Assembly: GCA_004375875.1 (NCBI GenBank)
Contig: SOKE01000033.1
Coordinates: forward strand, 38,468 to 102,467
From: Candidatus Babelota bacterium
GTDB lineage: Bacteria; Babelota; Babeliae; Babelales; Vermiphilaceae
DNA length: 64,000 nt
Reading direction: 5' to 3'
Shown here in pieces: positions 1 to 64,000 of this stretch (position 1 is its first letter; every line of letters begins with the position of its first letter). Position numbers and translations under genes: made by a program. The notes beneath the pieces are model-generated. The model searched no databases and was not told the origin of the DNA. It worked only from the letters and a program-made list of their open reading frames with translations.

Positions 1-1
1 A

Positions 2-589
2 CCTAAAATTGCGCGTGTTGTCTATCGTCTTGTTGAAGAGAAAAAACGTAAAGGATCGTATAAGCTAGTGCGCCAAGAAGATAGTAATCTTGAGTTTGAT
101 GCCTATACGCTTGATCGAGCAAAAGAAATTCGCTCTTATGAGTTAGTTGATGGCATAAAGGAGATTTCAGTTAAATATATGGTAATTCTTGAACCGGAAA
201 AAGAGAAAAAACCTGCAGAAGCAAAAGAAAAAGAAATTAAAAAAGAAAAGAAAAAAGAGATTAAATTCAAAACGCTGACTGAATGGAATATGGAAAAAAA
301 TATTGAAATTTCCCGTGATATAAAGCGCCGTATTCCAAATGTTGTTGAAATAAAAATCTCTTTTTGGGATGTAAAAAGTATCCGTGATATTTCATTTACA
401 TTCAGCATTCAAATAATTCCTGATGTTATGCTGCACTTTAAAGAAAAGCAAAAAGAAGATGAAATACCTGATAAAGGAAAGGTACAACCGCCAATTATAC
501 CACAAAGATCAATATCAACTACACAGCCATTGGAAAGAATACCACTGCAAAAATTAAGTATGAGACAATCAAAAAAGATAAACAGATGA
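2..589 (+). CDS. gspJ: GspJ-like type II secretion minor pseudopilin, 5'-truncated
   Basis: The reading frame is open to the left edge, so the N-terminus with its prepilin peptidase site lies outside the window. The visible part has the order expected of GspJ: a segment ending YELVDGIKEISVKYM, then a lysine/glutamate-rich insert, then a tryptophan-containing stretch (TLTEWNM) followed by RRIPNVVEIKISFWD, which matches the family pattern of W followed by 'LP.aV.l.l'. GspJ is a minor pseudopilin at the tip of the type II secretion pseudopilus. The stop overlaps the next start by four bases, and the next gene is GspK-like, GspJ's usual partner, which supports the call. The charged insert and C-terminal tail are longer than usual. 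GspJ is likely; another pseudopilin is the alternative. Confidence 0.6.
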   Translation, partial: PKIARVVYRLVEEKKRKGSYKLVRQEDSNLEFDAYTLDRAKEIRSYELVDGIKEISVKYMVILEPEKEKKPAEAKEKEIKKEKKKEIKFKTLTEWNMEKNIEISRDIKRRIPNVVEIKISFWDVKSIRDISFTFSIQIIPDVMLHFKEKQKEDEIPDKGKVQPPIIPQRSISTTQPLERIPLQKLSMRQSKKINR

Positions 590-1680
590 AGATTAAAAAA
601 CAAAGCACCGGCTATATCATGATTTTTACATTGATGCTTATAGCTCTTTTGACAGTGCTTGTTAGTTATTTAGCCAATCGCAGTACTCCATATCTTTCCT
701 TTATCAATATTGTTGTGCAGCGTAAAAAAGCAAAATTGCTTGGGCTTGGCGGCATTCAGATGGCAATGAGTCAGCTTGCATCAGCAGAGTCAGAAAAAAA
801 GAAGACAGCAGTTCCAAAAGAGAAAGAAGAAAAGGAAAAAGAAAAATCAGAAGAACAAGGCAAACGGTTGTTACAAGCTATCTTGCCCTCCATAAACCGT
901 TGGCAAACAGTTGTTCTTGATGAAGAAAAAGATGGTATTGAAGGCAAAATTTCTTTTGCCATCACCTGTGAAGAAGGAAAAATTGATATTAATCAGATAT
1001 ATGATTTTGAAAGTAAAAAATTTGTTGGTGAAGGAGAGCCTGAAGATGATTATAAAAAAATTATTCAGGAATTTTTTGCAATAGTTGAGAAAAAAATTGG
1101 TGGACAGAAATTATTTGATGCTCTTGCAACATTTTTAAAAAATCGCGATTATAAACTCAATGATGTTACTGAATTACTAACGATCAAAGCGTTTGAGGTA
1201 TTTAAGAATAATATTTTTTATGTTCCACCACAGCCAGAAAAAGAACAACCTGATCGACAACAAAAAGCAACAGTGTATTTAACCGATATATTTACTGTTT
1301 GGTCAGGTAGTAAAACAGTAGAACCATGGTTGCTTTCTAATTCGATGTGTGGTTTACTCAACCTAGAGCAAGCACAAGCAGGAGATGTAGAGAAACGCAA
1401 AAGTGCCGTTAAAAAATGGCTTGCTGCATTTAAACAAACAGCTAAATGGGATGAGGATTGGGATAAAATGCTTGAACCTGTATATGGAAAAAATTTTAAT
1501 ACAATACCAAAATTTATTAAACCTATACTTTCAACAAAATTTGGACCTACTGTTTTTTCTGTATTATCATATGGGAAGGTAGGAGAAGTAACTCAACGAT
1601 TTCTTGCCATTATAGAAAAAGAAAAACCGGAGCAGAATGGGAGAGCTATAGTAAAACTAAAGAAGCTCTATTGGCTTTGA
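586..1680 (+). CDS. gspK: GspK-like type II secretion minor pseudopilin
   Basis: The protein has 364 residues. A short basic start is followed by a hydrophobic helix at about residues 10-30 (GYIMIFTLMLIALLTVLVSY), as in GspK, whose N-terminus reads 'rGyaLilvLwvlallt'. A charged linker follows, then a segment with EEGKIDINQIYDF, close to the GspK 'DE.GKiNlN' motif, and a helical region ending in a domain that mentions loss of a final residue set (NRDYKLNDVTELLTI), again GspK-like. GspK caps the pseudopilus tip with GspI and GspJ. Its start overlaps the stop of the upstream GspJ-like gene (ATGA), indicating translational coupling. The lysine/glutamate-rich insert at about 65-90 is unusual. Secreted effectors elsewhere in the window could be its cargo, but that is inference. 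Confidence 0.6.
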   Translation: MKIKKQSTGYIMIFTLMLIALLTVLVSYLANRSTPYLSFINIVVQRKKAKLLGLGGIQMAMSQLASAESEKKKTAVPKEKEEKEKEKSEEQGKRLLQAILPSINRWQTVVLDEEKDGIEGKISFAITCEEGKIDINQIYDFESKKFVGEGEPEDDYKKIIQEFFAIVEKKIGGQKLFDALATFLKNRDYKLNDVTELLTIKAFEVFKNNIFYVPPQPEKEQPDRQQKATVYLTDIFTVWSGSKTVEPWLLSNSMCGLLNLEQAQAGDVEKRKSAVKKWLAAFKQTAKWDEDWDKMLEPVYGKNFNTIPKFIKPILSTKFGPTVFSVLSYGKVGEVTQRFLAIIEKEKPEQNGRAIVKLKKLYWL

Positions 1681-1693
1681 ATAGGGAATTACA

Positions 1694-3244
1694 TTGCAAA
1701 TAAAAATAGAAACGTGGGTCGGTCTTTTTGTTTTGGCCGCTCTTGGTGTACTTGCGTATATGGGCTTTCAGATAGGGGCTTTTAGATTCGATAGAATGAA
1801 CTATCGTCCTTACACGATGTCATTCAAAGATGTTTCTGGGCTTTCACGCAAAGCAGAAGTAAAAATCGCTGGTGTTAAAGTTGGTTGGATTGAGAAACTT
1901 GATCTAATCAGCGATGAAAAGGCATACGCCGAAATTGAAGTCATGATTCATAAAAATTATCCACTCCATCTCGATGCCTATGCCATTGTTCGTCAAGATG
2001 GTCTTCTTGGTCCAAAATATTTAGAAATTATACCGGGTGATCCTCTATTACCATTATTAAAGCCAGGGCAGTCATTATCTAAACCAAGTGTTCCTCCAGT
2101 TTCGGTTGATGAATTGCTACAGCAAGTAAAACAGATATCGAGTAATATTGAAAGTGTTACTGATTCCTTTAAAGCAGCCTTGGGTGGATATGAAGGGAAA
2201 GAGCAGCTTCAATCTATTGTTAGTAATATTTCAACAGCAGCAGAAAAATTTTCATCCTTCTCAGAAATTCTTGAACGATCTTTTTCACACAACGAAGAAA
2301 ATATTCAATCGTTTTTGGAAATTGGCAACCATGTAAAGCGTCTTTCAGAACAATTAGAGACAAGTATCTTTCCTACCTTCCGTGAAAGTGTAGAAAAAAT
2401 CTCAGATGCTCTCGAAGATGCCTCATTGCAAGCACGTGATAGTTTTAAGAATATCAATTCTATTGCTGAGAAAATTGACGAAGGCAAAGGGGTTATTGGT
2501 AAGTTAGTTAATGATGATGAAACTTATCGTGATTTGAAGATTGCTGTCCAAGGGTTGCGTAACTATTTTGCCAAAACCGATATGCTACAGATTGTCTTCG
2601 ACTCTCATTTTGAAACTATGCATCGCCCAGCAGAAAATTATGCCTTTGAAGATTCGAAAGGTTATTTCGATATACGTCTTCATCCAACCGAAGATCATTT
2701 TTACTTAGTTCAGATTGCAACCTCCGAACGAGGATATATTACGAGAAAAGAAAAAGAACGTCGTTATGCCGATCAAGATGGCAATATTGTTGATCCATAT
2801 GCACAACTCCAAGGCAATCAATTTCAGCTATTTCGTTTTGCCTATCGCAAACAGAAAGAGACCTTTAGACGTAATACATTCAAAATTGGCTTGCAAATTG
2901 GTAAGGTATTCAATCACATAGCAGCACGATTTGGACTTTTTGAAGGATGGTCTGCAGGTGTTGCTATTGATTTTGATATTCCATTGGATACAGAAAACCT
3001 GCGCTGGTTGATGACATTCGAAGCGTATGATTTACGTGGTTGGAATAGAATGGATGACAGACGTCCACATTTTAAATGGCTCAACAAGATTTACTTCTTG
3101 CGTAATTTCTATACCTGTTTTGGAGCTGATGACTTTATTAGTAAAAAGAATGCAAATGTATTCTTTGGCGCCGGTATTCGCTTTGGTGATGATGATGTGA
3201 AATATCTTCTGCCAAGTTTGAGTAGCGCTCGCTTTATGCAATAA
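1694..3244 (+). CDS. MCE/MlaD-family lipid transport protein with C-terminal barrel-like region
   Basis: This 516-residue protein starts at TTG, preceded by AGGGAA, 13 bases after the GspK-like gene. A single membrane helix at 8-27 is followed by an MCE domain at about 38-116 (SFKDVSGLSRKAEVKIAGVK, then DGLLGPKYLEIIPGD). Residues 140-290 are predicted helical with heptad character. Residues 310-516 alternate hydrophobic and polar residues and are rich in Tyr, Phe, Arg and Gly, which looks like outer-membrane strands. MCE proteins form hexameric tubes that carry phospholipids across the envelope with an MlaEF-type ABC transporter, which is not seen here. The C-terminal strand-rich region is not present in ordinary MlaD and suggests one polypeptide spanning from inner to outer membrane. 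The MCE call is firm and the barrel is inferred. Confidence 0.8.
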   Translation: MQIKIETWVGLFVLAALGVLAYMGFQIGAFRFDRMNYRPYTMSFKDVSGLSRKAEVKIAGVKVGWIEKLDLISDEKAYAEIEVMIHKNYPLHLDAYAIVRQDGLLGPKYLEIIPGDPLLPLLKPGQSLSKPSVPPVSVDELLQQVKQISSNIESVTDSFKAALGGYEGKEQLQSIVSNISTAAEKFSSFSEILERSFSHNEENIQSFLEIGNHVKRLSEQLETSIFPTFRESVEKISDALEDASLQARDSFKNINSIAEKIDEGKGVIGKLVNDDETYRDLKIAVQGLRNYFAKTDMLQIVFDSHFETMHRPAENYAFEDSKGYFDIRLHPTEDHFYLVQIATSERGYITRKEKERRYADQDGNIVDPYAQLQGNQFQLFRFAYRKQKETFRRNTFKIGLQIGKVFNHIAARFGLFEGWSAGVAIDFDIPLDTENLRWLMTFEAYDLRGWNRMDDRRPHFKWLNKIYFLRNFYTCFGADDFISKKNANVFFGAGIRFGDDDVKYLLPSLSSARFMQ

Positions 3245-3255
3245 ACAGGTCTAAT

Positions 3256-3462
3256 ATGGAGAAGTTTTTGACAAATTCCCAGATCATTTGAAAAATTTCT
3301 TTTGGCAAAACTCTTGCGGTTGATTCTGCACCTACTCGTGATGTGATGCAAGAAGAAAAGTTAACATTGCTTAGTGCTAAGTTTTTTTATTTTGGAAAAA
3401 TTCTAGTAACAAGTCTAAAACTTCCTTATGATTGCGTATTGTCGAGAAACGTGAGAGTATAA
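3256..3462 (+). pseudogene. Possible frameshifted remnant of an unidentified gene
   Basis: No intact gene lies here, but the plus strand reads like coding sequence broken by two one-base changes in T runs. It begins MEKFL, shifts to DKFPDHLKNFFW, then shifts to GKTLAVDSAPTRDVMQEE and KLTLLSAKFFYFGK. From about 3377 it runs antisense to the end of the ankyrin gene. The last segment has a natural composition, but I cannot assign a family. It may be a chance reading. Confidence 0.25.
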
Positions 3463-3910
3463 GATTGTTATTAATGTTTGTCCCATTTTCTAATAGCAAA
3501 CGAGCTACAGCTGCACGTCCAAGTAATAGAGCTTCATCTAATGGCGTTTCGCCATATTTATTAGTACTATTAACATTTGTTTCAGTTATTAAGAGCGAAC
3601 AAACAGAGCTACTCCCATTAAATGCTGCTAAGTGCAATGGTATCCATTTAAAATAATTTATAGCATTAATATTTGCTCCTCTTTTAATAAGCAAAGTAAC
3701 TACCTCTGGGTGATTATGAAATGCAGCCCAGTGCAAAGGTGTGTTATCATAATTATCAGTGACATTAGGATTTTCACCGGCATCAAGAAGGTTTTGCACA
3801 CCTTCAAGATTACCATCTTTTGCTGCTTGATGAAGGTCTGTCCACATTGTATTGGATGGAAGATTAACAAATAAATAAAATAGAAGAATTACCAGATTGA
3901 TTTTTTTCAT
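3377..3910 (-). CDS. Secreted ankyrin-repeat protein
   Basis: The protein has 177 residues. An N-terminal signal peptide (residues 1-20, lysines then LVILLFYLFVNLPS) is followed by about four ankyrin repeats from residue 22 (TDLHQAAKDGNLEGVQNLLD, TPLHWAAFHNHPEVVTLLIK, IPLHLAAFNG, TPLDEALLLGRAAVARLLLE). AGAGGG stands 11 bases before the ATG. Ankyrin repeats bind other proteins; in intracellular bacteria such proteins are often effectors acting on host targets. It shares the signal-plus-WTDLHEAAK opening with the neighbour at 4211, so the two are tandem paralogues. The target is unknown. Confidence 0.85.
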   Translation of the reverse strand: MKKINLVILLFYLFVNLPSNTMWTDLHQAAKDGNLEGVQNLLDAGENPNVTDNYDNTPLHWAAFHNHPEVVTLLIKRGANINAINYFKWIPLHLAAFNGSSSVCSLLITETNVNSTNKYGETPLDEALLLGRAAVARLLLENGTNINNNLILSRFSTIRNHKEVLDLLLEFFQNKKT

Positions 3911-4060
3911 AATGATGTCCCTCTTTAACTGTAGGTTTTAGAAATTCCCCAATATACAAAAAATAGTTCCTTAGGTAAAACATATGCCGGTGTTGACTTC
4001 AAGGTGCGAATGATTTGCCATAAAAAATGCATATGTCTGTTCTCTCTAAAATTTTTATAT

Positions 4061-4210
4061 TTAGGCCAATACTCCAGTAGCCTTTATTTCTGTATAACGT
4101 TTTTCAGTAGCCAATTGCAATGGTGTCCAACCATATTGATCAGCAATATTAATATTTGCTCCACTTTTTTAATAGCAAAAGAACTACCTGCTTCATGAAT
4201 GTGTGTTGCT
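4061..4210 (-). pseudogene. Ankyrin-repeat remnant with frameshift
   Basis: Directly downstream of the 4211-5056 gene, the minus strand encodes GANINIADQYGWTPLQLATE, a clear ankyrin repeat, out of frame and without a start. Its upstream part (VVLLLLKKW) joins it only if one A is removed from a run of six near position 4165, where a normal repeat would read LLLKSGANI. It ends at a stop at 4061-4063. It is either a decayed third ankyrin gene or the lost C-terminal repeats of the neighbouring gene. Confidence 0.6.
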
Positions 4211-5056
4211 TTAGTTCATAGGGATTTTTACTCTTAATTGCAACAGATACTCGAAGATAATCATTTTTAAACACATTGGGGTTAATCTACAAATTGGTGA
4301 ATCTGGTGAATGTCGTGCTTTGACAAGTTGCCGAATTTGCTGCCAACGACCTTGATAGTCTTCTAGAAGTGTTATTATTATTTTACTCTGTTCGGTATTC
4401 TTATTAGAGGTTTTCCTATAGTGGATTAAACAATTGTATGTAATATCCTTTACTGTTTCGTATGGTGGCTTAGCTCCTTTTTTCAATAATGCTTGAACAC
4501 ATTCTGAATTATATCCAAAGGCGGCACTATGCAATGGTACATAATTGTAATTATTCTTAGAATCAATGTTTGCACCTTTATCAACAAGCAGATTAACAAT
4601 AGCTGGATGACCATACCTTGAAGCAAAGTGCAAGGCTGTCCAACCACTTTTGTTAGCAGCATTAATATTGGCACCTCTATTAAGAAGTAATTGAGCAGTA
4701 GCTTCCTGACCTTCATATGTAGCTACATGCAAGGGAGTATTGCCATCCTGATCAGCAGCATTAACAGCTGCACCTCTTTCAATAAGCAACGCCGCAATAT
4801 CGACAAAACCGTGTTTGACAGCCACATCCAAGGGGCTCCAACCAACTACATCAGCATCATCCTCAATTGTCCAATTTTTGTAAGGTCTAAAGCTATCTTG
4901 GGAAACAGCATTAACGTCTGCACCTGAATCAAGAATGTTTTGTACTTGCTCAAGAGAGCCACTTTTTGCTGCTTCATGAAGATCTGTCCACGTTGCATGA
5001 GATAAACAAGTAATGAATAGAGAAAATATAAAAATAAAAATTATTGGTTTTTTCAT
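4211..5056 (-). CDS. Secreted ankyrin-repeat protein
   Basis: The protein has 281 residues. A signal peptide (residues 1-21, KKPIIFIFIFSLFITCLSHA) precedes about five ankyrin repeats at 22-195 (TDLHEAAKSGSLEQVQNILD, SPLDVAVKHGFVDIAALLIE, TPLHVATYEGQEATAQLLLN, TALHFASRYGHPAIVNLLVD, VPLHSAAFGYNSECVQALLK). The last 85 residues are not ankyrin; they contain a Cys/Leu-rich segment (SPICRLTPMCLKMIIFEYLL) that recalls the short C-terminal helical box seen in some bacterial and viral ankyrin proteins, though this is not certain. TGAGGCT precedes the start. It is probably a host-directed effector or periplasmic scaffold, paralogous to the gene at 3377. Confidence 0.87.
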   Translation of the reverse strand: MKKPIIFIFIFSLFITCLSHATWTDLHEAAKSGSLEQVQNILDSGADVNAVSQDSFRPYKNWTIEDDADVVGWSPLDVAVKHGFVDIAALLIERGAAVNAADQDGNTPLHVATYEGQEATAQLLLNRGANINAANKSGWTALHFASRYGHPAIVNLLVDKGANIDSKNNYNYVPLHSAAFGYNSECVQALLKKGAKPPYETVKDITYNCLIHYRKTSNKNTEQSKIIITLLEDYQGRWQQIRQLVKARHSPDSPICRLTPMCLKMIIFEYLLQLRVKIPMN

Positions 5057-5185
5057 AATTTAGCCTCAATTGTTATTTCTACCTAACCAATGCCTTAGTA
5101 TGTCTATTTTGTATAAAAATTTTATTATTTTCAAATAATATATCTTCAAATTAGGTTATTTAATAAGTGGGTTTCAGTTTGAAAA

Positions 5186-5920
5186 TTAAAAACAGATAGG
5201 ATATCTTCGATTTTGATCCATTTTATAATGAGCGGCCCAGGTTAGGAAGGTGTTTTTTATATAGGTAAGCCTATTAAGTCTGTCGGTTGCCCGGGAAAAA
5301 CGTCTTGAATTTATAGGAAACAACTTGGCAACGCGTAACGTGCGCAGCCGTGATTCAAGGTTTATAAAATACTTAACTCCCTCAATTTCTTTCTCAATAT
5401 CCCGCATAAAGGTAATCAATGAACTAATAAAATCGGTTGGCCTTTCTATGTTTGTATAGCGACGTTGAATTTCCAAAATTAATTCATTCGAAAGATTCTC
5501 CTGAGGAATTTCCAATAGTTGTGATAATGGAATATTCAGTTTCCAGAGAGCCCATGAATCTTGGCGTTCCAAGTAATTATTGCCTTTAATTACCTCATAA
5601 AAAAGAAAGAGATAAAGCCCTGCTGCAGTAGAACCAATTAATGCATAGCGATAATCATACAAGCTGGAAGCAAAAAGATTTCCATAACGACGGATTGGTA
5701 CTTCTGGGAATTTGTAAAACAGTAAAAAAAGGTCCTGTTTAATATCCTTAATTATTTGCTGTGGATTGCAGGTGATGTTGATATTAAGATTAGCAATATG
5801 CGCTATTTTTCCGCTCAGACTTTTTTCTACACTTTCTGTTGGATTATCGGTTGTGCCTATTTTCAAGATAATGAATACATTCAAAAAAATAATCTTACAA
5901 AGATGCTTGATAATCTGCAT
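5186..5920 (-). CDS. Hypothetical membrane or exported protein
   Basis: I do not recognise this 244-residue protein. It starts with a basic, hydrophobic segment (HLCKIIFLNVFIILKIGTT) that could be a signal peptide, and a second hydrophobic helix lies at about 90-112 (ALIGSTAAGLYLFLFYEVIK). The remainder is predicted helical and charged, rich in Arg and Leu, with no enzymatic motif seen. It sits alone between the ankyrin genes and a small membrane gene, in an accessory stretch. A membrane-anchored periplasmic or host-directed protein is possible. It is long enough and has codon usage like its neighbours, so it is probably real. Confidence 0.55.
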   Translation of the reverse strand: MQIIKHLCKIIFLNVFIILKIGTTDNPTESVEKSLSGKIAHIANLNINITCNPQQIIKDIKQDLFLLFYKFPEVPIRRYGNLFASSLYDYRYALIGSTAAGLYLFLFYEVIKGNNYLERQDSWALWKLNIPLSQLLEIPQENLSNELILEIQRRYTNIERPTDFISSLITFMRDIEKEIEGVKYFINLESRLRTLRVAKLFPINSRRFSRATDRLNRLTYIKNTFLTWAAHYKMDQNRRYPICF

Positions 5921-6048
5921 GAATTTTCCTACAAATTAAATGAGATATTTTTTTATCAGAGTTGCATACTCGGTTAATTATTGCAAGAACAGATTAAGAT
6001 AGGCTAATATAAAATATACAATCATTTAATCAAAAAAAAGGAGGAGTA

Positions 6049-6192
6049 GTGATCAAACGCAACCCCCAATACAAAGTTGACCCTATCTTTATTAATCGTT
6101 GGTTACCAGAACTACAAGAGCGTGAAACATTAAGTGACCATAAAAAAATTGAAGAATTTGTATTTGAAGGAGAATTTAGGGGAAAAAAATGA
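6049..6192 (+). CDS. Small protein resembling a truncated nitroreductase N-terminus
   Basis: This 47-codon reading frame starts at GTG six bases after a strong AGGAGG-type site (AAAAGGAGGAG) and ends in an ATGA overlap with the next gene, so it is probably translated. Its first 18 residues (IKRNPQYKVDPIFINRWLP) resemble the N-terminal signature of nitroreductases, which run 'NP.Y.vDPlFi.RWSPRa'. The rest (ERETLSDHKKIEEF and a charged tail) diverges, and the flavin-binding body is absent. It looks like a nitroreductase remnant reused as a leader, or an unrelated short protein. Confidence 0.45.
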   Translation: MIKRNPQYKVDPIFINRWLPELQERETLSDHKKIEEFVFEGEFRGKK

Positions 6193-6632
6193 TGTATATA
6201 AATATGATCTCTCAACTTCTTATTTCTGAATGGATCTGGGGACTTACATGGGTTTTTTATCATAATTTTATCAATATTTTATTTATGCTTTTACTGCTAA
6301 AACTATTTTTAGGTATTCGCATGGTTTCGGCTGTATGGCTTTCGTGCTGTGCACAGCTTACTACCTTTCTTTTTTTTAATGTTTTTGTGATTGGAGTTTT
6401 TGTTCTTGGTTTTGGTCTTGAATATGATGTGCTAAAAGGATGGGTATATATTCCCGATAAACTTTATGCTACCTTTTTTCTTGGCTTAATCTATACACTA
6501 TTACAGAGTTGCTTTTTCTTGTTAATCAATAAGTATTACAAACTACATTTATCTTGGGTGTTTGTCATTGTGCTTATCAGTAATAGCTTAACTGCACTGC
6601 TGATAAATCTATTTTTGCCAGCACAATTATAA
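6189..6632 (+). CDS. Four-helix membrane protein, unknown function
   Basis: The protein has 147 residues and is almost entirely hydrophobic, with about four membrane helices at 18-42, 45-78, 92-112 and 122-143. The start overlaps the stop of the 47-codon upstream frame (ATGA), so the two are translationally coupled. I recognise no family and see no charged residues inside the helices that would suggest a transporter mechanism. It is followed by the convergent gene ending at 6671. Confidence 0.65.
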   Translation: MMYINMISQLLISEWIWGLTWVFYHNFINILFMLLLLKLFLGIRMVSAVWLSCCAQLTTFLFFNVFVIGVFVLGFGLEYDVLKGWVYIPDKLYATFFLGLIYTLLQSCFFLLINKYYKLHLSWVFVIVLISNSLTALLINLFLPAQL

Positions 6633-6670
6633 TTCATCAAGTTTTTAAGCAATTGTCAGAATATAACAGT

Positions 6671-7693
6671 TTATTTAAAACCGAAAGCCTTAAATGGATC
6701 ATCAAAGTCAAAATCAGGCGAAAAACGATTTGGCATCGGAAGTACCTTAGGACTACCCTTCTCTAAAATTTTCTTTCCTTCAAAAAGTTCAAAAGCAACG
6801 GGTCCTTTTCTTATTTCTAGTGCTATATTTTTTTTATCGAATTTAACCTTATAACAAATCATATTCATAATAGATTTTTCTTTTTCTTTTTCATCATTTT
6901 TTATAAGTTCAAGAAGTAGATTCATTTCTTTCATATCCCTTGGCAATGTTAGTTTTAGAGAATCCCCCGGTCTAATTTCTAAGATTTTTGAGAGGATTGC
7001 TTGCATTGCTTCCTTATTTCCTCTCTTACGTGGAAAGCTAAGTATCCTTGAAATTTCCGCGCAATTAATTCTTTTATATTGTGGATCTAAACCAATTCTG
7101 ATTGGTCTATTTTTAAGTGTATTGCGTATGGTAAGAGTATAATCGGCTTCTTCAAAAAAAGCTTCGATAAAAGCTTTAAAAGGATAATTAAAGTCAAAAT
7201 GAGACCAACGAGGATTTGGTATATTCAATGGAAGGCGAGTAACTTTTTTTAAAGGTATATTTGCTTTAAGCTCCCCATTTGTTTTTATATCAAGGTTTAT
7301 ATTTTTTTGACTTCCGAGTTTAATCCTATAACAATACATATTCATTAAAGCTGGTTCTTCTTCTTTCCTCGTATCTGTTACGCTTTCAATAATCAGATCC
7401 AGTTCTTTCCCATGCATATTTTCTGGCAATGTAAGGGTTACCGATGTCTTTGGTTTAATTTCGAAAATTTTTAATAAGATTTTCTGCATGTCTTCTTTTT
7501 TCTCTGCTGTTGGAAAAGTAAGTATGTTCAGAATTTTCTCACACTTAATTCTTTCATATTGTGGATCTAAACCAATCCTTATAGATCTATTTTTAAGTGT
7601 ATTGCGTATGGTAAGAGTATAATCGGGAATTGCTCCAAAAAGAGTGTTGGTTAATGTAAAAAGCCCAAAAATGATAATCTTTGTTTTATTCAT
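6671..7693 (-). CDS. Secreted protein with two tandem copies of an unknown domain
   Basis: The protein has 340 residues. A signal peptide at 1-20 (KTKIIIFGLFTLTNTLFGA) is followed by two copies of a domain of about 150 residues, starting near residues 23 and 183. Each begins DYTLTIRNTLKN, continues with an IRIGLDPQY motif, an FP-containing helix, a P-rich turn and LTLP, and ends with a conserved NM.CY.(I/V)K segment. The copies are spaced 480 bp apart at DNA level with a 41-base identical core, so the duplication is fairly recent. I do not recognise the domain; the alternating pattern suggests a beta-rich extracytoplasmic module. No enzymatic motif is visible. Confidence 0.7.
   Translation of the reverse strand: MNKTKIIIFGLFTLTNTLFGAIPDYTLTIRNTLKNRSIRIGLDPQYERIKCEKILNILTFPTAEKKEDMQKILLKIFEIKPKTSVTLTLPENMHGKELDLIIESVTDTRKEEEPALMNMYCYRIKLGSQKNINLDIKTNGELKANIPLKKVTRLPLNIPNPRWSHFDFNYPFKAFIEAFFEEADYTLTIRNTLKNRPIRIGLDPQYKRINCAEISRILSFPRKRGNKEAMQAILSKILEIRPGDSLKLTLPRDMKEMNLLLELIKNDEKEKEKSIMNMICYKVKFDKKNIALEIRKGPVAFELFEGKKILEKGSPKVLPMPNRFSPDFDFDDPFKAFGFK
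7106..7146. repeat. Direct repeat copy A (41 bp, within the 6671-7693 gene)
   Basis: This 41-base segment is identical to 7586-7626, with an imperfect match extending about 30 bases further left. It encodes the conserved start of the second domain copy and marks an internal gene duplication with a period of 480 bp. Confidence 0.9.
7586..7626. repeat. Direct repeat copy B (41 bp)
   Basis: This is identical to 7106-7146. It encodes the start of the first domain copy of the same secreted protein. Confidence 0.9.
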
Positions 7694-7855
7694 ACTATCA
7701 CCTTATTTTTTATGAAAATGAATAATTTTTTTACTTCCTTTTTTTATTTCTTTTTAATTAGAATTCAACAAATTGGATTCAAAATGCAAGATTTTTGGAA
7801 AATTGGTTTTAATGTGTCTTGTTATTTGATTAAAAGTATCAGAAAAATAAATTTT

Positions 7856-9814
7856 TTATTGAGATTTTCTTTTTATCTTAAAAATTTCATTGCGTAGTGC
7901 AATTGCCTTCTCAAAATCTAATCGATCAGCAGCATCAAACATCTCTTTTTTAAGCATAATAATATGTGTCTGTTTATCCAATGTCTTTTTATATTTTCGG
8001 GAATGCCTTTGTGCAGAAGCCTGCGCAATTATGTGCTGAATATTGGCAATGCTCTTGGTTACATCCCGTTTTACACTCTGAGGTATTATCTTATGCTTTT
8101 TATTGTAGCTTTCTTGTAATGCGCGACGTCTATTCGTTTCATCGATAGCTGCCTGCATTGATTTAGTTATGGTATCAGCATACATAATCACACGAGATTC
8201 ATTATTGCGTGCAGCTCGACCAATAATCTGAATTAATGAACGCTTATCACGCAAGAAGCTTTCAACATCAGCATCCATTATTGCAACGAGCGCTACTTCA
8301 GGTAAATCAAGTCCTTCACGCAGTAGGTTAACTCCAACGAGGCAATCAAATATGCCAAGACGCAGTTTTTGTAGTAATTCAGTCCGTTGTGGTGTTTTTA
8401 AATCACTGTGTAAATAACAAACTTTAATTTTCTTTTCTTCTAAATGGTTTGCTAACTCTTCTGCCAGTTTTTTTGTCAAAACAGTAACTAAACTTCGATA
8501 CCTTTTAGTAGCCGTTTGATTGATCTGTTCAATAAGATGATCAATTTGTCCTTTACGTATGTGAAGTTCGATTTTTGGATCCAAAAGTCCAGTTGGCCGA
8601 ATAAGTTGCTCAACAATGATATCAGAATGATTCAGTTCATAATCACTTGGTGTAGCTGAAACGAAAATAACATCCTTAAAATATTGCTTAACCTCTTCGA
8701 AAGTAAGTGGTCGATTATCAAAAGCAGATGGTAGACGAAAACCAAACTCAACGAGTGTTTGTTTTCTGGCGCGATCGCCAGCATACATACCACGTAGTTG
8801 CGGAATAGCAATATGTGATTCATCGATAATGAGTAAGAAATCATCAGGATAGAAATTGAGGAGACAAAATGGAGGTTCTCTAGTACAGCGACCATCAAAA
8901 TGGACCGAATAGTTTTCTATTCCAGAACAATACCCAACTTCCTTGAGCATCTCAATATCGTGCTTTACACGCATCTGCAATCGTTCTCGATAAAGCTCTT
9001 TTGGTAATTTGGGCAAATGATCGGTTAATTCGGCCTTGATACTTGCGATGGCAGCCTGTTTTTTTTGTTCAGTAGTAACAAAATGTTTTGCCGGAAAGAT
9101 AACTGTATTATCGAGATTCATCAACAGAGCATTATTAAGCTTGCTCACTAATTGTAATGTTTCGATGGTATCACGAGATAGTTCTATTCGAAGTTTTTCT
9201 TTCTGGTATGGTAAATTGATTTCAATCGTATTACCTAATACCTGAAAGGTTCCTGAACTTTTATCCAAATCATTGCGTAGATACTGGATGAAAATCAATT
9301 GACGTATAAGATCCATTCTGTTCATTGATTGGCCTACTTTAAGAGAAAGTGCCAAGTTTCGATAATCATCAGGATTACCAAGCGAATAGATCGAAGAAAC
9401 GGAGGCAATTATAATTGTATCCCGCCTATTAATAAGTGAGGCTGTTGCTTCAATGCGCAACCGTTCAATTTCAGTATTGATTTTTGTTTCTTTGGGAATA
9501 TACAGGTCCTGAGCAGGCATATATGATTCAGGCTGATAATAATCGTAGTAGCTGACAAAGTAGCAAACCTTGTTTTCAGGAAAAAAGAGTGAGAATTCCT
9601 CATAAAGTTGTGCTGCCAATGTTTTGTTGGGAGAAAGGACCAAAACTGGTTTATCCTGATTTGCAATTATATTAGCCAAGGTAAAAGTTTTACCAGATCC
9701 AGTAACTCCAACAAGTGTGGCTGTATTACCAGTTCGCTTATTCAGTCTTTTGATTGCCGCAGGCTGGCTTCCTGCCGGCTTAAATGGCGCTTTTAATTTA
9801 AATAATTTCTTCAT
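7856..9814 (-). CDS. uvrB: UvrABC excinuclease subunit B
   Basis: The protein has 652 residues, the normal UvrB length. UvrB is the DNA-loading helicase of nucleotide excision repair, receiving damage from UvrA and recruiting UvrC. Walker A is GVTGSGKT at 36-43; the damage-probing beta-hairpin region reads YYDYYQPESYMPAQD at about 92-106; helicase motif II is DESH; motif VI lies in QIIGRAARN. A C-terminal UVR domain (LKKEMFDAADRLDFEKAIAL) that contacts UvrC is present. All key motifs are intact. It is a single gene, transcribed away from the porin-like gene at 10047. No uvrA or uvrC lies in the window. Confidence 0.97.
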   Translation of the reverse strand: MKKLFKLKAPFKPAGSQPAAIKRLNKRTGNTATLVGVTGSGKTFTLANIIANQDKPVLVLSPNKTLAAQLYEEFSLFFPENKVCYFVSYYDYYQPESYMPAQDLYIPKETKINTEIERLRIEATASLINRRDTIIIASVSSIYSLGNPDDYRNLALSLKVGQSMNRMDLIRQLIFIQYLRNDLDKSSGTFQVLGNTIEINLPYQKEKLRIELSRDTIETLQLVSKLNNALLMNLDNTVIFPAKHFVTTEQKKQAAIASIKAELTDHLPKLPKELYRERLQMRVKHDIEMLKEVGYCSGIENYSVHFDGRCTREPPFCLLNFYPDDFLLIIDESHIAIPQLRGMYAGDRARKQTLVEFGFRLPSAFDNRPLTFEEVKQYFKDVIFVSATPSDYELNHSDIIVEQLIRPTGLLDPKIELHIRKGQIDHLIEQINQTATKRYRSLVTVLTKKLAEELANHLEEKKIKVCYLHSDLKTPQRTELLQKLRLGIFDCLVGVNLLREGLDLPEVALVAIMDADVESFLRDKRSLIQIIGRAARNNESRVIMYADTITKSMQAAIDETNRRRALQESYNKKHKIIPQSVKRDVTKSIANIQHIIAQASAQRHSRKYKKTLDKQTHIIMLKKEMFDAADRLDFEKAIALRNEIFKIKRKSQ

Positions 9815-10046
9815 AATAAATAGTTTTCCAAAAAGGAGTGTTATTTAAGATATACTAATAATAACATATATTTATTCTATTTGCAATATCGGCTTAAAGC
9901 GGTTTTTAGAGGGTTTTTTTTCTTTGTACAAAGATAAAGATATATGGATGCCGTTTTCTTAAAATTATCTTTTCATAATTTTTTCGTACGCTATGCTTAA
10001 AATAAAGATAAAATTTACCATCTAAAAAATAGTTCAGGAAAAGGTA

Positions 10047-11504
10047 ATGAGTAGCAAAATCAAACTTCGATCTTTTTTTTATATCATTCTATTAAATATA
10101 TTTTCATTGAGTATAAGTAGTACACCAGTTGGCAAACAAAGCATTAACGATTCCCGTACGAAAGAATATAAATTTGTATCACGCTCCCAATTTCCTGCAA
10201 AAAAAGAAGCTCACGCATTAAAAAATAAGATTTTATTTTGTAGAGGAAAACCAACTACTAAAGAACAACCATCCACCACTGATCAGCAACAAAGGGTACC
10301 GGTGAAAAAAGAGGAAGAACCATCATTTATTTTTGTATTTTCAGGATATATTAAACCAGAATTTTTTGTTGATTCACGCCAAGTTTTTGGGTGCCGCGCT
10401 AATCAAACATTGTTTAATCCAGAATGTAGGCTTTACGATCGTTGTTGTCGTGACATTAACGCTCACGGACAATTTAATATTTTAGCGATTGAATCACGTG
10501 TTCGAACTGAAATTATAGGGCCTTCTATAGGATCAGCAAAAAGTAAAGGAGTTATTGAAGCAGATTTTTATGGTGTCCGCGAAGATATGATTAATTCATT
10601 ACGAATGCGTCATGCCTATTTTTCGCTTACTTGGAAAAATAGAGAATTATTACTTGGACAATATTGGCATCCTATTACCAGTCCAGAATGTTATCCGCAA
10701 ACGCTTTCTTTTAATTGTGGTGGACCAATGGATCCATATAAACGTGTTCCACAGATTAGAATCACCAGATTTATTAGACCCTTAGAATTAATTGCGGCTG
10801 TTTCTTCTGCTGTTCACTTTGTAAATAATGGACCAATTGGGTTTAGCTCAAGCTATTTGCGTAATGCAATTGTTCCTAATCTTAGTTTTCTCATTCAGGC
10901 GCGTCCTTCAACTCATTTAATCGGTGCGGGCATTGATTTTAAACGACTTGTTCCACGATTGGTTAGTAATAATAATTTTAAAGTTTCAGAATCAATCAAT
11001 AGCCTTACTGCTCTTGCTTATACTGCATTTAATTGGGAAACATTTGCACTTCGCGCAAAAATAGCGCTTGCACAAAATGGCTCTGTTTTTACACTCTTAG
11101 GAGGCTATGCAGTGCATTCAATTCAGCCAGATACCGATCATCGGACATATACTAACTTGAATACTATTACAGCTTGGATTGATTTCAATCGTGTGCATAA
11201 AAAGGTAGAACCTGGATGTCTCATTGGGTATACAAAGAATTTAGGTGCAACATCTACAATTATTCCTTGCCTCCAACAGAATGATTCATGTGAATCATTA
11301 GTTTACACGTTTCTTTATCCTAATATAGATTATGTTTTCAGAATTTCACCACGTATACGTATCTATTATAAACCGGTTGTTTTTGGTGCAGAACTTGAAT
11401 ATACGCGTGCTGCTTTTGGACAACTTAATAATAGAGGTCGAATTAACTGTCCACGCCCTGTTGAAAACATACGATTGCTTTTGGCAGCTTTCTATTTCTT
11501 TTAA
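10047..11504 (+). CDS. Porin-like outer-membrane protein
   Basis: The protein has 485 residues, with a signal peptide at about 1-24 (FFYIILLNIFSLSIS). A low-complexity, charged stretch follows to about residue 90. From there alternating strands run to the C-terminus: FSGYIKPEFFVDSRQVFG near the start of the mature barrel, RTEIIGPSIG, MRHAYFSLTWKNRELLLGQY, and a final strand ending in Phe (LLLAAFYFF), as expected of outer-membrane barrels recognised by the BAM machinery. GYIKPEFFVDSRQV and LLLGQYWHPI resemble the opening strands of diffusion porins. It overlaps the convergent gene at 11501 by four bases. The porin class is likely; the substrate is unknown. Confidence 0.7.
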   Translation: MSSKIKLRSFFYIILLNIFSLSISSTPVGKQSINDSRTKEYKFVSRSQFPAKKEAHALKNKILFCRGKPTTKEQPSTTDQQQRVPVKKEEEPSFIFVFSGYIKPEFFVDSRQVFGCRANQTLFNPECRLYDRCCRDINAHGQFNILAIESRVRTEIIGPSIGSAKSKGVIEADFYGVREDMINSLRMRHAYFSLTWKNRELLLGQYWHPITSPECYPQTLSFNCGGPMDPYKRVPQIRITRFIRPLELIAAVSSAVHFVNNGPIGFSSSYLRNAIVPNLSFLIQARPSTHLIGAGIDFKRLVPRLVSNNNFKVSESINSLTALAYTAFNWETFALRAKIALAQNGSVFTLLGGYAVHSIQPDTDHRTYTNLNTITAWIDFNRVHKKVEPGCLIGYTKNLGATSTIIPCLQQNDSCESLVYTFLYPNIDYVFRISPRIRIYYKPVVFGAELEYTRAAFGQLNNRGRINCPRPVENIRLLLAAFYFF

Positions 11505-12850
11505 ATAAATTCACCTGTTGTTGGTATAGTAACTTCTGGCGATACCTTATCTTCAGGTGATACCTTTCCTTCATCAGAAGGTATTTCTTTTACCTCAACT
11601 TTAGGTGTTTCTTCCGCCTCAACTTTTGGTTTTTTAGGAGGTTTCTTTTTAGGTGTCACTTGTTTTTTTTCTTCAATTACTTTCTTGTTTGTTTCTACTT
11701 TAATCCATTCTTCTTTGCCTGTATCCAGCCATAGATTATGAAGTAATTGACGGGTTTCTGGATCAAAGCTTAATGGAAGACCGCCAAAATTGTATTCTTT
11801 CATTGCTTCAAATTTTTTAATAATTTTGTTGAAGGTTATATCTCCTTTTATTTGTTTTAAAACCTTCACAAACAAGGATGCAGCAAGATAGGCTTCCAAG
11901 CATTGACAATCTAATAGTAAACGTCCTTCACTTTTCTCAACATCATCCTGGAATTGTTTAATGATAGCTAATTCTTTTTTCTTATTTGCTGCTCGTTTTT
12001 CAGGGCAAGGTACTACGTGAGCAATAATAAAATGTAGTTGTCTGTCTTTGATGAAGTCTTTAAAATCAGAAATACTTAAATCGGATATACCAAACAGTTT
12101 TTTTCTTTTTACTTCTTCAAGACCAAGCTGTCGTATCAATGCTTCTGCTGCTGTTGATGTTGAAAAAAAACCGATCGCATCTATGTTTGCTCCTTTTATT
12201 TTTTTTACAGCAGCGGAAAAATCAACATCATTACGTTCATAGGGAACTTCAAGGCCATCCTTGATGCCCTTTTCTTTTAATGCATCACGCGCACCTCGTA
12301 AAATATCCAAACCAGATGCATCATTTTGATAAAAAAAGGCAATATTTTTAGCGTTTAATTTCTCAATTACATATTTTGTTAATACGTAGCCTTCATCGTA
12401 ATAAGAAGCGCGTAAATGTATCAAATTCCTCAAATCTGGTTTGCGAAAAATCGAAGTTCCAGTAATTGGAAATAATACGAGAACTTTGCCTTCTTTAACC
12501 AAATCAAGGTATGCATTAAGAGTTGGCGTTCCTGCTGGACATACAATAAGTCCCGTTTTAACTTTATTTAACAATATTTCAATATTTTCGCGTGCCTTAT
12601 CAGGTGTGTATTCATCATCCATAGGAGTTAACTTTATTTTACGGCCATTTATACCGCCTTCTTTATTAACCTTATTAAAAACATATTCGAGTCCACATAG
12701 AACTTTGGTAGATTCGCTTTTAAGTCCCCTGGTTAAGTCAAGTGTCGTACCAATTTTTATAAATTTAGAAACAGGTTGTTCATTATATAAAGTAAAAAAT
12801 AATATAAAGGTAAACCCACAAAAGAGAATCCGATAATTAAGTTTCTTCAC
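11501..12850 (-). CDS. Membrane-anchored type-I periplasmic binding protein (urea/branched-chain amino-acid class)
   Basis: GTG at 12850 is chosen as start because AGGAG lies eight bases before it; the frame extends nine codons further. The 449-residue protein has a hydrophobic anchor at 6-22, then a Peripla_BP_6/FmdD-type binding domain at about 30-370 that opens IKIGTTLDLTRGLKSES, continues NKEGGINGRKIKLTPMDDEY and ends FDPETRQLLHNLWLDTG. The last 75 residues are rich in Lys, Glu and Pro and probably disordered. In the family these domains bind amides or amino acids and deliver them to an ABC transporter, but no permease or ATPase gene is present. The same domain occurs three times in the next gene and once at 19043. 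Confidence 0.85.
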   Translation of the reverse strand: MKKLNYRILFCGFTFILFFTLYNEQPVSKFIKIGTTLDLTRGLKSESTKVLCGLEYVFNKVNKEGGINGRKIKLTPMDDEYTPDKARENIEILLNKVKTGLIVCPAGTPTLNAYLDLVKEGKVLVLFPITGTSIFRKPDLRNLIHLRASYYDEGYVLTKYVIEKLNAKNIAFFYQNDASGLDILRGARDALKEKGIKDGLEVPYERNDVDFSAAVKKIKGANIDAIGFFSTSTAAEALIRQLGLEEVKRKKLFGISDLSISDFKDFIKDRQLHFIIAHVVPCPEKRAANKKKELAIIKQFQDDVEKSEGRLLLDCQCLEAYLAASLFVKVLKQIKGDITFNKIIKKFEAMKEYNFGGLPLSFDPETRQLLHNLWLDTGKEEWIKVETNKKVIEEKKQVTPKKKPPKKPKVEAEETPKVEVKEIPSDEGKVSPEDKVSPEVTIPTTGEFI

Positions 12851-12957
12851 TGTTTTACTCCTTTTTAAAAGCACATTATTTATTCATAAAAAATATATGT
12901 AAAAAATATAACTACTTATTTACCTTGTTCATTAAAGCTAATTTTATATAGCATTTA

Positions 12958-15900
12958 TTATGCTGCTACGGCTTCTTGTTCTTTTTTAGGTTTTTCCTTA
13001 GGAATTTCTTCTTTTATCTCTTTCTTTAGTTCTATTGCAGGAGAAATTTCTTCTTTTTTTATTGCTATTTTTTTCCATTCTTCCTCACCTGTATCAATCC
13101 ATACTGTATGGGATAATTGACGTGTTTCTGGATCAAAATCTAAGATTAACCCCTTAAAATTATAGTCCTTTAATGACTCAGCAACAGCTCTAATTTTTTC
13201 TTTTGTAACGGGACCGCTAATTTTCTTAACCATATCAACAAACAAGCTTGCTGTTATATATCCTTCTAGAGTGTAAGCATCACAGGGAAGATCTTTTTTC
13301 TGTATTAATTTTCTAAATTCTTGGACAATCTCAAGTGAACTTCTTTCTGGATCAGGAACAGGGTAGGAAACGATGACCTTAAGATTTTCTCGCTCAATAA
13401 AGCGTTGAAACGTTGTTTCTCCTAATGTATTTACCCCAAATAATTGTTTTCCTATAAAAATAGGTATACCCGCTTGTCGTATTAAGTTGATTGATGCAGT
13501 TGAGGTAGTAAAAAAACCTAAGGCATCAAAATTACCTTCTTTAAGGAGAGTAACCTGTTTTTTTAAATCTGTTTCACCAAGCCGATGGGGAATCTCAATC
13601 CATTTAGTAATACCGGCCTCTTTGAGAGCTTTTTTCGCTCCTTCAAGACATCCAAGTCCAAATGCATCATTTTGAAAAAAGAAGGCAAATTTATTTATAT
13701 TTCCAGTCTTAAGTAAATATTTAACTGAGGTGTAAATTTCTTCAGAATAAGCAATTCTAAAATTAATTAAATTAATAAGATCAGGTTTTCGAAATTCAGA
13801 GGCAGCTGTTGTTGGGAAAAGTACGAGAACTTTTTTTTCTTTAACAAGATCAAGATATCTCAGCAATGTGGAACTTCCAATAGGTGTCAGGAGAATATCA
13901 ATATTATTTTTCAGTAACGAAAGAACATTTTCGCGAGCCCGTTCTGGGACATATCCATCATCAAGAATATGCAAATCTATTATTTTCCCATTTATTCCCC
14001 CTTTTTTGTTTACCTCTTCAAAACACATTTGCATACCATTTTTTATGGATATTCCGAGCTGTTTAATACTTCTTGTTAAATCGAGTGTTGTTCCAATTTT
14101 AATCCTACCCTCATCAACTTTCACTTCAACTTCTTTTTTGGGTTCCTCAGGAATTTCTTTTTCTACCTTTTTTTCTTTTTTTAGTGTTATTTCTTCCCAT
14201 TTATCTTTGCCTGTATCAAGCCATAATGTATGGCATAATTGACGTGTTTCTGGATCAAAATTAAGCTTTATACCCTTAAAATTATAATCTTTTAACGACT
14301 CAGCTACAGAAATTATTTTTTCCTTGGTCACTATTCCTTTGACCTTTTTAAGAATACCACCAAAAAGATCTGCGGTAAGGTAACCTTCAAATAAATAGGT
14401 TTCAAGTGGATAATCATATTCCTTAGCTAAATCCCTGAATTCCTTCGCAATTTCCAAATTGCTTGCTTTTGGATTAGGAACAGGATAGGATACCGTAAAG
14501 CTAAGGTTCTCTCTTTTAATAAATCGCTGAAAAGTTATTTCTCCAAGTGTATTAACCCCAAATAGTTTTTTTCCAGCTAGAGCGGGTATACCAAGCTGCC
14601 GAATGAAGTTAATTGCGGCAGTTGAAACAGCAAAAAAACCAATTGCATCGAATGTTTTTCCTTTCAACTTTTTTACTTGTTTTCTAAAGTTAGTTTCTCC
14701 ATGTCTGTGTGATATTTCAATCCATTCGTTTATATCAGCTTCCTTGAGAGCAGTTATTCCTCCTTTCAGACAAGATCTGCCAAAGGCATCATCTTGGAAG
14801 AAGAATACAAACTGTTTTACTACTTCAGTCTTGAGCAAATTTTTTACAAGCGCATATCCTTCTTTATAATATGATGCTCTAAAATTAACTAGATATTTTA
14901 AATCAGGCTTACGGAAATTTGTAGAACCAGTTAAAGGAAAGAGTACTAAAACTTTTCCTTTCTTTACCATATCAAGATAATTATTAAGAGTCGGACTTCC
15001 AAGTGGTGTTAAAAGAGTATCTATATTATATTTAGTTAATAATTCAATTACATTGGCACGCGCTTTCTCGGGGACATAGCCATCGTCAAGGACATGAAGA
15101 TCAATTATTCTACCGTCTATACCCCCCTCTCTATTTACTTTACTAAAGTACATCTCCATGCCATTTTTTAAAGGTACTCCAAGCTGTTTAATGCTTCTTG
15201 TTAGATCGAGTGTTGTTCCAATTTTAATCTTGCGATCCTCAACAACCTTTACTTCAACTTCTTTTTTGGGTTCCTCAGGAATTTCTTTTTCTACCTTTTT
15301 TTCTTTCTTTAGTTCTATTGTTTGCCATTCAGGCTTACCAGTATTAAGCCATAATGTATGCGATAATTGTCGGGTGCTTGAATCCCAGTTTAAGATAAGG
15401 CCTTCAAAGTTTACATTTTGTATAGCAGACGCTGCTTTAAGAATTGCTTCGTTAGTTATGGGATCTTTTAATTTTTTTAATATATTAATTAAGAAAGATG
15501 CGCTTATATAACTTTCGAGAGCATATACATCAAGCCTTTTTCTTCCATGCGCTTTTGCCTTGTTCCTAAATTTTTCTACTATGGGTAAAGAACTTTTTGC
15601 TGGATTTGGAACTACATTTGTGTTAATCAATTTGAGATCATTTTTCTGTATAAATTCTCTGAAATCCTGTCCACCTAAAGTACGAATACTCAGTAGTTTC
15701 TTTTTTCTCAATTTCTGTATACCTGCCTGATTAATAAGAGCCTTTGCAGCAGTAGCAGTGCTAAAAAATATTATGGTATCAATAGAGGGATCGAGTAATT
15801 TGTTTATGCGCTCTTCACCAAAATTTAAATCATTTCGGTCATATGAAACCTCCACCCAATCTTTTATTTTCATTTCTCGAAGTTGAGTTTGTGCTCCCTC

Positions 15901-17757
15901 TAAAGGGTCTTTACCAAATAAATCATCCTGAAAAAAAAAGGCTATTTTTTTAGCATTTAATTGCTCGATAGCATATTTTGTAATGGTATAACCTTCATCG
16001 CGGTAAGAAGGCATAAGATGTATCATGTTTAAGGTATCGGTACGAAATTTTGAAGCACCAGTTATAGGAAAGAGGACTAAAATCTTGCCTTCTTTAATAA
16101 GATCAAGATATGCCTCAAGTGTTGGTGTTCCTGTAGGACACAGGATACGGTTAATATTATATTTTGAAATAAGTATCTCAATATTTTTTCGTGCCAGTTT
16201 TGGAGTATATTCGTCATCAAGTGGTATAAGTGCTAATTCTCTTCCACGAATACCTCCTGCTTCATTTGCATCTGTAATAGCCCAATGCAATCCACTCTTA
16301 ACAGCCTTACTTTCTCTTTTAAATCCTTTAGAAAGATCTAATGTTGTACCAAAAAAAATTTTTTCTTCGACCTCTTCTTTTTCAATTTTTTCCTTTACAA
16401 CAACCCTTGGAATTTCTTCTTCCTTTTTTAGTTCTTCTTTAAGTTTTTTCCCTTCGACTAATTCTGTTTCAAGTTTTTTGATTTTCTGTCGTTCTGTTTC
16501 CAATTCCCTTTTTAATGCTGCAATACTTTCTTCTTTTGGAGGAGGCTTTGCTCTAACTTCAGCTTCAAATCCTGATAGCAAGTTAAATATTTTGGCTTCA
16601 ACAAACCCCAATTGTTCTCTGACATCCTGGTTATAGAGGGTTAATATCCAATCATCAACCTTCGGATATATGGTAAGAGTAACAAAAGTATCATAAAAAA
16701 ATTCAAATAAACGTCTGTGACAGCCAATAGGACTCGAGAGTGTTGCCCAGGTAATAACACCCTTTTGTCTTCCAAGCATTTTTGCTCCAGGAGTTGGGCG
16801 ATATTCTACTGTTAAATTTTCACCTTTAATGATGGCTTTGATATCGACCTTCTTTTTTGAGGTTTGTCTGTTTGTTAGCCGGAAAAGTTGTGGTTTCTCA
16901 TTTCCCGGAGTTTCTAAGAATCCTGCGAATCTTTCCTCCCGTAGTTCCTTATAACCTATTCCGTAATTAGAAATACGTACTACATCTATAGTTTCCTTTG
17001 TTTGTCCAGCCACCAGATAAAGTGCAAGGGGTAGTGTATTAAAGAAGCTGGTTATTTTCGAATTAAATGGAATTGTTTTGTCAGAAAGATGGCGAGCCCT
17101 GATTATAAGTTCTTGACGCAATCCATAATCATGCCATATTTGTTTATCCTCATGTCTTCCTCTAATATAAAAAACATGATCAGGATTAATGTGCATAAGC
17201 TGCATAACTACCATCAATGTTTCAAGGATATAAGGAGATTGATCAACTACGTCACCATTAAATACGAAATAACAATGAGGTTTGATAATTTTTAGGTCAT
17301 TATTGATAATACCTTGAAGTTTTAACTCACCAAGATCTCTTACCAATGAATGAAATGCACTGTGAAGGTTGCCAAAAATTATAAATTGGGTTCCTGGTTC
17401 AGGAACCATTTTTTGAATGAATCTCCCTATATATCCATTCAACTCACGATCTTTTGTTATTTGTTTAAGTAATGCAATAAAACTTTCGACAGTCCAAAGC
17501 GGTTTTTTTATGCCAATTCGTCTTAGGAGTTTCTCAAAAAAACTTGGTAAAGCCCTTTTATGGAATGATGTATAATCTGGATAAAACCAGTCTATGTTAT
17601 CGATATCAGGAAATTCATTATGGGTTAAAGCATACTTACGAAGATCAGTTAATGTGGTAAAAACATCGAGCTTGGCATTATCTTTTTTCCTATCGTAGCA
17701 ATAATTCTGTAAGCAGCAGAGCAATATAAAAAACCATAAAAAAACACTTTTTTTCAT
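12958..17757 (-). CDS. Exported fusion: degenerate PPP-type phosphoesterase plus three periplasmic binding domains
   Basis: The protein has 1599 residues and is very large. Residues 1-22 look like a signal peptide; AGGA precedes the ATG. Residues 60-395 form a calcineurin-type phosphoesterase module with motifs GNLHS (129-133), GDVVDQ (168-173) and GRHE (200-203). The first aspartate and the GNHE asparagine are replaced, so metal binding is doubtful. A coiled-coil linker at about 405-450 leads to three Peripla_BP_6 domains at about 467-815, 842-1190 and 1215-1560, each opening with GTTLDL and ending with a TRQL.HT.W..TG signature. The linkers between domains share a run reading KKVEKEIPEEPKK. 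The C-terminus is Lys/Glu-rich. It ends 15 bases from the channel gene upstream, suggesting one operon. The architecture suggests an envelope ligand sensor; this is inference. Confidence 0.85.
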   Translation of the reverse strand: MKKSVFLWFFILLCCLQNYCYDRKKDNAKLDVFTTLTDLRKYALTHNEFPDIDNIDWFYPDYTSFHKRALPSFFEKLLRRIGIKKPLWTVESFIALLKQITKDRELNGYIGRFIQKMVPEPGTQFIIFGNLHSAFHSLVRDLGELKLQGIINNDLKIIKPHCYFVFNGDVVDQSPYILETLMVVMQLMHINPDHVFYIRGRHEDKQIWHDYGLRQELIIRARHLSDKTIPFNSKITSFFNTLPLALYLVAGQTKETIDVVRISNYGIGYKELREERFAGFLETPGNEKPQLFRLTNRQTSKKKVDIKAIIKGENLTVEYRPTPGAKMLGRQKGVITWATLSSPIGCHRRLFEFFYDTFVTLTIYPKVDDWILTLYNQDVREQLGFVEAKIFNLLSGFEAEVRAKPPPKEESIAALKRELETERQKIKKLETELVEGKKLKEELKKEEEIPRVVVKEKIEKEEVEEKIFFGTTLDLSKGFKRESKAVKSGLHWAITDANEAGGIRGRELALIPLDDEYTPKLARKNIEILISKYNINRILCPTGTPTLEAYLDLIKEGKILVLFPITGASKFRTDTLNMIHLMPSYRDEGYTITKYAIEQLNAKKIAFFFQDDLFGKDPLEGAQTQLREMKIKDWVEVSYDRNDLNFGEERINKLLDPSIDTIIFFSTATAAKALINQAGIQKLRKKKLLSIRTLGGQDFREFIQKNDLKLINTNVVPNPAKSSLPIVEKFRNKAKAHGRKRLDVYALESYISASFLINILKKLKDPITNEAILKAASAIQNVNFEGLILNWDSSTRQLSHTLWLNTGKPEWQTIELKKEKKVEKEIPEEPKKEVEVKVVEDRKIKIGTTLDLTRSIKQLGVPLKNGMEMYFSKVNREGGIDGRIIDLHVLDDGYVPEKARANVIELLTKYNIDTLLTPLGSPTLNNYLDMVKKGKVLVLFPLTGSTNFRKPDLKYLVNFRASYYKEGYALVKNLLKTEVVKQFVFFFQDDAFGRSCLKGGITALKEADINEWIEISHRHGETNFRKQVKKLKGKTFDAIGFFAVSTAAINFIRQLGIPALAGKKLFGVNTLGEITFQRFIKRENLSFTVSYPVPNPKASNLEIAKEFRDLAKEYDYPLETYLFEGYLTADLFGGILKKVKGIVTKEKIISVAESLKDYNFKGIKLNFDPETRQLCHTLWLDTGKDKWEEITLKKEKKVEKEIPEEPKKEVEVKVDEGRIKIGTTLDLTRSIKQLGISIKNGMQMCFEEVNKKGGINGKIIDLHILDDGYVPERARENVLSLLKNNIDILLTPIGSSTLLRYLDLVKEKKVLVLFPTTAASEFRKPDLINLINFRIAYSEEIYTSVKYLLKTGNINKFAFFFQNDAFGLGCLEGAKKALKEAGITKWIEIPHRLGETDLKKQVTLLKEGNFDALGFFTTSTASINLIRQAGIPIFIGKQLFGVNTLGETTFQRFIERENLKVIVSYPVPDPERSSLEIVQEFRKLIQKKDLPCDAYTLEGYITASLFVDMVKKISGPVTKEKIRAVAESLKDYNFKGLILDFDPETRQLSHTVWIDTGEEEWKKIAIKKEEISPAIELKKEIKEEIPKEKPKKEQEAVAA
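14123..14179. repeat. Linker direct repeat copy A
   Basis: About 57 bases here are identical to a segment starting at 15251, a period of 1128 bp (376 codons). They encode the charged linker between binding domains two and three of the 1599-residue protein and mark a recent domain duplication. Confidence 0.85.
15251..15307. repeat. Linker direct repeat copy B
   Basis: This is the partner of the repeat at 14123. It encodes the linker between binding domains one and two. Confidence 0.85.
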
Positions 17758-17772
17758 ATTTTTTTCCTACTC

Positions 17773-18858
17773 TTAAACTAAAAGATGAAGGAAGTAATAC
17801 CACATAAACAAAAATAAGAAATGAAATGTCAAAAAGATTACCCCTCGTGCAATAATAAGAAATCGAGTAAGATGACCTACACTTATCATCACAATCGCAA
17901 ATATAAATTCTAATACAGACAGACTAAGCAATAGAGTAAATATATAGTCACTAAAAACAAAATATCCTACCTGTGGTGTTATACGCTCGATAACAAAACG
18001 GTACGAAAGGAGTGATGTTATAGTACCAGTTGCAAGCCCCAAAATCATAGTAGCATGTTTTTTGGGATCAAATGCAAAAGAAAAGAGACCTACGAAAAAA
18101 ATGATACATAATGGAAGAATAATGAGTAAAATATATCGAATACCAGAACGTCTGTAATCTATAGAGAATACTGTCTTTGGATGTAATACAACCTTCTCGG
18201 GATCAAGCTTCTCCAACCGTGATTCAGAATATCCAGTCTTAACTGTTTTTCCTTCTTCTTCCCATCCAGAAATTTCAATTGATTGATCGATAGAAAAATA
18301 AGATTCATATGATACGAAAATCATTTCACTTGGAGGAATATAACGATTGACCAAGATAATAGACATGCGATGATCATCAAAAGGAAAATAGGTGTAGTTA
18401 AGATCTATACTAAACTCGAATTGAATATCAAAACGAGCAAAGAATTTGTCATCTATGATCTTTGTATAGGGAGCAGATTTAGCGGTGAGGGTTCCTTTTT
18501 CAAAAGAAAATTTATTTACTGTCTCAAGCGATATAAGAGCGGGATCAAACTCAAACCAGAGAATTCCATCAATAACAAATTTATTAGCGACAAAATCGAA
18601 AACTGAAAAACTTCTTATATAGAGACCAACCTTAACAGGAACTGGTTCCCCTCCCCATGCCTTAATTTTTTGGGGCGTAATAGGTAATAAAGGGGGATAC
18701 GGTTCAAGTGCATAGAACCTTTGAACGGGATGATAGGCCATAAAAATAATAGCGGAAGAAACAAAAAAAAGTGTTATAAATTGAAAACGAGGACGAACAA
18801 TGGTACAAAAAAATGTAATTAAAAAATTTTCTTTGTTTGTTTGCTTCATACTATTCAT
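17773..18858 (-). CDS. Pentameric ligand-gated ion channel homologue (Cys-loop/pro-loop family)
   Basis: The protein has 361 residues. A basic start and hydrophobic anchor or signal (27-48) precede a ligand-binding domain at about 65-235. It contains VKVGLYIRSFSVFDFVANKF and a following W..FDP segment, matching the 'V.vg.yi..i..vd....F.v...l...W.Dp.L' pattern, and FPFD at 158-161, the conserved pro-loop motif (Cys-loop in animal receptors). Four membrane helices follow at about 240-262, 269-290, 300-326 and 335-360, in the M1-M4 arrangement of bacterial channels such as GLIC and ELIC. The loop cysteines are absent, as usual in bacteria. It lies 15 bases upstream of the 1599-residue sensor-like gene and downstream of another binding protein. 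The ligand and ion selectivity cannot be read from the sequence. Confidence 0.75.
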   Translation of the reverse strand: MNSMKQTNKENFLITFFCTIVRPRFQFITLFFVSSAIIFMAYHPVQRFYALEPYPPLLPITPQKIKAWGGEPVPVKVGLYIRSFSVFDFVANKFVIDGILWFEFDPALISLETVNKFSFEKGTLTAKSAPYTKIIDDKFFARFDIQFEFSIDLNYTYFPFDDHRMSIILVNRYIPPSEMIFVSYESYFSIDQSIEISGWEEEGKTVKTGYSESRLEKLDPEKVVLHPKTVFSIDYRRSGIRYILLIILPLCIIFFVGLFSFAFDPKKHATMILGLATGTITSLLSYRFVIERITPQVGYFVFSDYIFTLLLSLSVLEFIFAIVMISVGHLTRFLIIARGVIFLTFHFLFLFMWYYFLHLLV

Positions 18859-19042
18859 TATGATAATGATAAACCATAGATTATATTATTATTCTCTTTC
18901 CTAATTTAATATACATTATTTTAACTTACGATACATATTTTCATACGTCAAAATCAATTAACCTAATGAGAGCTTTATTTAGAAAATGTCTTGCAATTTT
19001 TATTGAATTTTTTTAATGGAGACAGAGACAGTAGCAGAAGAT

Positions 19043-20287
19043 TCAAGTGGTAATGGCGTTCCATTGGTCTTTGCCAGTATTAAGCCACACAGTATTTGAT
19101 AATTGTCGTGTTTTTGTATCAAAGTTCAATTTTAATCCTTTAAATTCACGATCCTTTACTTGCTCTGCAACATTAACTATTGTCTCCATAGTTATTGGAC
19201 CTTCTATCTGTTTGAGTAAATACACAAAAAGTTTCATATTTATATAAACCTCTAAGGCAAAGGCATCTAGAGAGATATTTTCTTGTATTGTATATTTTCT
19301 AAATTCCTCTACAATCTCCAATTGGCTGGTATTAGGATTAGGGACAACATTACCTATAATTAACTTTAGTCCTTTATTTTTAAGAAAAAGCTGAAATGGT
19401 TCTTCTGCTAAATCTTCACTTCCAAGTAAGTTTTTTCCTGAGAAAAATCCAGTTCCAAGCTGTCGAATGAAGGCTTTCGTTGGTACAGAAACACTAATAA
19501 ATATTATAGTATCGGGATCAAACTTCTTAATTTGCGTTACCTGTGAACGGAGATCAGTAACATTACGAGGATACGGTATTTTTTCTACTTGTGAAATTCC
19601 TTTTTCATTTAAATATTTGAGAATACCAGTTAAGCCTGATTCTCCAAAAGAATCGTCTTGGTAAAATACAGCAATCCTTGTTGCTTTTAATGTTTCTATT
19701 GAGTATTTTGCCAGGATATAGCCTATAGTTTCTGTAGGAGCCCTAAAACGAATTAAGTATTTTAAGTTATGTTTTTGAAATGATGCGCTCGCAATTGGAA
19801 ATAAGACCAAAACCTTTTCTTCTTTAATTAAATTAAGATATGATTTAAGTGTAGGGCTTCCTAAGGGATTTAAAATTATATTAATATTATCTTTGAGTAG
19901 CGTTTCAATATTTTTTTTTGCTTTTTCCGGAGTATACTCATTATCCAAAGCAGTTAGATAAACAGGATGACCATTAACTCCTCCTTCTTGATTTATACCT
20001 TGAATTATTAGATCCATATGTTGTTTTATTCTTTTTCCCTGAAATCCTAAACTTTTGCTTAAATCAAGGCTTGTGCCGATATAAAGGGGTTTTCTTTTGT
20101 TGTTTAAAGGAGGTTTTTCTGCATACATTTTTTGGATAGAACTATAAATAATAAAAAAAATAAAAAACACAAGAGGGCTCCATAAAAATAAATGAGGAGC
20201 CTTCTTAAAAAAAGAATGGATCCAAGAGTTATTTTTTATAATTGATTGTTTCATAACATTAAATAGAAGGGGTAACTTTTTCTTCAT
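19043..20287 (-). CDS. Membrane-anchored type-I periplasmic binding protein
   Basis: The protein has 414 residues. A cytoplasmic basic segment of about 30 residues leads to one membrane helix at 33-52 (LWSPLVFFIFFIIYSSI), then a Peripla_BP_6-type domain at about 70-410 opening LYIGTSLDLSKSLGFQG, with QEGGVNGHPVYLTALDNEY and the closing FDTKTRQLSNTVWLNTG signature shared with its paralogues. The type II anchor topology would place the domain in the periplasm and fixed to the inner membrane, unlike a soluble ABC-transport receptor. No Shine-Dalgarno site is obvious before the start. It lies about 185 bases upstream of the channel gene on the same strand. Confidence 0.8.
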   Translation of the reverse strand: MKKKLPLLFNVMKQSIIKNNSWIHSFFKKAPHLFLWSPLVFFIFFIIYSSIQKMYAEKPPLNNKRKPLYIGTSLDLSKSLGFQGKRIKQHMDLIIQGINQEGGVNGHPVYLTALDNEYTPEKAKKNIETLLKDNINIILNPLGSPTLKSYLNLIKEEKVLVLFPIASASFQKHNLKYLIRFRAPTETIGYILAKYSIETLKATRIAVFYQDDSFGESGLTGILKYLNEKGISQVEKIPYPRNVTDLRSQVTQIKKFDPDTIIFISVSVPTKAFIRQLGTGFFSGKNLLGSEDLAEEPFQLFLKNKGLKLIIGNVVPNPNTSQLEIVEEFRKYTIQENISLDAFALEVYINMKLFVYLLKQIEGPITMETIVNVAEQVKDREFKGLKLNFDTKTRQLSNTVWLNTGKDQWNAITT

Positions 20288-20375
20288 CTATCTACTACAT
20301 TGTTAAAATGTCAATACAAACAAAGGGTTTTGATGAAAATGTTTTTCATTTTTTAACTAAATATACAAAAAATAA

Positions 20376-21644
20376 TTAGTCAGATGATATAGCTTTTTCA
20401 TCATTCTTAACTTTGGAGCCGGAAATAAGGTTATATTCCACAATTTTTTGAAATACTGGTTTTTTATCTTCTTGAAGAGGTGCTTCCCGACTCCATAAGG
20501 AAATTTTCCAATCATCTATTTCTAGTGCTGTTGTGAGTATTACAAAAGAGTCATATATAAATCCAAATAGTCGTCGAGTTGTATTGGTATTACTTGAAAA
20601 TACGGACCATTCTGCTACACCATTTTTTTTTCCCCAAAAAAGTAATCCTGCTTCAGGGGAATAATCTCTTATTCGTTTTCCTCCTCGAATGGCCGCTAAC
20701 GACCATCGTTCAATAGTGATGAGCGAATCCAATTTTATCTCTTTCGTGGGTAATTTCTTTTCTTCGCTCAATTTGTAACCAATTGGCTTTTCATCAACGG
20801 GTATATCCCAAAAATTTCCATATTTTTCTTCTCTTAATTCTTTATCTTCTAAGGGAAAACTTGATATGCGTATAACATTTACTGTTTTTTCTGATGAAGA
20901 AGTAACCAGATACAATGCAAGAGGTAAAGTATCAAAAAACGTGTTCATTAGTGAACCAAGAGGAATATCGTTTTTTGAAAAGCCAGATGCTCGTAAAACA
21001 AGCTCTCTTCGCAGTCCATATCGATGCCATTTATTTTTATCTTCGTGGTCACCTTTGATATAAAACACTTTCTGAGGGTTATTGTCTATAAGACGCATTA
21101 CAAGCGTTAATGTTTCAAGGATAAATGGAGAACGATCAATAACATTGCCAATAAAAACAATATAATAATCTGGTTTAATAATTTTTAATGAATCATCGAT
21201 TATTTTTTGTCGTTTTAACTCCTTTAAATTACGGATTAACGAATGGAAAGAACCATGAATATTGCCGAAAATAATAAATGATGAATTAGGCTTTGGTTTT
21301 AGTTTTAAAACAAACCTTCCTGTATAGCTGTCTCGCTTTTGTTTTGTAACAGTTTTCTGCAATAAGGTTGCAAAGTCAGAAGCTGTCCAAGCTGGTTTTC
21401 GAAGCCATAATTTTGTTAATATTCTATCAATTAATCCTGGCAAATGTTTTTTATGGAATGTAGTATAATTAGGATCCAGCCAGTCTCCCATCTGTAGAAT
21501 GTTATCAGCATTCGGATATTCCTCTAGCTTCGCGGCATATTTTTCGATCGATTCCAGACGATCAAAAACTACTGCATAGAAAGTTGTATCTGAACAGATA
21601 GTAAATAAAAGGATTAGTATATAACGCATTTTACGAGTAGTCAT
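20376..21644 (-). CDS. Exported degenerate PPP-type phosphoesterase
   Basis: The protein has 422 residues, with a signal peptide at about 6-24. It is homologous over its length to residues 1-400 of the 1599-residue fusion (shared DP.YTTFHK, KPAWT, FIIFGN.H). The PPP motifs are altered: GNIHG (127-131) for GDIHG, GNVIDRS (166-172) for GD..DRG, and GDHE (198-201) for GNHE. Two metal-binding aspartates are thus Asn and the usual Asn is Asp. Canonical PPP enzymes use these residues to bind two metals, so this protein is either an inactive sensor domain or has changed metal use. It is the first gene of the minus-strand locus with the channel and binding proteins. Confidence 0.75.
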   Translation of the reverse strand: MTTRKMRYILILLFTICSDTTFYAVVFDRLESIEKYAAKLEEYPNADNILQMGDWLDPNYTTFHKKHLPGLIDRILTKLWLRKPAWTASDFATLLQKTVTKQKRDSYTGRFVLKLKPKPNSSFIIFGNIHGSFHSLIRNLKELKRQKIIDDSLKIIKPDYYIVFIGNVIDRSPFILETLTLVMRLIDNNPQKVFYIKGDHEDKNKWHRYGLRRELVLRASGFSKNDIPLGSLMNTFFDTLPLALYLVTSSSEKTVNVIRISSFPLEDKELREEKYGNFWDIPVDEKPIGYKLSEEKKLPTKEIKLDSLITIERWSLAAIRGGKRIRDYSPEAGLLFWGKKNGVAEWSVFSSNTNTTRRLFGFIYDSFVILTTALEIDDWKISLWSREAPLQEDKKPVFQKIVEYNLISGSKVKNDEKAISSD

Positions 21645-21832
21645 AATAACAAGCCTTTTAAAAATGGTAAACTTTTACATGATGCAGAATTCCTTCTTTA
21701 AGCATGCTATGTCAACTTGGTAAATGTCAATATTGCATGTTGAAAAACAACTCATCATTTGCTTGACATCGAGGAAAAATCTTTTTAAAAACAAGTATAG
21801 TTACTGTTATAAATATTAAAGAAGGAGAATGA

Positions 21833-22069
21833 ATGAATGATTTTTTTGAAAAAATGTCGGATGCCAATAAAGGCATTCTACTCATCATTGTGGGTAGCAT
21901 CTTATTGATACATACATTGGGATTTATAGAGAGAGGCTTAAATGTTATTATTATTCTTGGCTCTCTTCTTATGATTTTTTATGGTGCTTTTCTATTACGT
22001 CATGGTATGTTTAAAACATATTATCAAAAAATAATTGCTCGTTTAAAGAAGAAAGAGAAAAAGGAATAA
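21833..22069 (+). CDS. Small two-helix membrane protein
   Basis: The protein has 78 residues. GAAGGAGAATGA places a strong ribosome site just before the ATG. Two membrane helices lie at about 14-32 (GILLIIVGSILLIHTLG) and 37-57 (NVIIILGSLLMIFYGAFLL), and the tail is very basic (ARLKKKEKKE). It resembles small DUF-type inner-membrane proteins of unknown function. It is a single gene between divergent and convergent neighbours. Confidence 0.7.
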   Translation: MNDFFEKMSDANKGILLIIVGSILLIHTLGFIERGLNVIIILGSLLMIFYGAFLLRHGMFKTYYQKIIARLKKKEKKE

Positions 22070-22138
22070 TAGTTTATTTAATTTCCAAGCTGGCTCTTTC
22101 TAACTAAGTATTTGTATTGGTATTAGGGCTTTGAGAAT

Positions 22139-25100
22139 TTACTTTTCTGTGAGCTCTATTATTTTTCTAATCGGAACAGCAATTTCAATGCCACGTTTTC
22201 TTAGTTCATGAGTAATTTCTATACGAATTGAGCTGGCAATATTCCAGATTTCTAACGTATAATTGGAACTTACAAATCCCCTAATCAGGAAGAGATATCC
22301 GTATTCACCGAAATTGTCTAATCGGACTACTGGTTTGGGACTCTTCAAGATATATGGGTTTTTATCTAATACCTGAAGTAAGGTATCGCGAACAACGGTT
22401 GGATTATCCTTATATGATATCATAATGTGAATATCATCGAAGGCAACAAAACCGGGACGATAATTCCAGTTAATAAGTACCTTTTTTATTATTTGCGAAT
22501 TAGGTACTATGTATGTTGTACTGTTTTTTCTACGTAAAATTACTGCTCTTGGTGTTATTTTACGAACAACACCCATGGTTTGTTCATCGAGTTTTACATA
22601 GTCACCAATTTTTAAAGGCCGTTGTACTAAAATGATCATATAAGCAACAAAGTCACTCACAGGATCTTTAATAACCCAGCCAATGCTTAAGACTAGGAAA
22701 CCAAATAACCAACCAACATATTGTCCCAATCCTATTGCCTGGAAACCAAGAACAATAGCGGTAAAAATGATAAGATAGCGAGTTATTGTTACGACAGCAT
22801 TTTGAATGCCAGGTTCTACAAGCAGAACATCAAAAATTCTACCCAGAACAAATCGATTGAATGCATAAAAAATTAGTGCGGCAGCAAGAATAAATGAGAG
22901 GAATTGAAGAATGGAGGCTGCCGAAATTGGTGCTTCTGTACCCCTGAGCATAATTGGCATATAAATCCATTCACGGATATCTTTCCAATTCTTTATTTTA
23001 GAGAGTGTTTCTGGCCAATCCCATATTTTTGCTCCAATAAATATCCCAATTAAGATTAATGTTATAAAAGTGATTATGACAAAAACCCCATACCATGTTT
23101 TAGCATAGGAGAAACGTTCTTTAACTACTTCTTCTTCCACAGAGAAAAAGAGTTTCGATGAAATTCTTTTTGAAAATTTATGCAACCAAAATAGGATGGT
23201 AACAATCAGTATGGTATAAAACAGACGTGAAAGAATATAAAGTACAAGTGGCCCATATCCAACATAGGGGTTACTCATAATGATAATTGTGATAACAAAT
23301 GGTAGCAGCATATAGAAATAGCTGTCAACAAAATTACGAATCGTATGCCCAATGACAGTTGTTGTAGGAATACGATCTAGAATTTGTTCTTTGGAAAGAA
23401 GAAAAATTAGCACAAGCTGTAGTATAATAAAATTGATTGCTCCTAACGTTCGTGGCAATTCTGACTTATGATAGACGAGTAATTGAAATGATTCTTTGAA
23501 TAGTAAAATGAAAATCGTAGCATAAATAAGCACAGAAAAAACGATAGTAAAACGTCGTTGAAATTCTTGTTTAACAAAACAGTATTCATACTGCTTATTA
23601 AACTCTATGAATGCACGGATTAATCTATTGGAAATATAAAGAAAATAGGGGATTGATCCAATATAAAAAAGTGCAGTTAAATATGGATCAATCATCTTAA
23701 GATGGTAAAATACAAAAAAGGTCAACAACCATAATGCAATGCCGAGGAAATAGACAACAAAAAAGGTAATTAAAAATAAGGCAAAAAGTATAAGCAACCT
23801 TGCTAAATAATATTCAATTTCAATACCGCGCAAAAGCTTATCAATTTTTGGTAGATAGATCCGCAAAAGAAATAGTAATAGTGCTAATAATAACAGTTTA
23901 ATAAAGAAGAAAAGAATCTCATATGGTCTATCAATAATTACCTTAATTTTAGCTATCATTGAGCCGAAACTAAATGTAGTGAGATAATTATATAAATCGG
24001 TTATAAATATGCGACTATCAGGAATTATGCTACTGATTGCTTTCCATGAGATAGCTGCTTCTGGACGTCTCAAAAACCGCAATAATCCTGGTAAATCTGG
24101 TACAACTAAATCAATCTGTTGCAGACTGCTTTTGTTTGTAGTGATAATATCAGTGTATACATTAATAATTTTGCCAAGAATGTCGATTTGTTTAAGTATA
24201 TTTTCTTCAATTGTATTTAACAATGAAATGACTTTGCTATACTCTCTATCATAATTCTTAAAAAGAACAGTCGCCTGTTTTTCTATCTCTTTTCTGTGTT
24301 CTTTAATGTTTTCGAGTGATTTTTTCTGAATATCAAGTTGATCAGAAGTAATATTTTTTCTTCCTTCATAGAGTGAAATTGCTGCATTAGCCTTTGCCTT
24401 TAATGCTTCATATTTTTTTTCCTCTTCAGCTATTTCTTCAGTTGATTTGAACCGCTGCGCAGTAATTTTATAGTAGGTTTCTTTGATAGTAACAAGCACT
24501 GCTTCGGATTCAAATTTTTCTCTTTCTAATTCCATTCGTGCTTCAAGAAGTTCTTTTTCACATTTAACAAGCAGTACCTGATCATTAAATGTACCCACTT
24601 CAAAGAGAGCTATATATCCTTCAACCGTTTGTCTTGATTTACGACTCCAATCGTCTAAATCAGGTCCAAGAGGTATGTTAAAGCGTCTGCTTAATTCTTC
24701 TAGTTCTTGATCTCTAGGTTTGCGTCGTTCAAGTTCCTTACTGAACGTTTCTCGTCGATTAAAATATTCATGCTCTTTTTTTGTCAGATCATCCTTGGCA
24801 ATTGCGATGTCTGCCTCAGTTATACGAATATGAGATTTTGCATGCTCAAGTGCTTTTTTTAATGCATCTAATTGCGCATCAGCAATGACTTTTTTGCGTT
24901 TGAGGAGTTCTTTTTTTGTTTCTATTTCTTTAAGGCGTAATTGTTCGAGGTCTTGTTTTTCGTTATATAATTTTTCCTCCAGTACAAATAATTCACGTAT
25001 TTGACGTTTATCAAAGTCAAATGGTTGTGAATTGGAGGTCATTGCTGTTTCAAACTCTACCTGCTTCTTCTTGAATGTTTCCTCGAGCGATGCAATTATG

Positions 25101-25678
25101 CGTTTGCGACTTTCTAATTCTATGTTTACATTCTTGTCCTGATTTTTAAGAAATAAAATATTTTTTTTGCCATCAATCACTTTTTGCGTAAGTGTTTGTA
25201 TGTTTTCGAATGAATAGGCTGCGACTTTAAATAACTTTTGCTCTTTTTTGAACTCTTCTAAATTTGGATCGGCTAAAAAATCAGTGACAATCTTAATTAA
25301 TTTCTTTTTTTCTTCTATTAACTGACTACGTACTTTTATTTTATCCTTAAGAACTTGGAGCTGGTCATTCAAAAGTGATTGCTTTTTTATTAAAAAATCA
25401 TCATCTGGTTGTTGTAGTAATTCTTCTTTGACCAAGGCAATCTGATTTTCGATGCTAGATATCTCTTTTTCTGTGGATTCAGTAAATTCCTTTTGTGTAA
25501 ATTCTAATTGTTCCTGTTCCTTTGAAAGGTCAGCCAAGAATTTTCGTTTTGCCTCAAGTGCAGGTTCAAAAATATCTGCTCTGACTAAATGTTTTGTTAC
25601 TTCACCAAGAAATCCAGCTGATTGTAGAAAGGTTCCTCCTACAATAAAAATAAGGGATACTAAAAAAACTTTTTTCAT
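22139..25678 (-). CDS. Very large MscS-family mechanosensitive channel with periplasmic coiled coil
   Basis: The protein has 1179 residues. GAGGAGG stands just before the ATG. A signal peptide (about 1-20) is followed by about 480 residues of charged coiled coil, then roughly eleven membrane helices from about 575, and the MscS core at about 985-1175: pore-lining helix region (YVGWLFGFLVLSIGWVIKDP), beta domain (RPLKIGDYVKL, NSTTYIVPNSQI) and the alpha/beta C-terminal domain. The layout matches MscK/MscM-type channels, which release solutes on osmotic downshock. The start overlaps the end of the RecO-like gene by four bases, so they are co-transcribed. Function as a channel is likely; regulation by the long periplasmic domain is inference. 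Confidence 0.88.
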   Translation of the reverse strand: MKKVFLVSLIFIVGGTFLQSAGFLGEVTKHLVRADIFEPALEAKRKFLADLSKEQEQLEFTQKEFTESTEKEISSIENQIALVKEELLQQPDDDFLIKKQSLLNDQLQVLKDKIKVRSQLIEEKKKLIKIVTDFLADPNLEEFKKEQKLFKVAAYSFENIQTLTQKVIDGKKNILFLKNQDKNVNIELESRKRIIASLEETFKKKQVEFETAMTSNSQPFDFDKRQIRELFVLEEKLYNEKQDLEQLRLKEIETKKELLKRKKVIADAQLDALKKALEHAKSHIRITEADIAIAKDDLTKKEHEYFNRRETFSKELERRKPRDQELEELSRRFNIPLGPDLDDWSRKSRQTVEGYIALFEVGTFNDQVLLVKCEKELLEARMELEREKFESEAVLVTIKETYYKITAQRFKSTEEIAEEEKKYEALKAKANAAISLYEGRKNITSDQLDIQKKSLENIKEHRKEIEKQATVLFKNYDREYSKVISLLNTIEENILKQIDILGKIINVYTDIITTNKSSLQQIDLVVPDLPGLLRFLRRPEAAISWKAISSIIPDSRIFITDLYNYLTTFSFGSMIAKIKVIIDRPYEILFFFIKLLLLALLLFLLRIYLPKIDKLLRGIEIEYYLARLLILFALFLITFFVVYFLGIALWLLTFFVFYHLKMIDPYLTALFYIGSIPYFLYISNRLIRAFIEFNKQYEYCFVKQEFQRRFTIVFSVLIYATIFILLFKESFQLLVYHKSELPRTLGAINFIILQLVLIFLLSKEQILDRIPTTTVIGHTIRNFVDSYFYMLLPFVITIIIMSNPYVGYGPLVLYILSRLFYTILIVTILFWLHKFSKRISSKLFFSVEEEVVKERFSYAKTWYGVFVIITFITLILIGIFIGAKIWDWPETLSKIKNWKDIREWIYMPIMLRGTEAPISAASILQFLSFILAAALIFYAFNRFVLGRIFDVLLVEPGIQNAVVTITRYLIIFTAIVLGFQAIGLGQYVGWLFGFLVLSIGWVIKDPVSDFVAYMIILVQRPLKIGDYVKLDEQTMGVVRKITPRAVILRRKNSTTYIVPNSQIIKKVLINWNYRPGFVAFDDIHIMISYKDNPTVVRDTLLQVLDKNPYILKSPKPVVRLDNFGEYGYLFLIRGFVSSNYTLEIWNIASSIRIEITHELRKRGIEIAVPIRKIIELTEK

Positions 25679-26256
25679 GACCTCCTCATAAAGAATGAAA
25701 GTGTCCTAAAACAATTAGCGCATGGATGGATTGCTATACAATAATCTAACCATTGATCTAACTTTCTTTCAAGAGATAAGTCTATTGATTTATTGATAAG
25801 AGCGTCAATATACTCAAACCGTATCAGACGAAAGATGAAAATGGGAATTTGATTATCTTCAGGATAGAAGCCTAAGTGTGCAAATAATTTACATAAAAAA
25901 AGTTTCTTGCTTCCATTACAATTAAACTTTTCAGGAGGAGTGTAAAGAAAAAAAAGTAAGTCAAAAATATCATTAGCCATTTTAGCAAGAGGGATAAAAT
26001 AATAAGATAGTTCAAGAACGTGGTGAAAAAAGATAAGATCATCAAGATTTTGTATCACAGGTAATTCAAGCACATCAATATGATGAAGGGTCATCCATGA
26101 ATTCCGCTTGCTCAAATTATATGTCATAAGCGATCCACAGCTTATATCTGAACGATCAGAGAGAGCACAAAATTTGCCCAGATTTTTATCCAAGATAAAA
26201 AACCTTTTCGAATTTCTATTATCTTTGCACAATAAAATTCCTATTTGCTTTGTCAT
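25675..26256 (-). CDS. RecO-like DNA repair protein, divergent
   Basis: The protein has 193 residues, shorter than typical RecO (about 240). The N-terminal 80 residues could be the RecO OB fold (GILLCKDNRNSKRFFIL, LGKFCALS). The middle has FFHHVLELSYYFIPL, followed by FDLLFFLY and CKLFAHLGFYPED, matching the RecO pattern of an E-rich helix, 'F.lL...L', and 'LL..lGy.P'. The C-terminus has a CIAIHPCANC cluster. RecO loads RecA on gapped DNA with RecR. Overlap with the MscS gene is ATGA. Divergence is high, so the family call rests on layout rather than on catalytic residues. Confidence 0.45.
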   Translation of the reverse strand: MTKQIGILLCKDNRNSKRFFILDKNLGKFCALSDRSDISCGSLMTYNLSKRNSWMTLHHIDVLELPVIQNLDDLIFFHHVLELSYYFIPLAKMANDIFDLLFFLYTPPEKFNCNGSKKLFLCKLFAHLGFYPEDNQIPIFIFRLIRFEYIDALINKSIDLSLERKLDQWLDYCIAIHPCANCFRTLSFFMRRS

Positions 26257-26448
26257 GGTTCGCTATTTTCTTTTTAGTGTCTTGATATATTCACCATACC
26301 ATATTTCTACTTGACTGGCATAACCTTTCTTTTTTTTGTATAGTTCCTACAGTAATAAGAAACGAGAAATCAAATTAATATTAGTATAACATGGACAATT
26401 TAAGAATAAGGAATTATTAAATTGTATTACAATAGTAGGGGAAATTGA

Positions 26449-28119
26449 ATGAAGAAATATATCTGTTCTTGCAAGTACTTATTTTTTTTATTATTGCCTA
26501 CTTTCTATACTCCTTTATCATGTTTGGATATAAAACCACCACGACTTACCATTATCTTTATTGTTGATCAATTTGCATATCATTATTTACCACGTCTTGA
26601 ACAGTATTTAACTGGTGGCATTAAATTTCTGATGATTAATGGAATTAATTATAAAAAAGCCTATTGGCCACATGCGAAACCTAAAACAGCTATTGGTCAT
26701 ACTGGGCTCAATACGGGAGCCTTTGCAAACTATCATGGTATTGTAGGAAATTCTTGGCGTAACGAAAAGTTACAGAAGGTTGCATTTGATGATGATTTAG
26801 AGCAACAAGCTGCAGTTTTCTCACCTGAAGGATTCTATTCATATGGTAAATCAGCACATAACATAATGGTAGATGGTGTATCAGATCAACTTATGCTTGA
26901 ATCGTGCAAAACTGCTCCTATCACAGTTTTTGCTCTTTCCTATAAGAGTGGTGCTGCTATTGGTAATGTAGGTGAGTTAGGGAAGGCTATATGGTTTGAC
27001 ACCAAGGCAGGATGTTTTACTTCAAGTAAAGCATATTTTGATAAGATTCCTTCGTGGCTTGAACAGTTTAATAAGAAACATCCTTTTGATGCTCTTATGA
27101 AACAAGAATGGAATCTCTTTTATCACAAAGATAGTGCAGCTTACTCCTTGGCGGAAGAAGCTACACCACAATGTCAAAGAATTGAAAGTGGTATCGGAAA
27201 AAAAGTGGTTAATCTTGTGACAAATTCAAAGAACTCCGCAAGGGTATTTATTGAATCACCTATGGCGAATGAGCTTTTGTTTGATTTAGCAAAAAAATTT
27301 CTTGATAATCATTTGACAAGAAATAAAGATAGTCGGATTGTACTATGGGTATCATTGAGTCCGCTTGATAAACTTTGTCATTTTTTTGGACCTCACGGTA
27401 GAGAGACCATTGATATGATTTATCATCTTGATTATCAACTTAAACGATTTTTGAGCTTTGTCCGTAAGCGTGTAAAGCAATCTGATGTTTTATATATCTT
27501 AACAGCTGATCATGGAGTAGAGCCACTTCCAGAATGGTTACAAAAAAAAGGAGTAAAAAATGCACGCAGAATTCTTATTCCTTCGCTTGTTAAAGGGATA
27601 GAAGCATATATTCAGAAGAAGCATGGAATTACTATCAAATGTGCAATTAAAGTACCACAGGTTTACCTTGATAAAACATTTGATCTGCTTGATAAGGAAA
27701 AGCAGCAGATTATACTTAATGATATTAAGAACTATTTAGAACAGCAGAAAGGTATCAAAAAGGCGTGGCTCAATTGTGAGCTCAGTGAAGAATGTATTAA
27801 TAAAGGTCAAATCGAATATTATTACAAAAATCAACAATTTCCCGGTAGAAGCGGGCATATAACATTTCAAGTATTTCCTTATACTCTGGTCACGAAACAT
27901 ACAACAGGAACAGGGCATCGTACACCATATGAGTGGAATACACATGTACCCCTTATTTTTTACCAAAAGGGGGTTTTTGAGCACAAGGTAATTAATGAAA
28001 GGGTTTGGTTATTGCAGTTTGCTAACTCCTTAGCACAAATACACAAAATTCCTAAACCATCAGCATCAACCTTTTCGCTCTTACCGGGTCTTTTTCCTGC
28101 GGAGGATGTTTCTTATTAA
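26449..28119 (+). CDS. Exported PafA-like alkaline phosphatase/phosphodiesterase
   Basis: The protein has 556 residues. A signal peptide at about 1-24 precedes an alkaline-phosphatase-superfamily domain. Asp40 (IFIVDQF) is the first metal ligand; Thr80 in KPKTAIGHTGLNTG is the likely nucleophile; then HGIVGNSW; SLSPLDKLCHFFGPHG supplies the Asp/His pair; TADHGVEPLP supplies the second Asp/His; THVPLIFY supplies the last. All are in the right order for PafA-type phosphatases, which release phosphate from phosphomonoesters in the periplasm. It stands alone on the plus strand after a divergent junction. Preference for monoester or diester substrate cannot be set from sequence. Confidence 0.85.
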   Translation: MKKYICSCKYLFFLLLPTFYTPLSCLDIKPPRLTIIFIVDQFAYHYLPRLEQYLTGGIKFLMINGINYKKAYWPHAKPKTAIGHTGLNTGAFANYHGIVGNSWRNEKLQKVAFDDDLEQQAAVFSPEGFYSYGKSAHNIMVDGVSDQLMLESCKTAPITVFALSYKSGAAIGNVGELGKAIWFDTKAGCFTSSKAYFDKIPSWLEQFNKKHPFDALMKQEWNLFYHKDSAAYSLAEEATPQCQRIESGIGKKVVNLVTNSKNSARVFIESPMANELLFDLAKKFLDNHLTRNKDSRIVLWVSLSPLDKLCHFFGPHGRETIDMIYHLDYQLKRFLSFVRKRVKQSDVLYILTADHGVEPLPEWLQKKGVKNARRILIPSLVKGIEAYIQKKHGITIKCAIKVPQVYLDKTFDLLDKEKQQIILNDIKNYLEQQKGIKKAWLNCELSEECINKGQIEYYYKNQQFPGRSGHITFQVFPYTLVTKHTTGTGHRTPYEWNTHVPLIFYQKGVFEHKVINERVWLLQFANSLAQIHKIPKPSASTFSLLPGLFPAEDVSY

Positions 28120-28558
28120 GGGTGCTGCTCTAATGTAAGTGTCCTATCTCATAAAAAGTTTAAATGACAAAGAGTAGATGGAGTTTGTTCCGAAAATTTA
28201 AATTATCTTAAAAACCTTAAAGAGAAGCAATTTGAAGAGAACTAAGGATGATTCTATGTTTTAGAAGTCCCTTTTGTATGATGTTTTTTATTACTCTTTT
28301 TTTAGTGTCTTTTTTCCTTTAATTAATTTTCAGATCAATGTTATTTTGTTTATTTAGAGGATTTTTTTTCAATCTCTAATTTACTGTGATTCATAAAATG
28401 GATATCAAATATCTTTCTTTCATAAAAAATTTCCTCACAGATAATTTTATTTTTTTTATATTTTTTATCATTGACACTTCGCATAAAATAATTTATTGTA
28501 TTCGTAATCTGCAGATTATTGAAGTTAAAGTTAAAAATATTTTATCAGAGGGGTAAAT
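28120..28558. other. 438-bp intergenic region
   Basis: This is AT-rich and has no credible gene on either strand. It contains several T runs on the plus strand (28295-28370) and the promoter at 28471-28499. Short open stretches near 28160-28260 on the plus strand read as broken coding sequence but cannot be assigned. Confidence 0.5.
28471..28499 (+). promoter_or_regulatory. Sigma70-type promoter for the 28559 gene
   Basis: TTGACA at 28471-28476, a 17-base spacer, then TATTGT at 28494-28499. It lies about 60 bases upstream of the next start codon. Confidence 0.6.
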
Positions 28559-29107
28559 ATGAATAATAAATCTCTTTACGTATGTATTGTTGGTTTAGCA
28601 GTCTCATCTTTTGGGAATTATTCCCTTGCCATTGGAATGGAGATCAAAAGACCTTCATTAATGGCAGCAGCAAAACTAGGAAATATCAGACTCTTTCATA
28701 AAGATAATAAGTTTGTTGTTGAGCGCGATGGCAAAGAGAAGAATATCCAGCCATGTTTTGTATCTCCAATTATTCGAAACGCAAACTCTGATCTTTTAAG
28801 TAAGTTTCTTGTTGCTGATGGCTATTTACGACTAAATGAACTTAAAGATGCGAATGGCTCTATCGATTACAAGCTTGATGCATGTGGTCGTCTTAATGGT
28901 GGCGGGCCCACCGGGGCACTTGCTGCTTATACAGGCACTAGGATTGTTGGCTATATAAGCTTGGCGGCAATATGGGTATCAGTTCCGATTACTGGTGGCG
29001 CGACTGCTCCTCTTGCAGCCAAGGCAACTCTTTTTGCTGCAGAAGGTGGAATAGAGGCTACAGCAGCAGCTGTTGGAACAGCAGTTCTTATGCTTCCAAC
29101 TCCGTAA
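28559..29107 (+). CDS. Secreted protein with Gly/Ala-rich hydrophobic C-terminus, unknown function
   Basis: The protein has 182 residues. AGAGGGG precedes the ATG. A signal peptide covers about 1-25 (YVCIVGLAVSSFGNYSLAIG). The middle (30-115) is soluble with the pattern FLVADGYLRLNELKDANGSI, followed by DACGRLNGGGPTGALAAYTG and a strongly hydrophobic Gly/Ala/Thr-rich tail to the end. The Gly-rich turn followed by membrane-seeking helices recalls bacteriocin-like or membrane-inserting toxins, but I recognise no family and see no immunity gene with certainty. A small membrane protein follows at 29173. An exported interaction or membrane-active protein is possible. Confidence 0.6.
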   Translation: MNNKSLYVCIVGLAVSSFGNYSLAIGMEIKRPSLMAAAKLGNIRLFHKDNKFVVERDGKEKNIQPCFVSPIIRNANSDLLSKFLVADGYLRLNELKDANGSIDYKLDACGRLNGGGPTGALAAYTGTRIVGYISLAAIWVSVPITGGATAPLAAKATLFAAEGGIEATAAAVGTAVLMLPTP

Positions 29108-29123
29108 TAGTTAGAAGATGATA

Positions 29124-29151
29124 CTGGGCTGCCCCATTGCGGGCAGCCCAG
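29124..29151 (+). terminator. Strong hairpin downstream of the 28559 gene
   Basis: An 11-base perfect stem (CTGGGCTGCCC with GGGCAGCCCAG) encloses a 6-base loop. No T run follows on either strand, so it may be a transcript 3'-end stabiliser or Rho-assisted stop rather than a classical terminator. Confidence 0.55.
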
Positions 29152-29172
29152 ATAAAAACCAAATGGTAACTA

Positions 29173-29532
29173 ATGAACAAAATAGAGTTTCTAAAGTCTA
29201 AGGTAAATAAATATTCAGTCATTGGATCGATTGCATACGGAGCTATTTGTGCTTTTACATCGACATACATACCGAACCCACCATTCAGATTTTATTCAAT
29301 TTATACATTTACAGCTGCCGTATTATTTTATTTTGGAATGTATATTTGGTATACGAAAAGAAAAAGACGAACTTGGCCTGAGTTTGGCATGTTAATACTA
29401 AATATATCGATTAAATTCATTATTGGTTATGTGGCAGTAATCTTTGTCTACATAATATTATTTCGAGTATCGCTAGATACAGCCATAAATAATCTAGCCA
29501 ATATAATATATTATATGCCATTCTTGCCGTAA
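29173..29532 (+). CDS. Small three-helix membrane protein
   Basis: The protein has 119 residues with hydrophobic helices at about 15-32, 42-58 and 77-103. The ribosome site is weak. It follows the Gly-rich secreted protein and its hairpin. No family is recognised. An immunity or partner role for the preceding gene is conceivable but not shown. Confidence 0.5.
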   Translation: MNKIEFLKSKVNKYSVIGSIAYGAICAFTSTYIPNPPFRFYSIYTFTAAVLFYFGMYIWYTKRKRRTWPEFGMLILNISIKFIIGYVAVIFVYIILFRVSLDTAINNLANIIYYMPFLP

Positions 29533-29964
29533 CATTAAATAAGATTTTGTAAATACTACTAATCTTATTCTAGGGATTTTTCTAAAGATTCATTTAAATT
29601 TACGATGAAAATAAAACTGATTAGTCCGATTTTGATCTAAAAAAGATTAGGTATTTTATAAATAATACTGATTATTTATATGATTTTGAATAATATTTTC
29701 GCTCATTATCTCATACCTTTTTGCCTGGCAAGCTCATGAAATAACCATTCAAATATTTCCTGATTTTTCCGTTCAATGTCTTTAGTGATTTTCTTTTTTT
29801 TGTATCATTTTTTCTATTTCACACCACAACGAATCTGGTATATGCTTCATATAAGTTTCTTTTTGTTTTTGAGTTTTTGGTTATTATAACCAACTTTTAA
29901 GGGGTTTTTTACTCTAATTAATTTTTGAATGAGCTCTAAATAAAGATCGAGAAAAAAGGGTAGT
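29533..29964. other. 432-bp intergenic region with a coding remnant
   Basis: AT-rich, and it holds no intact gene. The minus strand carries a short frameshifted remnant at 29706-29850. The gmd start follows at 29965. Confidence 0.5.
29706..29850 (-). pseudogene. Short frameshifted remnant, possibly a transposase N-terminus
   Basis: The minus strand reads MKHIPDSLWCEIEKMIQKKE and stops; removing one base from a run of eight A at about 29793-29800 extends it through KDIERKNQEIFEWLFHELAR to a stop at 29706. The opening resembles the N-terminus of IS5-type transposases ('MkhipdelWe.ie.llp'), but nothing else of an insertion sequence is visible and no terminal repeats were found. Confidence 0.25.
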
Positions 29965-31137
29965 ATGAGCAAGAAGCTAATAAGATTGATAAGTTTTTTA
30001 GGAATAATTATTAGTATGATTTCATTGAGTGTCCAAAATAAAAAAGTTATTAATCATAATGATGGTGGGGTTCAGAAAAAGGCGCTCATATTTGGCATAA
30101 CAGGGCAAGATGGTGCTTATTTAGCAGAACTGTTATTAGATAAAGGGTATGAGGTTCATGGTGTCAAGCGTCGTTCATCTTCATTTAATACCCAGCGCAT
30201 AGATCATCTTATAGAAAATCCTCATATTAAGTACCGTTTTATTCTTCATTATGGAGATGTAACAGATTCAACAAATGTATTACGTCTTATCCAAGAAATA
30301 CAGCCAGATGAAATTTATAATCTTGCTGCACAAAGTCACGTTGCTGTTTCATTTGAAACTCCTGAGTATACAGCGCAAGTAGATGCTCTTGGTACATTGC
30401 GTATTTTGGAAGCTATCAGAATTACAGGATTAGCAAATAAAACAAAATTCTATCAAGCATCTACGAGTGAACTGTTTGGTAATCGAAATAAAACAAAACA
30501 AAGCGAAGATACTCCTTTTTCTCCCCGTTCTCCGTATGCAGTAGCAAAATTGTATGCCTATTGGATAACAGTTAATTATCGCGACGCTCATAACATTTTT
30601 GCCTGTAATGGTATTTTATTTAATCATGAATCACCGTTACGTGGCGAAACATTTGTCACACGAAAAATTACTCGTGCTGTTGCACGTATCAAATATGGAC
30701 TTCAAGATACCGTTTATTTGGGAAATCTTAATGCGAAGCGGGATTGGGGGTATGCAAAGGATTATGTTCAAGCTATGTGGCTCATACTACAACAAGATGA
30801 ACCTGATGATTATGTTATTGCAACAGGACAAACATATTCGGTACGAGAGTTTGTTGAAGCAGCATTCAAAGAAGTTGATATTGAGATTGAATGGCGTGGT
30901 GCTGGTCTGGAGGAACAAGGAGTTGATAAGGTAACTGGGCGTGTAGTAGTGGCCATCGATCCACGCTATTTCAGGCCAACTGAGGTTGAGTTACTTTTAG
31001 GGGATGCACAAAAAGCACGGACAAAACTTAATTGGGAACCAACTATTGCCTTTAGAGAATTAGTTAAAATGATGGTTAAATATGATTGTTTACAAATCGA
31101 AAAAGAATTAAACAAATCAACATCATGTATAAGTTAA
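29965..31137 (+). CDS. gmd: GDP-mannose 4,6-dehydratase with N-terminal hydrophobic extension
   Basis: The protein has 390 residues. It converts GDP-D-mannose to GDP-4-keto-6-deoxymannose. From residue 42 it matches Gmd closely: [15 protein letters not shown] (NADP-binding loop), [42 protein letters not shown] (Ser/Thr and Glu catalytic), [12 protein letters not shown] (Tyr-x3-Lys), [18 protein letters not shown]. The first 41 residues form an extra basic plus hydrophobic segment ([18 protein letters not shown]), absent from usual Gmd, with no better internal start and AAAAAGGG before this ATG. Fcl follows 48 bases downstream, and two glycosyltransferases follow that. The anchor could place the enzyme outside the cytoplasm. 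Confidence 0.95.
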
Positions 31138-31185
31138 AACTCTGTCTTAAGAAAATTTACTGCAACTATTCGTTGTTCAGAGGCA

Positions 31186-32127
31186 ATGATGGATAAAAAT
31201 TCTAAAATATATGTAGCAGGTCATCATGGACTTGTTGGATCAGCAATACTCAGAAAATTAAATGAAAAATTTTCAAATATTCTTGTTCGTACACATAATG
31301 AACTCGACCTGCGTAATCAGAAGGCTGTGGAACAGTTTTTCCAGAAAGAACAGCCAGAATATGTTTTTCTGGCGGCTGCAAAAGTTGGTGGTATTAAAGC
31401 AAATCTAGATTATCCTGCATCATTTATTTATGACAATCTTATGATTAATACTAATGTTATCCATGCTGCCTATACCTATGGGGTTAAAAAATTACTCTTT
31501 TTAGGTTCTTCCTGTATATATCCGCGTGATTGTCAACAGCCAATCAAAGAAGAATATCTATTAACAGGACCTCTTGAAAAAACAAATGAACCGTATGCAG
31601 TGGCAAAGATAGCAGGTATAACATTATGTCATGCATACAATTGTCAGTATGGTACTAACTTTATCACTTGTATGCCAACAAACTTATATGGCCCCAATGA
31701 TAACTTTGATGAACAAAGTTCACATGTGTTAGCAGCACTGATTAAAAAAATATATGCGGCATATCTGTTAAAAAATGATAGTGTTGTTATTTGGGGCACT
31801 GGCAACCCCTATCGTGAATTTCTCTATGTTGATGACCTTGCTGATGCAGGTCTATTTTTAATGGAACATTACAATGGTAATGGAATTGTCAATATCGGTA
31901 CTGGAACAGATATAAAAATTATTGATCTAGCACATCTTATAAAAAAAATTGTTGGATATAACGGAGAGTTTACCTTTGATAGAACAAAACCAGATGGTAT
32001 GCCACGTAAACTTCTCAATAGTGAAATAATAAGAAAGCTTAGATGGAAACCTACTTATTCACTCGAAGAGGGAATTAGAAAAACAGTTGCATGGTATAAA
32101 GAGCGTTATAGTAAAGCAGAGGTTTAA
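31186..32127 (+). CDS. fcl: GDP-L-fucose synthase
   Basis: The protein has 313 residues. It performs epimerisation and NADPH reduction of the Gmd product to GDP-L-fucose. The Rossmann motif is GHHGLVGSAI at about 11-20; LGSSCIYPRDCQQPIKE and EPYAVAKIAGI supply the catalytic Ser-Tyr-Lys set; CMPTNLYGPNDNFD is the typical GFS segment. Unlike Gmd it has no N-terminal hydrophobic segment. Tandem ATG codons stand at 31186 and 31189; either could be used. It sits between gmd and a GT2 gene, consistent with local use of GDP-fucose. Confidence 0.95.
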   Translation: MMDKNSKIYVAGHHGLVGSAILRKLNEKFSNILVRTHNELDLRNQKAVEQFFQKEQPEYVFLAAAKVGGIKANLDYPASFIYDNLMINTNVIHAAYTYGVKKLLFLGSSCIYPRDCQQPIKEEYLLTGPLEKTNEPYAVAKIAGITLCHAYNCQYGTNFITCMPTNLYGPNDNFDEQSSHVLAALIKKIYAAYLLKNDSVVIWGTGNPYREFLYVDDLADAGLFLMEHYNGNGIVNIGTGTDIKIIDLAHLIKKIVGYNGEFTFDRTKPDGMPRKLLNSEIIRKLRWKPTYSLEEGIRKTVAWYKERYSKAEV

Positions 32128-32132
32128 TTCCT

Positions 32133-33785
32133 ATGATTCGAAAAAAAATCATAATATTTGGTTTAATCCTTATTACTATTTTATTAATAGTTTTGCAGGA
32201 TAAAAAATCGCATGTTAATAAATCTAAGGAAGAAAAATCGTTTGTAATTGTTATACCATCATACAATAATAGTGAGTGGTATGAACGGAATTTGCATTCT
32301 GTTTTTATGCAACAATATTCTAATTATCGTGTAATTTATATTGATGATTATTCTTCGGATAAAACCTATGAATTTGTTAAATCGTATATTGAGCAACATG
32401 ATCAAATAAATCGTGTTACTTTAATCCGAAACAGTACTCGTCGTGGTGCTATGGCCAATCACTTTAAAGCTGGCCATATGTGCGAAGATTATGAAATTAT
32501 TGTTGATTTGGATGGTGATGATTGGTTTAAAGATGAATATGTTTTGCAGAAACTTAATAAGGTTTATGCTGATCCTAATGTATGGATGACCTATGGCCAA
32601 TTTGAGAAATATCCAGGAGGTAGGCAGGGCTTCTGCCGTGAATTTCCAACAATCATACACGAAAAAAATTTATATCGAGAATATGAATGGATTTCTTCTC
32701 ACCTGCGCAGTTTTTATGCATGGCTATTCAAGCGAATAAGGCTTAAAGATTGTTTATATCGTGGCATGTGGTTACCCGTAAATTGCGATAAGGTTATCAT
32801 GTTTTCTCTATTGGAAATGGCGCGTGATCATAGCAAATTTATTCCTGATGTGCTTTATGTATATAACTGTGCAACCCCTCTCAATGATTACAAGCAATAT
32901 CTTATATCACAGCGTTATTATGACAAGGTAATTGATACTCGCAAAAAATATGCACGAGTTAAGCAGGCTCCAGATCTTACAAAATCAAGTAATAAAGACG
33001 CGCCGATAGCTCTGGTAATTTTTTCTGAAGATAATCCAATGCTTCTTTATGCATTACTCGAATCGGTACACAATTACTTTTCAGGACCCTTTCATATCAA
33101 TGTTCTTTTCCATACCAACACCGATAGATTTGAAAAGGGATATAATGAACTTAAAAAATTATTTGATGAAGTATCTTTTTATGCTTATCAGCAGGGATCT
33201 CAATCTTCGTTGCCGTGTGTTATGGAAAAACTCATTGGACAAACACAATATGTTCTTTTTGCACGTGATGGCATTATTATCAAAGAACCAATCGATTTAC
33301 AAAGATGCATACACGAGCTTGAAAAAACAAGCGCTTATGGTTTTTATCTAACTCTTGGAAAAAATATAACAAGGCATTATAAATTATGTCGGCAACAAAA
33401 GCTTCCCCCCTTTATCGATCTTGAGAATGATATGTATGCCTGGCAATTTGATTGTGGTGAATATGATTGGAAAAAACCGCATACAATATCATTAGGATTA
33501 TATCGTACTGCTGATATCAAGAAAGCTTTTTCCAATGTTGTATATGATAATCCTGTGTTGTTTGAAGAGCTTTGGCAGGGTATTACATTTGACATGAGTC
33601 ATGTAGGACTGGCTTTTGAATGTTCACCTGCTCTTATTTTAGAAAACCCACTGTTACAATCCACATTATTGGGTCTTTTTGAAGAAGGTTTTAAATTGGA
33701 TCTTTCTTGCTTACTTGGAATTACTAATCAAGCAATGCATATCGAAAAAGAGATGCATTTATTAAACAGAGAAACAATATGCTAA
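32133..33785 (+). CDS. Two-domain family 2 glycosyltransferase with N-terminal anchor
   Basis: The protein has 550 residues. A single hydrophobic helix at 5-22 (IIIFGLILITILLIVLQ) precedes a GT2 domain at about 35-270: FVIVIPSYNNSEWYERNL, IDDYSSDKTYE, DLDGDDWF (DxD-like metal site). Residues 290-550 contain a second nucleotide-sugar-transferase-like fold (ALVIFSEDNPMLLYALLESV, HINVLFHTNTDRFEKGYNEL). It starts five bases after the fcl stop, so it is in the gmd-fcl operon. Acceptor and donor are unknown; fucosyl transfer is a reasonable guess from context. The anchor suggests the catalytic part is extracytoplasmic if the helix is N-in. Confidence 0.8.
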   Translation: MIRKKIIIFGLILITILLIVLQDKKSHVNKSKEEKSFVIVIPSYNNSEWYERNLHSVFMQQYSNYRVIYIDDYSSDKTYEFVKSYIEQHDQINRVTLIRNSTRRGAMANHFKAGHMCEDYEIIVDLDGDDWFKDEYVLQKLNKVYADPNVWMTYGQFEKYPGGRQGFCREFPTIIHEKNLYREYEWISSHLRSFYAWLFKRIRLKDCLYRGMWLPVNCDKVIMFSLLEMARDHSKFIPDVLYVYNCATPLNDYKQYLISQRYYDKVIDTRKKYARVKQAPDLTKSSNKDAPIALVIFSEDNPMLLYALLESVHNYFSGPFHINVLFHTNTDRFEKGYNELKKLFDEVSFYAYQQGSQSSLPCVMEKLIGQTQYVLFARDGIIIKEPIDLQRCIHELEKTSAYGFYLTLGKNITRHYKLCRQQKLPPFIDLENDMYAWQFDCGEYDWKKPHTISLGLYRTADIKKAFSNVVYDNPVLFEELWQGITFDMSHVGLAFECSPALILENPLLQSTLLGLFEEGFKLDLSCLLGITNQAMHIEKEMHLLNRETIC

Positions 33786-33818
33786 CATTGTAAAACATCT
33801 AGGGAGGAGAATGGTACT

Positions 33819-34613
33819 ATGAAACATAAACAATATCTAATTTTAATATTGTTTATTGGTATTTTTAGTTCTGCTGTTCTTACTCGTTCAAAAGTTCAAC
33901 CGGCTATTTCGATTATAACCTCTCTGTATAACGCAGATGAGTTCATTGAAGGATTTCTGAAAGATATAGCCAGGCAAACAGTTTTTGATAAATGTGAATT
34001 GCTTATTATTAATGCAAATTCGCCAGGAAACGAAGAATCAATTATTCAAGAATATATGCATCAATATTCAAACATCATATATAAACGATTGGAAAAAGAC
34101 CCTGGAATCTATGCAGTATGGAATGTTGGTATACTTATGGCGCGAGGACAATTTATTACCAATGCAAATGTAGATGATAGGCTTGCACCAAACTGTTATG
34201 AAAAACATCTACAGGCATTATTAGAACATCAAGAAGTTGATCTTGTTTATTCCGATTTTTGTCAAACTCTCTTTCCGAATGAAACTTTTGAACACAATCG
34301 AGCGTATGCTCGTAGTAACTGGCCAGAATTTTCATCAAAACTGTTAAGACGATGCAACCCTCCTCATTGCAACCCTATGTGGCGGCGATCAATGCACCAA
34401 AAATATGGTTTCTTCGATGAAAAGCTAAAATATGCAGGTGACTGGGAAATGTGGCTTCGAACGGCAGAGAATGGAGCTGTTTTTCTAAAAATAGATGGTG
34501 TGTATGTCTTATATTATAAAAATCCCAATGGTTTATCTACTGATAGAACTTTTATGCCAAAAATTTTAGAAGAGCATCGTGCTATACGAAAAAAATATTT
34601 AAAGACTAATTAA
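33819..34613 (+). CDS. Family 2 glycosyltransferase with N-terminal signal or anchor
   Basis: The protein has 264 residues. AGGGAGGAG precedes the ATG. Hydrophobic residues 6-20 (YLILILFIGIFSSAVL) precede a GT2 catalytic domain: ISIITSLYNADEFIEGFLKD, YAVWNVGILMARGQFITNAN, and VDDR as the likely metal site, then PMWRRSMHQKYGFFDE and AGDWEMWLR, a typical GT2 acceptor-side block. It is the last gene of the gmd-fcl-GT operon and ends 15 bases from the convergent ligase gene. Donor unknown. Confidence 0.8.
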   Translation: MKHKQYLILILFIGIFSSAVLTRSKVQPAISIITSLYNADEFIEGFLKDIARQTVFDKCELLIINANSPGNEESIIQEYMHQYSNIIYKRLEKDPGIYAVWNVGILMARGQFITNANVDDRLAPNCYEKHLQALLEHQEVDLVYSDFCQTLFPNETFEHNRAYARSNWPEFSSKLLRRCNPPHCNPMWRRSMHQKYGFFDEKLKYAGDWEMWLRTAENGAVFLKIDGVYVLYYKNPNGLSTDRTFMPKILEEHRAIRKKYLKTN

Positions 34614-34627
34614 TTCATAGTTATAGG

Positions 34628-36859
34628 CTACGCTTCTTTCTGAAACAGTGGTTGTTTTGTTTTTACTGGATGTTTTGTTTCTCGTCTATGTTCTTGCAAG
34701 CCAAGCTTTACAATAAGATCAATAAAATCCATTGGTTTAATACCGATTTCTGCTGCTTGATGGAAAAGGCAGGTTGATGGTGTTAGCGCAGGAAGTGTAT
34801 TAATTTCGATAATAATGACACGTTCTTTTTTTGTAGGGCTTTGTTGTGCTGATTGATAAAAACAGTCTATGCGTGCATATCCTTTGCAACCAATAATTGT
34901 ATATGTTTGTTCCATAACTTGCTGAATATATGTGATAGTATCCTTTGACAATGGTGCCGGTGTTTGATTTTCACCTGCTCCAGGTAAAAATTTTTCCTTA
35001 ATAGAAAGTATTTCTGCTTGAGCTATTGCTTGACTTGGTGGTAAAGCCTGGGCTTTTTCGTTACCAATGATACCGACAGTTAATTCCATACCAACAATAT
35101 ATTCTTCAATCATTGCATATTCTTTATCATGTAAAAAAATATGTTCAATTGCGGCCTCAAGATCATTTTGTTTAGAAACTTTCTGAACCATTATACTACA
35201 GCCATCATCATGCGGTTTTACAATCAGAGGAAATGAAGGAAGCATTTCAAAAATAGCCTGTAATAGTTCTTTTTTTTTGTTATGCCAATCCTGTTTACTT
35301 ATGAGTAGTGATTTTGGTACTTCAATAGTATGAGCCCGTAGATATTTAGCGGTCATGTATTTATCCATGCATAATGCGCTGGTCAATACCGATGAGCCAT
35401 TATAGGGGAGATTCAACATTTCAAGCATGCCTTGAATACATCCATTTTCACCTTCCCCACCATGCAAACCAAGAAATATAAAATCGGCAAGATTAGGAAG
35501 ATCAGACCAGCGAACTTTCATTTTTGGTTCTAATAATGTTTCTATTTCATGTGTTGAATTGCGGACCAAAATAGACTGATTAATAGTAAAAAGTTCCAAA
35601 TTATGATTAACAAAAATAGGAATCACATCATACTTGTGGGGTGACAGTTTGTAAGCAACATTACGACCGGATTCAAGTGAAATTTCTTTTTCATTAGTAC
35701 GGCCGCCCATTAAAACGGCTACACGTGTCTTTTTTACCTTTATTAAGGTTGTTTTAGTTTTATTTTGATATTCTTTTTGTGTTAAACCATATTCATGCAA
35801 TTCTGTCTCAATTAGGTGATTGATTAATTCTGTATGGCTCAAATTAACTTCGGCAGCTTCACGGAACAAAAAACTTGCTGGTCCCATACCAGAGAGTGAA
35901 TTGGGATCAATGATAACAATTCGTTCATCATTGGTTACAAATCCATCAATACGCGAAATATTGGTGATACCAAGTGCTTGCATAGCTTTAATACAGGTAT
36001 CTTGAATCTTTTTTTGTAGTTTTTTACTGCAGCGAGGAGGAGTAAATTCAGTTGCTCTGCCGGGCATATATTTTTGTTCGTAGTCAAAAAATTGTACAGA
36101 ATTGTCTACTATAACTTCGGTTGCTGGGAGCGGCATAAATTTTCCTGTTTTATAATCGGTTATGGTTATACATGAAAATTCCATTCCTTCAATTTTTTCT
36201 TCGATCAGTACAGGCTGTTTTTTGGAAGGATAAATCATAGATGCCATACGTATTGCGGATAAGAGTTTTTGCTTATCTTTAACAATTGATATTCCAAGAC
36301 TAGAACCTTCGTTATTTGGTTTAACAATATAGGGAGTTTTAATACCTGCTTGCTCAAGCAGGTCAAGCAAGGCATTTATATTTTTTGTATATATGCCAAT
36401 CTGATTGGGCATTACAGATATGCTACGTGGTACATCAATACCAGAAATGCGCAGAAAGCTTTTTTGTATTGTTTTATCCATGCTCAATGCGCTGGCAAAT
36501 ACACCAGAGCCGAGATAGGGAATATCAAATAATTCTAATATTCCTTGAACGGTACCATCTTCTGCATATTGGCCATGAATTGCTATGTAGATAAAATCAA
36601 CAAGATCCTTAAGGTCATCCCAGCAGATTTGAGTAGCTTCATGCGCAAGACGGTGCTCAAAATCAGCAATCTTTCCTCTATACAAAAAATGCCCAGGCAA
36701 AATATATAGGGTGCCCTCAATAGTTTGAAAGATAGGGATAATGGTGTAGCATTCAGTATCTAAATGATCACAAATAGTACGACCAGAATTAAATGAGACT
36801 TCATTTTCAATTGATTTCCCCCCCATTAATACACCAACACGTATTTTCTGCAAATTCAT
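34628..36859 (-). CDS. Tandem-fused D-alanine--D-alanine ligase
   Basis: The protein has 743 residues, twice the usual Ddl length (about 310-370). Two ATP-grasp ligase units lie at about 5-358 and 376-730, both opening R(V)(G/A)VLMGG and having HG(Q/G).(A/G)E(D/N)G..QG, SGVFASALSMDKT or SSVLTSALCMDKY. Ddl makes the D-Ala-D-Ala end of peptidoglycan. Unit one has IVKPNNEGSSLG intact but IDPNSLSG where the metal-binding E-x-N is expected. Unit two has IIIEINTLPALT intact but VKPHDDGCSIM at the ATP loop. The two halves thus keep complementary motifs. A single start and no internal stop argue for a real fusion. Confidence 0.88.
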   Translation of the reverse strand: MNLQKIRVGVLMGGKSIENEVSFNSGRTICDHLDTECYTIIPIFQTIEGTLYILPGHFLYRGKIADFEHRLAHEATQICWDDLKDLVDFIYIAIHGQYAEDGTVQGILELFDIPYLGSGVFASALSMDKTIQKSFLRISGIDVPRSISVMPNQIGIYTKNINALLDLLEQAGIKTPYIVKPNNEGSSLGISIVKDKQKLLSAIRMASMIYPSKKQPVLIEEKIEGMEFSCITITDYKTGKFMPLPATEVIVDNSVQFFDYEQKYMPGRATEFTPPRCSKKLQKKIQDTCIKAMQALGITNISRIDGFVTNDERIVIIDPNSLSGMGPASFLFREAAEVNLSHTELINHLIETELHEYGLTQKEYQNKTKTTLIKVKKTRVAVLMGGRTNEKEISLESGRNVAYKLSPHKYDVIPIFVNHNLELFTINQSILVRNSTHEIETLLEPKMKVRWSDLPNLADFIFLGLHGGEGENGCIQGMLEMLNLPYNGSSVLTSALCMDKYMTAKYLRAHTIEVPKSLLISKQDWHNKKKELLQAIFEMLPSFPLIVKPHDDGCSIMVQKVSKQNDLEAAIEHIFLHDKEYAMIEEYIVGMELTVGIIGNEKAQALPPSQAIAQAEILSIKEKFLPGAGENQTPAPLSKDTITYIQQVMEQTYTIIGCKGYARIDCFYQSAQQSPTKKERVIIIEINTLPALTPSTCLFHQAAEIGIKPMDFIDLIVKLGLQEHRRETKHPVKTKQPLFQKEA

Positions 36860-37039
36860 TATTCTTGTAAAATTATAAAAATTATTATTTTTTGTTTATT
36901 AATTTTATTTTTTGAAAGATTTTGTAGCTCAACAAAATCCATAATTATACTATATCAAAACTTGCGATAAAATATAATTAATTTTATATTTTTTACAGCT
37001 AATTAATTTTAAGATTTGGAAATTGTGAGGTAAATCTGC

Positions 37040-37585
37040 ATGAATAAAAAAGATAATTTAGTTTGGATAGATTTAGAAATGACCGGCCTTAGCTTGGAAA
37101 AAGATGTTATTTTAGAGATCGCTTCAATTGTAACGGATAAAGATTTAAACGTTCTCGCACACGGTCCTTCGCTTTCTATTCATCATTCAGATGTAGTGTT
37201 AGAGGAAATGAATTCTGTAGTGGCAGAATTTCATAGAAAATCAGGACTGCTTGAAGAAGTTCGTCACTCTGCGATAAACCTTCAAGATGCAGAGCAGCAA
37301 ACACTTGATTTTATCCGAGAATATTGTTTGCCAGAAGTAGCTCCACTATGTGGCAACTCAATCTGGCAAGATAGGGCTTTTTTACGTATCTATATGCCTC
37401 GATTACTTTCTTACTTACATTATCGTCTTATAGATGTAACTTCATTTAAAGAAATCATCATGCGTTGGTATCCAGAAGATCCTCATGCATTCTTTGAAAA
37501 AAGAGATGCACATCGTGCACTCGACGATATTAAAGAATCAATAGCGGAACTTAACCATTATCGGAAGTATTTTCTTGTCTCCTAA
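37040..37585 (+). CDS. orn: Oligoribonuclease
   Basis: The protein has 181 residues, the normal Orn length. Orn is a DEDD-family 3'-5' exonuclease that degrades 2-5-nucleotide RNAs, including the pGpG product of cyclic-di-GMP breakdown. Motifs seen: WIDLEMTGL (Asp and Glu, Exo I), CGNSIWQDRAFL (Exo II with Asp), and RDAHRALDDI with His and Asp (Exo III, DEDDh type). GTGAGG precedes the ATG. It is a single gene, divergent from the ligase and convergent with priA. Confidence 0.95.
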   Translation: MNKKDNLVWIDLEMTGLSLEKDVILEIASIVTDKDLNVLAHGPSLSIHHSDVVLEEMNSVVAEFHRKSGLLEEVRHSAINLQDAEQQTLDFIREYCLPEVAPLCGNSIWQDRAFLRIYMPRLLSYLHYRLIDVTSFKEIIMRWYPEDPHAFFEKRDAHRALDDIKESIAELNHYRKYFLVS

Positions 37586-37619
37586 AATTAGAAATAACAG
37601 TTGTAGTAAAAAAATATAA

Positions 37620-39599
37620 TCAGCAAAGAGGATTTGGCGTAAAAAAAATTGAACTTTTGTAAGATATGCTTTTGATTCCTTGTTTATAGAGTTCAAGTAT
37701 CTGACTAATTGTTGACCCTTTAAGATACAATTTACGTATATGCATCCGCTTAATTTTATACACAGGTGGCTTTGCAGGACCTAAGATTGTTACTGTTAAT
37801 CGTTGCTCTTCAATAAGATCTTTTAGCAATGCAGAAAACTGTACTGATTCAATATCAACTACCTGCTCATCTGGATGTTTAAATTCTACTTCAGCGAGAC
37901 GATAATACGGTGGATAACATAATTCCTTTCGATTCTCGAGTTCATGTGCATAAAAGGCAAGGTAATCAATTTCGTTCAAGTATGCAAAAATAGGATAATA
38001 TGTCATTGTTTGTACAATTACTGTACTTTCAATACTCTGCCTTCCTGCCCGACCAGCGACTTGAATAAGCTGCTGTAGTGTTTTCTCTGTTGCATTGTAA
38101 ATGGGAAAATGTAAATTCAAATCTGCCCACAAAATACCAACAAGTGTAACATTGGGAAAATGAAATCCTTTGGCAATTGTTTGCGTACCAACCAGAATAT
38201 CGATTTTACCTGATTCAAAATCACGCACTGTTTGTTGCCATATTTTTTTCTTACTCGAAACATCAAAATCAGCACGGCCAATACGTGAAGATGGAAATAA
38301 TTGAGATAAAATAGAGACTACTTGCTGTGTACCGATTCCCTTTTTTAATAATTTTTTCTCAGAAGCAGTGCATTGTGGACAACTGTCTGGTAATTGTATT
38401 GCAAAACCGCAATAATGACATGCAAGTGTATTGTTTTGATGCAAGGTTAAGCTGACTGAACATGCTTTACACGAGAAAATAAAACTACAGGAAGAGCATT
38501 GCACAAAGAAACTATAGCCGCGCCTATTTAAAAAAATAATTGTCTGTTCTTTTTTATTGAGCCGATTTTGAATAGCGTATTGTAATTCTCTTGTTATCCA
38601 AAAGCTTTTACGTTGTTGATTCTTTTTCATCGACACAATTTTAATGATTGGAAATGAACCAGCAAAGCGATTTTTGAGTTGAAAAAAATGCCACCTCCGT
38701 TGTTTTACATTGTACAAAGAGCTCAACGAAGGTGTAGCTGATCCTAATACAATGGGAATCTTTGCGATACTCGCACGCAATAATGCTGCGTCCTTGCTAT
38801 TTATTTTTGGATGTTTTTTCTCTTGATATCCTGTTTCATGTTCTTCATCGACAATAATAAGACCAAGATTTGGTATAGGCAGTAGTACTGGTAAATGTAC
38901 ACCCAGAAGAACAAAAGGTTTCTTCTGTAATAATAATTCCCACACTCGTCGTTTATCCTTATGACTAGTCGCTGAATGAAAGCTACTCATTAAAATATGC
39001 GAAGAAATTTGTTGTTTCAGTATATTTTCAAGTTGTAGAGCCAAACTTACTTCGGGTGTTAAGATCACTGCTGTTTTTTGGTTTAAAATGGTTTCATTAA
39101 TAAGTTTTTTATAAATTTCTGTTTTTCCTGAACTAGTGACTCCATGTAGAAGTACTGGCATGTAGTTCTGATGTTTGATACGTGGAATTAAAAAATCACA
39201 TACAATACGCTGTTCTGCCGTTAAGATAACCGGTGATTCCTTTATATCTTCATATGAAGGTAATAAAATTTCTTCTCTCTTTTTTTGATTATGAATAAAA
39301 CTGCGAATACGTTTTAAAAAATGAATTTGTTCGACCTGATAATAATTACTGAGTTGTGTTATAAATGAATAGTAATAGGCATCATCAGGAAAAGGTTCAA
39401 TAGAACGAACGTTTTTTATAGTAAATGAGCAATTATTTGGTTTTTCTTGATATGTTTTTACTATGAGTGCTGGTACTATATGTGTACGCAATGGTACTTG
39501 CACGATCATGTTGGCATGAATATTTTCATTCCAATTATCAGGAATTTTATAGAGTAGTACTTTTGGAAATCCATTGAGCAGTTTGACATGAATATACAT
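37620..39599 (-). CDS. priA: Primosomal helicase PriA
   Basis: The protein has 659 residues. PriA is the 3'-5' helicase that restarts stalled replication forks. Walker A is LHGVTSSGKTEIY; Walker B region is IVDEEHETGY; the zinc-binding block is CSSCSFIFSCKACSVSL then CHYCG and CPQC, giving the two metal sites typical of PriA; helicase motif VI is QVAGRAGRQ. The N-terminal 3'-DNA-binding domain is present but divergent. Slightly shorter than E. coli PriA (732). No other primosome gene is in the window. Confidence 0.95.
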   Translation of the reverse strand: MYIHVKLLNGFPKVLLYKIPDNWNENIHANMIVQVPLRTHIVPALIVKTYQEKPNNCSFTIKNVRSIEPFPDDAYYYSFITQLSNYYQVEQIHFLKRIRSFIHNQKKREEILLPSYEDIKESPVILTAEQRIVCDFLIPRIKHQNYMPVLLHGVTSSGKTEIYKKLINETILNQKTAVILTPEVSLALQLENILKQQISSHILMSSFHSATSHKDKRRVWELLLQKKPFVLLGVHLPVLLPIPNLGLIIVDEEHETGYQEKKHPKINSKDAALLRASIAKIPIVLGSATPSLSSLYNVKQRRWHFFQLKNRFAGSFPIIKIVSMKKNQQRKSFWITRELQYAIQNRLNKKEQTIIFLNRRGYSFFVQCSSCSFIFSCKACSVSLTLHQNNTLACHYCGFAIQLPDSCPQCTASEKKLLKKGIGTQQVVSILSQLFPSSRIGRADFDVSSKKKIWQQTVRDFESGKIDILVGTQTIAKGFHFPNVTLVGILWADLNLHFPIYNATEKTLQQLIQVAGRAGRQSIESTVIVQTMTYYPIFAYLNEIDYLAFYAHELENRKELCYPPYYRLAEVEFKHPDEQVVDIESVQFSALLKDLIEEQRLTVTILGPAKPPVYKIKRMHIRKLYLKGSTISQILELYKQGIKSISYKSSIFFTPNPLC

Positions 39600-39794
39600 G
39601 TGATTAGTATAACGCTATCTAGATGAGACTCAAAAATGTTTTCCATTTTTAATCTGCAAAAGAGATCTTATTAACCCTTGTATGTATTAAAGGGCTCTCT
39701 GATAGAGACTTATTTAGGAACGAATAAATTAAGTTTGATGTTAGATTAGAGCATATTCAGACGATTTATTCGTCATTGAGAATTGAGCTGAAAA

Positions 39795-40574
39795 TTAGTT
39801 ATTGATAGTCATATCATAAGCTAGTTCAACATATTTATCTTTGTCAAAAGATTGTAATTTATCTTGCAAACTATTGGGTATATATAGCGTAGAACCAGCA
39901 CCAAAAACTATAGTTTGAATTTTGCATGAATCAACAAAATATTGTATTGGGTGCTTTTTTTTAAATGGCTGTTCCTCTAACCAAGGTAAATAGCTTTCTT
40001 CTAGATCAGTGACTATAATTATGATGGCATTACATTGACTACAATGCTTTGATACTTGGTTTATTTTGCTATCATAAGCTGATTTTAAACGATTAATTAA
40101 TTTTTTTGGACTAAGTTGGTAATAACTTTCCCCGATTTTTTTCTGAGTCTTAAAATTTGGTCCATTAATATAAGTTACCTCAATCCCAAAGGACTCTTTT
40201 TTTAGGATAGCATTAAAATCTACGTTGTTTTTACAATTGTATCTCAGATCTTCAAATCCAAGTACACATAACAAAGGAATTACTCTAATTTCAGCAAACA
40301 TTTCATCAATAACTTCATCTGGGTCCTTCTTCTCATCGAAGGAAATTTTTGAAGCTATCCTGAAAAAAATTTTTTTAGAATCCATACAAACTTTTAATGA
40401 GTATTCTATTATTTTTTTTGGTTTTAGCCATGCATTTTCATCCGACAAAACCTGCAACAATCTAGATTTATTTGAATTGATACAAGATCGCCTTCTTTCA
40501 ATAATTGGCTTCAAGAGGATGAACCACTCTTTTTGTTTTTCTGCTTCTGAAATATGCGGGAAGGAATTCTCCAT
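39795..40574 (-). CDS. Hypothetical protein, possible nuclease-like fold
   Basis: I do not recognise this 259-residue soluble protein. There is no signal peptide. A central segment (VDFNAILKKESFGIEVTYI) with Asp followed by a beta strand ending in Glu-x-Thr has the spacing of a PD-(D/E)xK-type nuclease core, but lysine is replaced. A later hydrophobic strand (CNAIIIIVTDLEESYL) suggests an alpha/beta fold. It is flanked by about 195 and 90 bases of noncoding DNA. It could be a decayed restriction-like enzyme. No partner methylase is nearby. Confidence 0.5.
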   Translation of the reverse strand: MENSFPHISEAEKQKEWFILLKPIIERRRSCINSNKSRLLQVLSDENAWLKPKKIIEYSLKVCMDSKKIFFRIASKISFDEKKDPDEVIDEMFAEIRVIPLLCVLGFEDLRYNCKNNVDFNAILKKESFGIEVTYINGPNFKTQKKIGESYYQLSPKKLINRLKSAYDSKINQVSKHCSQCNAIIIIVTDLEESYLPWLEEQPFKKKHPIQYFVDSCKIQTIVFGAGSTLYIPNSLQDKLQSFDKDKYVELAYDMTINN

Positions 40575-40665
40575 TGCTTTCCTCTAAGATTTTTATGCGA
40601 TAAAAGTAATTTTATATCTTATTACTCGATGATAATTCCTCCATCTTTTATTTTATACAATATTA

Positions 40666-42621
40666 TTAATGCGCAGCTGGTCTTCTAGGTCCACCTATTC
40701 CACCGAGCGTTCTTGTTCTTGCTTTTGGCTTTTGAAGAACTTCAGCAAATAGTTCTGCGCCTCTTTCCACCAAAAGTTCTACTATTTCTGCATTACCGCA
40801 TTCTACCGCAAAAGCTAATGGTGTAAATGATCCCTGACTACTGATTGGATTAGCCTTAAGATTAATATCTGCTCCGGCATTTAATAATACTTGGACAGCT
40901 ACTCTTTCGCCTGCTTTAATAGCTCTTAATAATGGTGTCCAAGTCCAAATACCTCCGCTTGATCTATGTGGCATATTTATATCTATAACGTGATTTGGGT
41001 TAGCCCCATTTCTTAAAAAAAGTTCGAGAATTTCTGTTCTTTGATAGATTAAATTTCTATTAGCTAGAATCCAGGTTTCATGACCGTTAAGGCCCCAATA
41101 CCAAATGTTGTCGGTAATATACCCATGATTGATAATTTTCTGGATCAATTCCAAAATTAGTTCAATAGGAATATCGGCATTTGCAACCTGACGATTAAGT
41201 AAACAAAAAATTTCATCTATTATGGTTTTGTTCCATCTATTATCGAAACCGCGACCTGAAAAACCAATACCTCTATCCAAAAGATAGATGGCCGATCTCA
41301 CATCGCCTATCATGATTGCTGGAGTTATCAACCCTATACCGTGACCAGGCTTTTGCGGATCCAAGAGGTAAAATTGTGGTTCAATAACTCCTCTTTCAAG
41401 AAGTATTCGCACTGGCCTAAAATTACCTAATTTAACAGTAATCTCTACCAATTTTTTAGCTTCAATATTGGCATTGGCTCCCGCATTTAATAGTGCTTCA
41501 AATGCCGTTATTTTTCGAAGTAAAGTAGCTATCATAAGCGGAGATTTGTTATTAATTTCTAAGTTAACATCAGCACCGGCATCCGTTGCCTGCATAATAT
41601 TTTCAGCTGAGTCATTTAGTATGGCTCTATAGAGCATTTCTTGTGCCCTTCTTTTTTGTTCAAGTTCGGCAATATGCTGTGCTTCTTCTCTTGCTTTTCG
41701 TTCAGCTTGTTCTCTAGCTGCAGCTTCTTGTTGTGCCCTTTGTCTTGCTAGTAAAGCTTCTTGTTGTCTTGCTAACTGAGCTTCGTGTTGTTGTCTTACA
41801 ACATCTTCTCTCCGTGCTCGTTCCTGTTCTTGTTGTTCTTCTCTTTGCAGTTGTGCAGTTCCTTGCTGATTGACTTGTAATGGTATATTTACTGCGGGCA
41901 ATGTACATTTACTTACATGATGAGTTCCATAACAATTAAGGCAAAAGCCATGACGGCAATTTCTACAGGTAACATAATCACATCCGCCATTCTTTTCAAT
42001 TCTTGTACCACATTGAGGGCATGGTTTTGTGTGTGCTTGCAACCATTGTTGATTTTCTGGATTGGTTTTTCTTTCAGATTCTGCTGCCCTACAAGAGATT
42101 TTCTGATCATGTAAAAAAAGACAGTTTGAGCAATAGCGCTGATTGCATTGTGGGCATCTGATTGTTTGTGCTTGGGGATTGTCATTTAGAAAAACATATG
42201 GGCAATTAACTGTTGGACAATGTTTTGCATTAGGTTGTTTTGCAATCCATTCTTGTGTTTGTATATCAGCTATTGCACCAATCTTTGCTTGATTATTGTT
42301 TGTTATAATTTTAATATCAGCTTCATTTAATAGCCTTGCACATTCTGGTAATGGGCATCGTAGTTGAGCTGTACTTCTTTCATAAATACTTGTATCAATT
42401 ATATGTGTTAAACATTCTGTACAAAAAGAATGAGTACATGTTAGGGTAATGAAGTTTGACATAGCTTTTTCATCTAGACATATTAGACATTGTTGTTGAC
42501 GAATCGGATTTTCATGATTCCTTAGACTAGACTGGTGCGCATGTTCACGTTTTTCAGGCCTCATGGCATTTAGAGTTGAAGAAAGTAAGAGTAATATATT
42601 TATTATAATGGCATATTTCAT
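40666..42621 (-). CDS. Exported RBR-type E3 ubiquitin ligase with ankyrin repeats
   Basis: The protein has 651 residues. A signal peptide (1-19) precedes a full RBR module. RING1: C45, C48, C62, H64, C67, C70, C89, C94. IBR: C135, C140, C156, C159, C164, C167, H171, C177. RING2: C201, C204, C214, C219, C222, C227, C230, H235, C239. C214, in EKNGGCDYVTC, is at the place of the catalytic cysteine of HHARI and Parkin. A Gln/Arg/Ala-rich coiled coil (about 250-335) leads to several ankyrin repeats (336-635). RBR ligases take ubiquitin from E2 onto this cysteine and pass it to a substrate. Bacteria lack ubiquitin, so the target must be host protein if it is delivered. All metal ligands and the catalytic cysteine are intact. 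Confidence 0.9.
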   Translation of the reverse strand: MKYAIIINILLLLSSTLNAMRPEKREHAHQSSLRNHENPIRQQQCLICLDEKAMSNFITLTCTHSFCTECLTHIIDTSIYERSTAQLRCPLPECARLLNEADIKIITNNNQAKIGAIADIQTQEWIAKQPNAKHCPTVNCPYVFLNDNPQAQTIRCPQCNQRYCSNCLFLHDQKISCRAAESERKTNPENQQWLQAHTKPCPQCGTRIEKNGGCDYVTCRNCRHGFCLNCYGTHHVSKCTLPAVNIPLQVNQQGTAQLQREEQQEQERARREDVVRQQHEAQLARQQEALLARQRAQQEAAAREQAERKAREEAQHIAELEQKRRAQEMLYRAILNDSAENIMQATDAGADVNLEINNKSPLMIATLLRKITAFEALLNAGANANIEAKKLVEITVKLGNFRPVRILLERGVIEPQFYLLDPQKPGHGIGLITPAIMIGDVRSAIYLLDRGIGFSGRGFDNRWNKTIIDEIFCLLNRQVANADIPIELILELIQKIINHGYITDNIWYWGLNGHETWILANRNLIYQRTEILELFLRNGANPNHVIDINMPHRSSGGIWTWTPLLRAIKAGERVAVQVLLNAGADINLKANPISSQGSFTPLAFAVECGNAEIVELLVERGAELFAEVLQKPKARTRTLGGIGGPRRPAAH

Positions 42622-42811
42622 AGTATAACCTCTACTTAATTACAGTATTTCAGGGAAGATATATTTAATAAACATTATATCTAATTATGCTTTTATGTCA
42701 AAAACCACCTCTTTTTTAGGTAAGATTTCTTTGTATTGACCAGGTTTATTTAGACAAGTTAAGGAGATGTTAGAAACATCGAAAACCAGCAACTAGTGCG
42801 CTTGAATACTA

Positions 42812-42839
42812 TTGAGTTTTTCTTCAAATAGGATATACT
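42812..42839 (+). promoter_or_regulatory. Sigma70-type promoter for polA
   Basis: TTGAGT at 42812-42817, 16-base spacer, TATACT at 42834-42839. It supports the downstream polA start codon. Confidence 0.45.
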
Positions 42840-42879
42840 TAGAATGACTAAACACCTTAAATTATTATTCGAGAGACCT

Positions 42880-45603
42880 ATGCAGAAATTTGACCCTAAA
42901 AAAACGGCATTTCTTATCGATGGATCTTCATTTTTATATCGAGCTTATTATGGACTGCGGCCACTTCACACAAGCAAGGGAGTGCCTGTTCAGGCTGTTT
43001 ATAGCTTCTGTCGCATGATTAGGCGGCTTATTGACCTATTCTCGCCTGCATATATCGCTTTGGTATGGGATAGTAAGGGTAAGACAAAGCGTCATGAGAT
43101 CTATACTGAGTATAAAGCAACCCGTCAGGAGCCACCAAGTGACTTATTTGATCAAAAAGAGCTTATTCTTGAGTTTGCTAATCGTATTGGTCTTAAAAAT
43201 GTTTCTATGTCTGGTATTGAGGCAGATGATATTATGTTCTCGTTGGTCAAGGAGCTCAAAAAAGAGAGTTTAACTACCATTTTAATAACCTCAGATAAAG
43301 ATATGGGGCAGGCCCTTAATGAGCATGTTTTATTGTTTGACCCATTTAAAGATCAGATTATCGATACGTTTGTATTTGAAGAAAAAATGGGTTTTCCAGT
43401 TAAAAAATTGCCATTCTATTTTGCGTTGCTAGGAGATGCTTCCGATAATATTCCAGGGGTTCGCGGCATTGGTAAAAAGGGAGCCTTAGATCTTGTCCAA
43501 CAGTTTGAATCGCTCAAAGACCTCTATGCTCGGCTTGATGAAGTTAAAAAGGATCGTACTCGTAAAGCCCTCGAAGAAAATAGGGAAAATGCTTTTTTAA
43601 GTGAACGACTTTTTTTGCTCCAATATTATCCAACTGGTTTGACCAAAAAAGATTTTGCCTTTGATAAAGATGACTGGATTAATGCTTGTCCGCTATTTGA
43701 GAAGCTTGATTTTAAGAGCTTATTAAAAGATCTTGATAAGTTGTTCGGACAACGCTATCCCGTGAGCAATCCAGCTGAAAAGCTGGCCAAATATGATTTT
43801 AAGACAATTACGAACAAAGAAGAGCTTGCCGAATTTTGTTCTTTACTTAAAAAGAAAAAAAGTTTTGCGTTTGATACAGAGACGGATGGTATACAGCCAT
43901 TACAATGTAAACTTGTTGGTATTTCTATTTGTGCTCAAGAGGGGGAAGCTTATTATATTCCATGCGGACATCAAGTTGATGATCAGCAATTGAGTACACA
44001 GGAAATTATAAATATGCTCAAACCGATTTTAGAGGATGAGCAGTATATAAAGTATCTCCATCATGCAAAATTTGATCAGCTTGTTTTATATGCACATGGC
44101 GTGCATATTAAAGGAATAAAGTTTGACTCTTTAATTGCTGCTAAATTACTCCTTAAAGAATGGCAATCTGCCAGACTTAAGCAACTTTCAATCTATTATT
44201 TTGATGAGCCAATGCTGACTTATGATGAAGTTGTCAAAGATAATAATTATAAAAATTTTTCCTATGTACCACTTGATTTAGCAACGCGGTATGCAGCTGG
44301 CGATGCCCATCAAACATTTAAATTAGCTCAATATTTACAGAAAAATTTAAGCGATAAAAAATTAGTAGAATTGTATCGTGAAATTGATCATCCGTTGATC
44401 CAGCTTCTGTTTGATATGGAAATTGAGGGAATAAGTCTTGATGTGCAGTTTTTGAATCAGCTCAACAAAAAAGTTGTGAAAGAACTAGATACGGTAAAAC
44501 AACAAATTTATGCATTGATAGAGAAAGAATGGGGACGGATTAACTTCAATTCGCAAAAACAAGTAGAACAGTTGTTATTTTATGATCTAAGATTGCCTCC
44601 ACAGAAAAAAAGTGTCAAAGGTAAAGGATATTCAACCGATCATGAGGTATTATCAAAGCTGTCAAAGCTTCATCCGGTTCCCGGTCTAATCATGAAATAC
44701 CGCGAATTATTCAAGCTTAAAAGTACTTATATTGAAGCTTTGCCAACCTATATAAACCCAAAGACTGGTAAGATTCACACTACTTTCAGTCAGATATCCA
44801 CGGCAACTGGGCGACTTTCAAGTTATAGGCCTAATTTGCAAAATATTCCAACCGATTCGGGTGGCTATGGTATTGAAATTCGTGCTGCATTTAAACCTCA
44901 GGAGGGTCATAAGTTTCTTTCGGCCGACTATTCCCAGATAGAGCTGCGTGTAATGGCTTACCTTACCCAGGAGCAGCGGTTGATGGAAGCATTTTCAAAA
45001 GGTCGTGATATTCACACTGAAACTGCTGCGCTTCTTTTTGATGTTCCTCTCGGAAAAGTAACCCATGATCAGCGCCAAATTGGCAAGCGCATTAATTTCA
45101 GTATTTTATATGGTCTTACACCGTATGGACTTTCCAAAGAGCTTGATATTTCATTTAAAGATGCCAAATATTATATTGATAAATATTTTGAGCAATATCC
45201 GGTAGTTTCTGAATGGATGGAAAAAGTCATTGAGCAGGTAAAAGATACCGGCTATGTAGAAACAGAGTGGGGTAGGCGTCGTTATATACCTGGTATTTAT
45301 GAAAGAAATAAGGTGCTTTATGAAGAAGCACGACGTATAGCTATTAATACACGGGTTCAAGGAACAGCCGCTGATGTTATGAAATTGGGAATGCTTCAAC
45401 TTGATCAGGCACTGCATAAACATGGTTTGGATAGTAAAATTGTTTTGCAGATTCATGATGAGCTCATTCTTTCAGTTCCAGAGATACAACTCAAAGAAAC
45501 CACAAATCTAGTTAAATCAACACTGGAGGGAATAGTTGACTGGAATGTTCCTTTGACAGTAAGCTTGCGAGAAGGAAGTAATTGGAAAGAGATAACTAAG
45601 TAA
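42880..45603 (+). CDS. polA: DNA polymerase I
   Basis: The start at ATG 42880 is preferred: GAGAG precedes it and a promoter-like TTGAGT/TATACT pair ends at 42839, so the further-upstream ATG (42844) would lie at or before the transcript start. The 907-residue protein has the 5'-3' exonuclease domain (FLIDGSSFLYRAYY, TSDKDMGQ), the 3'-5' proofreading domain with FAFDTETDG intact, and the polymerase domain (SADYSQIELRV, KRINFSILYGLTPYGL, QIHDELIL). It fills gaps and removes primers. Complete proofreading motifs are of note, as many bacterial PolA lack them. Confidence 0.97.
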   Translation: MQKFDPKKTAFLIDGSSFLYRAYYGLRPLHTSKGVPVQAVYSFCRMIRRLIDLFSPAYIALVWDSKGKTKRHEIYTEYKATRQEPPSDLFDQKELILEFANRIGLKNVSMSGIEADDIMFSLVKELKKESLTTILITSDKDMGQALNEHVLLFDPFKDQIIDTFVFEEKMGFPVKKLPFYFALLGDASDNIPGVRGIGKKGALDLVQQFESLKDLYARLDEVKKDRTRKALEENRENAFLSERLFLLQYYPTGLTKKDFAFDKDDWINACPLFEKLDFKSLLKDLDKLFGQRYPVSNPAEKLAKYDFKTITNKEELAEFCSLLKKKKSFAFDTETDGIQPLQCKLVGISICAQEGEAYYIPCGHQVDDQQLSTQEIINMLKPILEDEQYIKYLHHAKFDQLVLYAHGVHIKGIKFDSLIAAKLLLKEWQSARLKQLSIYYFDEPMLTYDEVVKDNNYKNFSYVPLDLATRYAAGDAHQTFKLAQYLQKNLSDKKLVELYREIDHPLIQLLFDMEIEGISLDVQFLNQLNKKVVKELDTVKQQIYALIEKEWGRINFNSQKQVEQLLFYDLRLPPQKKSVKGKGYSTDHEVLSKLSKLHPVPGLIMKYRELFKLKSTYIEALPTYINPKTGKIHTTFSQISTATGRLSSYRPNLQNIPTDSGGYGIEIRAAFKPQEGHKFLSADYSQIELRVMAYLTQEQRLMEAFSKGRDIHTETAALLFDVPLGKVTHDQRQIGKRINFSILYGLTPYGLSKELDISFKDAKYYIDKYFEQYPVVSEWMEKVIEQVKDTGYVETEWGRRRYIPGIYERNKVLYEEARRIAINTRVQGTAADVMKLGMLQLDQALHKHGLDSKIVLQIHDELILSVPEIQLKETTNLVKSTLEGIVDWNVPLTVSLREGSNWKEITK

Positions 45604-45643
45604 GATTTCAATTTTCCCCTGAGTAGTTGATTGAATAAAAATC

Positions 45644-45671
45644 TTGACATTTTCCGGGTTATGAGCATACT
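45644..45671 (+). promoter_or_regulatory. Candidate promoter for rpmA
   Basis: TTGACA at 45644-45649, 16-base spacer, CATACT at 45666-45671, about 120 bases upstream of rpmA and just after the polA stop. Confidence 0.45.
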
Positions 45672-45789
45672 TAGTACTGAAATAGTATTAAACTAGTCTT
45701 TTATTTAGCCTTTTTCATGTTAGTAAATATAAAAAAAGCATACCATATTAAAACAAAATTTGATTGAGAATATATGAGGTATAGTCTCC

Positions 45790-46044
45790 ATGGCAACGAG
45801 TAAATCTGGTGGTTCAACCCAAAATAATCGCGATAGTCATAGTAAACGACTGGGAGTTAAACTATTTGATGGGCACCGTGTCAATGGTGGCGAAATTATT
45901 GTACGCCAGCGTGGTACACGTGTTCAACCAGGTAGATTAGTTGGTAGAGGAGGGGATGACACCTTGTTTGCAATGGGGCCAGGTATTATTAAGTTTCACT
46001 ATGGTCCTAAGGGACGAAAATATGTTTCAGTTATTTCTAAGTAA
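45790..46044 (+). CDS. rpmA: Ribosomal protein bL27
   Basis: The protein has 84 residues. bL27 sits near the peptidyl-transferase centre of the 50S subunit. The conserved signature is present: [45 protein letters not shown], and a basic end. It is usually encoded right after rplU (bL21); here rplU is not adjacent and rpmA stands alone between polA and secF. Confidence 0.97.
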
Positions 46045-46164
46045 TAATATGGTATTCTCATTCTCAAATATATCAAAAAAATTATACTGTCTTGTTGTAG
46101 ACCAGGAAAAAGGCTAAAGTAATAGGTGTTATGAAAAAGCTAAACATATTCGCTAGGGAGAGGA

Positions 46165-47046
46165 ATGATTGATTTTCTCAAATACCGCTTAATAACGACT
46201 ATAATTTCATTGGGCATTATCGGTGGCTTTTTTGGAACGTATATTTATCGTATACAGACTGGACAAGAACCTCTAAAGTTTAGTGTTGATTTTACTGGGG
46301 GCACGCAAGTTCTTTTTAAGTTTGACAAGCCGGTTTCAGTTCACGAGTTGCGAACAATTTTAGAAAAAGCTGGGTGGCCTGGAGCTGTGATGCGTGAATT
46401 TGCAGGTAAAGAGGAAGTTCTTGTTCGTGTGCAAGCCTTTGAAGGTGATGCGATGGGATTGGCAGTACGTATGAAAGATGCAATAAGCAAAGTGATGCCA
46501 GATGTTACTATCTCTATTTTACGAAGTGAATCGGTAGGCCAAACTATTGGTGCTTCACTTCGTTGGAGATCAATGCAAGCTATTTTCTTGGCACTGCTTG
46601 CTATGCTTATTTATATTGTCCTACGATTTAGGTCACTTGGTTTTGCGTTGGGTGCCGTTGCTGCATTGTTCCATGATGCTATTGCGATAGTGGCTACTTT
46701 TATGTTCTTCAATTTAGAAATATCGGTTAATGTTGTTATGGCAATTTTGGCTATTCTTGGATATTCGATTAATGATACGATTGTTATTTTTACACAAATT
46801 AGAAAAAATTTAATTCAGATGCGTCACTCATCACTCTATGAAATTGTTAATACGAGTATCAATCAGATGTTACGCCGTACATTATTGACAAGTTTATCAA
46901 CGGGATTGGCGATCATGGCATTTTTGATTTTTGGAGGTGAAATGCTACGAAACCTTTCGATAGCGTTGCTTGTTGGTATTATATTTGGAACTTATTCTTC
47001 TATATATATTGCAAGTTCTTTGATGATGCTAATTTACAAAAAATAA
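46165..47046 (+). CDS. secF: Protein-export membrane protein SecF
   Basis: The protein has 293 residues. SecF with SecD uses the proton gradient to assist Sec translocation. Six membrane helices are seen at about 10-28, 130-150, 155-178, 183-203, 235-258 and 262-290. The first periplasmic domain has FSVDFTGGTQVLFKF, and the conserved AILGYSINDTIVIF motif is intact. AGGGAGAGG precedes the ATG. SecD is not adjacent, although the two are usually together. Its presence supports active export of the many signal-bearing proteins in the window. Confidence 0.95.
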   Translation: MIDFLKYRLITTIISLGIIGGFFGTYIYRIQTGQEPLKFSVDFTGGTQVLFKFDKPVSVHELRTILEKAGWPGAVMREFAGKEEVLVRVQAFEGDAMGLAVRMKDAISKVMPDVTISILRSESVGQTIGASLRWRSMQAIFLALLAMLIYIVLRFRSLGFALGAVAALFHDAIAIVATFMFFNLEISVNVVMAILAILGYSINDTIVIFTQIRKNLIQMRHSSLYEIVNTSINQMLRRTLLTSLSTGLAIMAFLIFGGEMLRNLSIALLVGIIFGTYSSIYIASSLMMLIYKK

Positions 47047-47311
47047 TAGATAAAAAGGAAAGCCATTATACAAAATAAAGTGATGGTTATGCATTCATCA
47101 CTATATAGTGCAATAAAGCTTTTTAATTGGTCACATTATTTATGGAGCTTCCACAATTAAAAAAATCTATGCAGCTATCATAATATGTATTCATTTTTTT
47201 AATTTCGTTACTACTGGGTATATAACCATAGTACTACATTCTTATGTTTAAAAAGATTGATTGTGAGTAGAAACAATCCTTATTCTGATACTACATATAG
47301 TAGGAGAATTA

Positions 47312-48916
47312 ATGAAAGATAATAATAACAGTAACAATAAACAATCTAAACAATTAGATATACAATCTGAAAGTGCCGAAACCATGCGCCAAGAAGACAA
47401 TAAAAGGCAGAGTTCCTCGCACGAGGAAGACAAACATGTCCACGAAAAAAATGAGCAGAAGCAAAGATATCAAAAAAATCCACAGACACATTATAGTAAA
47501 AATAATGGGGAAAGAAGAAGTACAAGAAGCTTTAATAATGGAAGCAAGGAAACTAATCAAGCCAGAACAAAAGAACAAGAAAAACCAAGGGAATCAAGGC
47601 AACAGTATACTAGGGAACAGGGATATGGTGGCAATTCTTGGAACCAGCAGGTCAATTTTAACCAATTTTCATTTAATGACCTAACTCAATATGCTCGCAG
47701 GATGGGCATTATAGGTTCTGGTTTGATGTCGAAGAGTGAATTAATTAAACGTATTGAATATATAAAATTGCATCCAGATTTTGAACCAGAAGTAGAAGGC
47801 GTCTTAGAAAAATTGCCGGATGGTTTTGGTTTTTTAAGATCAGCTAAGTATGATTATATATCTGGTCCAGATGATGTCTATGTTTCACCATCTCAAATTA
47901 GACGGTTTGGTTTGCGTACCGGTGATACAATATCGGGTATTGTTCGCAAGCCAAAAGAGGGCGAAAAATATTTTGCTCTGCTTAAAATCAAAAGAATTAA
48001 TTATGAAGAACCAAGTGCTATTGTTGATCGTGTTAATTTTGATCAATTAACTCCGCTTCATCCTGATAAAAAATTTAATCTTGAATATGATCCATCCGTA
48101 GTTTCAACGCGCATTATGGATATGTTTACCCCGCTTGGTAAAGGACAGCGTGGACTCATTGTAGCACAGCCAAGAGTTGGAAAGACAGTTCTTCTCAAGG
48201 ATATTGCTAATGCTATAATTGCAAATCATCCGGAGTCTTATCTAATTATTCTCCTCATTGATGAACGTCCAGAAGAAGTTGCTGACATACGCAGAACGGT
48301 TAAAGATACATCCGCAGAAGTTATAAGTTCAACCTTTGATGAATCTGCAGATCGTCATGTTCAAGTTGCTGAAATCGTACTAGAAAAAGCAAAACGCTTA
48401 GTAGAATCAGGTAAGGATGTTATTATCTTACTTGATTCTGTAACGCGTCTTGCACGTGCCTATAATACCATTGCCCCAGCATCTGGAAAAATTTTGACTG
48501 GTGGTATCGATGCAACAGCATTACAACATCCTAAGCGTTTCTTTGGTGCAGCGCGAAATCTTGAAGAAGGTGGGTCACTTACGATAATCGCTACTGCATT
48601 AATTGATACCGGATCTCGTATGGATGAAGTTATTTATGAAGAATTCAAAGGTACTGGTAATATGGAGATGCACATGACGCGAAAGCTCTCAAATCGTCGT
48701 ATCTACCCAGCCTTTGATCTTTTGATCTCTAGTACCAGACGTGAAGATTTGCTGTTGCCAGAAGATGTTTTGAACAAAATTTGGGTTTTGCAAAAATTTC
48801 TTTCAACGATGAGTCTTATCGAAAGTGTGGAATTCTTAATAGAAAAGCTCAAAAAACATAAAACAAATGAAGAATTTCTGGATGCGATTAACAAGAAAAC
48901 TGCACAATACGTATAA
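47312..48916 (+). CDS. rho: Transcription termination factor Rho with long N-terminal extension
   Basis: The protein has 534 residues, versus about 420 in E. coli. Residues 1-115 are an Asn/Gln/Lys/Arg/Glu-rich low-complexity extension. Then come the Rho N-terminal helical domain ([20 protein letters not shown]), the cold-shock RNA-binding domain ([11 protein letters not shown]), and the ATPase with Walker [12 protein letters not shown] and the Q and R loops ([21 protein letters not shown]). TAGGAGA precedes the ATG. Rho terminates transcription and few T-run terminators are seen in this window, consistent with Rho dependence. Charged N-terminal inserts occur in Rho from several phyla and may bind RNA. 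Confidence 0.96.
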
Positions 48917-48938
48917 TACGATGTCAATAAGCATCAAA

Positions 48939-49961
48939 TTAGATTAGAATATCAAGATATAAATCTGAAAATTCCTTCTTTTTAGCCTTATAATAACCAA
49001 CAAAGGCTACCATCGCAGCATTGTCAGTGCAAAAATGAGGCGAAGGAGTAAAAAATGAGCAATTCTCCTTTGTACACAAATCATGAAGTCTCTGTTTAAG
49101 ATAGGCATTGCATGCAACACCGCCGACAAAGGTCAGTGCTTTAGCTGATGAGTGTTGTTTTAGAGCATCATTTACTTTTTGTACAAAAATATCCCCAATA
49201 GCAACAAGTAATGAACTAGCAACTTGTTGTTTAAGTCTTTCGTCCATATCTTTGAGGAATTGTTTTTTGTGTAAATCATAGGCGTTACGCTTGACTAAAT
49301 CATAAAGAACCGCGGTTTTCAGACCTGAAAAACTAAAATTAGTAACTTGGCTTGTACCACGTGGATATGAAAAAAAATCTTCAAAATCTACTAATTGCGC
49401 AAGTTTTTCGATCATTGGACCACCGGGATAAGGCAGATTAATAAGTTTTGCAACCTTATCGAATGCTTCTCCGGCTGCATCATCCAATGTTTGCGCAATC
49501 AACTGAAATTTGCCAAAATCTGTTACAAAATATAATGACGTATGTCCACCAGATGCAGTAAGACATAAATAGGGAAATGGTACGTTATATTCCAAAAATG
49601 GAGAAAATATGTGTGCCTCCAAATGATCAATACCTATTAATTTTTTCTGTTTTGCCCATGCAATTGCCTTTGCAAAACAGAGGCCAATCAACAAGGAACC
49701 AGGAAGCCCTGGCCTATTTGTAACTGCTATCACATCAATTTCCTTGAGTGAGCAATTGGCTTCATCAAGTGCTTTTTGAACAATTACCCCAATTTTTTCT
49801 AAGTGAGAGCGAGAAGCAATTTCTGGTACAACGCCACCAAATTGTTTATGTAACTCAATTTGTGAAAATAGTTCATTTGATAATATGCCGCTGTTTTCTC
49901 TATAAACTGCAGATGCTGTTTCATCACAGGAAGTTTCAATCCCTAAAATGCTCAAAGCCAT
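48939..49961 (-). CDS. tsaD: tRNA N6-adenosine threonylcarbamoyltransferase TsaD
   Basis: The protein has 340 residues. TsaD, with TsaB and TsaE, transfers threonylcarbamoyl to A37 of ANN-decoding tRNAs. Signatures seen: ILGIETSCDETASAVY (ATP site), GIDHLEAHIF (metal-binding His pair), LTASGGHTSLYF, ALTFVGGVACNAYLK, and CTDNAAMVAF. All are intact. Fourteen bases separate it from the exported protein gene at 49975. The partner genes tsaB, tsaC and tsaE are not in the window. Confidence 0.96.
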   Translation of the reverse strand: MALSILGIETSCDETASAVYRENSGILSNELFSQIELHKQFGGVVPEIASRSHLEKIGVIVQKALDEANCSLKEIDVIAVTNRPGLPGSLLIGLCFAKAIAWAKQKKLIGIDHLEAHIFSPFLEYNVPFPYLCLTASGGHTSLYFVTDFGKFQLIAQTLDDAAGEAFDKVAKLINLPYPGGPMIEKLAQLVDFEDFFSYPRGTSQVTNFSFSGLKTAVLYDLVKRNAYDLHKKQFLKDMDERLKQQVASSLLVAIGDIFVQKVNDALKQHSSAKALTFVGGVACNAYLKQRLHDLCTKENCSFFTPSPHFCTDNAAMVAFVGYYKAKKKEFSDLYLDILI

Positions 49962-49974
49962 AGGGTATCGCTTC

Positions 49975-50778
49975 TTAAGTTGCTAGTGCAACAATTGTTT
50001 GTGTTCGATGATTAATTTCTTGTGGAATTGATGCATGAATTGCATCACAATCAAGTAAAGAAAGAAGAAGTTTAGTAGAAAGCTCATGAATTGTTTCTTC
50101 AGATCCAACTAATTCTAATAGATCATTGCGTATAATAATTTTTGGTAGTTCAAGAGCGCTTGTCCCTTCAATGATTACACCTTCTTCTTCTAGACCGGTT
50201 ATATAGGTTGGATTTACACAAATAATGAGTGCATTGTCAGGAATTCTTCCATTATCCTTAAGCAGCATATTTTCCTTTATCAGCCAATTATAATGACTTT
50301 TTTGTTGTTCTGTCTTATCAGTTGCTGATATTTCATTGTTCTTTTCTGTTGGTGTTTGACTTATTTTTGTTTGTTCAACAGTATAAAGCTTATATAATGT
50401 ATTTTTAGGAATTTTTAAATATAGGACAACGTTTTCTTCAGTTTCAAAATCAATTGTTTCAGTAAATAGTAAATAAAAACTCGTTTGATAGCGATATATT
50501 GGAAGAGCAAAGGTTAATTTTTTGTTCTCGTCATTTATTTCCGGTTTGATTTTATTGCCTCCGCAATAGATTCGTATTGTTGGAACCTTTGCAATTGTGT
50601 GGGGATATTGAATAGAACCCATTAATAGAACCTTATTGAAATAATTTGGTGTTTTACAGAAAGAATATGTTTGATCTATGAAAGTATAAGAAAAAGTAGG
50701 GATAAGTAATATACTACAAATGGTAATACTCCATAGAATAAGATTGTGGGACAGCCATTGTTTTCTCATCATAACCAT
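49975..50778 (-). CDS. Exported hypothetical protein
   Basis: The protein has 267 residues. A hydrophobic N-terminal segment at about 12-30 (NLILWSITICSILLIPTFSY) acts as signal or anchor. The first half is strand-like (QTSFYLLFTETIDFETEENV) and the second has DNALIICVNPTYITGLEE and LPKIIIRNDLLELVGS. I recognise no family. It ends 14 bases from tsaD on the same strand, so they may share a transcript. Periplasmic function is likely. Confidence 0.6.
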   Translation of the reverse strand: MVMMRKQWLSHNLILWSITICSILLIPTFSYTFIDQTYSFCKTPNYFNKVLLMGSIQYPHTIAKVPTIRIYCGGNKIKPEINDENKKLTFALPIYRYQTSFYLLFTETIDFETEENVVLYLKIPKNTLYKLYTVEQTKISQTPTEKNNEISATDKTEQQKSHYNWLIKENMLLKDNGRIPDNALIICVNPTYITGLEEEGVIIEGTSALELPKIIIRNDLLELVGSEETIHELSTKLLLSLLDCDAIHASIPQEINHRTQTIVALAT

Positions 50779-50884
50779 GCCTCATTCGTAAAAATAATAA
50801 TAATGATATACTATAATCAATCACCAATGTAGCTTACTCTAAAGTATATAATTATTCAATCAATCGTTAATTACAGGAACAACG

Positions 50885-51373
50885 ATGTGGAAGATAGCGA
50901 GTCGCATTAAGCAATTTATTTATTTTTTAACTCTTAAAGAACGATCGCCACGTAGACTTTCCCTTTCGTGCTGTTTGGGAATTTATATTGCTTTTTCACC
51001 ATTTGTTGGATTTCATACAATAATGATTTTTTTCTTTTCCTGGTTCTTTAAGCTCAACCCATCAGTAACTTTTACCTCCTCATATTTGCTTAATAATCCT
51101 TGGACTATGCTACCGCTTTATGTAACTGATTATCTTTTTGGTGATTGGTTTTTGAGATTTTTCCTTGGCAACAATTTTTTAACGCTGAATCCCTCCTGGA
51201 TGAGCTGGATTAACCAGCCATTAATCCATTATACAGGTATTAAAGGTGTTTCATTTTGGTCATTTATGGTAGGAGGCAATTTACTCGGTATCATTGTTAG
51301 TGTTATACTATATCCTATACTAACAGTATTTTTTCGTATAATAATGCAAACTAATAATGGCCCTTGTGAATAA
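50885..51373 (+). CDS. DUF2062 membrane protein
   Basis: The protein has 162 residues. A basic start (RSPRRLSLSCCLGIYIAFSP), followed by FVGFHTIMIFFFSWFF and NNPWTMLPLYVTDYLFG, gives the DUF2062 signature; about three membrane helices. The function is not established; the family is often found near glycosyltransferases. It ends nine bases before smpB, so it may lie in one operon with it. Confidence 0.85.
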   Translation: MWKIASRIKQFIYFLTLKERSPRRLSLSCCLGIYIAFSPFVGFHTIMIFFFSWFFKLNPSVTFTSSYLLNNPWTMLPLYVTDYLFGDWFLRFFLGNNFLTLNPSWMSWINQPLIHYTGIKGVSFWSFMVGGNLLGIIVSVILYPILTVFFRIIMQTNNGPCE

Positions 51374-51382
51374 GGTTATAAA

Positions 51383-51841
51383 GTGAAGATTATTGCGCAG
51401 AACAAAAAGGCATATCATGATTATGACATCCTCGATACATTTGAGGCGGGGATTGTATTGACCGGGGATGAGGTCAAATCATTGCGTGCTGGCATGGCTT
51501 CTCTTACTGGTTCATTTGCCACCATTCATGGTGGTGAGCTTTACCTGGTCAACTGTCATATAACACCATATACTAAGGCTTTCCGTAAAGATAAAGAATC
51601 TGCTCGCAGAAGTCGTAAATTGTTATTGCATAAACGGGAGCTTAACCGTCTTATAGGAGAAATCTCCCGACGTGGGGTAACAGTTGTACCACTCAAGCTT
51701 TATTTTAGTGACAAAAATATTATCAAGGTCCAGCTGGGTATTTCCAAGCACAAAAAGGCCGCAGGTAAGAAACAAGCCCTTAAAGAGAAGGATATTAAAC
51801 GTCAGGTTCAGCGAGAACTGAGAGGGCGTTATAAATACTAA
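51383..51841 (+). CDS. smpB: SsrA-binding protein SmpB
   Basis: The protein has 152 residues, starting at GTG. SmpB binds tmRNA and brings it to stalled ribosomes. Signatures: IIAQNKKAYHDYDILDTFEA, GIVLTGDEVKSLRAGMASL, GELYLVNCHI, and the basic tail that mimics mRNA in the decoding centre (GKKQALKEKDIKRQVQREL). The tmRNA gene lies 613 bases downstream on the same strand, a common arrangement. Confidence 0.97.
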   Translation: MKIIAQNKKAYHDYDILDTFEAGIVLTGDEVKSLRAGMASLTGSFATIHGGELYLVNCHITPYTKAFRKDKESARRSRKLLLHKRELNRLIGEISRRGVTVVPLKLYFSDKNIIKVQLGISKHKKAAGKKQALKEKDIKRQVQRELRGRYKY

Positions 51842-52011
51842 CTTTTGAATTCATACTATTATTTCCCCCCTATTTTATTGTTGTATATCCTCGATTGCTA
51901 AATAAATTCTTGATGTATGAAATATTAGCTGTATACTCTATGGGATTTCAAATAAAACAACTGCAAAAGGTAGTATATTGTTATCTTCTTAAGAGTGAAA
52001 GGAACAATATC

Positions 52012-52305
52012 ATGAAACAAGTATGCACTGTTTTATTGCTGTTTTTTTCTATAGTTGTTGCAGAATTATTCTGCGCAGAATTATTCTGCATGAAAGAGGG
52101 GGAAAGTTTAGTGGATAATGAAGCTCGTAGAAAAGAATACGAAAGGATATATCAAAAAGTGAGTAAGAGACCGAAAGAAGATAAATTAGAAAAGTTTGTA
52201 AACACTGAAATACCCCTTGATCTAGATATTAAACAAGCAAAGCTAATATTAGATGCAATGTTTGATGCAATTCTAGACCAAACAAATAAGGTTGCTACAA
52301 AATGA
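52012..52305 (+). CDS. Small secreted protein
   Basis: ATG at 52012 is chosen over the farther upstream TTG frame because GAAAGG precedes it and a signal peptide begins there (QVCTVLLLFFSIVVAELFC). The 97-residue protein has AELFCAELFC at residues 16-25, caused by a 15-bp tandem duplication, and a charged helical body. No family is recognised. It lies between smpB and tmRNA and has its own terminator. Confidence 0.55.
   Translation: MKQVCTVLLLFFSIVVAELFCAELFCMKEGESLVDNEARRKEYERIYQKVSKRPKEDKLEKFVNTEIPLDLDIKQAKLILDAMFDAILDQTNKVATK
52060..52089. repeat. Tandem duplication of a 15-bp near-palindrome
   Basis: GCAGAATTATTCTGC occurs twice in a row (52060-52074 and 52075-52089). Each copy is itself nearly palindromic. 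It duplicates AELFC in the small secreted protein. Confidence 0.9.
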
Positions 52306-52367
52306 GATACAGTGTAGGCATGCATGTATTTATAGTACCGAGGATAAACCGATAAATTTGCTTCAGA

Positions 52368-52391
52368 AAGGTCTCACAATAAGGCCTTTTT
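52368..52391 (+). terminator. Rho-independent terminator of the 52012 gene
   Basis: Stem AAGGTCT with AGGCCTT (one G-U pair) around a seven-base loop, followed by TTT. It separates the small gene from the tmRNA promoter. Confidence 0.55.
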
Positions 52392-52394
52392 CTA

Positions 52395-52423
52395 TTGACA
52401 TGGTGATGAGAAATTGTTACAAT
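52395..52423 (+). promoter_or_regulatory. Promoter of the tmRNA gene
   Basis: TTGACA at 52395-52400, 17-base spacer, TACAAT at 52418-52423; nearly consensus, 31 bases before the mature tmRNA end. Confidence 0.7.
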
Positions 52424-52453
52424 TAGAATAGATTTCAGATCTTTGAAAAATTT

Positions 52454-52818
52454 GGGGGCGTAATGGCTTCGACGTGTTATTGACAGCTTTAAGAGCATGT
52501 CGAGCGTTGGCTAAGTGCTCGTTAAACAATTGGTCAAAAAAAGAAATGCAGAGACAGAAATGCCTGCAGTTGCTCTTGCCTAAGTAAGTAGCAACCTTAT
52601 CAACTAAACGTGCCTATCAGTTCGGTTGATTCGTAGTAGATCAGATAGGACCATCGAGTAAGATTCTTTAGGTGCGTAGCTCGATTGGTATCACGAACCT
52701 GACGTATCTGACAGGTCATGTCTTCGAGATGTCAGATATGAAGAATCGAAGGCTAAACATGTAGCGCTTGAGGTTTGATATAGTGCGGACATGGGTTCGA
52801 CTCCCATCGCCTCCACCA
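52454..52818 (+). ncRNA. ssrA: Transfer-messenger RNA
   Basis: The 5' end GGGGGCGTAATGGCTTCGACG is the standard one-piece tmRNA start (first 7 bases pair with CGCCTCC near the 3' end, one G-U). The T arm GTTCGACTC precedes it, and CCA is encoded at 52816-52818. The tag frame most likely runs from GCA 52548 to TAA 52581-52583, giving AETEMPAVALA after the charged alanine; the hydrophobic end ALA is the usual protease signal. tmRNA with SmpB rescues stalled ribosomes. The resume codon is inferred from the usual A-rich context before it. Confidence 0.95.
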
Positions 52819-52858
52819 GTCTTCGCCCGTTTTCGTCTTCGACTTCATCGGGCTTCGT

Positions 52859-52877
52859 CTGGCAGGCCAGTCTTTTT
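52859..52877 (+). terminator. Probable tmRNA terminator
   Basis: CTGG-CAGG-CCAG hairpin followed by TCTTTTT, 40 bases after the tmRNA end. The stem is short. Confidence 0.5.
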
Positions 52878-52918
52878 AAATGATTTTAACAGTTCGATTG
52901 ATAGAAAAATGCGAAGAC

Positions 52919-52958
52919 TGTCCGAAGTAGTTCGACGATAGGAGAACGAAGACGGACA
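52919..52958. repeat. GC-rich dispersed hairpin element
   Basis: TGTCCG at the left and CGGACA at the right enclose GAAGTAG and GAACGAAGA segments. Similar elements occur at 53931, 60070 and 60140. The GC content is well above the surroundings. Confidence 0.5.
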
Positions 52959-53001
52959 AGATTATAAAATAAAAACCGATTTTACTCTAAATTTTAACAG
53001 C

Positions 53002-53244
53002 ATGTATTACGTATATTTACTTATCTCAAATAATTATCCAGATCAGATTTATATTGGGTATACCAGGGATGTGAGTCAGCGATTAAAAACTCACAATAAT
53101 GGCGGTTCGCCTCATACGGCAAAATACAAGCCGTGGACGCTTGTTGCTCAGTTTAGCTTTGCGAAACAATCGACTGCTTTAAATTTCGAAAAATATCTCA
53201 AAAGCCAATCAGGTCGAGCATTTATCAAAAAGAGGTTTTTATGA
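53002..53244 (+). CDS. GIY-YIG nuclease-domain protein
   Basis: The protein has 80 residues. The GIY-YIG core is clear: YYVYLLISNN, then YIGYTRDVSQRLKTHNNGG (with the conserved Arg), then FEKYLKSQSG with the catalytic Glu. Small one-domain proteins like this (the UPF0213/YhbQ type) occur widely; the exact role is unclear. Its stop overlaps the next start (ATGA), so the pair is coupled. It is flanked by GC-rich repeats just after the tmRNA, a common insertion site for mobile DNA. Confidence 0.88.
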   Translation: MYYVYLLISNNYPDQIYIGYTRDVSQRLKTHNNGGSPHTAKYKPWTLVAQFSFAKQSTALNFEKYLKSQSGRAFIKKRFL

Positions 53245-53906
53245 TTGATATGCATACTGATAAATCTACTAGAGATCAAAAAATAAATGATCTGAAACCG
53301 CATTTGCCTAAGGCTTTGGAGAACCTCAATGACTTGTGTAAAAAGTGTATAAATTGTTATAAGAATTCGAATTATGCCGATGACGATTTAAGAAAAACAA
53401 TATTTTCGAAGCTTTATCTTCTTCTTGTGGATTTTGCAATACATTGTGATTTGATAATAGAAGAAAAACATTTGAATGAAATTATCAAAAAATGGGGTCT
53501 ATTCAATGTTTCTGCTGCTTATTTAGAAAATTTTTTTAAGTTTGCAATGCGTAGTTTGTATAGTGATTCTATAGAATTGGTTGAACATTTGACTGCTTCG
53601 ATTCTCAAAATACAAAAAGGGAAAACTGTAACTTCTTATAAACCATTTGTGTTAATGGCAAGAGATCTAGTGAAGCAAGGGATAATTGATTCACTAGAAC
53701 AAAAATTCTTAAAGGACTGGGTCAAAGAACAAAGAAATCCGCGACATCGAAATTATGAAGATCATTATAAAGGAGGGGAGCCTATCAAATATGAGTTTCC
53801 TCATGACTTTAGAAAATTTGAGCAATTGATAAATATAATTCAAAAAATAACTATTCATTCTTTCAATGAAGAAGTTTTGTTTGTGGGAGATCAAAATCCA
53901 CGATAA
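53241..53906 (+). CDS. Helical hypothetical protein coupled to GIY-YIG gene
   Basis: The protein has 221 residues, predicted all-helical and soluble, with no signal peptide. It has CKKCINCY near the N-terminus and an EQRNPRHRNYEDH segment late in the chain; the latter recalls the conserved Arg/His loop of HEPN-type proteins, but the spacing does not fit the canonical motif, so no claim is made. Translational coupling with the GIY-YIG gene suggests a two-gene module. I recognise no family. Confidence 0.55.
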   Translation: MIDMHTDKSTRDQKINDLKPHLPKALENLNDLCKKCINCYKNSNYADDDLRKTIFSKLYLLLVDFAIHCDLIIEEKHLNEIIKKWGLFNVSAAYLENFFKFAMRSLYSDSIELVEHLTASILKIQKGKTVTSYKPFVLMARDLVKQGIIDSLEQKFLKDWVKEQRNPRHRNYEDHYKGGEPIKYEFPHDFRKFEQLINIIQKITIHSFNEEVLFVGDQNPR

Positions 53907-53930
53907 GTTTTTTCCAATCAAAAGTTCGCT

Positions 53931-53986
53931 CTGTCCGCCATAGCTCAGAGAGCCGACGGCTGGAAGTGTATCACATGTCTTCCACC
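53931..53986. repeat. GC-rich dispersed element, third copy
   Basis: Contains CTGTCCGCCATAGCTC and two small hairpins (GCTCTG/CAGAGAGC and GGAAGTG/CTTCC-type). It lies right after the 53241 gene and ends in CCACCA. Confidence 0.4.
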
Positions 53987-53988
53987 AA

Positions 53989-54750
53989 TTAAACTCTTTT
54001 TTGAGCCTTTTTTAGTGTTGCGTGATTTGAGCGTACAGAAATAACTGAACTAAGCATTCGTAATCCAGATTTAAGTAATCTAAACTTACTTTCTGCTCTA
54101 TCATGCCATACGGTAGGAATCTCTTTGATTGAAAAACAAAATAATTTACATAGATAAAGTAATTCAACATCAAAGGCCCATTGCCGTTCTTTTAGATGAT
54201 CAATGATTGTTTCAATAACCTGTCGTTTAAAAAGTTTTGCTCCGCATTGGAGATCTTTATAATGTAACCCAAGCATCAATTTGACAAGTGGTTCAAACAC
54301 TAATTTGCTTCCCCATCTTTTTATTGCAGGGCGTGGTGGAATCACTGTAGCACTGCTCATATAGCGACTGGCTATAATTCCATCATAATTATCAATCTTC
54401 TTTATCAAATGATAAAATTCTTGTGCAGATGTTGCCATATCAGCATCAACAAATCCAATAAGTGCAGCATTTCTTTTTAAAGCGTATTTAAAGCCTTCAG
54501 TTATTGCATGTCCTTTTCCCGCTTCAGTTAAATTAAGGACCGTTATGAATTTATATTCATGCGCTATTTTTTGAACAATAGCTGCAGTGTAATCTGTACA
54601 TCCATTGAGTACAACTATAAGTTCACGTATACAATGATTCTTTTCGCATACCAAACTAAAAAAATGACAGTAGGTTTGTAAGGTTTTTCCTATTCTTTTT
54701 TCTTCATTATGAGCGGGAATGATCAGTGCAAGATCCAGTTTAGTTTCCAT
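53989..54750 (-). CDS. Polyprenyl-phosphate-type family 2 glycosyltransferase
   Basis: The frame continues upstream to 54801, but that TTG start would overlap the upstream gene by 35 bases; ATG at 54750 is preferred and gives 253 residues. GT2 signatures: LALIIPAHNEEKRIGKTL, AGKGHAITEGFKYAL, FVDADMATSAQEF (metal site), KDLQCGAKLFKRQ, and WAFDVELLYL, as in dolichyl-phosphate glucosyltransferase (ALG5) and bacterial homologues. The product would be a lipid-linked sugar for extracytoplasmic transfer, fitting the membrane glycosyltransferase at 60395. It follows the fusion gene at 54767 on the same strand. Confidence 0.8.
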   Translation of the reverse strand: METKLDLALIIPAHNEEKRIGKTLQTYCHFFSLVCEKNHCIRELIVVLNGCTDYTAAIVQKIAHEYKFITVLNLTEAGKGHAITEGFKYALKRNAALIGFVDADMATSAQEFYHLIKKIDNYDGIIASRYMSSATVIPPRPAIKRWGSKLVFEPLVKLMLGLHYKDLQCGAKLFKRQVIETIIDHLKERQWAFDVELLYLCKLFCFSIKEIPTVWHDRAESKFRLLKSGLRMLSSVISVRSNHATLKKAQKRV

Positions 54751-54766
54751 TATTTTCACATAAGTA

Positions 54767-56257
54767 TTAAAATCGCCACAACTTAAATTTTTTAAAGGCA
54801 ATGATACACATTTGACATAATATTAATCCGTGCAAAAAACGCTTTATCGCAGTTTTGCCATAGATGCGATTTTTATAATGTACTGGCAGATCAATAATTT
54901 TCAACTGCAATCGAGTTGCTCCAAATAGAAGATCAAAATCTCCAAAGGGATCAAATGAACAAAATAAGGCACGATTTTGGTCAATTCGTTTATAATCATG
55001 TCGCCACAGTACCTTTGTTCCACATAATGTATCCTTCATCTGTTGTCCTAATAACCATGAAAGAACTTTACTAAAGAAAAAATTAGCAAGCATACTGAAA
55101 ATACCCATTGCACGTGATTCCATGCGATAGACTAAGCGTGATCCATTTATAAATTCTCCTTTTCCATTGATCAGCGCATTAAAAAAATTTTGCAATTCTT
55201 GTGGAGGGACTGTTAAATCTGCATCTAAAATCATAATAATGTCACCACGAGCTTTTGAGCACCCTAAACGTACCGCATCACCCTTGCCAACTCCTTGTTG
55301 TTTGTAGTAATGAATAGATTTTTTGGGATAGATATGCTGTGCTCGTTTAATTTCTTCAAGTGTTCCATCAGTTGAACCTCCTTCAACAAAAATAAGTTCT
55401 GTCTTTTTGCCCATCTGAGGACATAGCCGAATTGCCTGCTCTATAGTTCCTTTTTCATTTTTACAGGGGATAATAACAGAAACAGAAGTAGCTGCCGGGT
55501 CATGGCAAAAAGTGGAAGGACGAGCTACTAACCAATTATGCAGACTTAAATGCTTAATAAGGGGAAGATGTACAAGCAATGTATTACACAGGGAAGATAA
55601 CAACGGAATATAAAAGGGAAGAAGCATATATCGACCGGTAGTAACAACTTCAAATTCTGCTAAGTTCAAAAAAGAGCGCAGATCATAAGGAGAAAACCAA
55701 TTTTTAAAAGTCGTAGCTCGACGCAACCCTAATTTTTGAGCAAGTAATAAAGCTGGCTCCCAGACATGAGAATAAGATTCAATAATAATACGCGTTCGAG
55801 AATTGCAAAATCGATGTAATTCTTGCAGTAATTTTTGAATATCATGAACATCCATTGTTACAAGCGAAAGAAGAATATAATCAAATGGTTGATCAACGGG
55901 AAGTTCGGCTATTATGCCATGATAAAAATGATAATGAGGATAAAGAAACGCTCCATTCATTAAGGCTTCTTTATCGTCATCCAAACATACTCCAAAAGAA
56001 GGCTTTAAAACATCAAGGATATACCCATTTTTGCCATTAATATGTAAAATACGCATCCCTTCAGGAACCAAGACGCGATAAAACCGTTTTACCCAGCTAT
56101 GGTAGTAGTGATTTTTGCGAAGCCAATATATAAACGATTTGGCATCTTTTTCTTGTTCGAGTGTGTTTTCTCTAACCTTTTCCATCCCTTTTCTGTGGCT
56201 GTTTGATTTTTGAAGATTATTTATTTTTTCTTGATTGAGCCTTCTTACTTGAACCAT
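54767..56257 (-). CDS. Methyltransferase-like and family 2 glycosyltransferase fusion
   Basis: The protein has 496 residues. Residues 40-235 resemble a class I SAM methyltransferase (MRILHINGKNGYILDVL as the glycine loop, FDYILLSLVTMDVHDIQKLL). Residues 255-490 are a GT2 domain with SVSVIIPCKNEKGTIEQAI, GKGDAVRLGCSKARGDIIM, LDADLTVPPQEL and DTLCGTKVLWRHDYK. A C-terminal amphipathic helix may touch the membrane. Fusions of these two domains are seen in bacterial polysaccharide loci. A possible later start is Met25. It forms an operon with the GT2 gene at 53989. Confidence 0.8.
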   Translation of the reverse strand: MVQVRRLNQEKINNLQKSNSHRKGMEKVRENTLEQEKDAKSFIYWLRKNHYYHSWVKRFYRVLVPEGMRILHINGKNGYILDVLKPSFGVCLDDDKEALMNGAFLYPHYHFYHGIIAELPVDQPFDYILLSLVTMDVHDIQKLLQELHRFCNSRTRIIIESYSHVWEPALLLAQKLGLRRATTFKNWFSPYDLRSFLNLAEFEVVTTGRYMLLPFYIPLLSSLCNTLLVHLPLIKHLSLHNWLVARPSTFCHDPAATSVSVIIPCKNEKGTIEQAIRLCPQMGKKTELIFVEGGSTDGTLEEIKRAQHIYPKKSIHYYKQQGVGKGDAVRLGCSKARGDIIMILDADLTVPPQELQNFFNALINGKGEFINGSRLVYRMESRAMGIFSMLANFFFSKVLSWLLGQQMKDTLCGTKVLWRHDYKRIDQNRALFCSFDPFGDFDLLFGATRLQLKIIDLPVHYKNRIYGKTAIKRFLHGLILCQMCIIAFKKFKLWRF

Positions 56258-56488
56258 CTTGAACCATGAGTTTTCTATCTGAAAATTTTTCTCTGAAATC
56301 GCTCTGATTTTTGTTTCCAGATTGAATATAAAAAATTGCTAAAATATCAAAAAAATGCTAGAGTATAGATACCACAATTCCGCATAAAAATAAATCTAAA
56401 AAATTTGAGATAGAAAATGGTGGTTAAGTGGTAGCGGAAGTTACAAGGTCCAATTAATAAATTGTTAAAAAATAATTGAGGATTAAAA

Positions 56489-57742
56489 ATGAAGAACCAA
56501 TTAAAACTATTTATTCTTACTTTTATTTGTGCAGTATTTTCTCCTTCGATCATTGCAGTTAAGTCTTTGAAGCAGTTGTGTATAAATCAACTTCCACAGG
56601 TGTTAGTATCAGATGATATGCTTGAGCAGTTCAGAAATAGTCCTGATTTTATTCAAGAAATGGGATTAAACTTTGTAGAGCAAAAATATCAAAATAAGAT
56701 GAAAGATGCTATTCTTTCTTCATACTGTCCTACTGTAAATGCGTTAAGACTCAAGGCTTGGCTAGTAAGTATATCACCTATTACTCTCGCTATTTCATTA
56801 ACTGATCATAATGGGCCGGTCAATTCAGTAGCCTGGTCACCCGATGGCAGTCGCCTTGCTACTGGTTCAGATGATAGAACTGCAAAAATCTGGGATTCAC
56901 AAAATGGTGGTGCTCCTTTACATATCTTTGACCATAATGGTAGTGTCAACTCAATAGCTTGGTCACCAGATGGAAGTCACCTTGCTACTGGTTCAGATGA
57001 CTACACTGCAAAAATTTGGAACTCAGAAACAGGAGATCTTTTACATACCCTTGACCATGATTGCTGGGTCACTTCAATAGCTTGGTCACCAGATGGCAGT
57101 AGTCTTGCTACTGCTTCAGAGGACAGAACTGCAAAAATTTGGGATTCACAAAATGGTGGTGCTCCTTTGCATACTATTAACCATAATAGCTCTGTCTACT
57201 CCTGGTCACCAGACGGCAGTCGCCTTGCTACTGCTTCAAAAAAATGGACTTCAAAAATCTGGAATACACAGTACGATACTTTTTTGCAAGAGCTCACTGG
57301 ACATAAAAAAATTATCCTATCAATGGCTTGGTCGCCAGATGGAAGTCGCATTGCTACTGGTTCAAAAGACAGGACTTTAAGAATCTGGAATTCCCAAACT
57401 GGTGCTCTTATGAACATCGTCACCGACTGTAATTACTCTGTCAGTTCAGTAGCTTGGTCGCCAGATGGAAGTCGTCTTGCTACTGGTTCATTTGACAGCA
57501 GCACTGCAAAAATCTGGAATCTAGCTCAGCTTAAAGATTTATCATTGGATCAAATACTCTTTCTTGTTCTTGTATATCATGATTATTGCAACAACCAGCC
57601 ATTAACATTGAATGATTCTCATGAACATCTTTATACCATTTATTGTTCATTGCCAGCTGATATACAAAACAGCATCAGTAATAGAATTCATATATCCAGT
57701 TGCACGGAAGATGATTATTGGGAATATGGATATTGTTACTAG
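56489..57742 (+). CDS. Secreted WD40-repeat protein
   Basis: The protein has 417 residues. GATTGAGGA lies before the ATG. A signal peptide at about 1-24 (LKLFILTFICAVFSPSIIAV) is followed by a helical region to about 105 and then six clear WD40 repeats with WSPDGSRLATGS and AKIW signatures to about 350. Repeat four lacks two residues (YSWSPDG). A C-terminal helical region (LSLDQILFLVLVYHDY) follows. WD40 propellers are protein-binding platforms; in this setting a host-directed scaffold or adaptor is plausible. Six visible blades are one short of a closed seven-blade propeller, and the flank may complete it. Confidence 0.88.
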   Translation: MKNQLKLFILTFICAVFSPSIIAVKSLKQLCINQLPQVLVSDDMLEQFRNSPDFIQEMGLNFVEQKYQNKMKDAILSSYCPTVNALRLKAWLVSISPITLAISLTDHNGPVNSVAWSPDGSRLATGSDDRTAKIWDSQNGGAPLHIFDHNGSVNSIAWSPDGSHLATGSDDYTAKIWNSETGDLLHTLDHDCWVTSIAWSPDGSSLATASEDRTAKIWDSQNGGAPLHTINHNSSVYSWSPDGSRLATASKKWTSKIWNTQYDTFLQELTGHKKIILSMAWSPDGSRIATGSKDRTLRIWNSQTGALMNIVTDCNYSVSSVAWSPDGSRLATGSFDSSTAKIWNLAQLKDLSLDQILFLVLVYHDYCNNQPLTLNDSHEHLYTIYCSLPADIQNSISNRIHISSCTEDDYWEYGYCY

Positions 57743-57909
57743 GGGAGCTGCAGTTGTTGCCGGTTTCATAATTTATAAATGGTTAAGAAAATAAATTAAT
57801 TTGGTACTTTCTTGAAACTCATTGATAATTTTACTTGATTGCTCCTATCTTTAAAAAATAGTAGAGTATTCATGGTAATTTTGTATAGATTTTTTAAAGA
57901 GAAAAATAG

Positions 57910-58686
57910 ATGAAGAAAATTTATTTATATATTCTCATTTCTGTTTTTATTGTATGCAGTCTGTCTTTGATTTTATGGTTTTTGTATGCTCGTAACGAGA
58001 GAATTAAGCTCTATGCTTTTTATACTCCCTCACATGAAAAACTATTGAACGAATGGTTTTTGCCTTCTTTACGCTCGTGTGATAATTATGAGATTATTCT
58101 TGAACGGTTTGAGCAAGAATGTCCCTCGGGAACTTTTATGGAGCATGGATGGTTTGATACTATGAGTCATAAAGTAGATTTAATTATCAGAGCAATAAAG
58201 GAAAATTGGGGGGACATATTTGTACATGCTGATGTTGATATCCAATTTTTTGGTCCTACACAACAAGTGATACGAGAGTTGATGCACGATAAAGATATGC
58301 TTTTTCAACTTGATACTCCTTATGGTATGCCATGTGCAGGTTTTTTTGCATGTAGAGGAAATGTAAAAACGTTGTCGGTGTGGCAAGAAATAGGGAATAT
58401 GTTGACTGATAAAAACAATAAGAAGAATGACCAGCTGTTGCTGTGGGATTTAATAAAGGTTCGCAATCCATATTCTGTTAAATGGAGTTATCTTCCCTCA
58501 GATAAATTTATTGGCGGTGGAACGTTTACTGGTAATGTATGGGAATCTGGTATGCCTTTAACGGTTCCTGGTGGTGTTTTGATGCATCATGCCAATTCTA
58601 CCATTGGTATGGAAAATAAAATAAAGCAGTTGCAGCATGCCCATACCATTGTTGCAGAAAGAGTGAAGAATAATAAATCTTCTTAA
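57910..58686 (+). CDS. Anchored nucleotide-diphospho-sugar transferase-like protein
   Basis: The protein has 258 residues. A hydrophobic helix at 4-26 (YLYILISVFIVCSLSLILWF) precedes a domain with KLYAFYTPSHEKLLNEWFL, MSHKVDLIIRAIKEN, FVHADVDIQFFGP (DxD metal site) and FFACRGN, resembling GT77-type nucleotide-diphospho-sugar transferases. KNDQLLLWDLI matches the acceptor-side 'DQ' motif. It lies 19 bases before the GMP gene and is probably co-transcribed. Donor unknown. Confidence 0.72.
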   Translation: MKKIYLYILISVFIVCSLSLILWFLYARNERIKLYAFYTPSHEKLLNEWFLPSLRSCDNYEIILERFEQECPSGTFMEHGWFDTMSHKVDLIIRAIKENWGDIFVHADVDIQFFGPTQQVIRELMHDKDMLFQLDTPYGMPCAGFFACRGNVKTLSVWQEIGNMLTDKNNKKNDQLLLWDLIKVRNPYSVKWSYLPSDKFIGGGTFTGNVWESGMPLTVPGGVLMHHANSTIGMENKIKQLQHAHTIVAERVKNNKSS

Positions 58687-58711
58687 CTATTGTTTTTAGA
58701 GGGTAGTGCTC

Positions 58712-59755
58712 ATGAATTCGGAACATCTTTATGCAGTTATCCTTGCAGGTGGCTGTAGTGAACGTTTATGGCCGCTCAGTCGCCAGTGCAAACCGAAACA
58801 GTTTTTGAGTATTGATAATAAAAAAACATTGCTTGAGCAGACAATCGATCGGATCTCATCATTTATTAACATAGAAAATATCTGGATTAGCACTACAAAA
58901 AACTATAAAAAAATGGTTCTTTCGCATACGAGTGCAAAAAGATTAATTATTGAACCATGTATGCGTAATACTGCTCCTTCTGTTATTTTGGCTTGCTTAA
59001 AGCTTATCCAACAAGATCCTGATGCTACTATTATTTTCGTTCCTACCGATTCTTTCATTCCTGATGAAGAGAAAGAATTTTTTGTGCACGATGCATGCAT
59101 AGCTCTTGATTTTGCCAACAAATTTGATTGCATTACCCTTTTGGGAGTCAAACCTACGTACCCTGCTACCGGATATGGATATATTGAATATGTTTTACCG
59201 AGCGATATAAAACATAAAAAACCGCTTATGGTTAAGCAATTTCATGAAAAACCTTCAATTATTATTGCTAATAGTTATGTGAATAAAGAAAATATGCTTT
59301 GGAATAGTGGTGTAATATGTGCAAAAGCATCTGTTATTATTGAGGAATTCAAAGCGCTCGCGCCTGATATGTATGAGAGCATTCAGGCATATCTGCAAGG
59401 TGGAATTGCGTATAGTCAGGTGAGATCTGATTCTATCGATTATGTTCTTCTTGAGAAAAGTAAATACATCTATGTGTTACCAGTGGATTTTAGTTGGTGT
59501 GATATTGGTTCTATTGCAACTTTTGTTACGCTAAAAAATCAGTATGCAGATTTCAATGATAAACTTATTGCTATTAAATCGCATAATAACAATATAGAAA
59601 TAAATGATGATACGCTTACTGTATTAATTGGTGTGGATGATTTATGTATTATAAAAACAGCTGATGTCCTACTAATCGTAAAGAAAGATCATGCAGAACA
59701 GGTTCGTGAAATTCTTGCTCACCTTCGGCAGCATGATCAAGAAGATTATCTATAG
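58712..59755 (+). CDS. manC: Mannose-1-phosphate guanylyltransferase
   Basis: ATG at 58712 is chosen over GTG 58706 because the ribosome site GAGGG fits it better. The 347-residue protein makes GDP-mannose from mannose-1-phosphate and GTP. Signatures: YAVILAGGCSERLWPLSR (nucleotide loop), KPKQFLSID, FVPTDSFIPDEEKEF, FHEKPSIIIANSY, NSGVICAKASVI, and DFSWCDIGS. It lacks the phosphomannose isomerase domain of bifunctional ManC. With gmd and fcl at 29965-32127 it completes the path to GDP-L-fucose. No mannose-phosphate mutase is in the window. Confidence 0.93.
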   Translation: MNSEHLYAVILAGGCSERLWPLSRQCKPKQFLSIDNKKTLLEQTIDRISSFINIENIWISTTKNYKKMVLSHTSAKRLIIEPCMRNTAPSVILACLKLIQQDPDATIIFVPTDSFIPDEEKEFFVHDACIALDFANKFDCITLLGVKPTYPATGYGYIEYVLPSDIKHKKPLMVKQFHEKPSIIIANSYVNKENMLWNSGVICAKASVIIEEFKALAPDMYESIQAYLQGGIAYSQVRSDSIDYVLLEKSKYIYVLPVDFSWCDIGSIATFVTLKNQYADFNDKLIAIKSHNNNIEINDDTLTVLIGVDDLCIIKTADVLLIVKKDHAEQVREILAHLRQHDQEDYL

Positions 59756-59875
59756 TTGTTAGCTAATTTTTTTTGCCTTTATTTATCTTATAACTTTAAT
59801 TGCCTCATGCCGGCAGGGCATAAATATATTAAATATATAAATATATTGCGTGCCCAATATATTTAATACAAGGGC

Positions 59876-59899
59876 AAATAAGGGAGGGATCCCTTATTT
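59876..59899. repeat. Inverted repeat
   Basis: AAATAAGGG and CCCTTATTT form a perfect nine-base stem around a six-base loop. No T run follows. Confidence 0.8.
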
Positions 59900-60069
59900 A
59901 TCCCTCTAGCGCTTAAAAGGTAACCTCTCGCCTTCGGCTCGGATCACACTATAAGCGCGAATGAACTACATAATTATTTTTTTATCTGGTAAAAAACCGG
60001 TAGCGCGACCATGACCTGCGCACGGCTTAAGCTTTCATCTTGTTCTATGCCGTGAAGCCAGGAGCCTGT

Positions 60070-60095
60070 CCGTCGTAGCCTATGCGAAGTCGGAT
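60070..60095. repeat. GC-rich dispersed element, copy
   Basis: TCCGTCGTAGCCTATGCGAAG followed by TCGGA; pairs with 60140-60165 by shared GTAGCC and GCGAAG core. Confidence 0.5.
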
Positions 60096-60139
60096 CATGC
60101 ATTCGCGCGGAAAAAGGATCCAACAGACTGTTGGCCCTG

Positions 60140-60165
60140 CCCGAAGTAGCCTTGGCGAAGGCGGG
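60140..60165. repeat. GC-rich dispersed element, copy
   Basis: CCCGAAGTAGCCTTGGCGAAG followed by GCGGG; same core as 60070-60095 and a hairpin of its own. Confidence 0.55.
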
Positions 60166-60177
60166 TGTCTTTTTCGT

Positions 60178-60207
60178 CAAGGTATTTTGGACAAGCAAAA
60201 TACCTTG
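60178..60207. repeat. Perfect 11-bp inverted repeat
   Basis: CAAGGTATTTT and AAAATACCTTG with an eight-base loop. It could be a terminator-like or repeat hairpin. Confidence 0.75.
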
Positions 60208-60394
60208 TGCTGCCCGCATAGGGCTCTCTTGCGTTTCTCAAAATAGTTTTTTTGCAGAATTTTAAAAATCTTATTCAATTCTAATCATTAAAAATTGTGA
60301 AAGAAAAATTGTTGACGCTCCTTATCAAGGGTGCTATAGCTGAGATGCAATTGCACAAATATATCATTGAAAGAATAAATTCCAAGGAGATCAG

Positions 60395-61852
60395 GTGCGT
60401 ATAACAGAAAAAGTAAGGGCTTTATTAAATGCCAAACCAACAAAGAAGAATATGTTATTACTTTTTTTTATGGCATTTCTACTGCGATCGGCAATATTCT
60501 TTTTTTATATCCAATATAATGAACGATATAATCAAGCTGATACGGCAGATTATCATAACTGTGCGGTGAGTATGGCAACTGGTCAAGGTATGTATGTGAA
60601 TGGCTATCCGCGTTTTTGGCGTGCTCCAGGGTATCCCTTTTATTTGCATCTCTTTTATAACCTGTTTGGTGTAAAAAGTAGAACATTTAATGATAATCAT
60701 TCTGCTCAAATGGCTGCATTGTGGATTCAAATTGCACTCTGTTCTTTACTCCCAATTATTATCTTTTATCTTGCCTTAATGCTTACTGGAGTATTATCAA
60801 TTGCTTGGATTTCTGCCTGGATTGCTGTATTTCATTTAGGATTTGTTCTTTCAAGTACTTTTTTAATGACCGATGGGCTTGGAACGCTTCTCTTCTATCT
60901 ATTTTTAATCTTTTTTTATTCCTCATTTGCGGTTATCGGAGAAAAGGTTTGCACTGGTAGTTTATGGTGGATTTCTCTTGCTTCATTTACGTTAGGAATT
61001 TTAACCTATATTCGTCCAATGGGAAATTATGTATTTGTTGTTTCGCTTTTATTGCTCGCGGTTCTTGCTAAAGGAGTATGGTCTGAAAAAATAAAAAAGA
61101 TGTTCCTCTTTGCTCTCATATTTTTAGGACTAATCGGAGGATGGTATGTCAGAAATTATCATTTGACTGGTAAAATTTTTTTCTGTCCTATGTTTGGTCT
61201 TTATTTAAACACATTTGTTGCACCAAAGATTGCAGTGAGAATTAATGGTGGCACATTAGAAGAAAATTGGAAACAGCAACAGAGATGGGGGCATCAAGAA
61301 ACTATCAAAGTTGCGCAATCACTTCGTGGTTCTGGGTATCTGGTTGTACCAGAAATTGAATATGGAAGAGCAGCGTGGCCACTTATTTTAAGTCATCCAT
61401 TATGGGCGTTTCAAGATTGGATGCAGCAAGTGCTTAAAACAACAGTTGATATGTTTTCAAGCCAGCATCTTGTTGCATTAGCGCGCGGAGATTATTGTGA
61501 ACCGCTAGAAGAATTTCTTTCTGATAAAATTAAAGATGTGCTGTATAGACAACCAATGTCATTATTTATGCGTTTACTTTGCTGGCTTGAATTATTGTTT
61601 ACTATCCTTATTTGGATTGGTCTTTCATTTGGATTTTTCTTATTTATGGTAGTGCCATTGGTTAAGTGTTTTTGTGTTGAAGGATATTACAAACGTATTG
61701 CTTTATTGTGGCTTAAAACAGCTCCGTTTATTGGTGCAGTTGTATTCATGACTGGAGGGTATGGTTATGCGCGCTTACGTTTGCCGGTCGATTTGCTCAT
61801 GATTATACTTTCATTTTCTTTCTGGTATTGGGCTGTGAAGAAGAAGGTGTAG
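60395..61852 (+). CDS. Multi-pass membrane glycosyltransferase (PMT/ArnT-like, GT-C)
   Basis: The protein has 485 residues, starting at GTG with AAGGAGA before it. About ten membrane helices are visible. After the first helix the loop has QYNERYNQADTADYHNCAVS, where Asp residues match the conserved acidic catalytic site of GT-C enzymes, then GYPRFWRAPGYPF (R-P-G-Y, typical of PMT_2 family). These enzymes transfer sugars from lipid carriers to proteins or lipids outside the inner membrane. The polyprenyl-phosphate GT at 53989 could supply the donor. It overlaps the convergent flippase gene by 88 bases. Confidence 0.8.
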   Translation: MRITEKVRALLNAKPTKKNMLLLFFMAFLLRSAIFFFYIQYNERYNQADTADYHNCAVSMATGQGMYVNGYPRFWRAPGYPFYLHLFYNLFGVKSRTFNDNHSAQMAALWIQIALCSLLPIIIFYLALMLTGVLSIAWISAWIAVFHLGFVLSSTFLMTDGLGTLLFYLFLIFFYSSFAVIGEKVCTGSLWWISLASFTLGILTYIRPMGNYVFVVSLLLLAVLAKGVWSEKIKKMFLFALIFLGLIGGWYVRNYHLTGKIFFCPMFGLYLNTFVAPKIAVRINGGTLEENWKQQQRWGHQETIKVAQSLRGSGYLVVPEIEYGRAAWPLILSHPLWAFQDWMQQVLKTTVDMFSSQHLVALARGDYCEPLEEFLSDKIKDVLYRQPMSLFMRLLCWLELLFTILIWIGLSFGFFLFMVVPLVKCFCVEGYYKRIALLWLKTAPFIGAVVFMTGGYGYARLRLPVDLLMIILSFSFWYWAVKKKV

Positions 61853-63114
61853 CGTGCTTGTAATCGGTAATTATATAATAAGGTGATACAAAAATAGAGT
61901 AGGTAAGCACTTATAGTAGCAGTTATACAGCCATAAATAGCAAAATGAGGAATAAGAAGGCGATTAAGAATTATATTAAACAAGGCTGGCAATAGAAGCG
62001 AAAGTGATAAAAAATAAGCTTTTTTTTGAAATTGAATAAAAATGGATGCAAAGTAGGTTCCCATTAATAAAATATAGCCAATAAAAGTAAGCCATATATA
62101 TGAAATTGCTTCCTGATATGCATATGGCAGGATATAAAAGAGTATTGGTCGTGTTATAAAATAGCCAATTGTTACTACTATAAATGCACCTGCCATACTT
62201 AGATACATAATTTTTTTGTTATTGGATTCAAGAATTGGAAGTTTATCTTTATGATCTGCAAATTGCTGCAAAAGATGGGGAAGATAAACAGCGATAATTG
62301 AATTAGAAACAATAATGTGAAATAGGCTGCCGAATGCATCTGCGATTGTATAAATGCCAACATTATGAAGGGTTGAATAGTTTGCTAAAAACCATCGATC
62401 ACCAGAAGCCATAATCCAATTGCAAAGCATGCCAGGAATAAAAGGGAGACCACTGTTTAAATAGTAAGGTATTCTTTTCGTTATTTTATTTAAAGAAAGA
62501 AAGATTGCATTTCTATTGTGTATAGCAATGGCTATAAATGATTTTCCATAGATTAAAAGTATTGCAAGTAATTGGGCAGTGATAATACTAGTAACCCCCA
62601 AGTGAAAAAAAGAGAGAAAGAAAATAGTTAATAAAACAGTACATACTGCTGTTGTAAGCTGTAGTTTTGTTGCTAAAGAAATTTGTGCCTGATACTGTAG
62701 GAGTTGTTGAAAAAACTCAACAAGAAACATAAAAAAACACAGAGTAAAACTGATTACAATAAGAGAGGTTGAACTTTGATTGCAGAAAAAATAATGATTT
62801 ATGATTGATTGATTTATCAATAAAAATCCAAAAATAGGCAATGCTATAAGAAAGTAGGTGATAATAAGATCACTGATAAGCTTTGTACGAGTTTCTTTAT
62901 TACCATGAAAATATTCTAATGAAAGTACATTGCGTAAACCAAGGCCAATAATAATAGTCATGATGACAACAAAGCTATTGGTTAATGAGAGAAGTCCAAA
63001 TTCACTCGGTGACAGAAAAGATACCGTTATTGGCGCCATCAAAAAAATAAGACCGCGACAGAGAAGTGATGTTGTTGCACATTGAATAAAATGTTTTAGA
63101 AGCCGATTTTTCAT
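61765..63114 (-). CDS. Polysaccharide flippase (Wzx/MATE-like)
   Basis: The protein has 449 residues and about 12-14 membrane helices. The opening (FIQCATTSLLCRGLIFLMAP) and FLSPSEFGLLSLTNSFVVIM match polysaccharide flippases, which move lipid-linked repeat units across the inner membrane. LPFIPGMLCNWIMASGDRWF is the family's helix-seven region. The C-terminal 29 codons overlap the convergent glycosyltransferase gene. It is surrounded by glycosyltransferases, fitting export of a polymer. Confidence 0.88.
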   Translation of the reverse strand: MKNRLLKHFIQCATTSLLCRGLIFLMAPITVSFLSPSEFGLLSLTNSFVVIMTIIIGLGLRNVLSLEYFHGNKETRTKLISDLIITYFLIALPIFGFLLINQSIINHYFFCNQSSTSLIVISFTLCFFMFLVEFFQQLLQYQAQISLATKLQLTTAVCTVLLTIFFLSFFHLGVTSIITAQLLAILLIYGKSFIAIAIHNRNAIFLSLNKITKRIPYYLNSGLPFIPGMLCNWIMASGDRWFLANYSTLHNVGIYTIADAFGSLFHIIVSNSIIAVYLPHLLQQFADHKDKLPILESNNKKIMYLSMAGAFIVVTIGYFITRPILFYILPYAYQEAISYIWLTFIGYILLMGTYFASIFIQFQKKAYFLSLSLLLPALFNIILNRLLIPHFAIYGCITATISAYLLYFCITLLYNYRLQARYTFFFTAQYQKENESIIMSKSTGKRKRA

Positions 63115-63185
63115 ATGAGGTGATTAAAAAATAGAGCTTGGTACCGCTGTTTAATCATGATACTATTTTATATGAAAGTTACATA

Positions 63186-63986
63186 ATGAGGAAGCTTTAT
63201 GAGATGTTTGTGAAAGTACATATGAAATATTGGCAGTTATTTTTTATCGCAATCGGTGTGTTCCTATCTATTGGATTTATTGCAGGTGCTTCAAAAAGAA
63301 TGTCTGCCAGCGAGAATAAAAAATTTACTCTTGTCACTGTTTTGTATAACGAAAGAAATAAGTGGCGGATTAGTGAGTACATCAAATGCTTAGATATTAA
63401 TTTAAAGCATAATTCAATTAAGAAGATATGTGTTATCTATGATGTATCTCACGATGAAAAATCGCAGTCATTACCAATTCATGATTACCTAAAGTCGAAA
63501 AATGTTTTGATACAATATATCAATGGGCGTCCTACATATGGCTATTGCTTTTTCTTAATTAAAGATATTTTTCCTAACAGTAAAATAATTATTTCAAATG
63601 CAGATATTTACTTCAATAATACGCTTGGGATACTTGAGGATTATGATCTTACTAATAAATTTATAGCTTTGACCCGTTGGAATGTTGATGCTAGAGGAAA
63701 TTTAATTCCTTTTCGTGAAAAAGGAATAGATATGATAGGATCGCAGGATACATGGATATTTCAGACGCCGTTACCGCATTTTGAACGGGATGATATACAT
63801 ATTGGTACCGGTTATTGTGATTCCTGTATTATGTATCAGGCACACAAGGCTGGCCTTACTGTTATTAATCCATGTCTTTCTATTCAGTGCTGTCATGTGC
63901 ATGTATCAAATATAAAAGGTAGGCGGGGACTATGTTTATTACCAAAAGGATACTATGTTCCTTGGACCAAATTGAACGAAAGATGA
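63186..63986 (+). CDS. Anchored glycosyltransferase-like protein
   Basis: ATG at 63186 is preferred over TTG 63138. The 266-residue protein has a hydrophobic helix at about 14-33 (YWQLFFIAIGVFLSIGFIAG), then KFTLVTVLYNERNKWRISEY, IIISNADIYFNNTLGI (DxD-like site), and the conserved SQDTWIFQTPLP and GTGYCDSCIMYQAHKAGL block found in a family of polysaccharide-locus transferases. The coding region ends at the window edge but is complete with stop. Donor and acceptor are unknown. Confidence 0.7.
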   Translation: MRKLYEMFVKVHMKYWQLFFIAIGVFLSIGFIAGASKRMSASENKKFTLVTVLYNERNKWRISEYIKCLDINLKHNSIKKICVIYDVSHDEKSQSLPIHDYLKSKNVLIQYINGRPTYGYCFFLIKDIFPNSKIIISNADIYFNNTLGILEDYDLTNKFIALTRWNVDARGNLIPFREKGIDMIGSQDTWIFQTPLPHFERDDIHIGTGYCDSCIMYQAHKAGLTVINPCLSIQCCHVHVSNIKGRRGLCLLPKGYYVPWTKLNER

Positions 63987-64000
63987 TGCAAGGTATACGT

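Follow-up and report, generated by a model that had tools for sequence, protein, structure and literature searches.

The locus described here raises the question of what a homologue of the pentameric ligand-gated ion channels (pLGICs) does in an operon with periplasmic binding (PBP) domains and degenerate PPP modules. It lies in a 64,000-nucleotide stretch of contig SOKE01000033.1 (hereafter the window), which derives from a 927 kb genome that is 93.66% complete. The source bacterium belongs to the phylum Dependentiae, of which the cultured relatives are parasites of protists. For most bacterial pLGICs, neither the stimulus nor the role is known to us, and the location of this channel in a strongly conserved operon with probable sensors makes the questions of its ligand and coupling directly testable. 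We see about an even chance that the divergent pLGIC-type channel is gated or tuned by the adjoining periplasmic binding domains via a predicted-inactive PPP-fold adaptor.

Organization of the locus

The five open reading frames reported in the first-pass annotation were found where it had placed them, all on the minus strand, and encode products of 422, 414, 361, 1,599 and 457 aa (Table 1). A promoter and terminator scan yielded 48 promoter-like sites (45.2 expected) and four terminator-like sites (5.4 expected), counts that are uninformative. The MscK-like channel gene upstream of the operon was considered as a component of the system, but its relatives are found upstream of the channel gene in only 4/80 other mapped loci (L044, L045, L047 and L048), and it was therefore set aside as a sub-lineage feature. 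All-against-all BLAST comparison revealed other recurrent neighbour families around the channel loci.

Table 1. Coordinates of the genes and domains of the locus, numbered from the first nucleotide of the window.
Feature	Position	Strand	Evidence or remark
Pseudophosphatase gene, 422 aa, stand-alone, PPP fold, signal-like N-terminus	20376..21644	minus	Catalytic positions NHNDRDH vs DHDDRNH
Type-I periplasmic binding-domain gene, 414 aa	19043..20287	minus	PF13458, 4.5e-40; PDB 3lop, 5.4e-19
Hydrophobic N-terminal anchor of the 414-aa protein, residues 30-52, ahead of the binding domain		minus	Hydropathy
pLGIC subunit gene, 361 aa: beta-sandwich ectodomain between an N-terminal membrane helix and four further membrane helices	17773..18858	minus	LGIC_1, profile, model
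Additional membrane helix at the channel N-terminus, residues 23-46	18721..18792	minus	Structure model
Channel helix M2, residues 269-293, predicted pore-lining	17980..18054	minus	Model; alignment to GLIC M2; column counts
1,599-aa protein gene: PPP-fold pseudophosphatase followed by three type-I binding domains, with a signal-like N-terminus	12958..17757	minus	
PPP-fold domain of the 1,599-aa protein, residues 33-396	16570..17661	minus	Profile match; catalytic residues NHDDQRH
Binding domain 1 of the 1,599-aa protein, residues 467-804	15346..16359	minus	Profile match
Binding domain 2 of the 1,599-aa protein, residues 844-1180	14218..15228	minus	Profile match
Binding domain 3 of the 1,599-aa protein, residues 1219-1554	13096..14103	minus	Profile match
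Type-I binding-domain gene, 457 aa, charged C-terminal tail	11501..12874	minus	PF13458, 1.2e-43
N-terminal hydrophobic segment of the 457-aa protein, residues 12-32		minus	Hydropathy
MscK-like mechanosensitive channel gene, upstream of the operon; optional neighbour outside the core trio	22139..25678	minus	

The channel protein

The match of the 361-aa protein to PF02931/PF02932, the lack of which the first-pass annotation had named as refuting its reading, is absent, with no Pfam family matched even at E ≤ 1. These families are models for detection and not structural features of a pLGIC, and PF02931 is touched by only one of the thirty channel-family members scanned, the window protein included (E = 0.009). 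A match to the NCBIfam LGIC_1 model was obtained for 27/30 of these members and for the 361-aa protein (e-value: 7.6e-6; Bitscore: 25.5 against a cut-off of 500). Furthermore, the channel-family profile (A1) matches the Gloeobacter proton-gated channel GLIC in the PDB (e-value: 2.9e-11), and the structure model predicts a pLGIC subunit fold, comprising a beta-sandwich ectodomain and four membrane helices. The Pro-loop proline, reported as the sole absolutely conserved residue across the pLGIC superfamily (PMC4795631), is present in 98/98 aligned channels. The profile match, predicted fold and invariant proline outweigh the Pfam miss, such that the claim of a bacterial pLGIC homologue stands and the protein is, by profile and predicted fold, a divergent pentameric-ligand-gated-type channel; dismissal of the protein as a pLGIC on the grounds of the failed Pfam match was likewise ruled out by the profile, NCBIfam and fold evidence. 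The 361-aa sequence on its own matches the nAChR gamma subunit (9e-7), hinting at a eukaryotic origin, which was set aside as all of the best 60 of 118 PDB matches to the family profile are to GLIC.

An N-terminal hydrophobic segment is present in 96/98 mapped channels, as counted by alignment position with a slightly lowered hydropathy threshold; a count by motif pattern had left 20/95 without the segment, but the pattern often failed and the recount left 2/98. Residues at the 2′, 6′, 9′ and 13′ positions of M2 are mostly small or polar, with Thr/Ser at 9′ in 76/97 channels and Arg at 15′ in 79/97 by column counts. The usual pLGIC gate at 9′ is hydrophobic, and conduction is thus not to be assumed for these channels.

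Periplasmic binding domains

Five type-I binding domains in three proteins had been noted in the first-pass annotation, and Pfam Peripla_BP_6 indeed matches once in the 457-aa protein (1.2e-43), three times in the 1,599-aa protein (3.4e-117) and once in the 414-aa protein (4.5e-40). All are fused or N-terminally anchored, as was also claimed. Their closest solved relatives are 3lop and 4kv7. Domains 2 and 3 of the 1,599-aa protein share 65% identity, and a tree of the PBP domains indicates that domain duplication is lineage-specific. The absence of an ABC transporter partner was borne out at the genome level, where the LivH/LivM-type permease family PF02653 has no match in the 93.66%-complete source genome, while the same search was positive in 12/14 control genomes. 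The reading of these proteins as ordinary ABC substrate-binding proteins was therefore ruled out.

PPP-fold domains

The calcineurin-like phosphoesterase Pfam family matches the 422-aa protein above the cut-off (5.4e-11) and the 1,599-aa protein below it (0.003), and both domains have the PPP fold. The catalytic motifs GDxH, GDxxDR and GNHE are not intact in either, and the earlier description of the two modules as degenerate agrees with the residues at the seven tested positions (Table 1). This loss extends beyond the window: all seven residues are retained in 1/91 operon-set PPP domains, the single exception sitting on the opposite strand, versus 16/18 unlinked paralogues drawn from sixteen hand-picked regions. 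Of the operon-set domains, 7/91 retain the core quartet D, H, D, N and 49/91 the first Asp. As the catalytic motifs are lost, the operon PPP domains are filed as PPP-derived pseudoenzymes, predicted from their sequences to be inactive, rather than as phosphatases. The PPP domain is fused to PBP domains in many loci, and in others separate genes flank the channel gene.

Conservation of the gene cluster across the phylum

The channel family is present in 63/101 genomes searched. The search gave 110 channel matches, and 98 channel ORFs were mapped in 80 fetched regions and the window, which together represent 60/63 channel genomes; no regions were fetched for the matches in G059, G062 and G065 or for several fragments at contig ends, and loci L116-L147 overlap mapped contigs and are not independent. 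Gene calls are the longest ORFs of at least 80 aa, with runs defined by gaps of less than 400 bases. The PBP and PPP profiles were seeded from the domains of the window and iterated on the fetched loci; after filtering by length and E-value, 91 PPP and 109 PBP domains entered the residue counts and tree.

The proposed co-conservation of the genes in relatives was upheld. A PBP or PPP gene lies within two genes of the channel gene, on the same strand, for 84/98 mapped channels, and both do so for 73/98, while a PPP domain adjoins the channel in 76/98 cases. The trio of channel, PBP and PPP occurs in 52/60 mapped genomes, across many families and in two different gene orders. Chance can be excluded as the source of the grouping since it recurs across the phylum, and its retention in most of the channel-bearing genomes examined suggests that the components probably act together as a single composite sensor of chemicals. 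However, 14/98 channel genes have no PBP or PPP gene within two genes, as is the case for every mapped channel in 7/60 genomes, suggesting that in some species the channel may act by itself. Genes for PPP-PBP proteins are also found at a distance from channels (e.g. G093:C3 and G089:C15). The PPP profile, at E ≤ 1e-3, has matches in 58/63 channel genomes and 14/38 channel-less genomes, the latter matches being intact paralogues where inspected. The threshold for a "strong PPP" (best E ≤ 2e-47) was set after the results were in, and omits G005, G006, G016 and G064, all of which have an operon PPP.

Two occurrences fall under other taxon labels, for which transfer, misbinning or mislabelling are possible. 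A 771-aa protein (P0252) on a 2.5 Mb contig of a Myxococcales-labelled MAG is a clear PPP-PBP member, and the trio is found on two contigs (L120 and L121) of a Leeuwenhoekiella-labelled MAG.

Proposed function and alternative explanations

The first-pass reading, in which the binding domains sense a ligand and act with the channel, is supported in part. By analogy with LivJ/LivK relatives, each binding domain would close around a small solute, which may be an amino acid or a similar compound. The PPP-derived domain, with its fold kept and most catalytic residues lost, may dock onto the channel ectodomain and couple the binding domains to it, such that closure of the binding domain would alter the open probability of the channel and in turn the ion gradient of the bacterium. 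With several different binding domains per channel, one pore could report several solutes, probably host-derived.

The binding domains may instead only concentrate or buffer ligand for the channel's own ectodomain, with the PPP domain as spacer or anchor and no fixed complex. Tasneem et al. (PMC549065) suggested such a role for the PBP and Cache domains associated with pLGICs in bacteria, and channels without nearby partners in 7/60 mapped genomes are consistent with it. We consider it unlikely, as it leaves unexplained a folded pseudophosphatase beside the channel in 76/98 cases, often fused to binding domains. A cluster without joint function, composed of secreted surface proteins co-inherited by happenstance, appears very improbable; linkage differs from contact, and the lineage-specific domain duplication resembles that in surface-protein families, but the trio occurs in 52/60 mapped genomes of many families in two gene orders and the partners are nearly absent from channel-less genomes.

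The lack of a LivH/M permease match in a small genome encoding binding proteins, together with the small or polar M2 residues, would also fit uptake without an ABC transporter, in which the binding proteins hand solutes to a pLGIC-type pore acting as a solute channel in biosynthetically reduced parasites. The gated-channel ectodomain and Pro-loop features are, however, retained, and we know of no pLGIC that serves as a metabolite uptake channel, rendering this explanation improbable. The retention of several motif residues in some PPP domains could point to an active enzyme with another metal set or catalytic scheme, making the cluster a ligand-controlled periplasmic phosphatase with the channel as target. 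This we regard as the least probable of the four alternatives, given that the full seven-residue set is almost never intact in operon-set domains but mostly so in unlinked ones, and given the alteration of both window copies.

Beyond gating or tuning of the channel through the PPP-fold adaptor, a broader proposal is made tentatively and with more doubt than confidence, namely that intracellular bacteria across the phylum possess multi-subunit receptor-channels composed of a shared pentameric channel, detachable LivJ-type sensors and dead PP1/PP5-like couplers. If true, a pLGIC whose gating depends on separate receptor proteins would be a first, and a pseudophosphatase of the periplasm would have been repurposed as a signal coupler.

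Comparison with known systems

The first-pass annotation knew of no described system with this composition, which holds in part. According to Tasneem et al. (2004; PMC549065), bacterial pLGICs are fused to PBP-I, Cache and MCP-N domains and occur in predicted operons with PBP-II and Cache, so that the association of pLGICs with small-molecule-binding domains was already described. In Dependentiae, a different phylum, the binding domains are located on separate proteins, with up to five per chain, and are often fused to PPP; none of the 98 channel ORFs has a PBP profile match on the channel chain, as the fusions would. The literature searches found no report of a pseudophosphatase partner or of a phylum-wide Dependentiae module, and neither PMC549065 nor PMC4795631 uses the term "phosphatase" in its main text.

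The Dependentiae channel shares with GLIC the fold, four membrane helices, the Pro-loop proline and a proline after M2, but the two have only ~16% identity in a structural alignment, and the Dependentiae channel has a further membrane helix at its N-terminus, mostly a polar residue at 9′ and frequently Arg at 15′. DeCLIC likewise combines a prokaryotic pLGIC with N-terminal periplasmic accessory domains (PMC9897478, PMC12664993), although these are fused, calcium-binding jelly-roll lobes rather than separate PBP and PPP proteins. The operon-set PPP domains differ from the phosphatases PP5, PP1 and RDGC in lacking the catalytic residues, in their hydrophobic signal-like N-terminus and in their frequent fusion to PBP domains. 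The binding domains share the Peripla_BP_6 domain with LivJ/LivK-type ABC substrate-binding proteins, but are linked to a channel rather than to a LivH/M permease. If the PPP domain is a coupler, it would constitute a bacterial pseudophosphatase serving as a structural signalling part, and the system an independent parallel to the ionotropic glutamate receptors, in which the ion channel is modulated by an N-terminal domain related to periplasmic binding proteins (PMC12664993). The likeness is one of concept, as the glutamate receptors have an unrelated channel type and carry this domain within the channel polypeptide itself.

Organization of the locus

The source genome of the window (927 kb in 37 contigs; completeness 93.66%) carries five consecutive minus-strand ORFs of 422, 414, 361, 1599 and 457 amino acids between positions 21644 and 11501, the third of which encodes the pLGIC-type channel subunit. 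They are separated by gaps of 88, 184, 15 and 83 bases, and a single transcription unit is therefore plausible. The operon encodes five type-I periplasmic binding protein (PBP) domains (Pfam Peripla_BP_6, strong E-values), which are the only such matches in the assembly, and no PF02653 permease was found in this 93.66% complete assembly. Among solved structures, the binding domains are closest to 3lop, a 'substrate binding periplasmic protein', and to 4kv7, described as a 'probable leucine/isoleucine/valine-binding protein'.

The five domains share 42-65% pairwise identity, and domains 2 and 3 of the 1599 amino acid protein are sisters in the PBP tree (100/100). Expansion of the PBPs is lineage-specific, with one 2381 amino acid protein (locus L047) combining a PPP-fold (pseudophosphatase) domain with five PBPs, and locus L040 a PPP domain with four. 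Among the 109 domains in the tree, one clade of 27 rows contains stand-alone PBPs only, while the remaining 82 rows comprise PPP-fused PBPs and a few stand-alone ones, including the two of the window.

Four related loci (L044, L045, L047 and L048) have relatives of both the MscK-like channel and the accompanying 193 amino acid gene beside the pLGIC-type channel. The convergent 485 amino acid ORF shares four bases with the end of the last gene of the operon, and a BLAST cluster of its relatives lies near the channel in nine other genomes.

Features of the window and of related loci
Feature	Location	Remarks
MscK-like channel of 1179 aa, with a 193-aa gene that overlaps the start of the MscK-like gene	22139-26256	upstream of operon
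485-aa protein, convergent	10047-11504	weak, sub-cut-off DcaP-porin similarity
tmRNA gene, tag AETEMPAVALA	52454-52818	ARAGORN and Rfam
Canonical LivJ-type PBP and Cache-domain protein pairs	L164 58-4361; L165 6894-11176; L166 5499-7816	loci apart from channel loci
Channel subunits with very long N-terminal extensions and many hydrophobic segments	L036 7118-11671; L040 6040-7719, 13385-15058	1517 aa; 557-559 aa

Co-conservation across the phylum

The channel is present in 63 of the 101 phylum genomes searched, and in 43/68 of those with completeness ≥90% and contamination ≤5%. Where its relatives bear names, these are for example Candidatus Dependentiae, Babeliales and TM6, the exception being a MAG labelled Leeuwenhoekiella, represented by two contigs (L120, L121); another label from outside the named phylum, Myxococcales, is borne by one MAG protein (P0252, a PPP-PBP member). 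Profile mapping of 80 fetched regions plus the window yielded a set of 98 channel genes, distributed over 81 loci in 60 genomes.

The first-pass annotation had proposed that the binding domains act with the channel and had named co-occurrence of the five genes in related genomes as a check, and the association recurs: in the same strand run and within two genes of the channel, a PBP or PPP gene accompanies 84/98 channels (PBP 81, PPP 76, both 73). Per genome, a PBP is found in 52/60, a PPP in 53 and both on one channel in 52, while seven (G077, G042, G069, G041, G094, G039 and G086) have neither nearby. In G094, three channel genes lie in tandem (L101, 803-3975) with no PBP or PPP partner nearby. 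Two gene orders are recurrent, namely the channel followed by a PPP-PBP fusion, and PBP, channel and PPP as separate genes. Peripla_BP_6 domains above the cut-off occur in 55/63 channel-containing versus 4/38 channel-less genomes, and strong channel-type PPPs in 49/63 versus 0/38. A PPP or PBP is also found beside the channel in 31/32 loci from named genome records, which overlap the mapped contigs.

Channel, PPP and PPP-PBP genes (L064) are carried by G004, probably Babela massiliensis, while no channel match was found in G024 (probably Chromulinavorax) or G097 (probably Noda2021). The term 'ligand-gated' occurs neither in the main text of the Babela paper, which names MscS among the channels of this organism, nor in the Chromulinavorax paper.

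Channel-unlinked relatives and unusual channels

The Peripla_BP_6 domains of the four channel-less genomes that have them (G037, G051, G098 and G099) are high-scoring and of canonical type. Of four canonical-type PBP genes examined in their surroundings, from G037, G098, G092 and G057, three adjoin Cache-domain proteins and one lies in a Liv-type ABC operon. The Cache-domain partner is about 1010 amino acids long in two loci and 350 in the third, where it falls below the Pfam cut-off; these pairs possibly represent a second receptor system in other Dependentiae genomes. PPP phosphatases with intact catalytic motifs (L148-L163) occur in many Dependentiae, channel-less genomes included, and most have signal-like N-termini. 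If secreted by protist parasites, such PP1-like enzymes might target host proteins. We know of no pLGIC resembling the channel subunits with very long N-terminal extensions.

A putative receptor-channel

PBP sensors, a PPP fold and a pore are the parts of a receptor-channel, and loss of catalytic residues is observed in the PPP domain. By hydropathy, an N-terminal hydrophobic segment is present in 84/97 PPP-first and 25/28 PBP-first proteins. The sensor would close on a solute, the retained, predicted-inactive enzyme fold would lie between sensor and pore, and the gated pLGIC-type pore would form the output. PPP and PBP are fused in many loci and flank the channel separately in others, which, by Rosetta-stone reasoning, suggests that the three proteins meet. 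Beyond the parts, topology signals and linkage, the contact, ligand class, gating and biological role are steps that we infer, and we give even chances to physical coupling of PBP and channel, with gating or tuning and the PPP domain as coupler. Alternatively, the PBP may concentrate or sense a ligand which then binds the channel itself, as was proposed by Tasneem et al. (PMC549065).

Comparison with known systems

No pseudophosphatase partner, multi-PBP array or phylum-wide Dependentiae module was found in the open-access literature searched. The word 'phosphatase' is absent from the main texts of Tasneem et al. 2004 (PMC549065) and Jaiteh 2016 (PMC4795631), as are 'periplasmic', 'fusion' and 'TM6' from the latter. 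The earlier view that no system of this composition has been described stands, within the open-access literature searched, for the pseudophosphatase partner and the phylum-wide module. It does not extend to the PBP-pLGIC partnership, which is an already known idea, cooperation of the two having a precedent in PMC549065.
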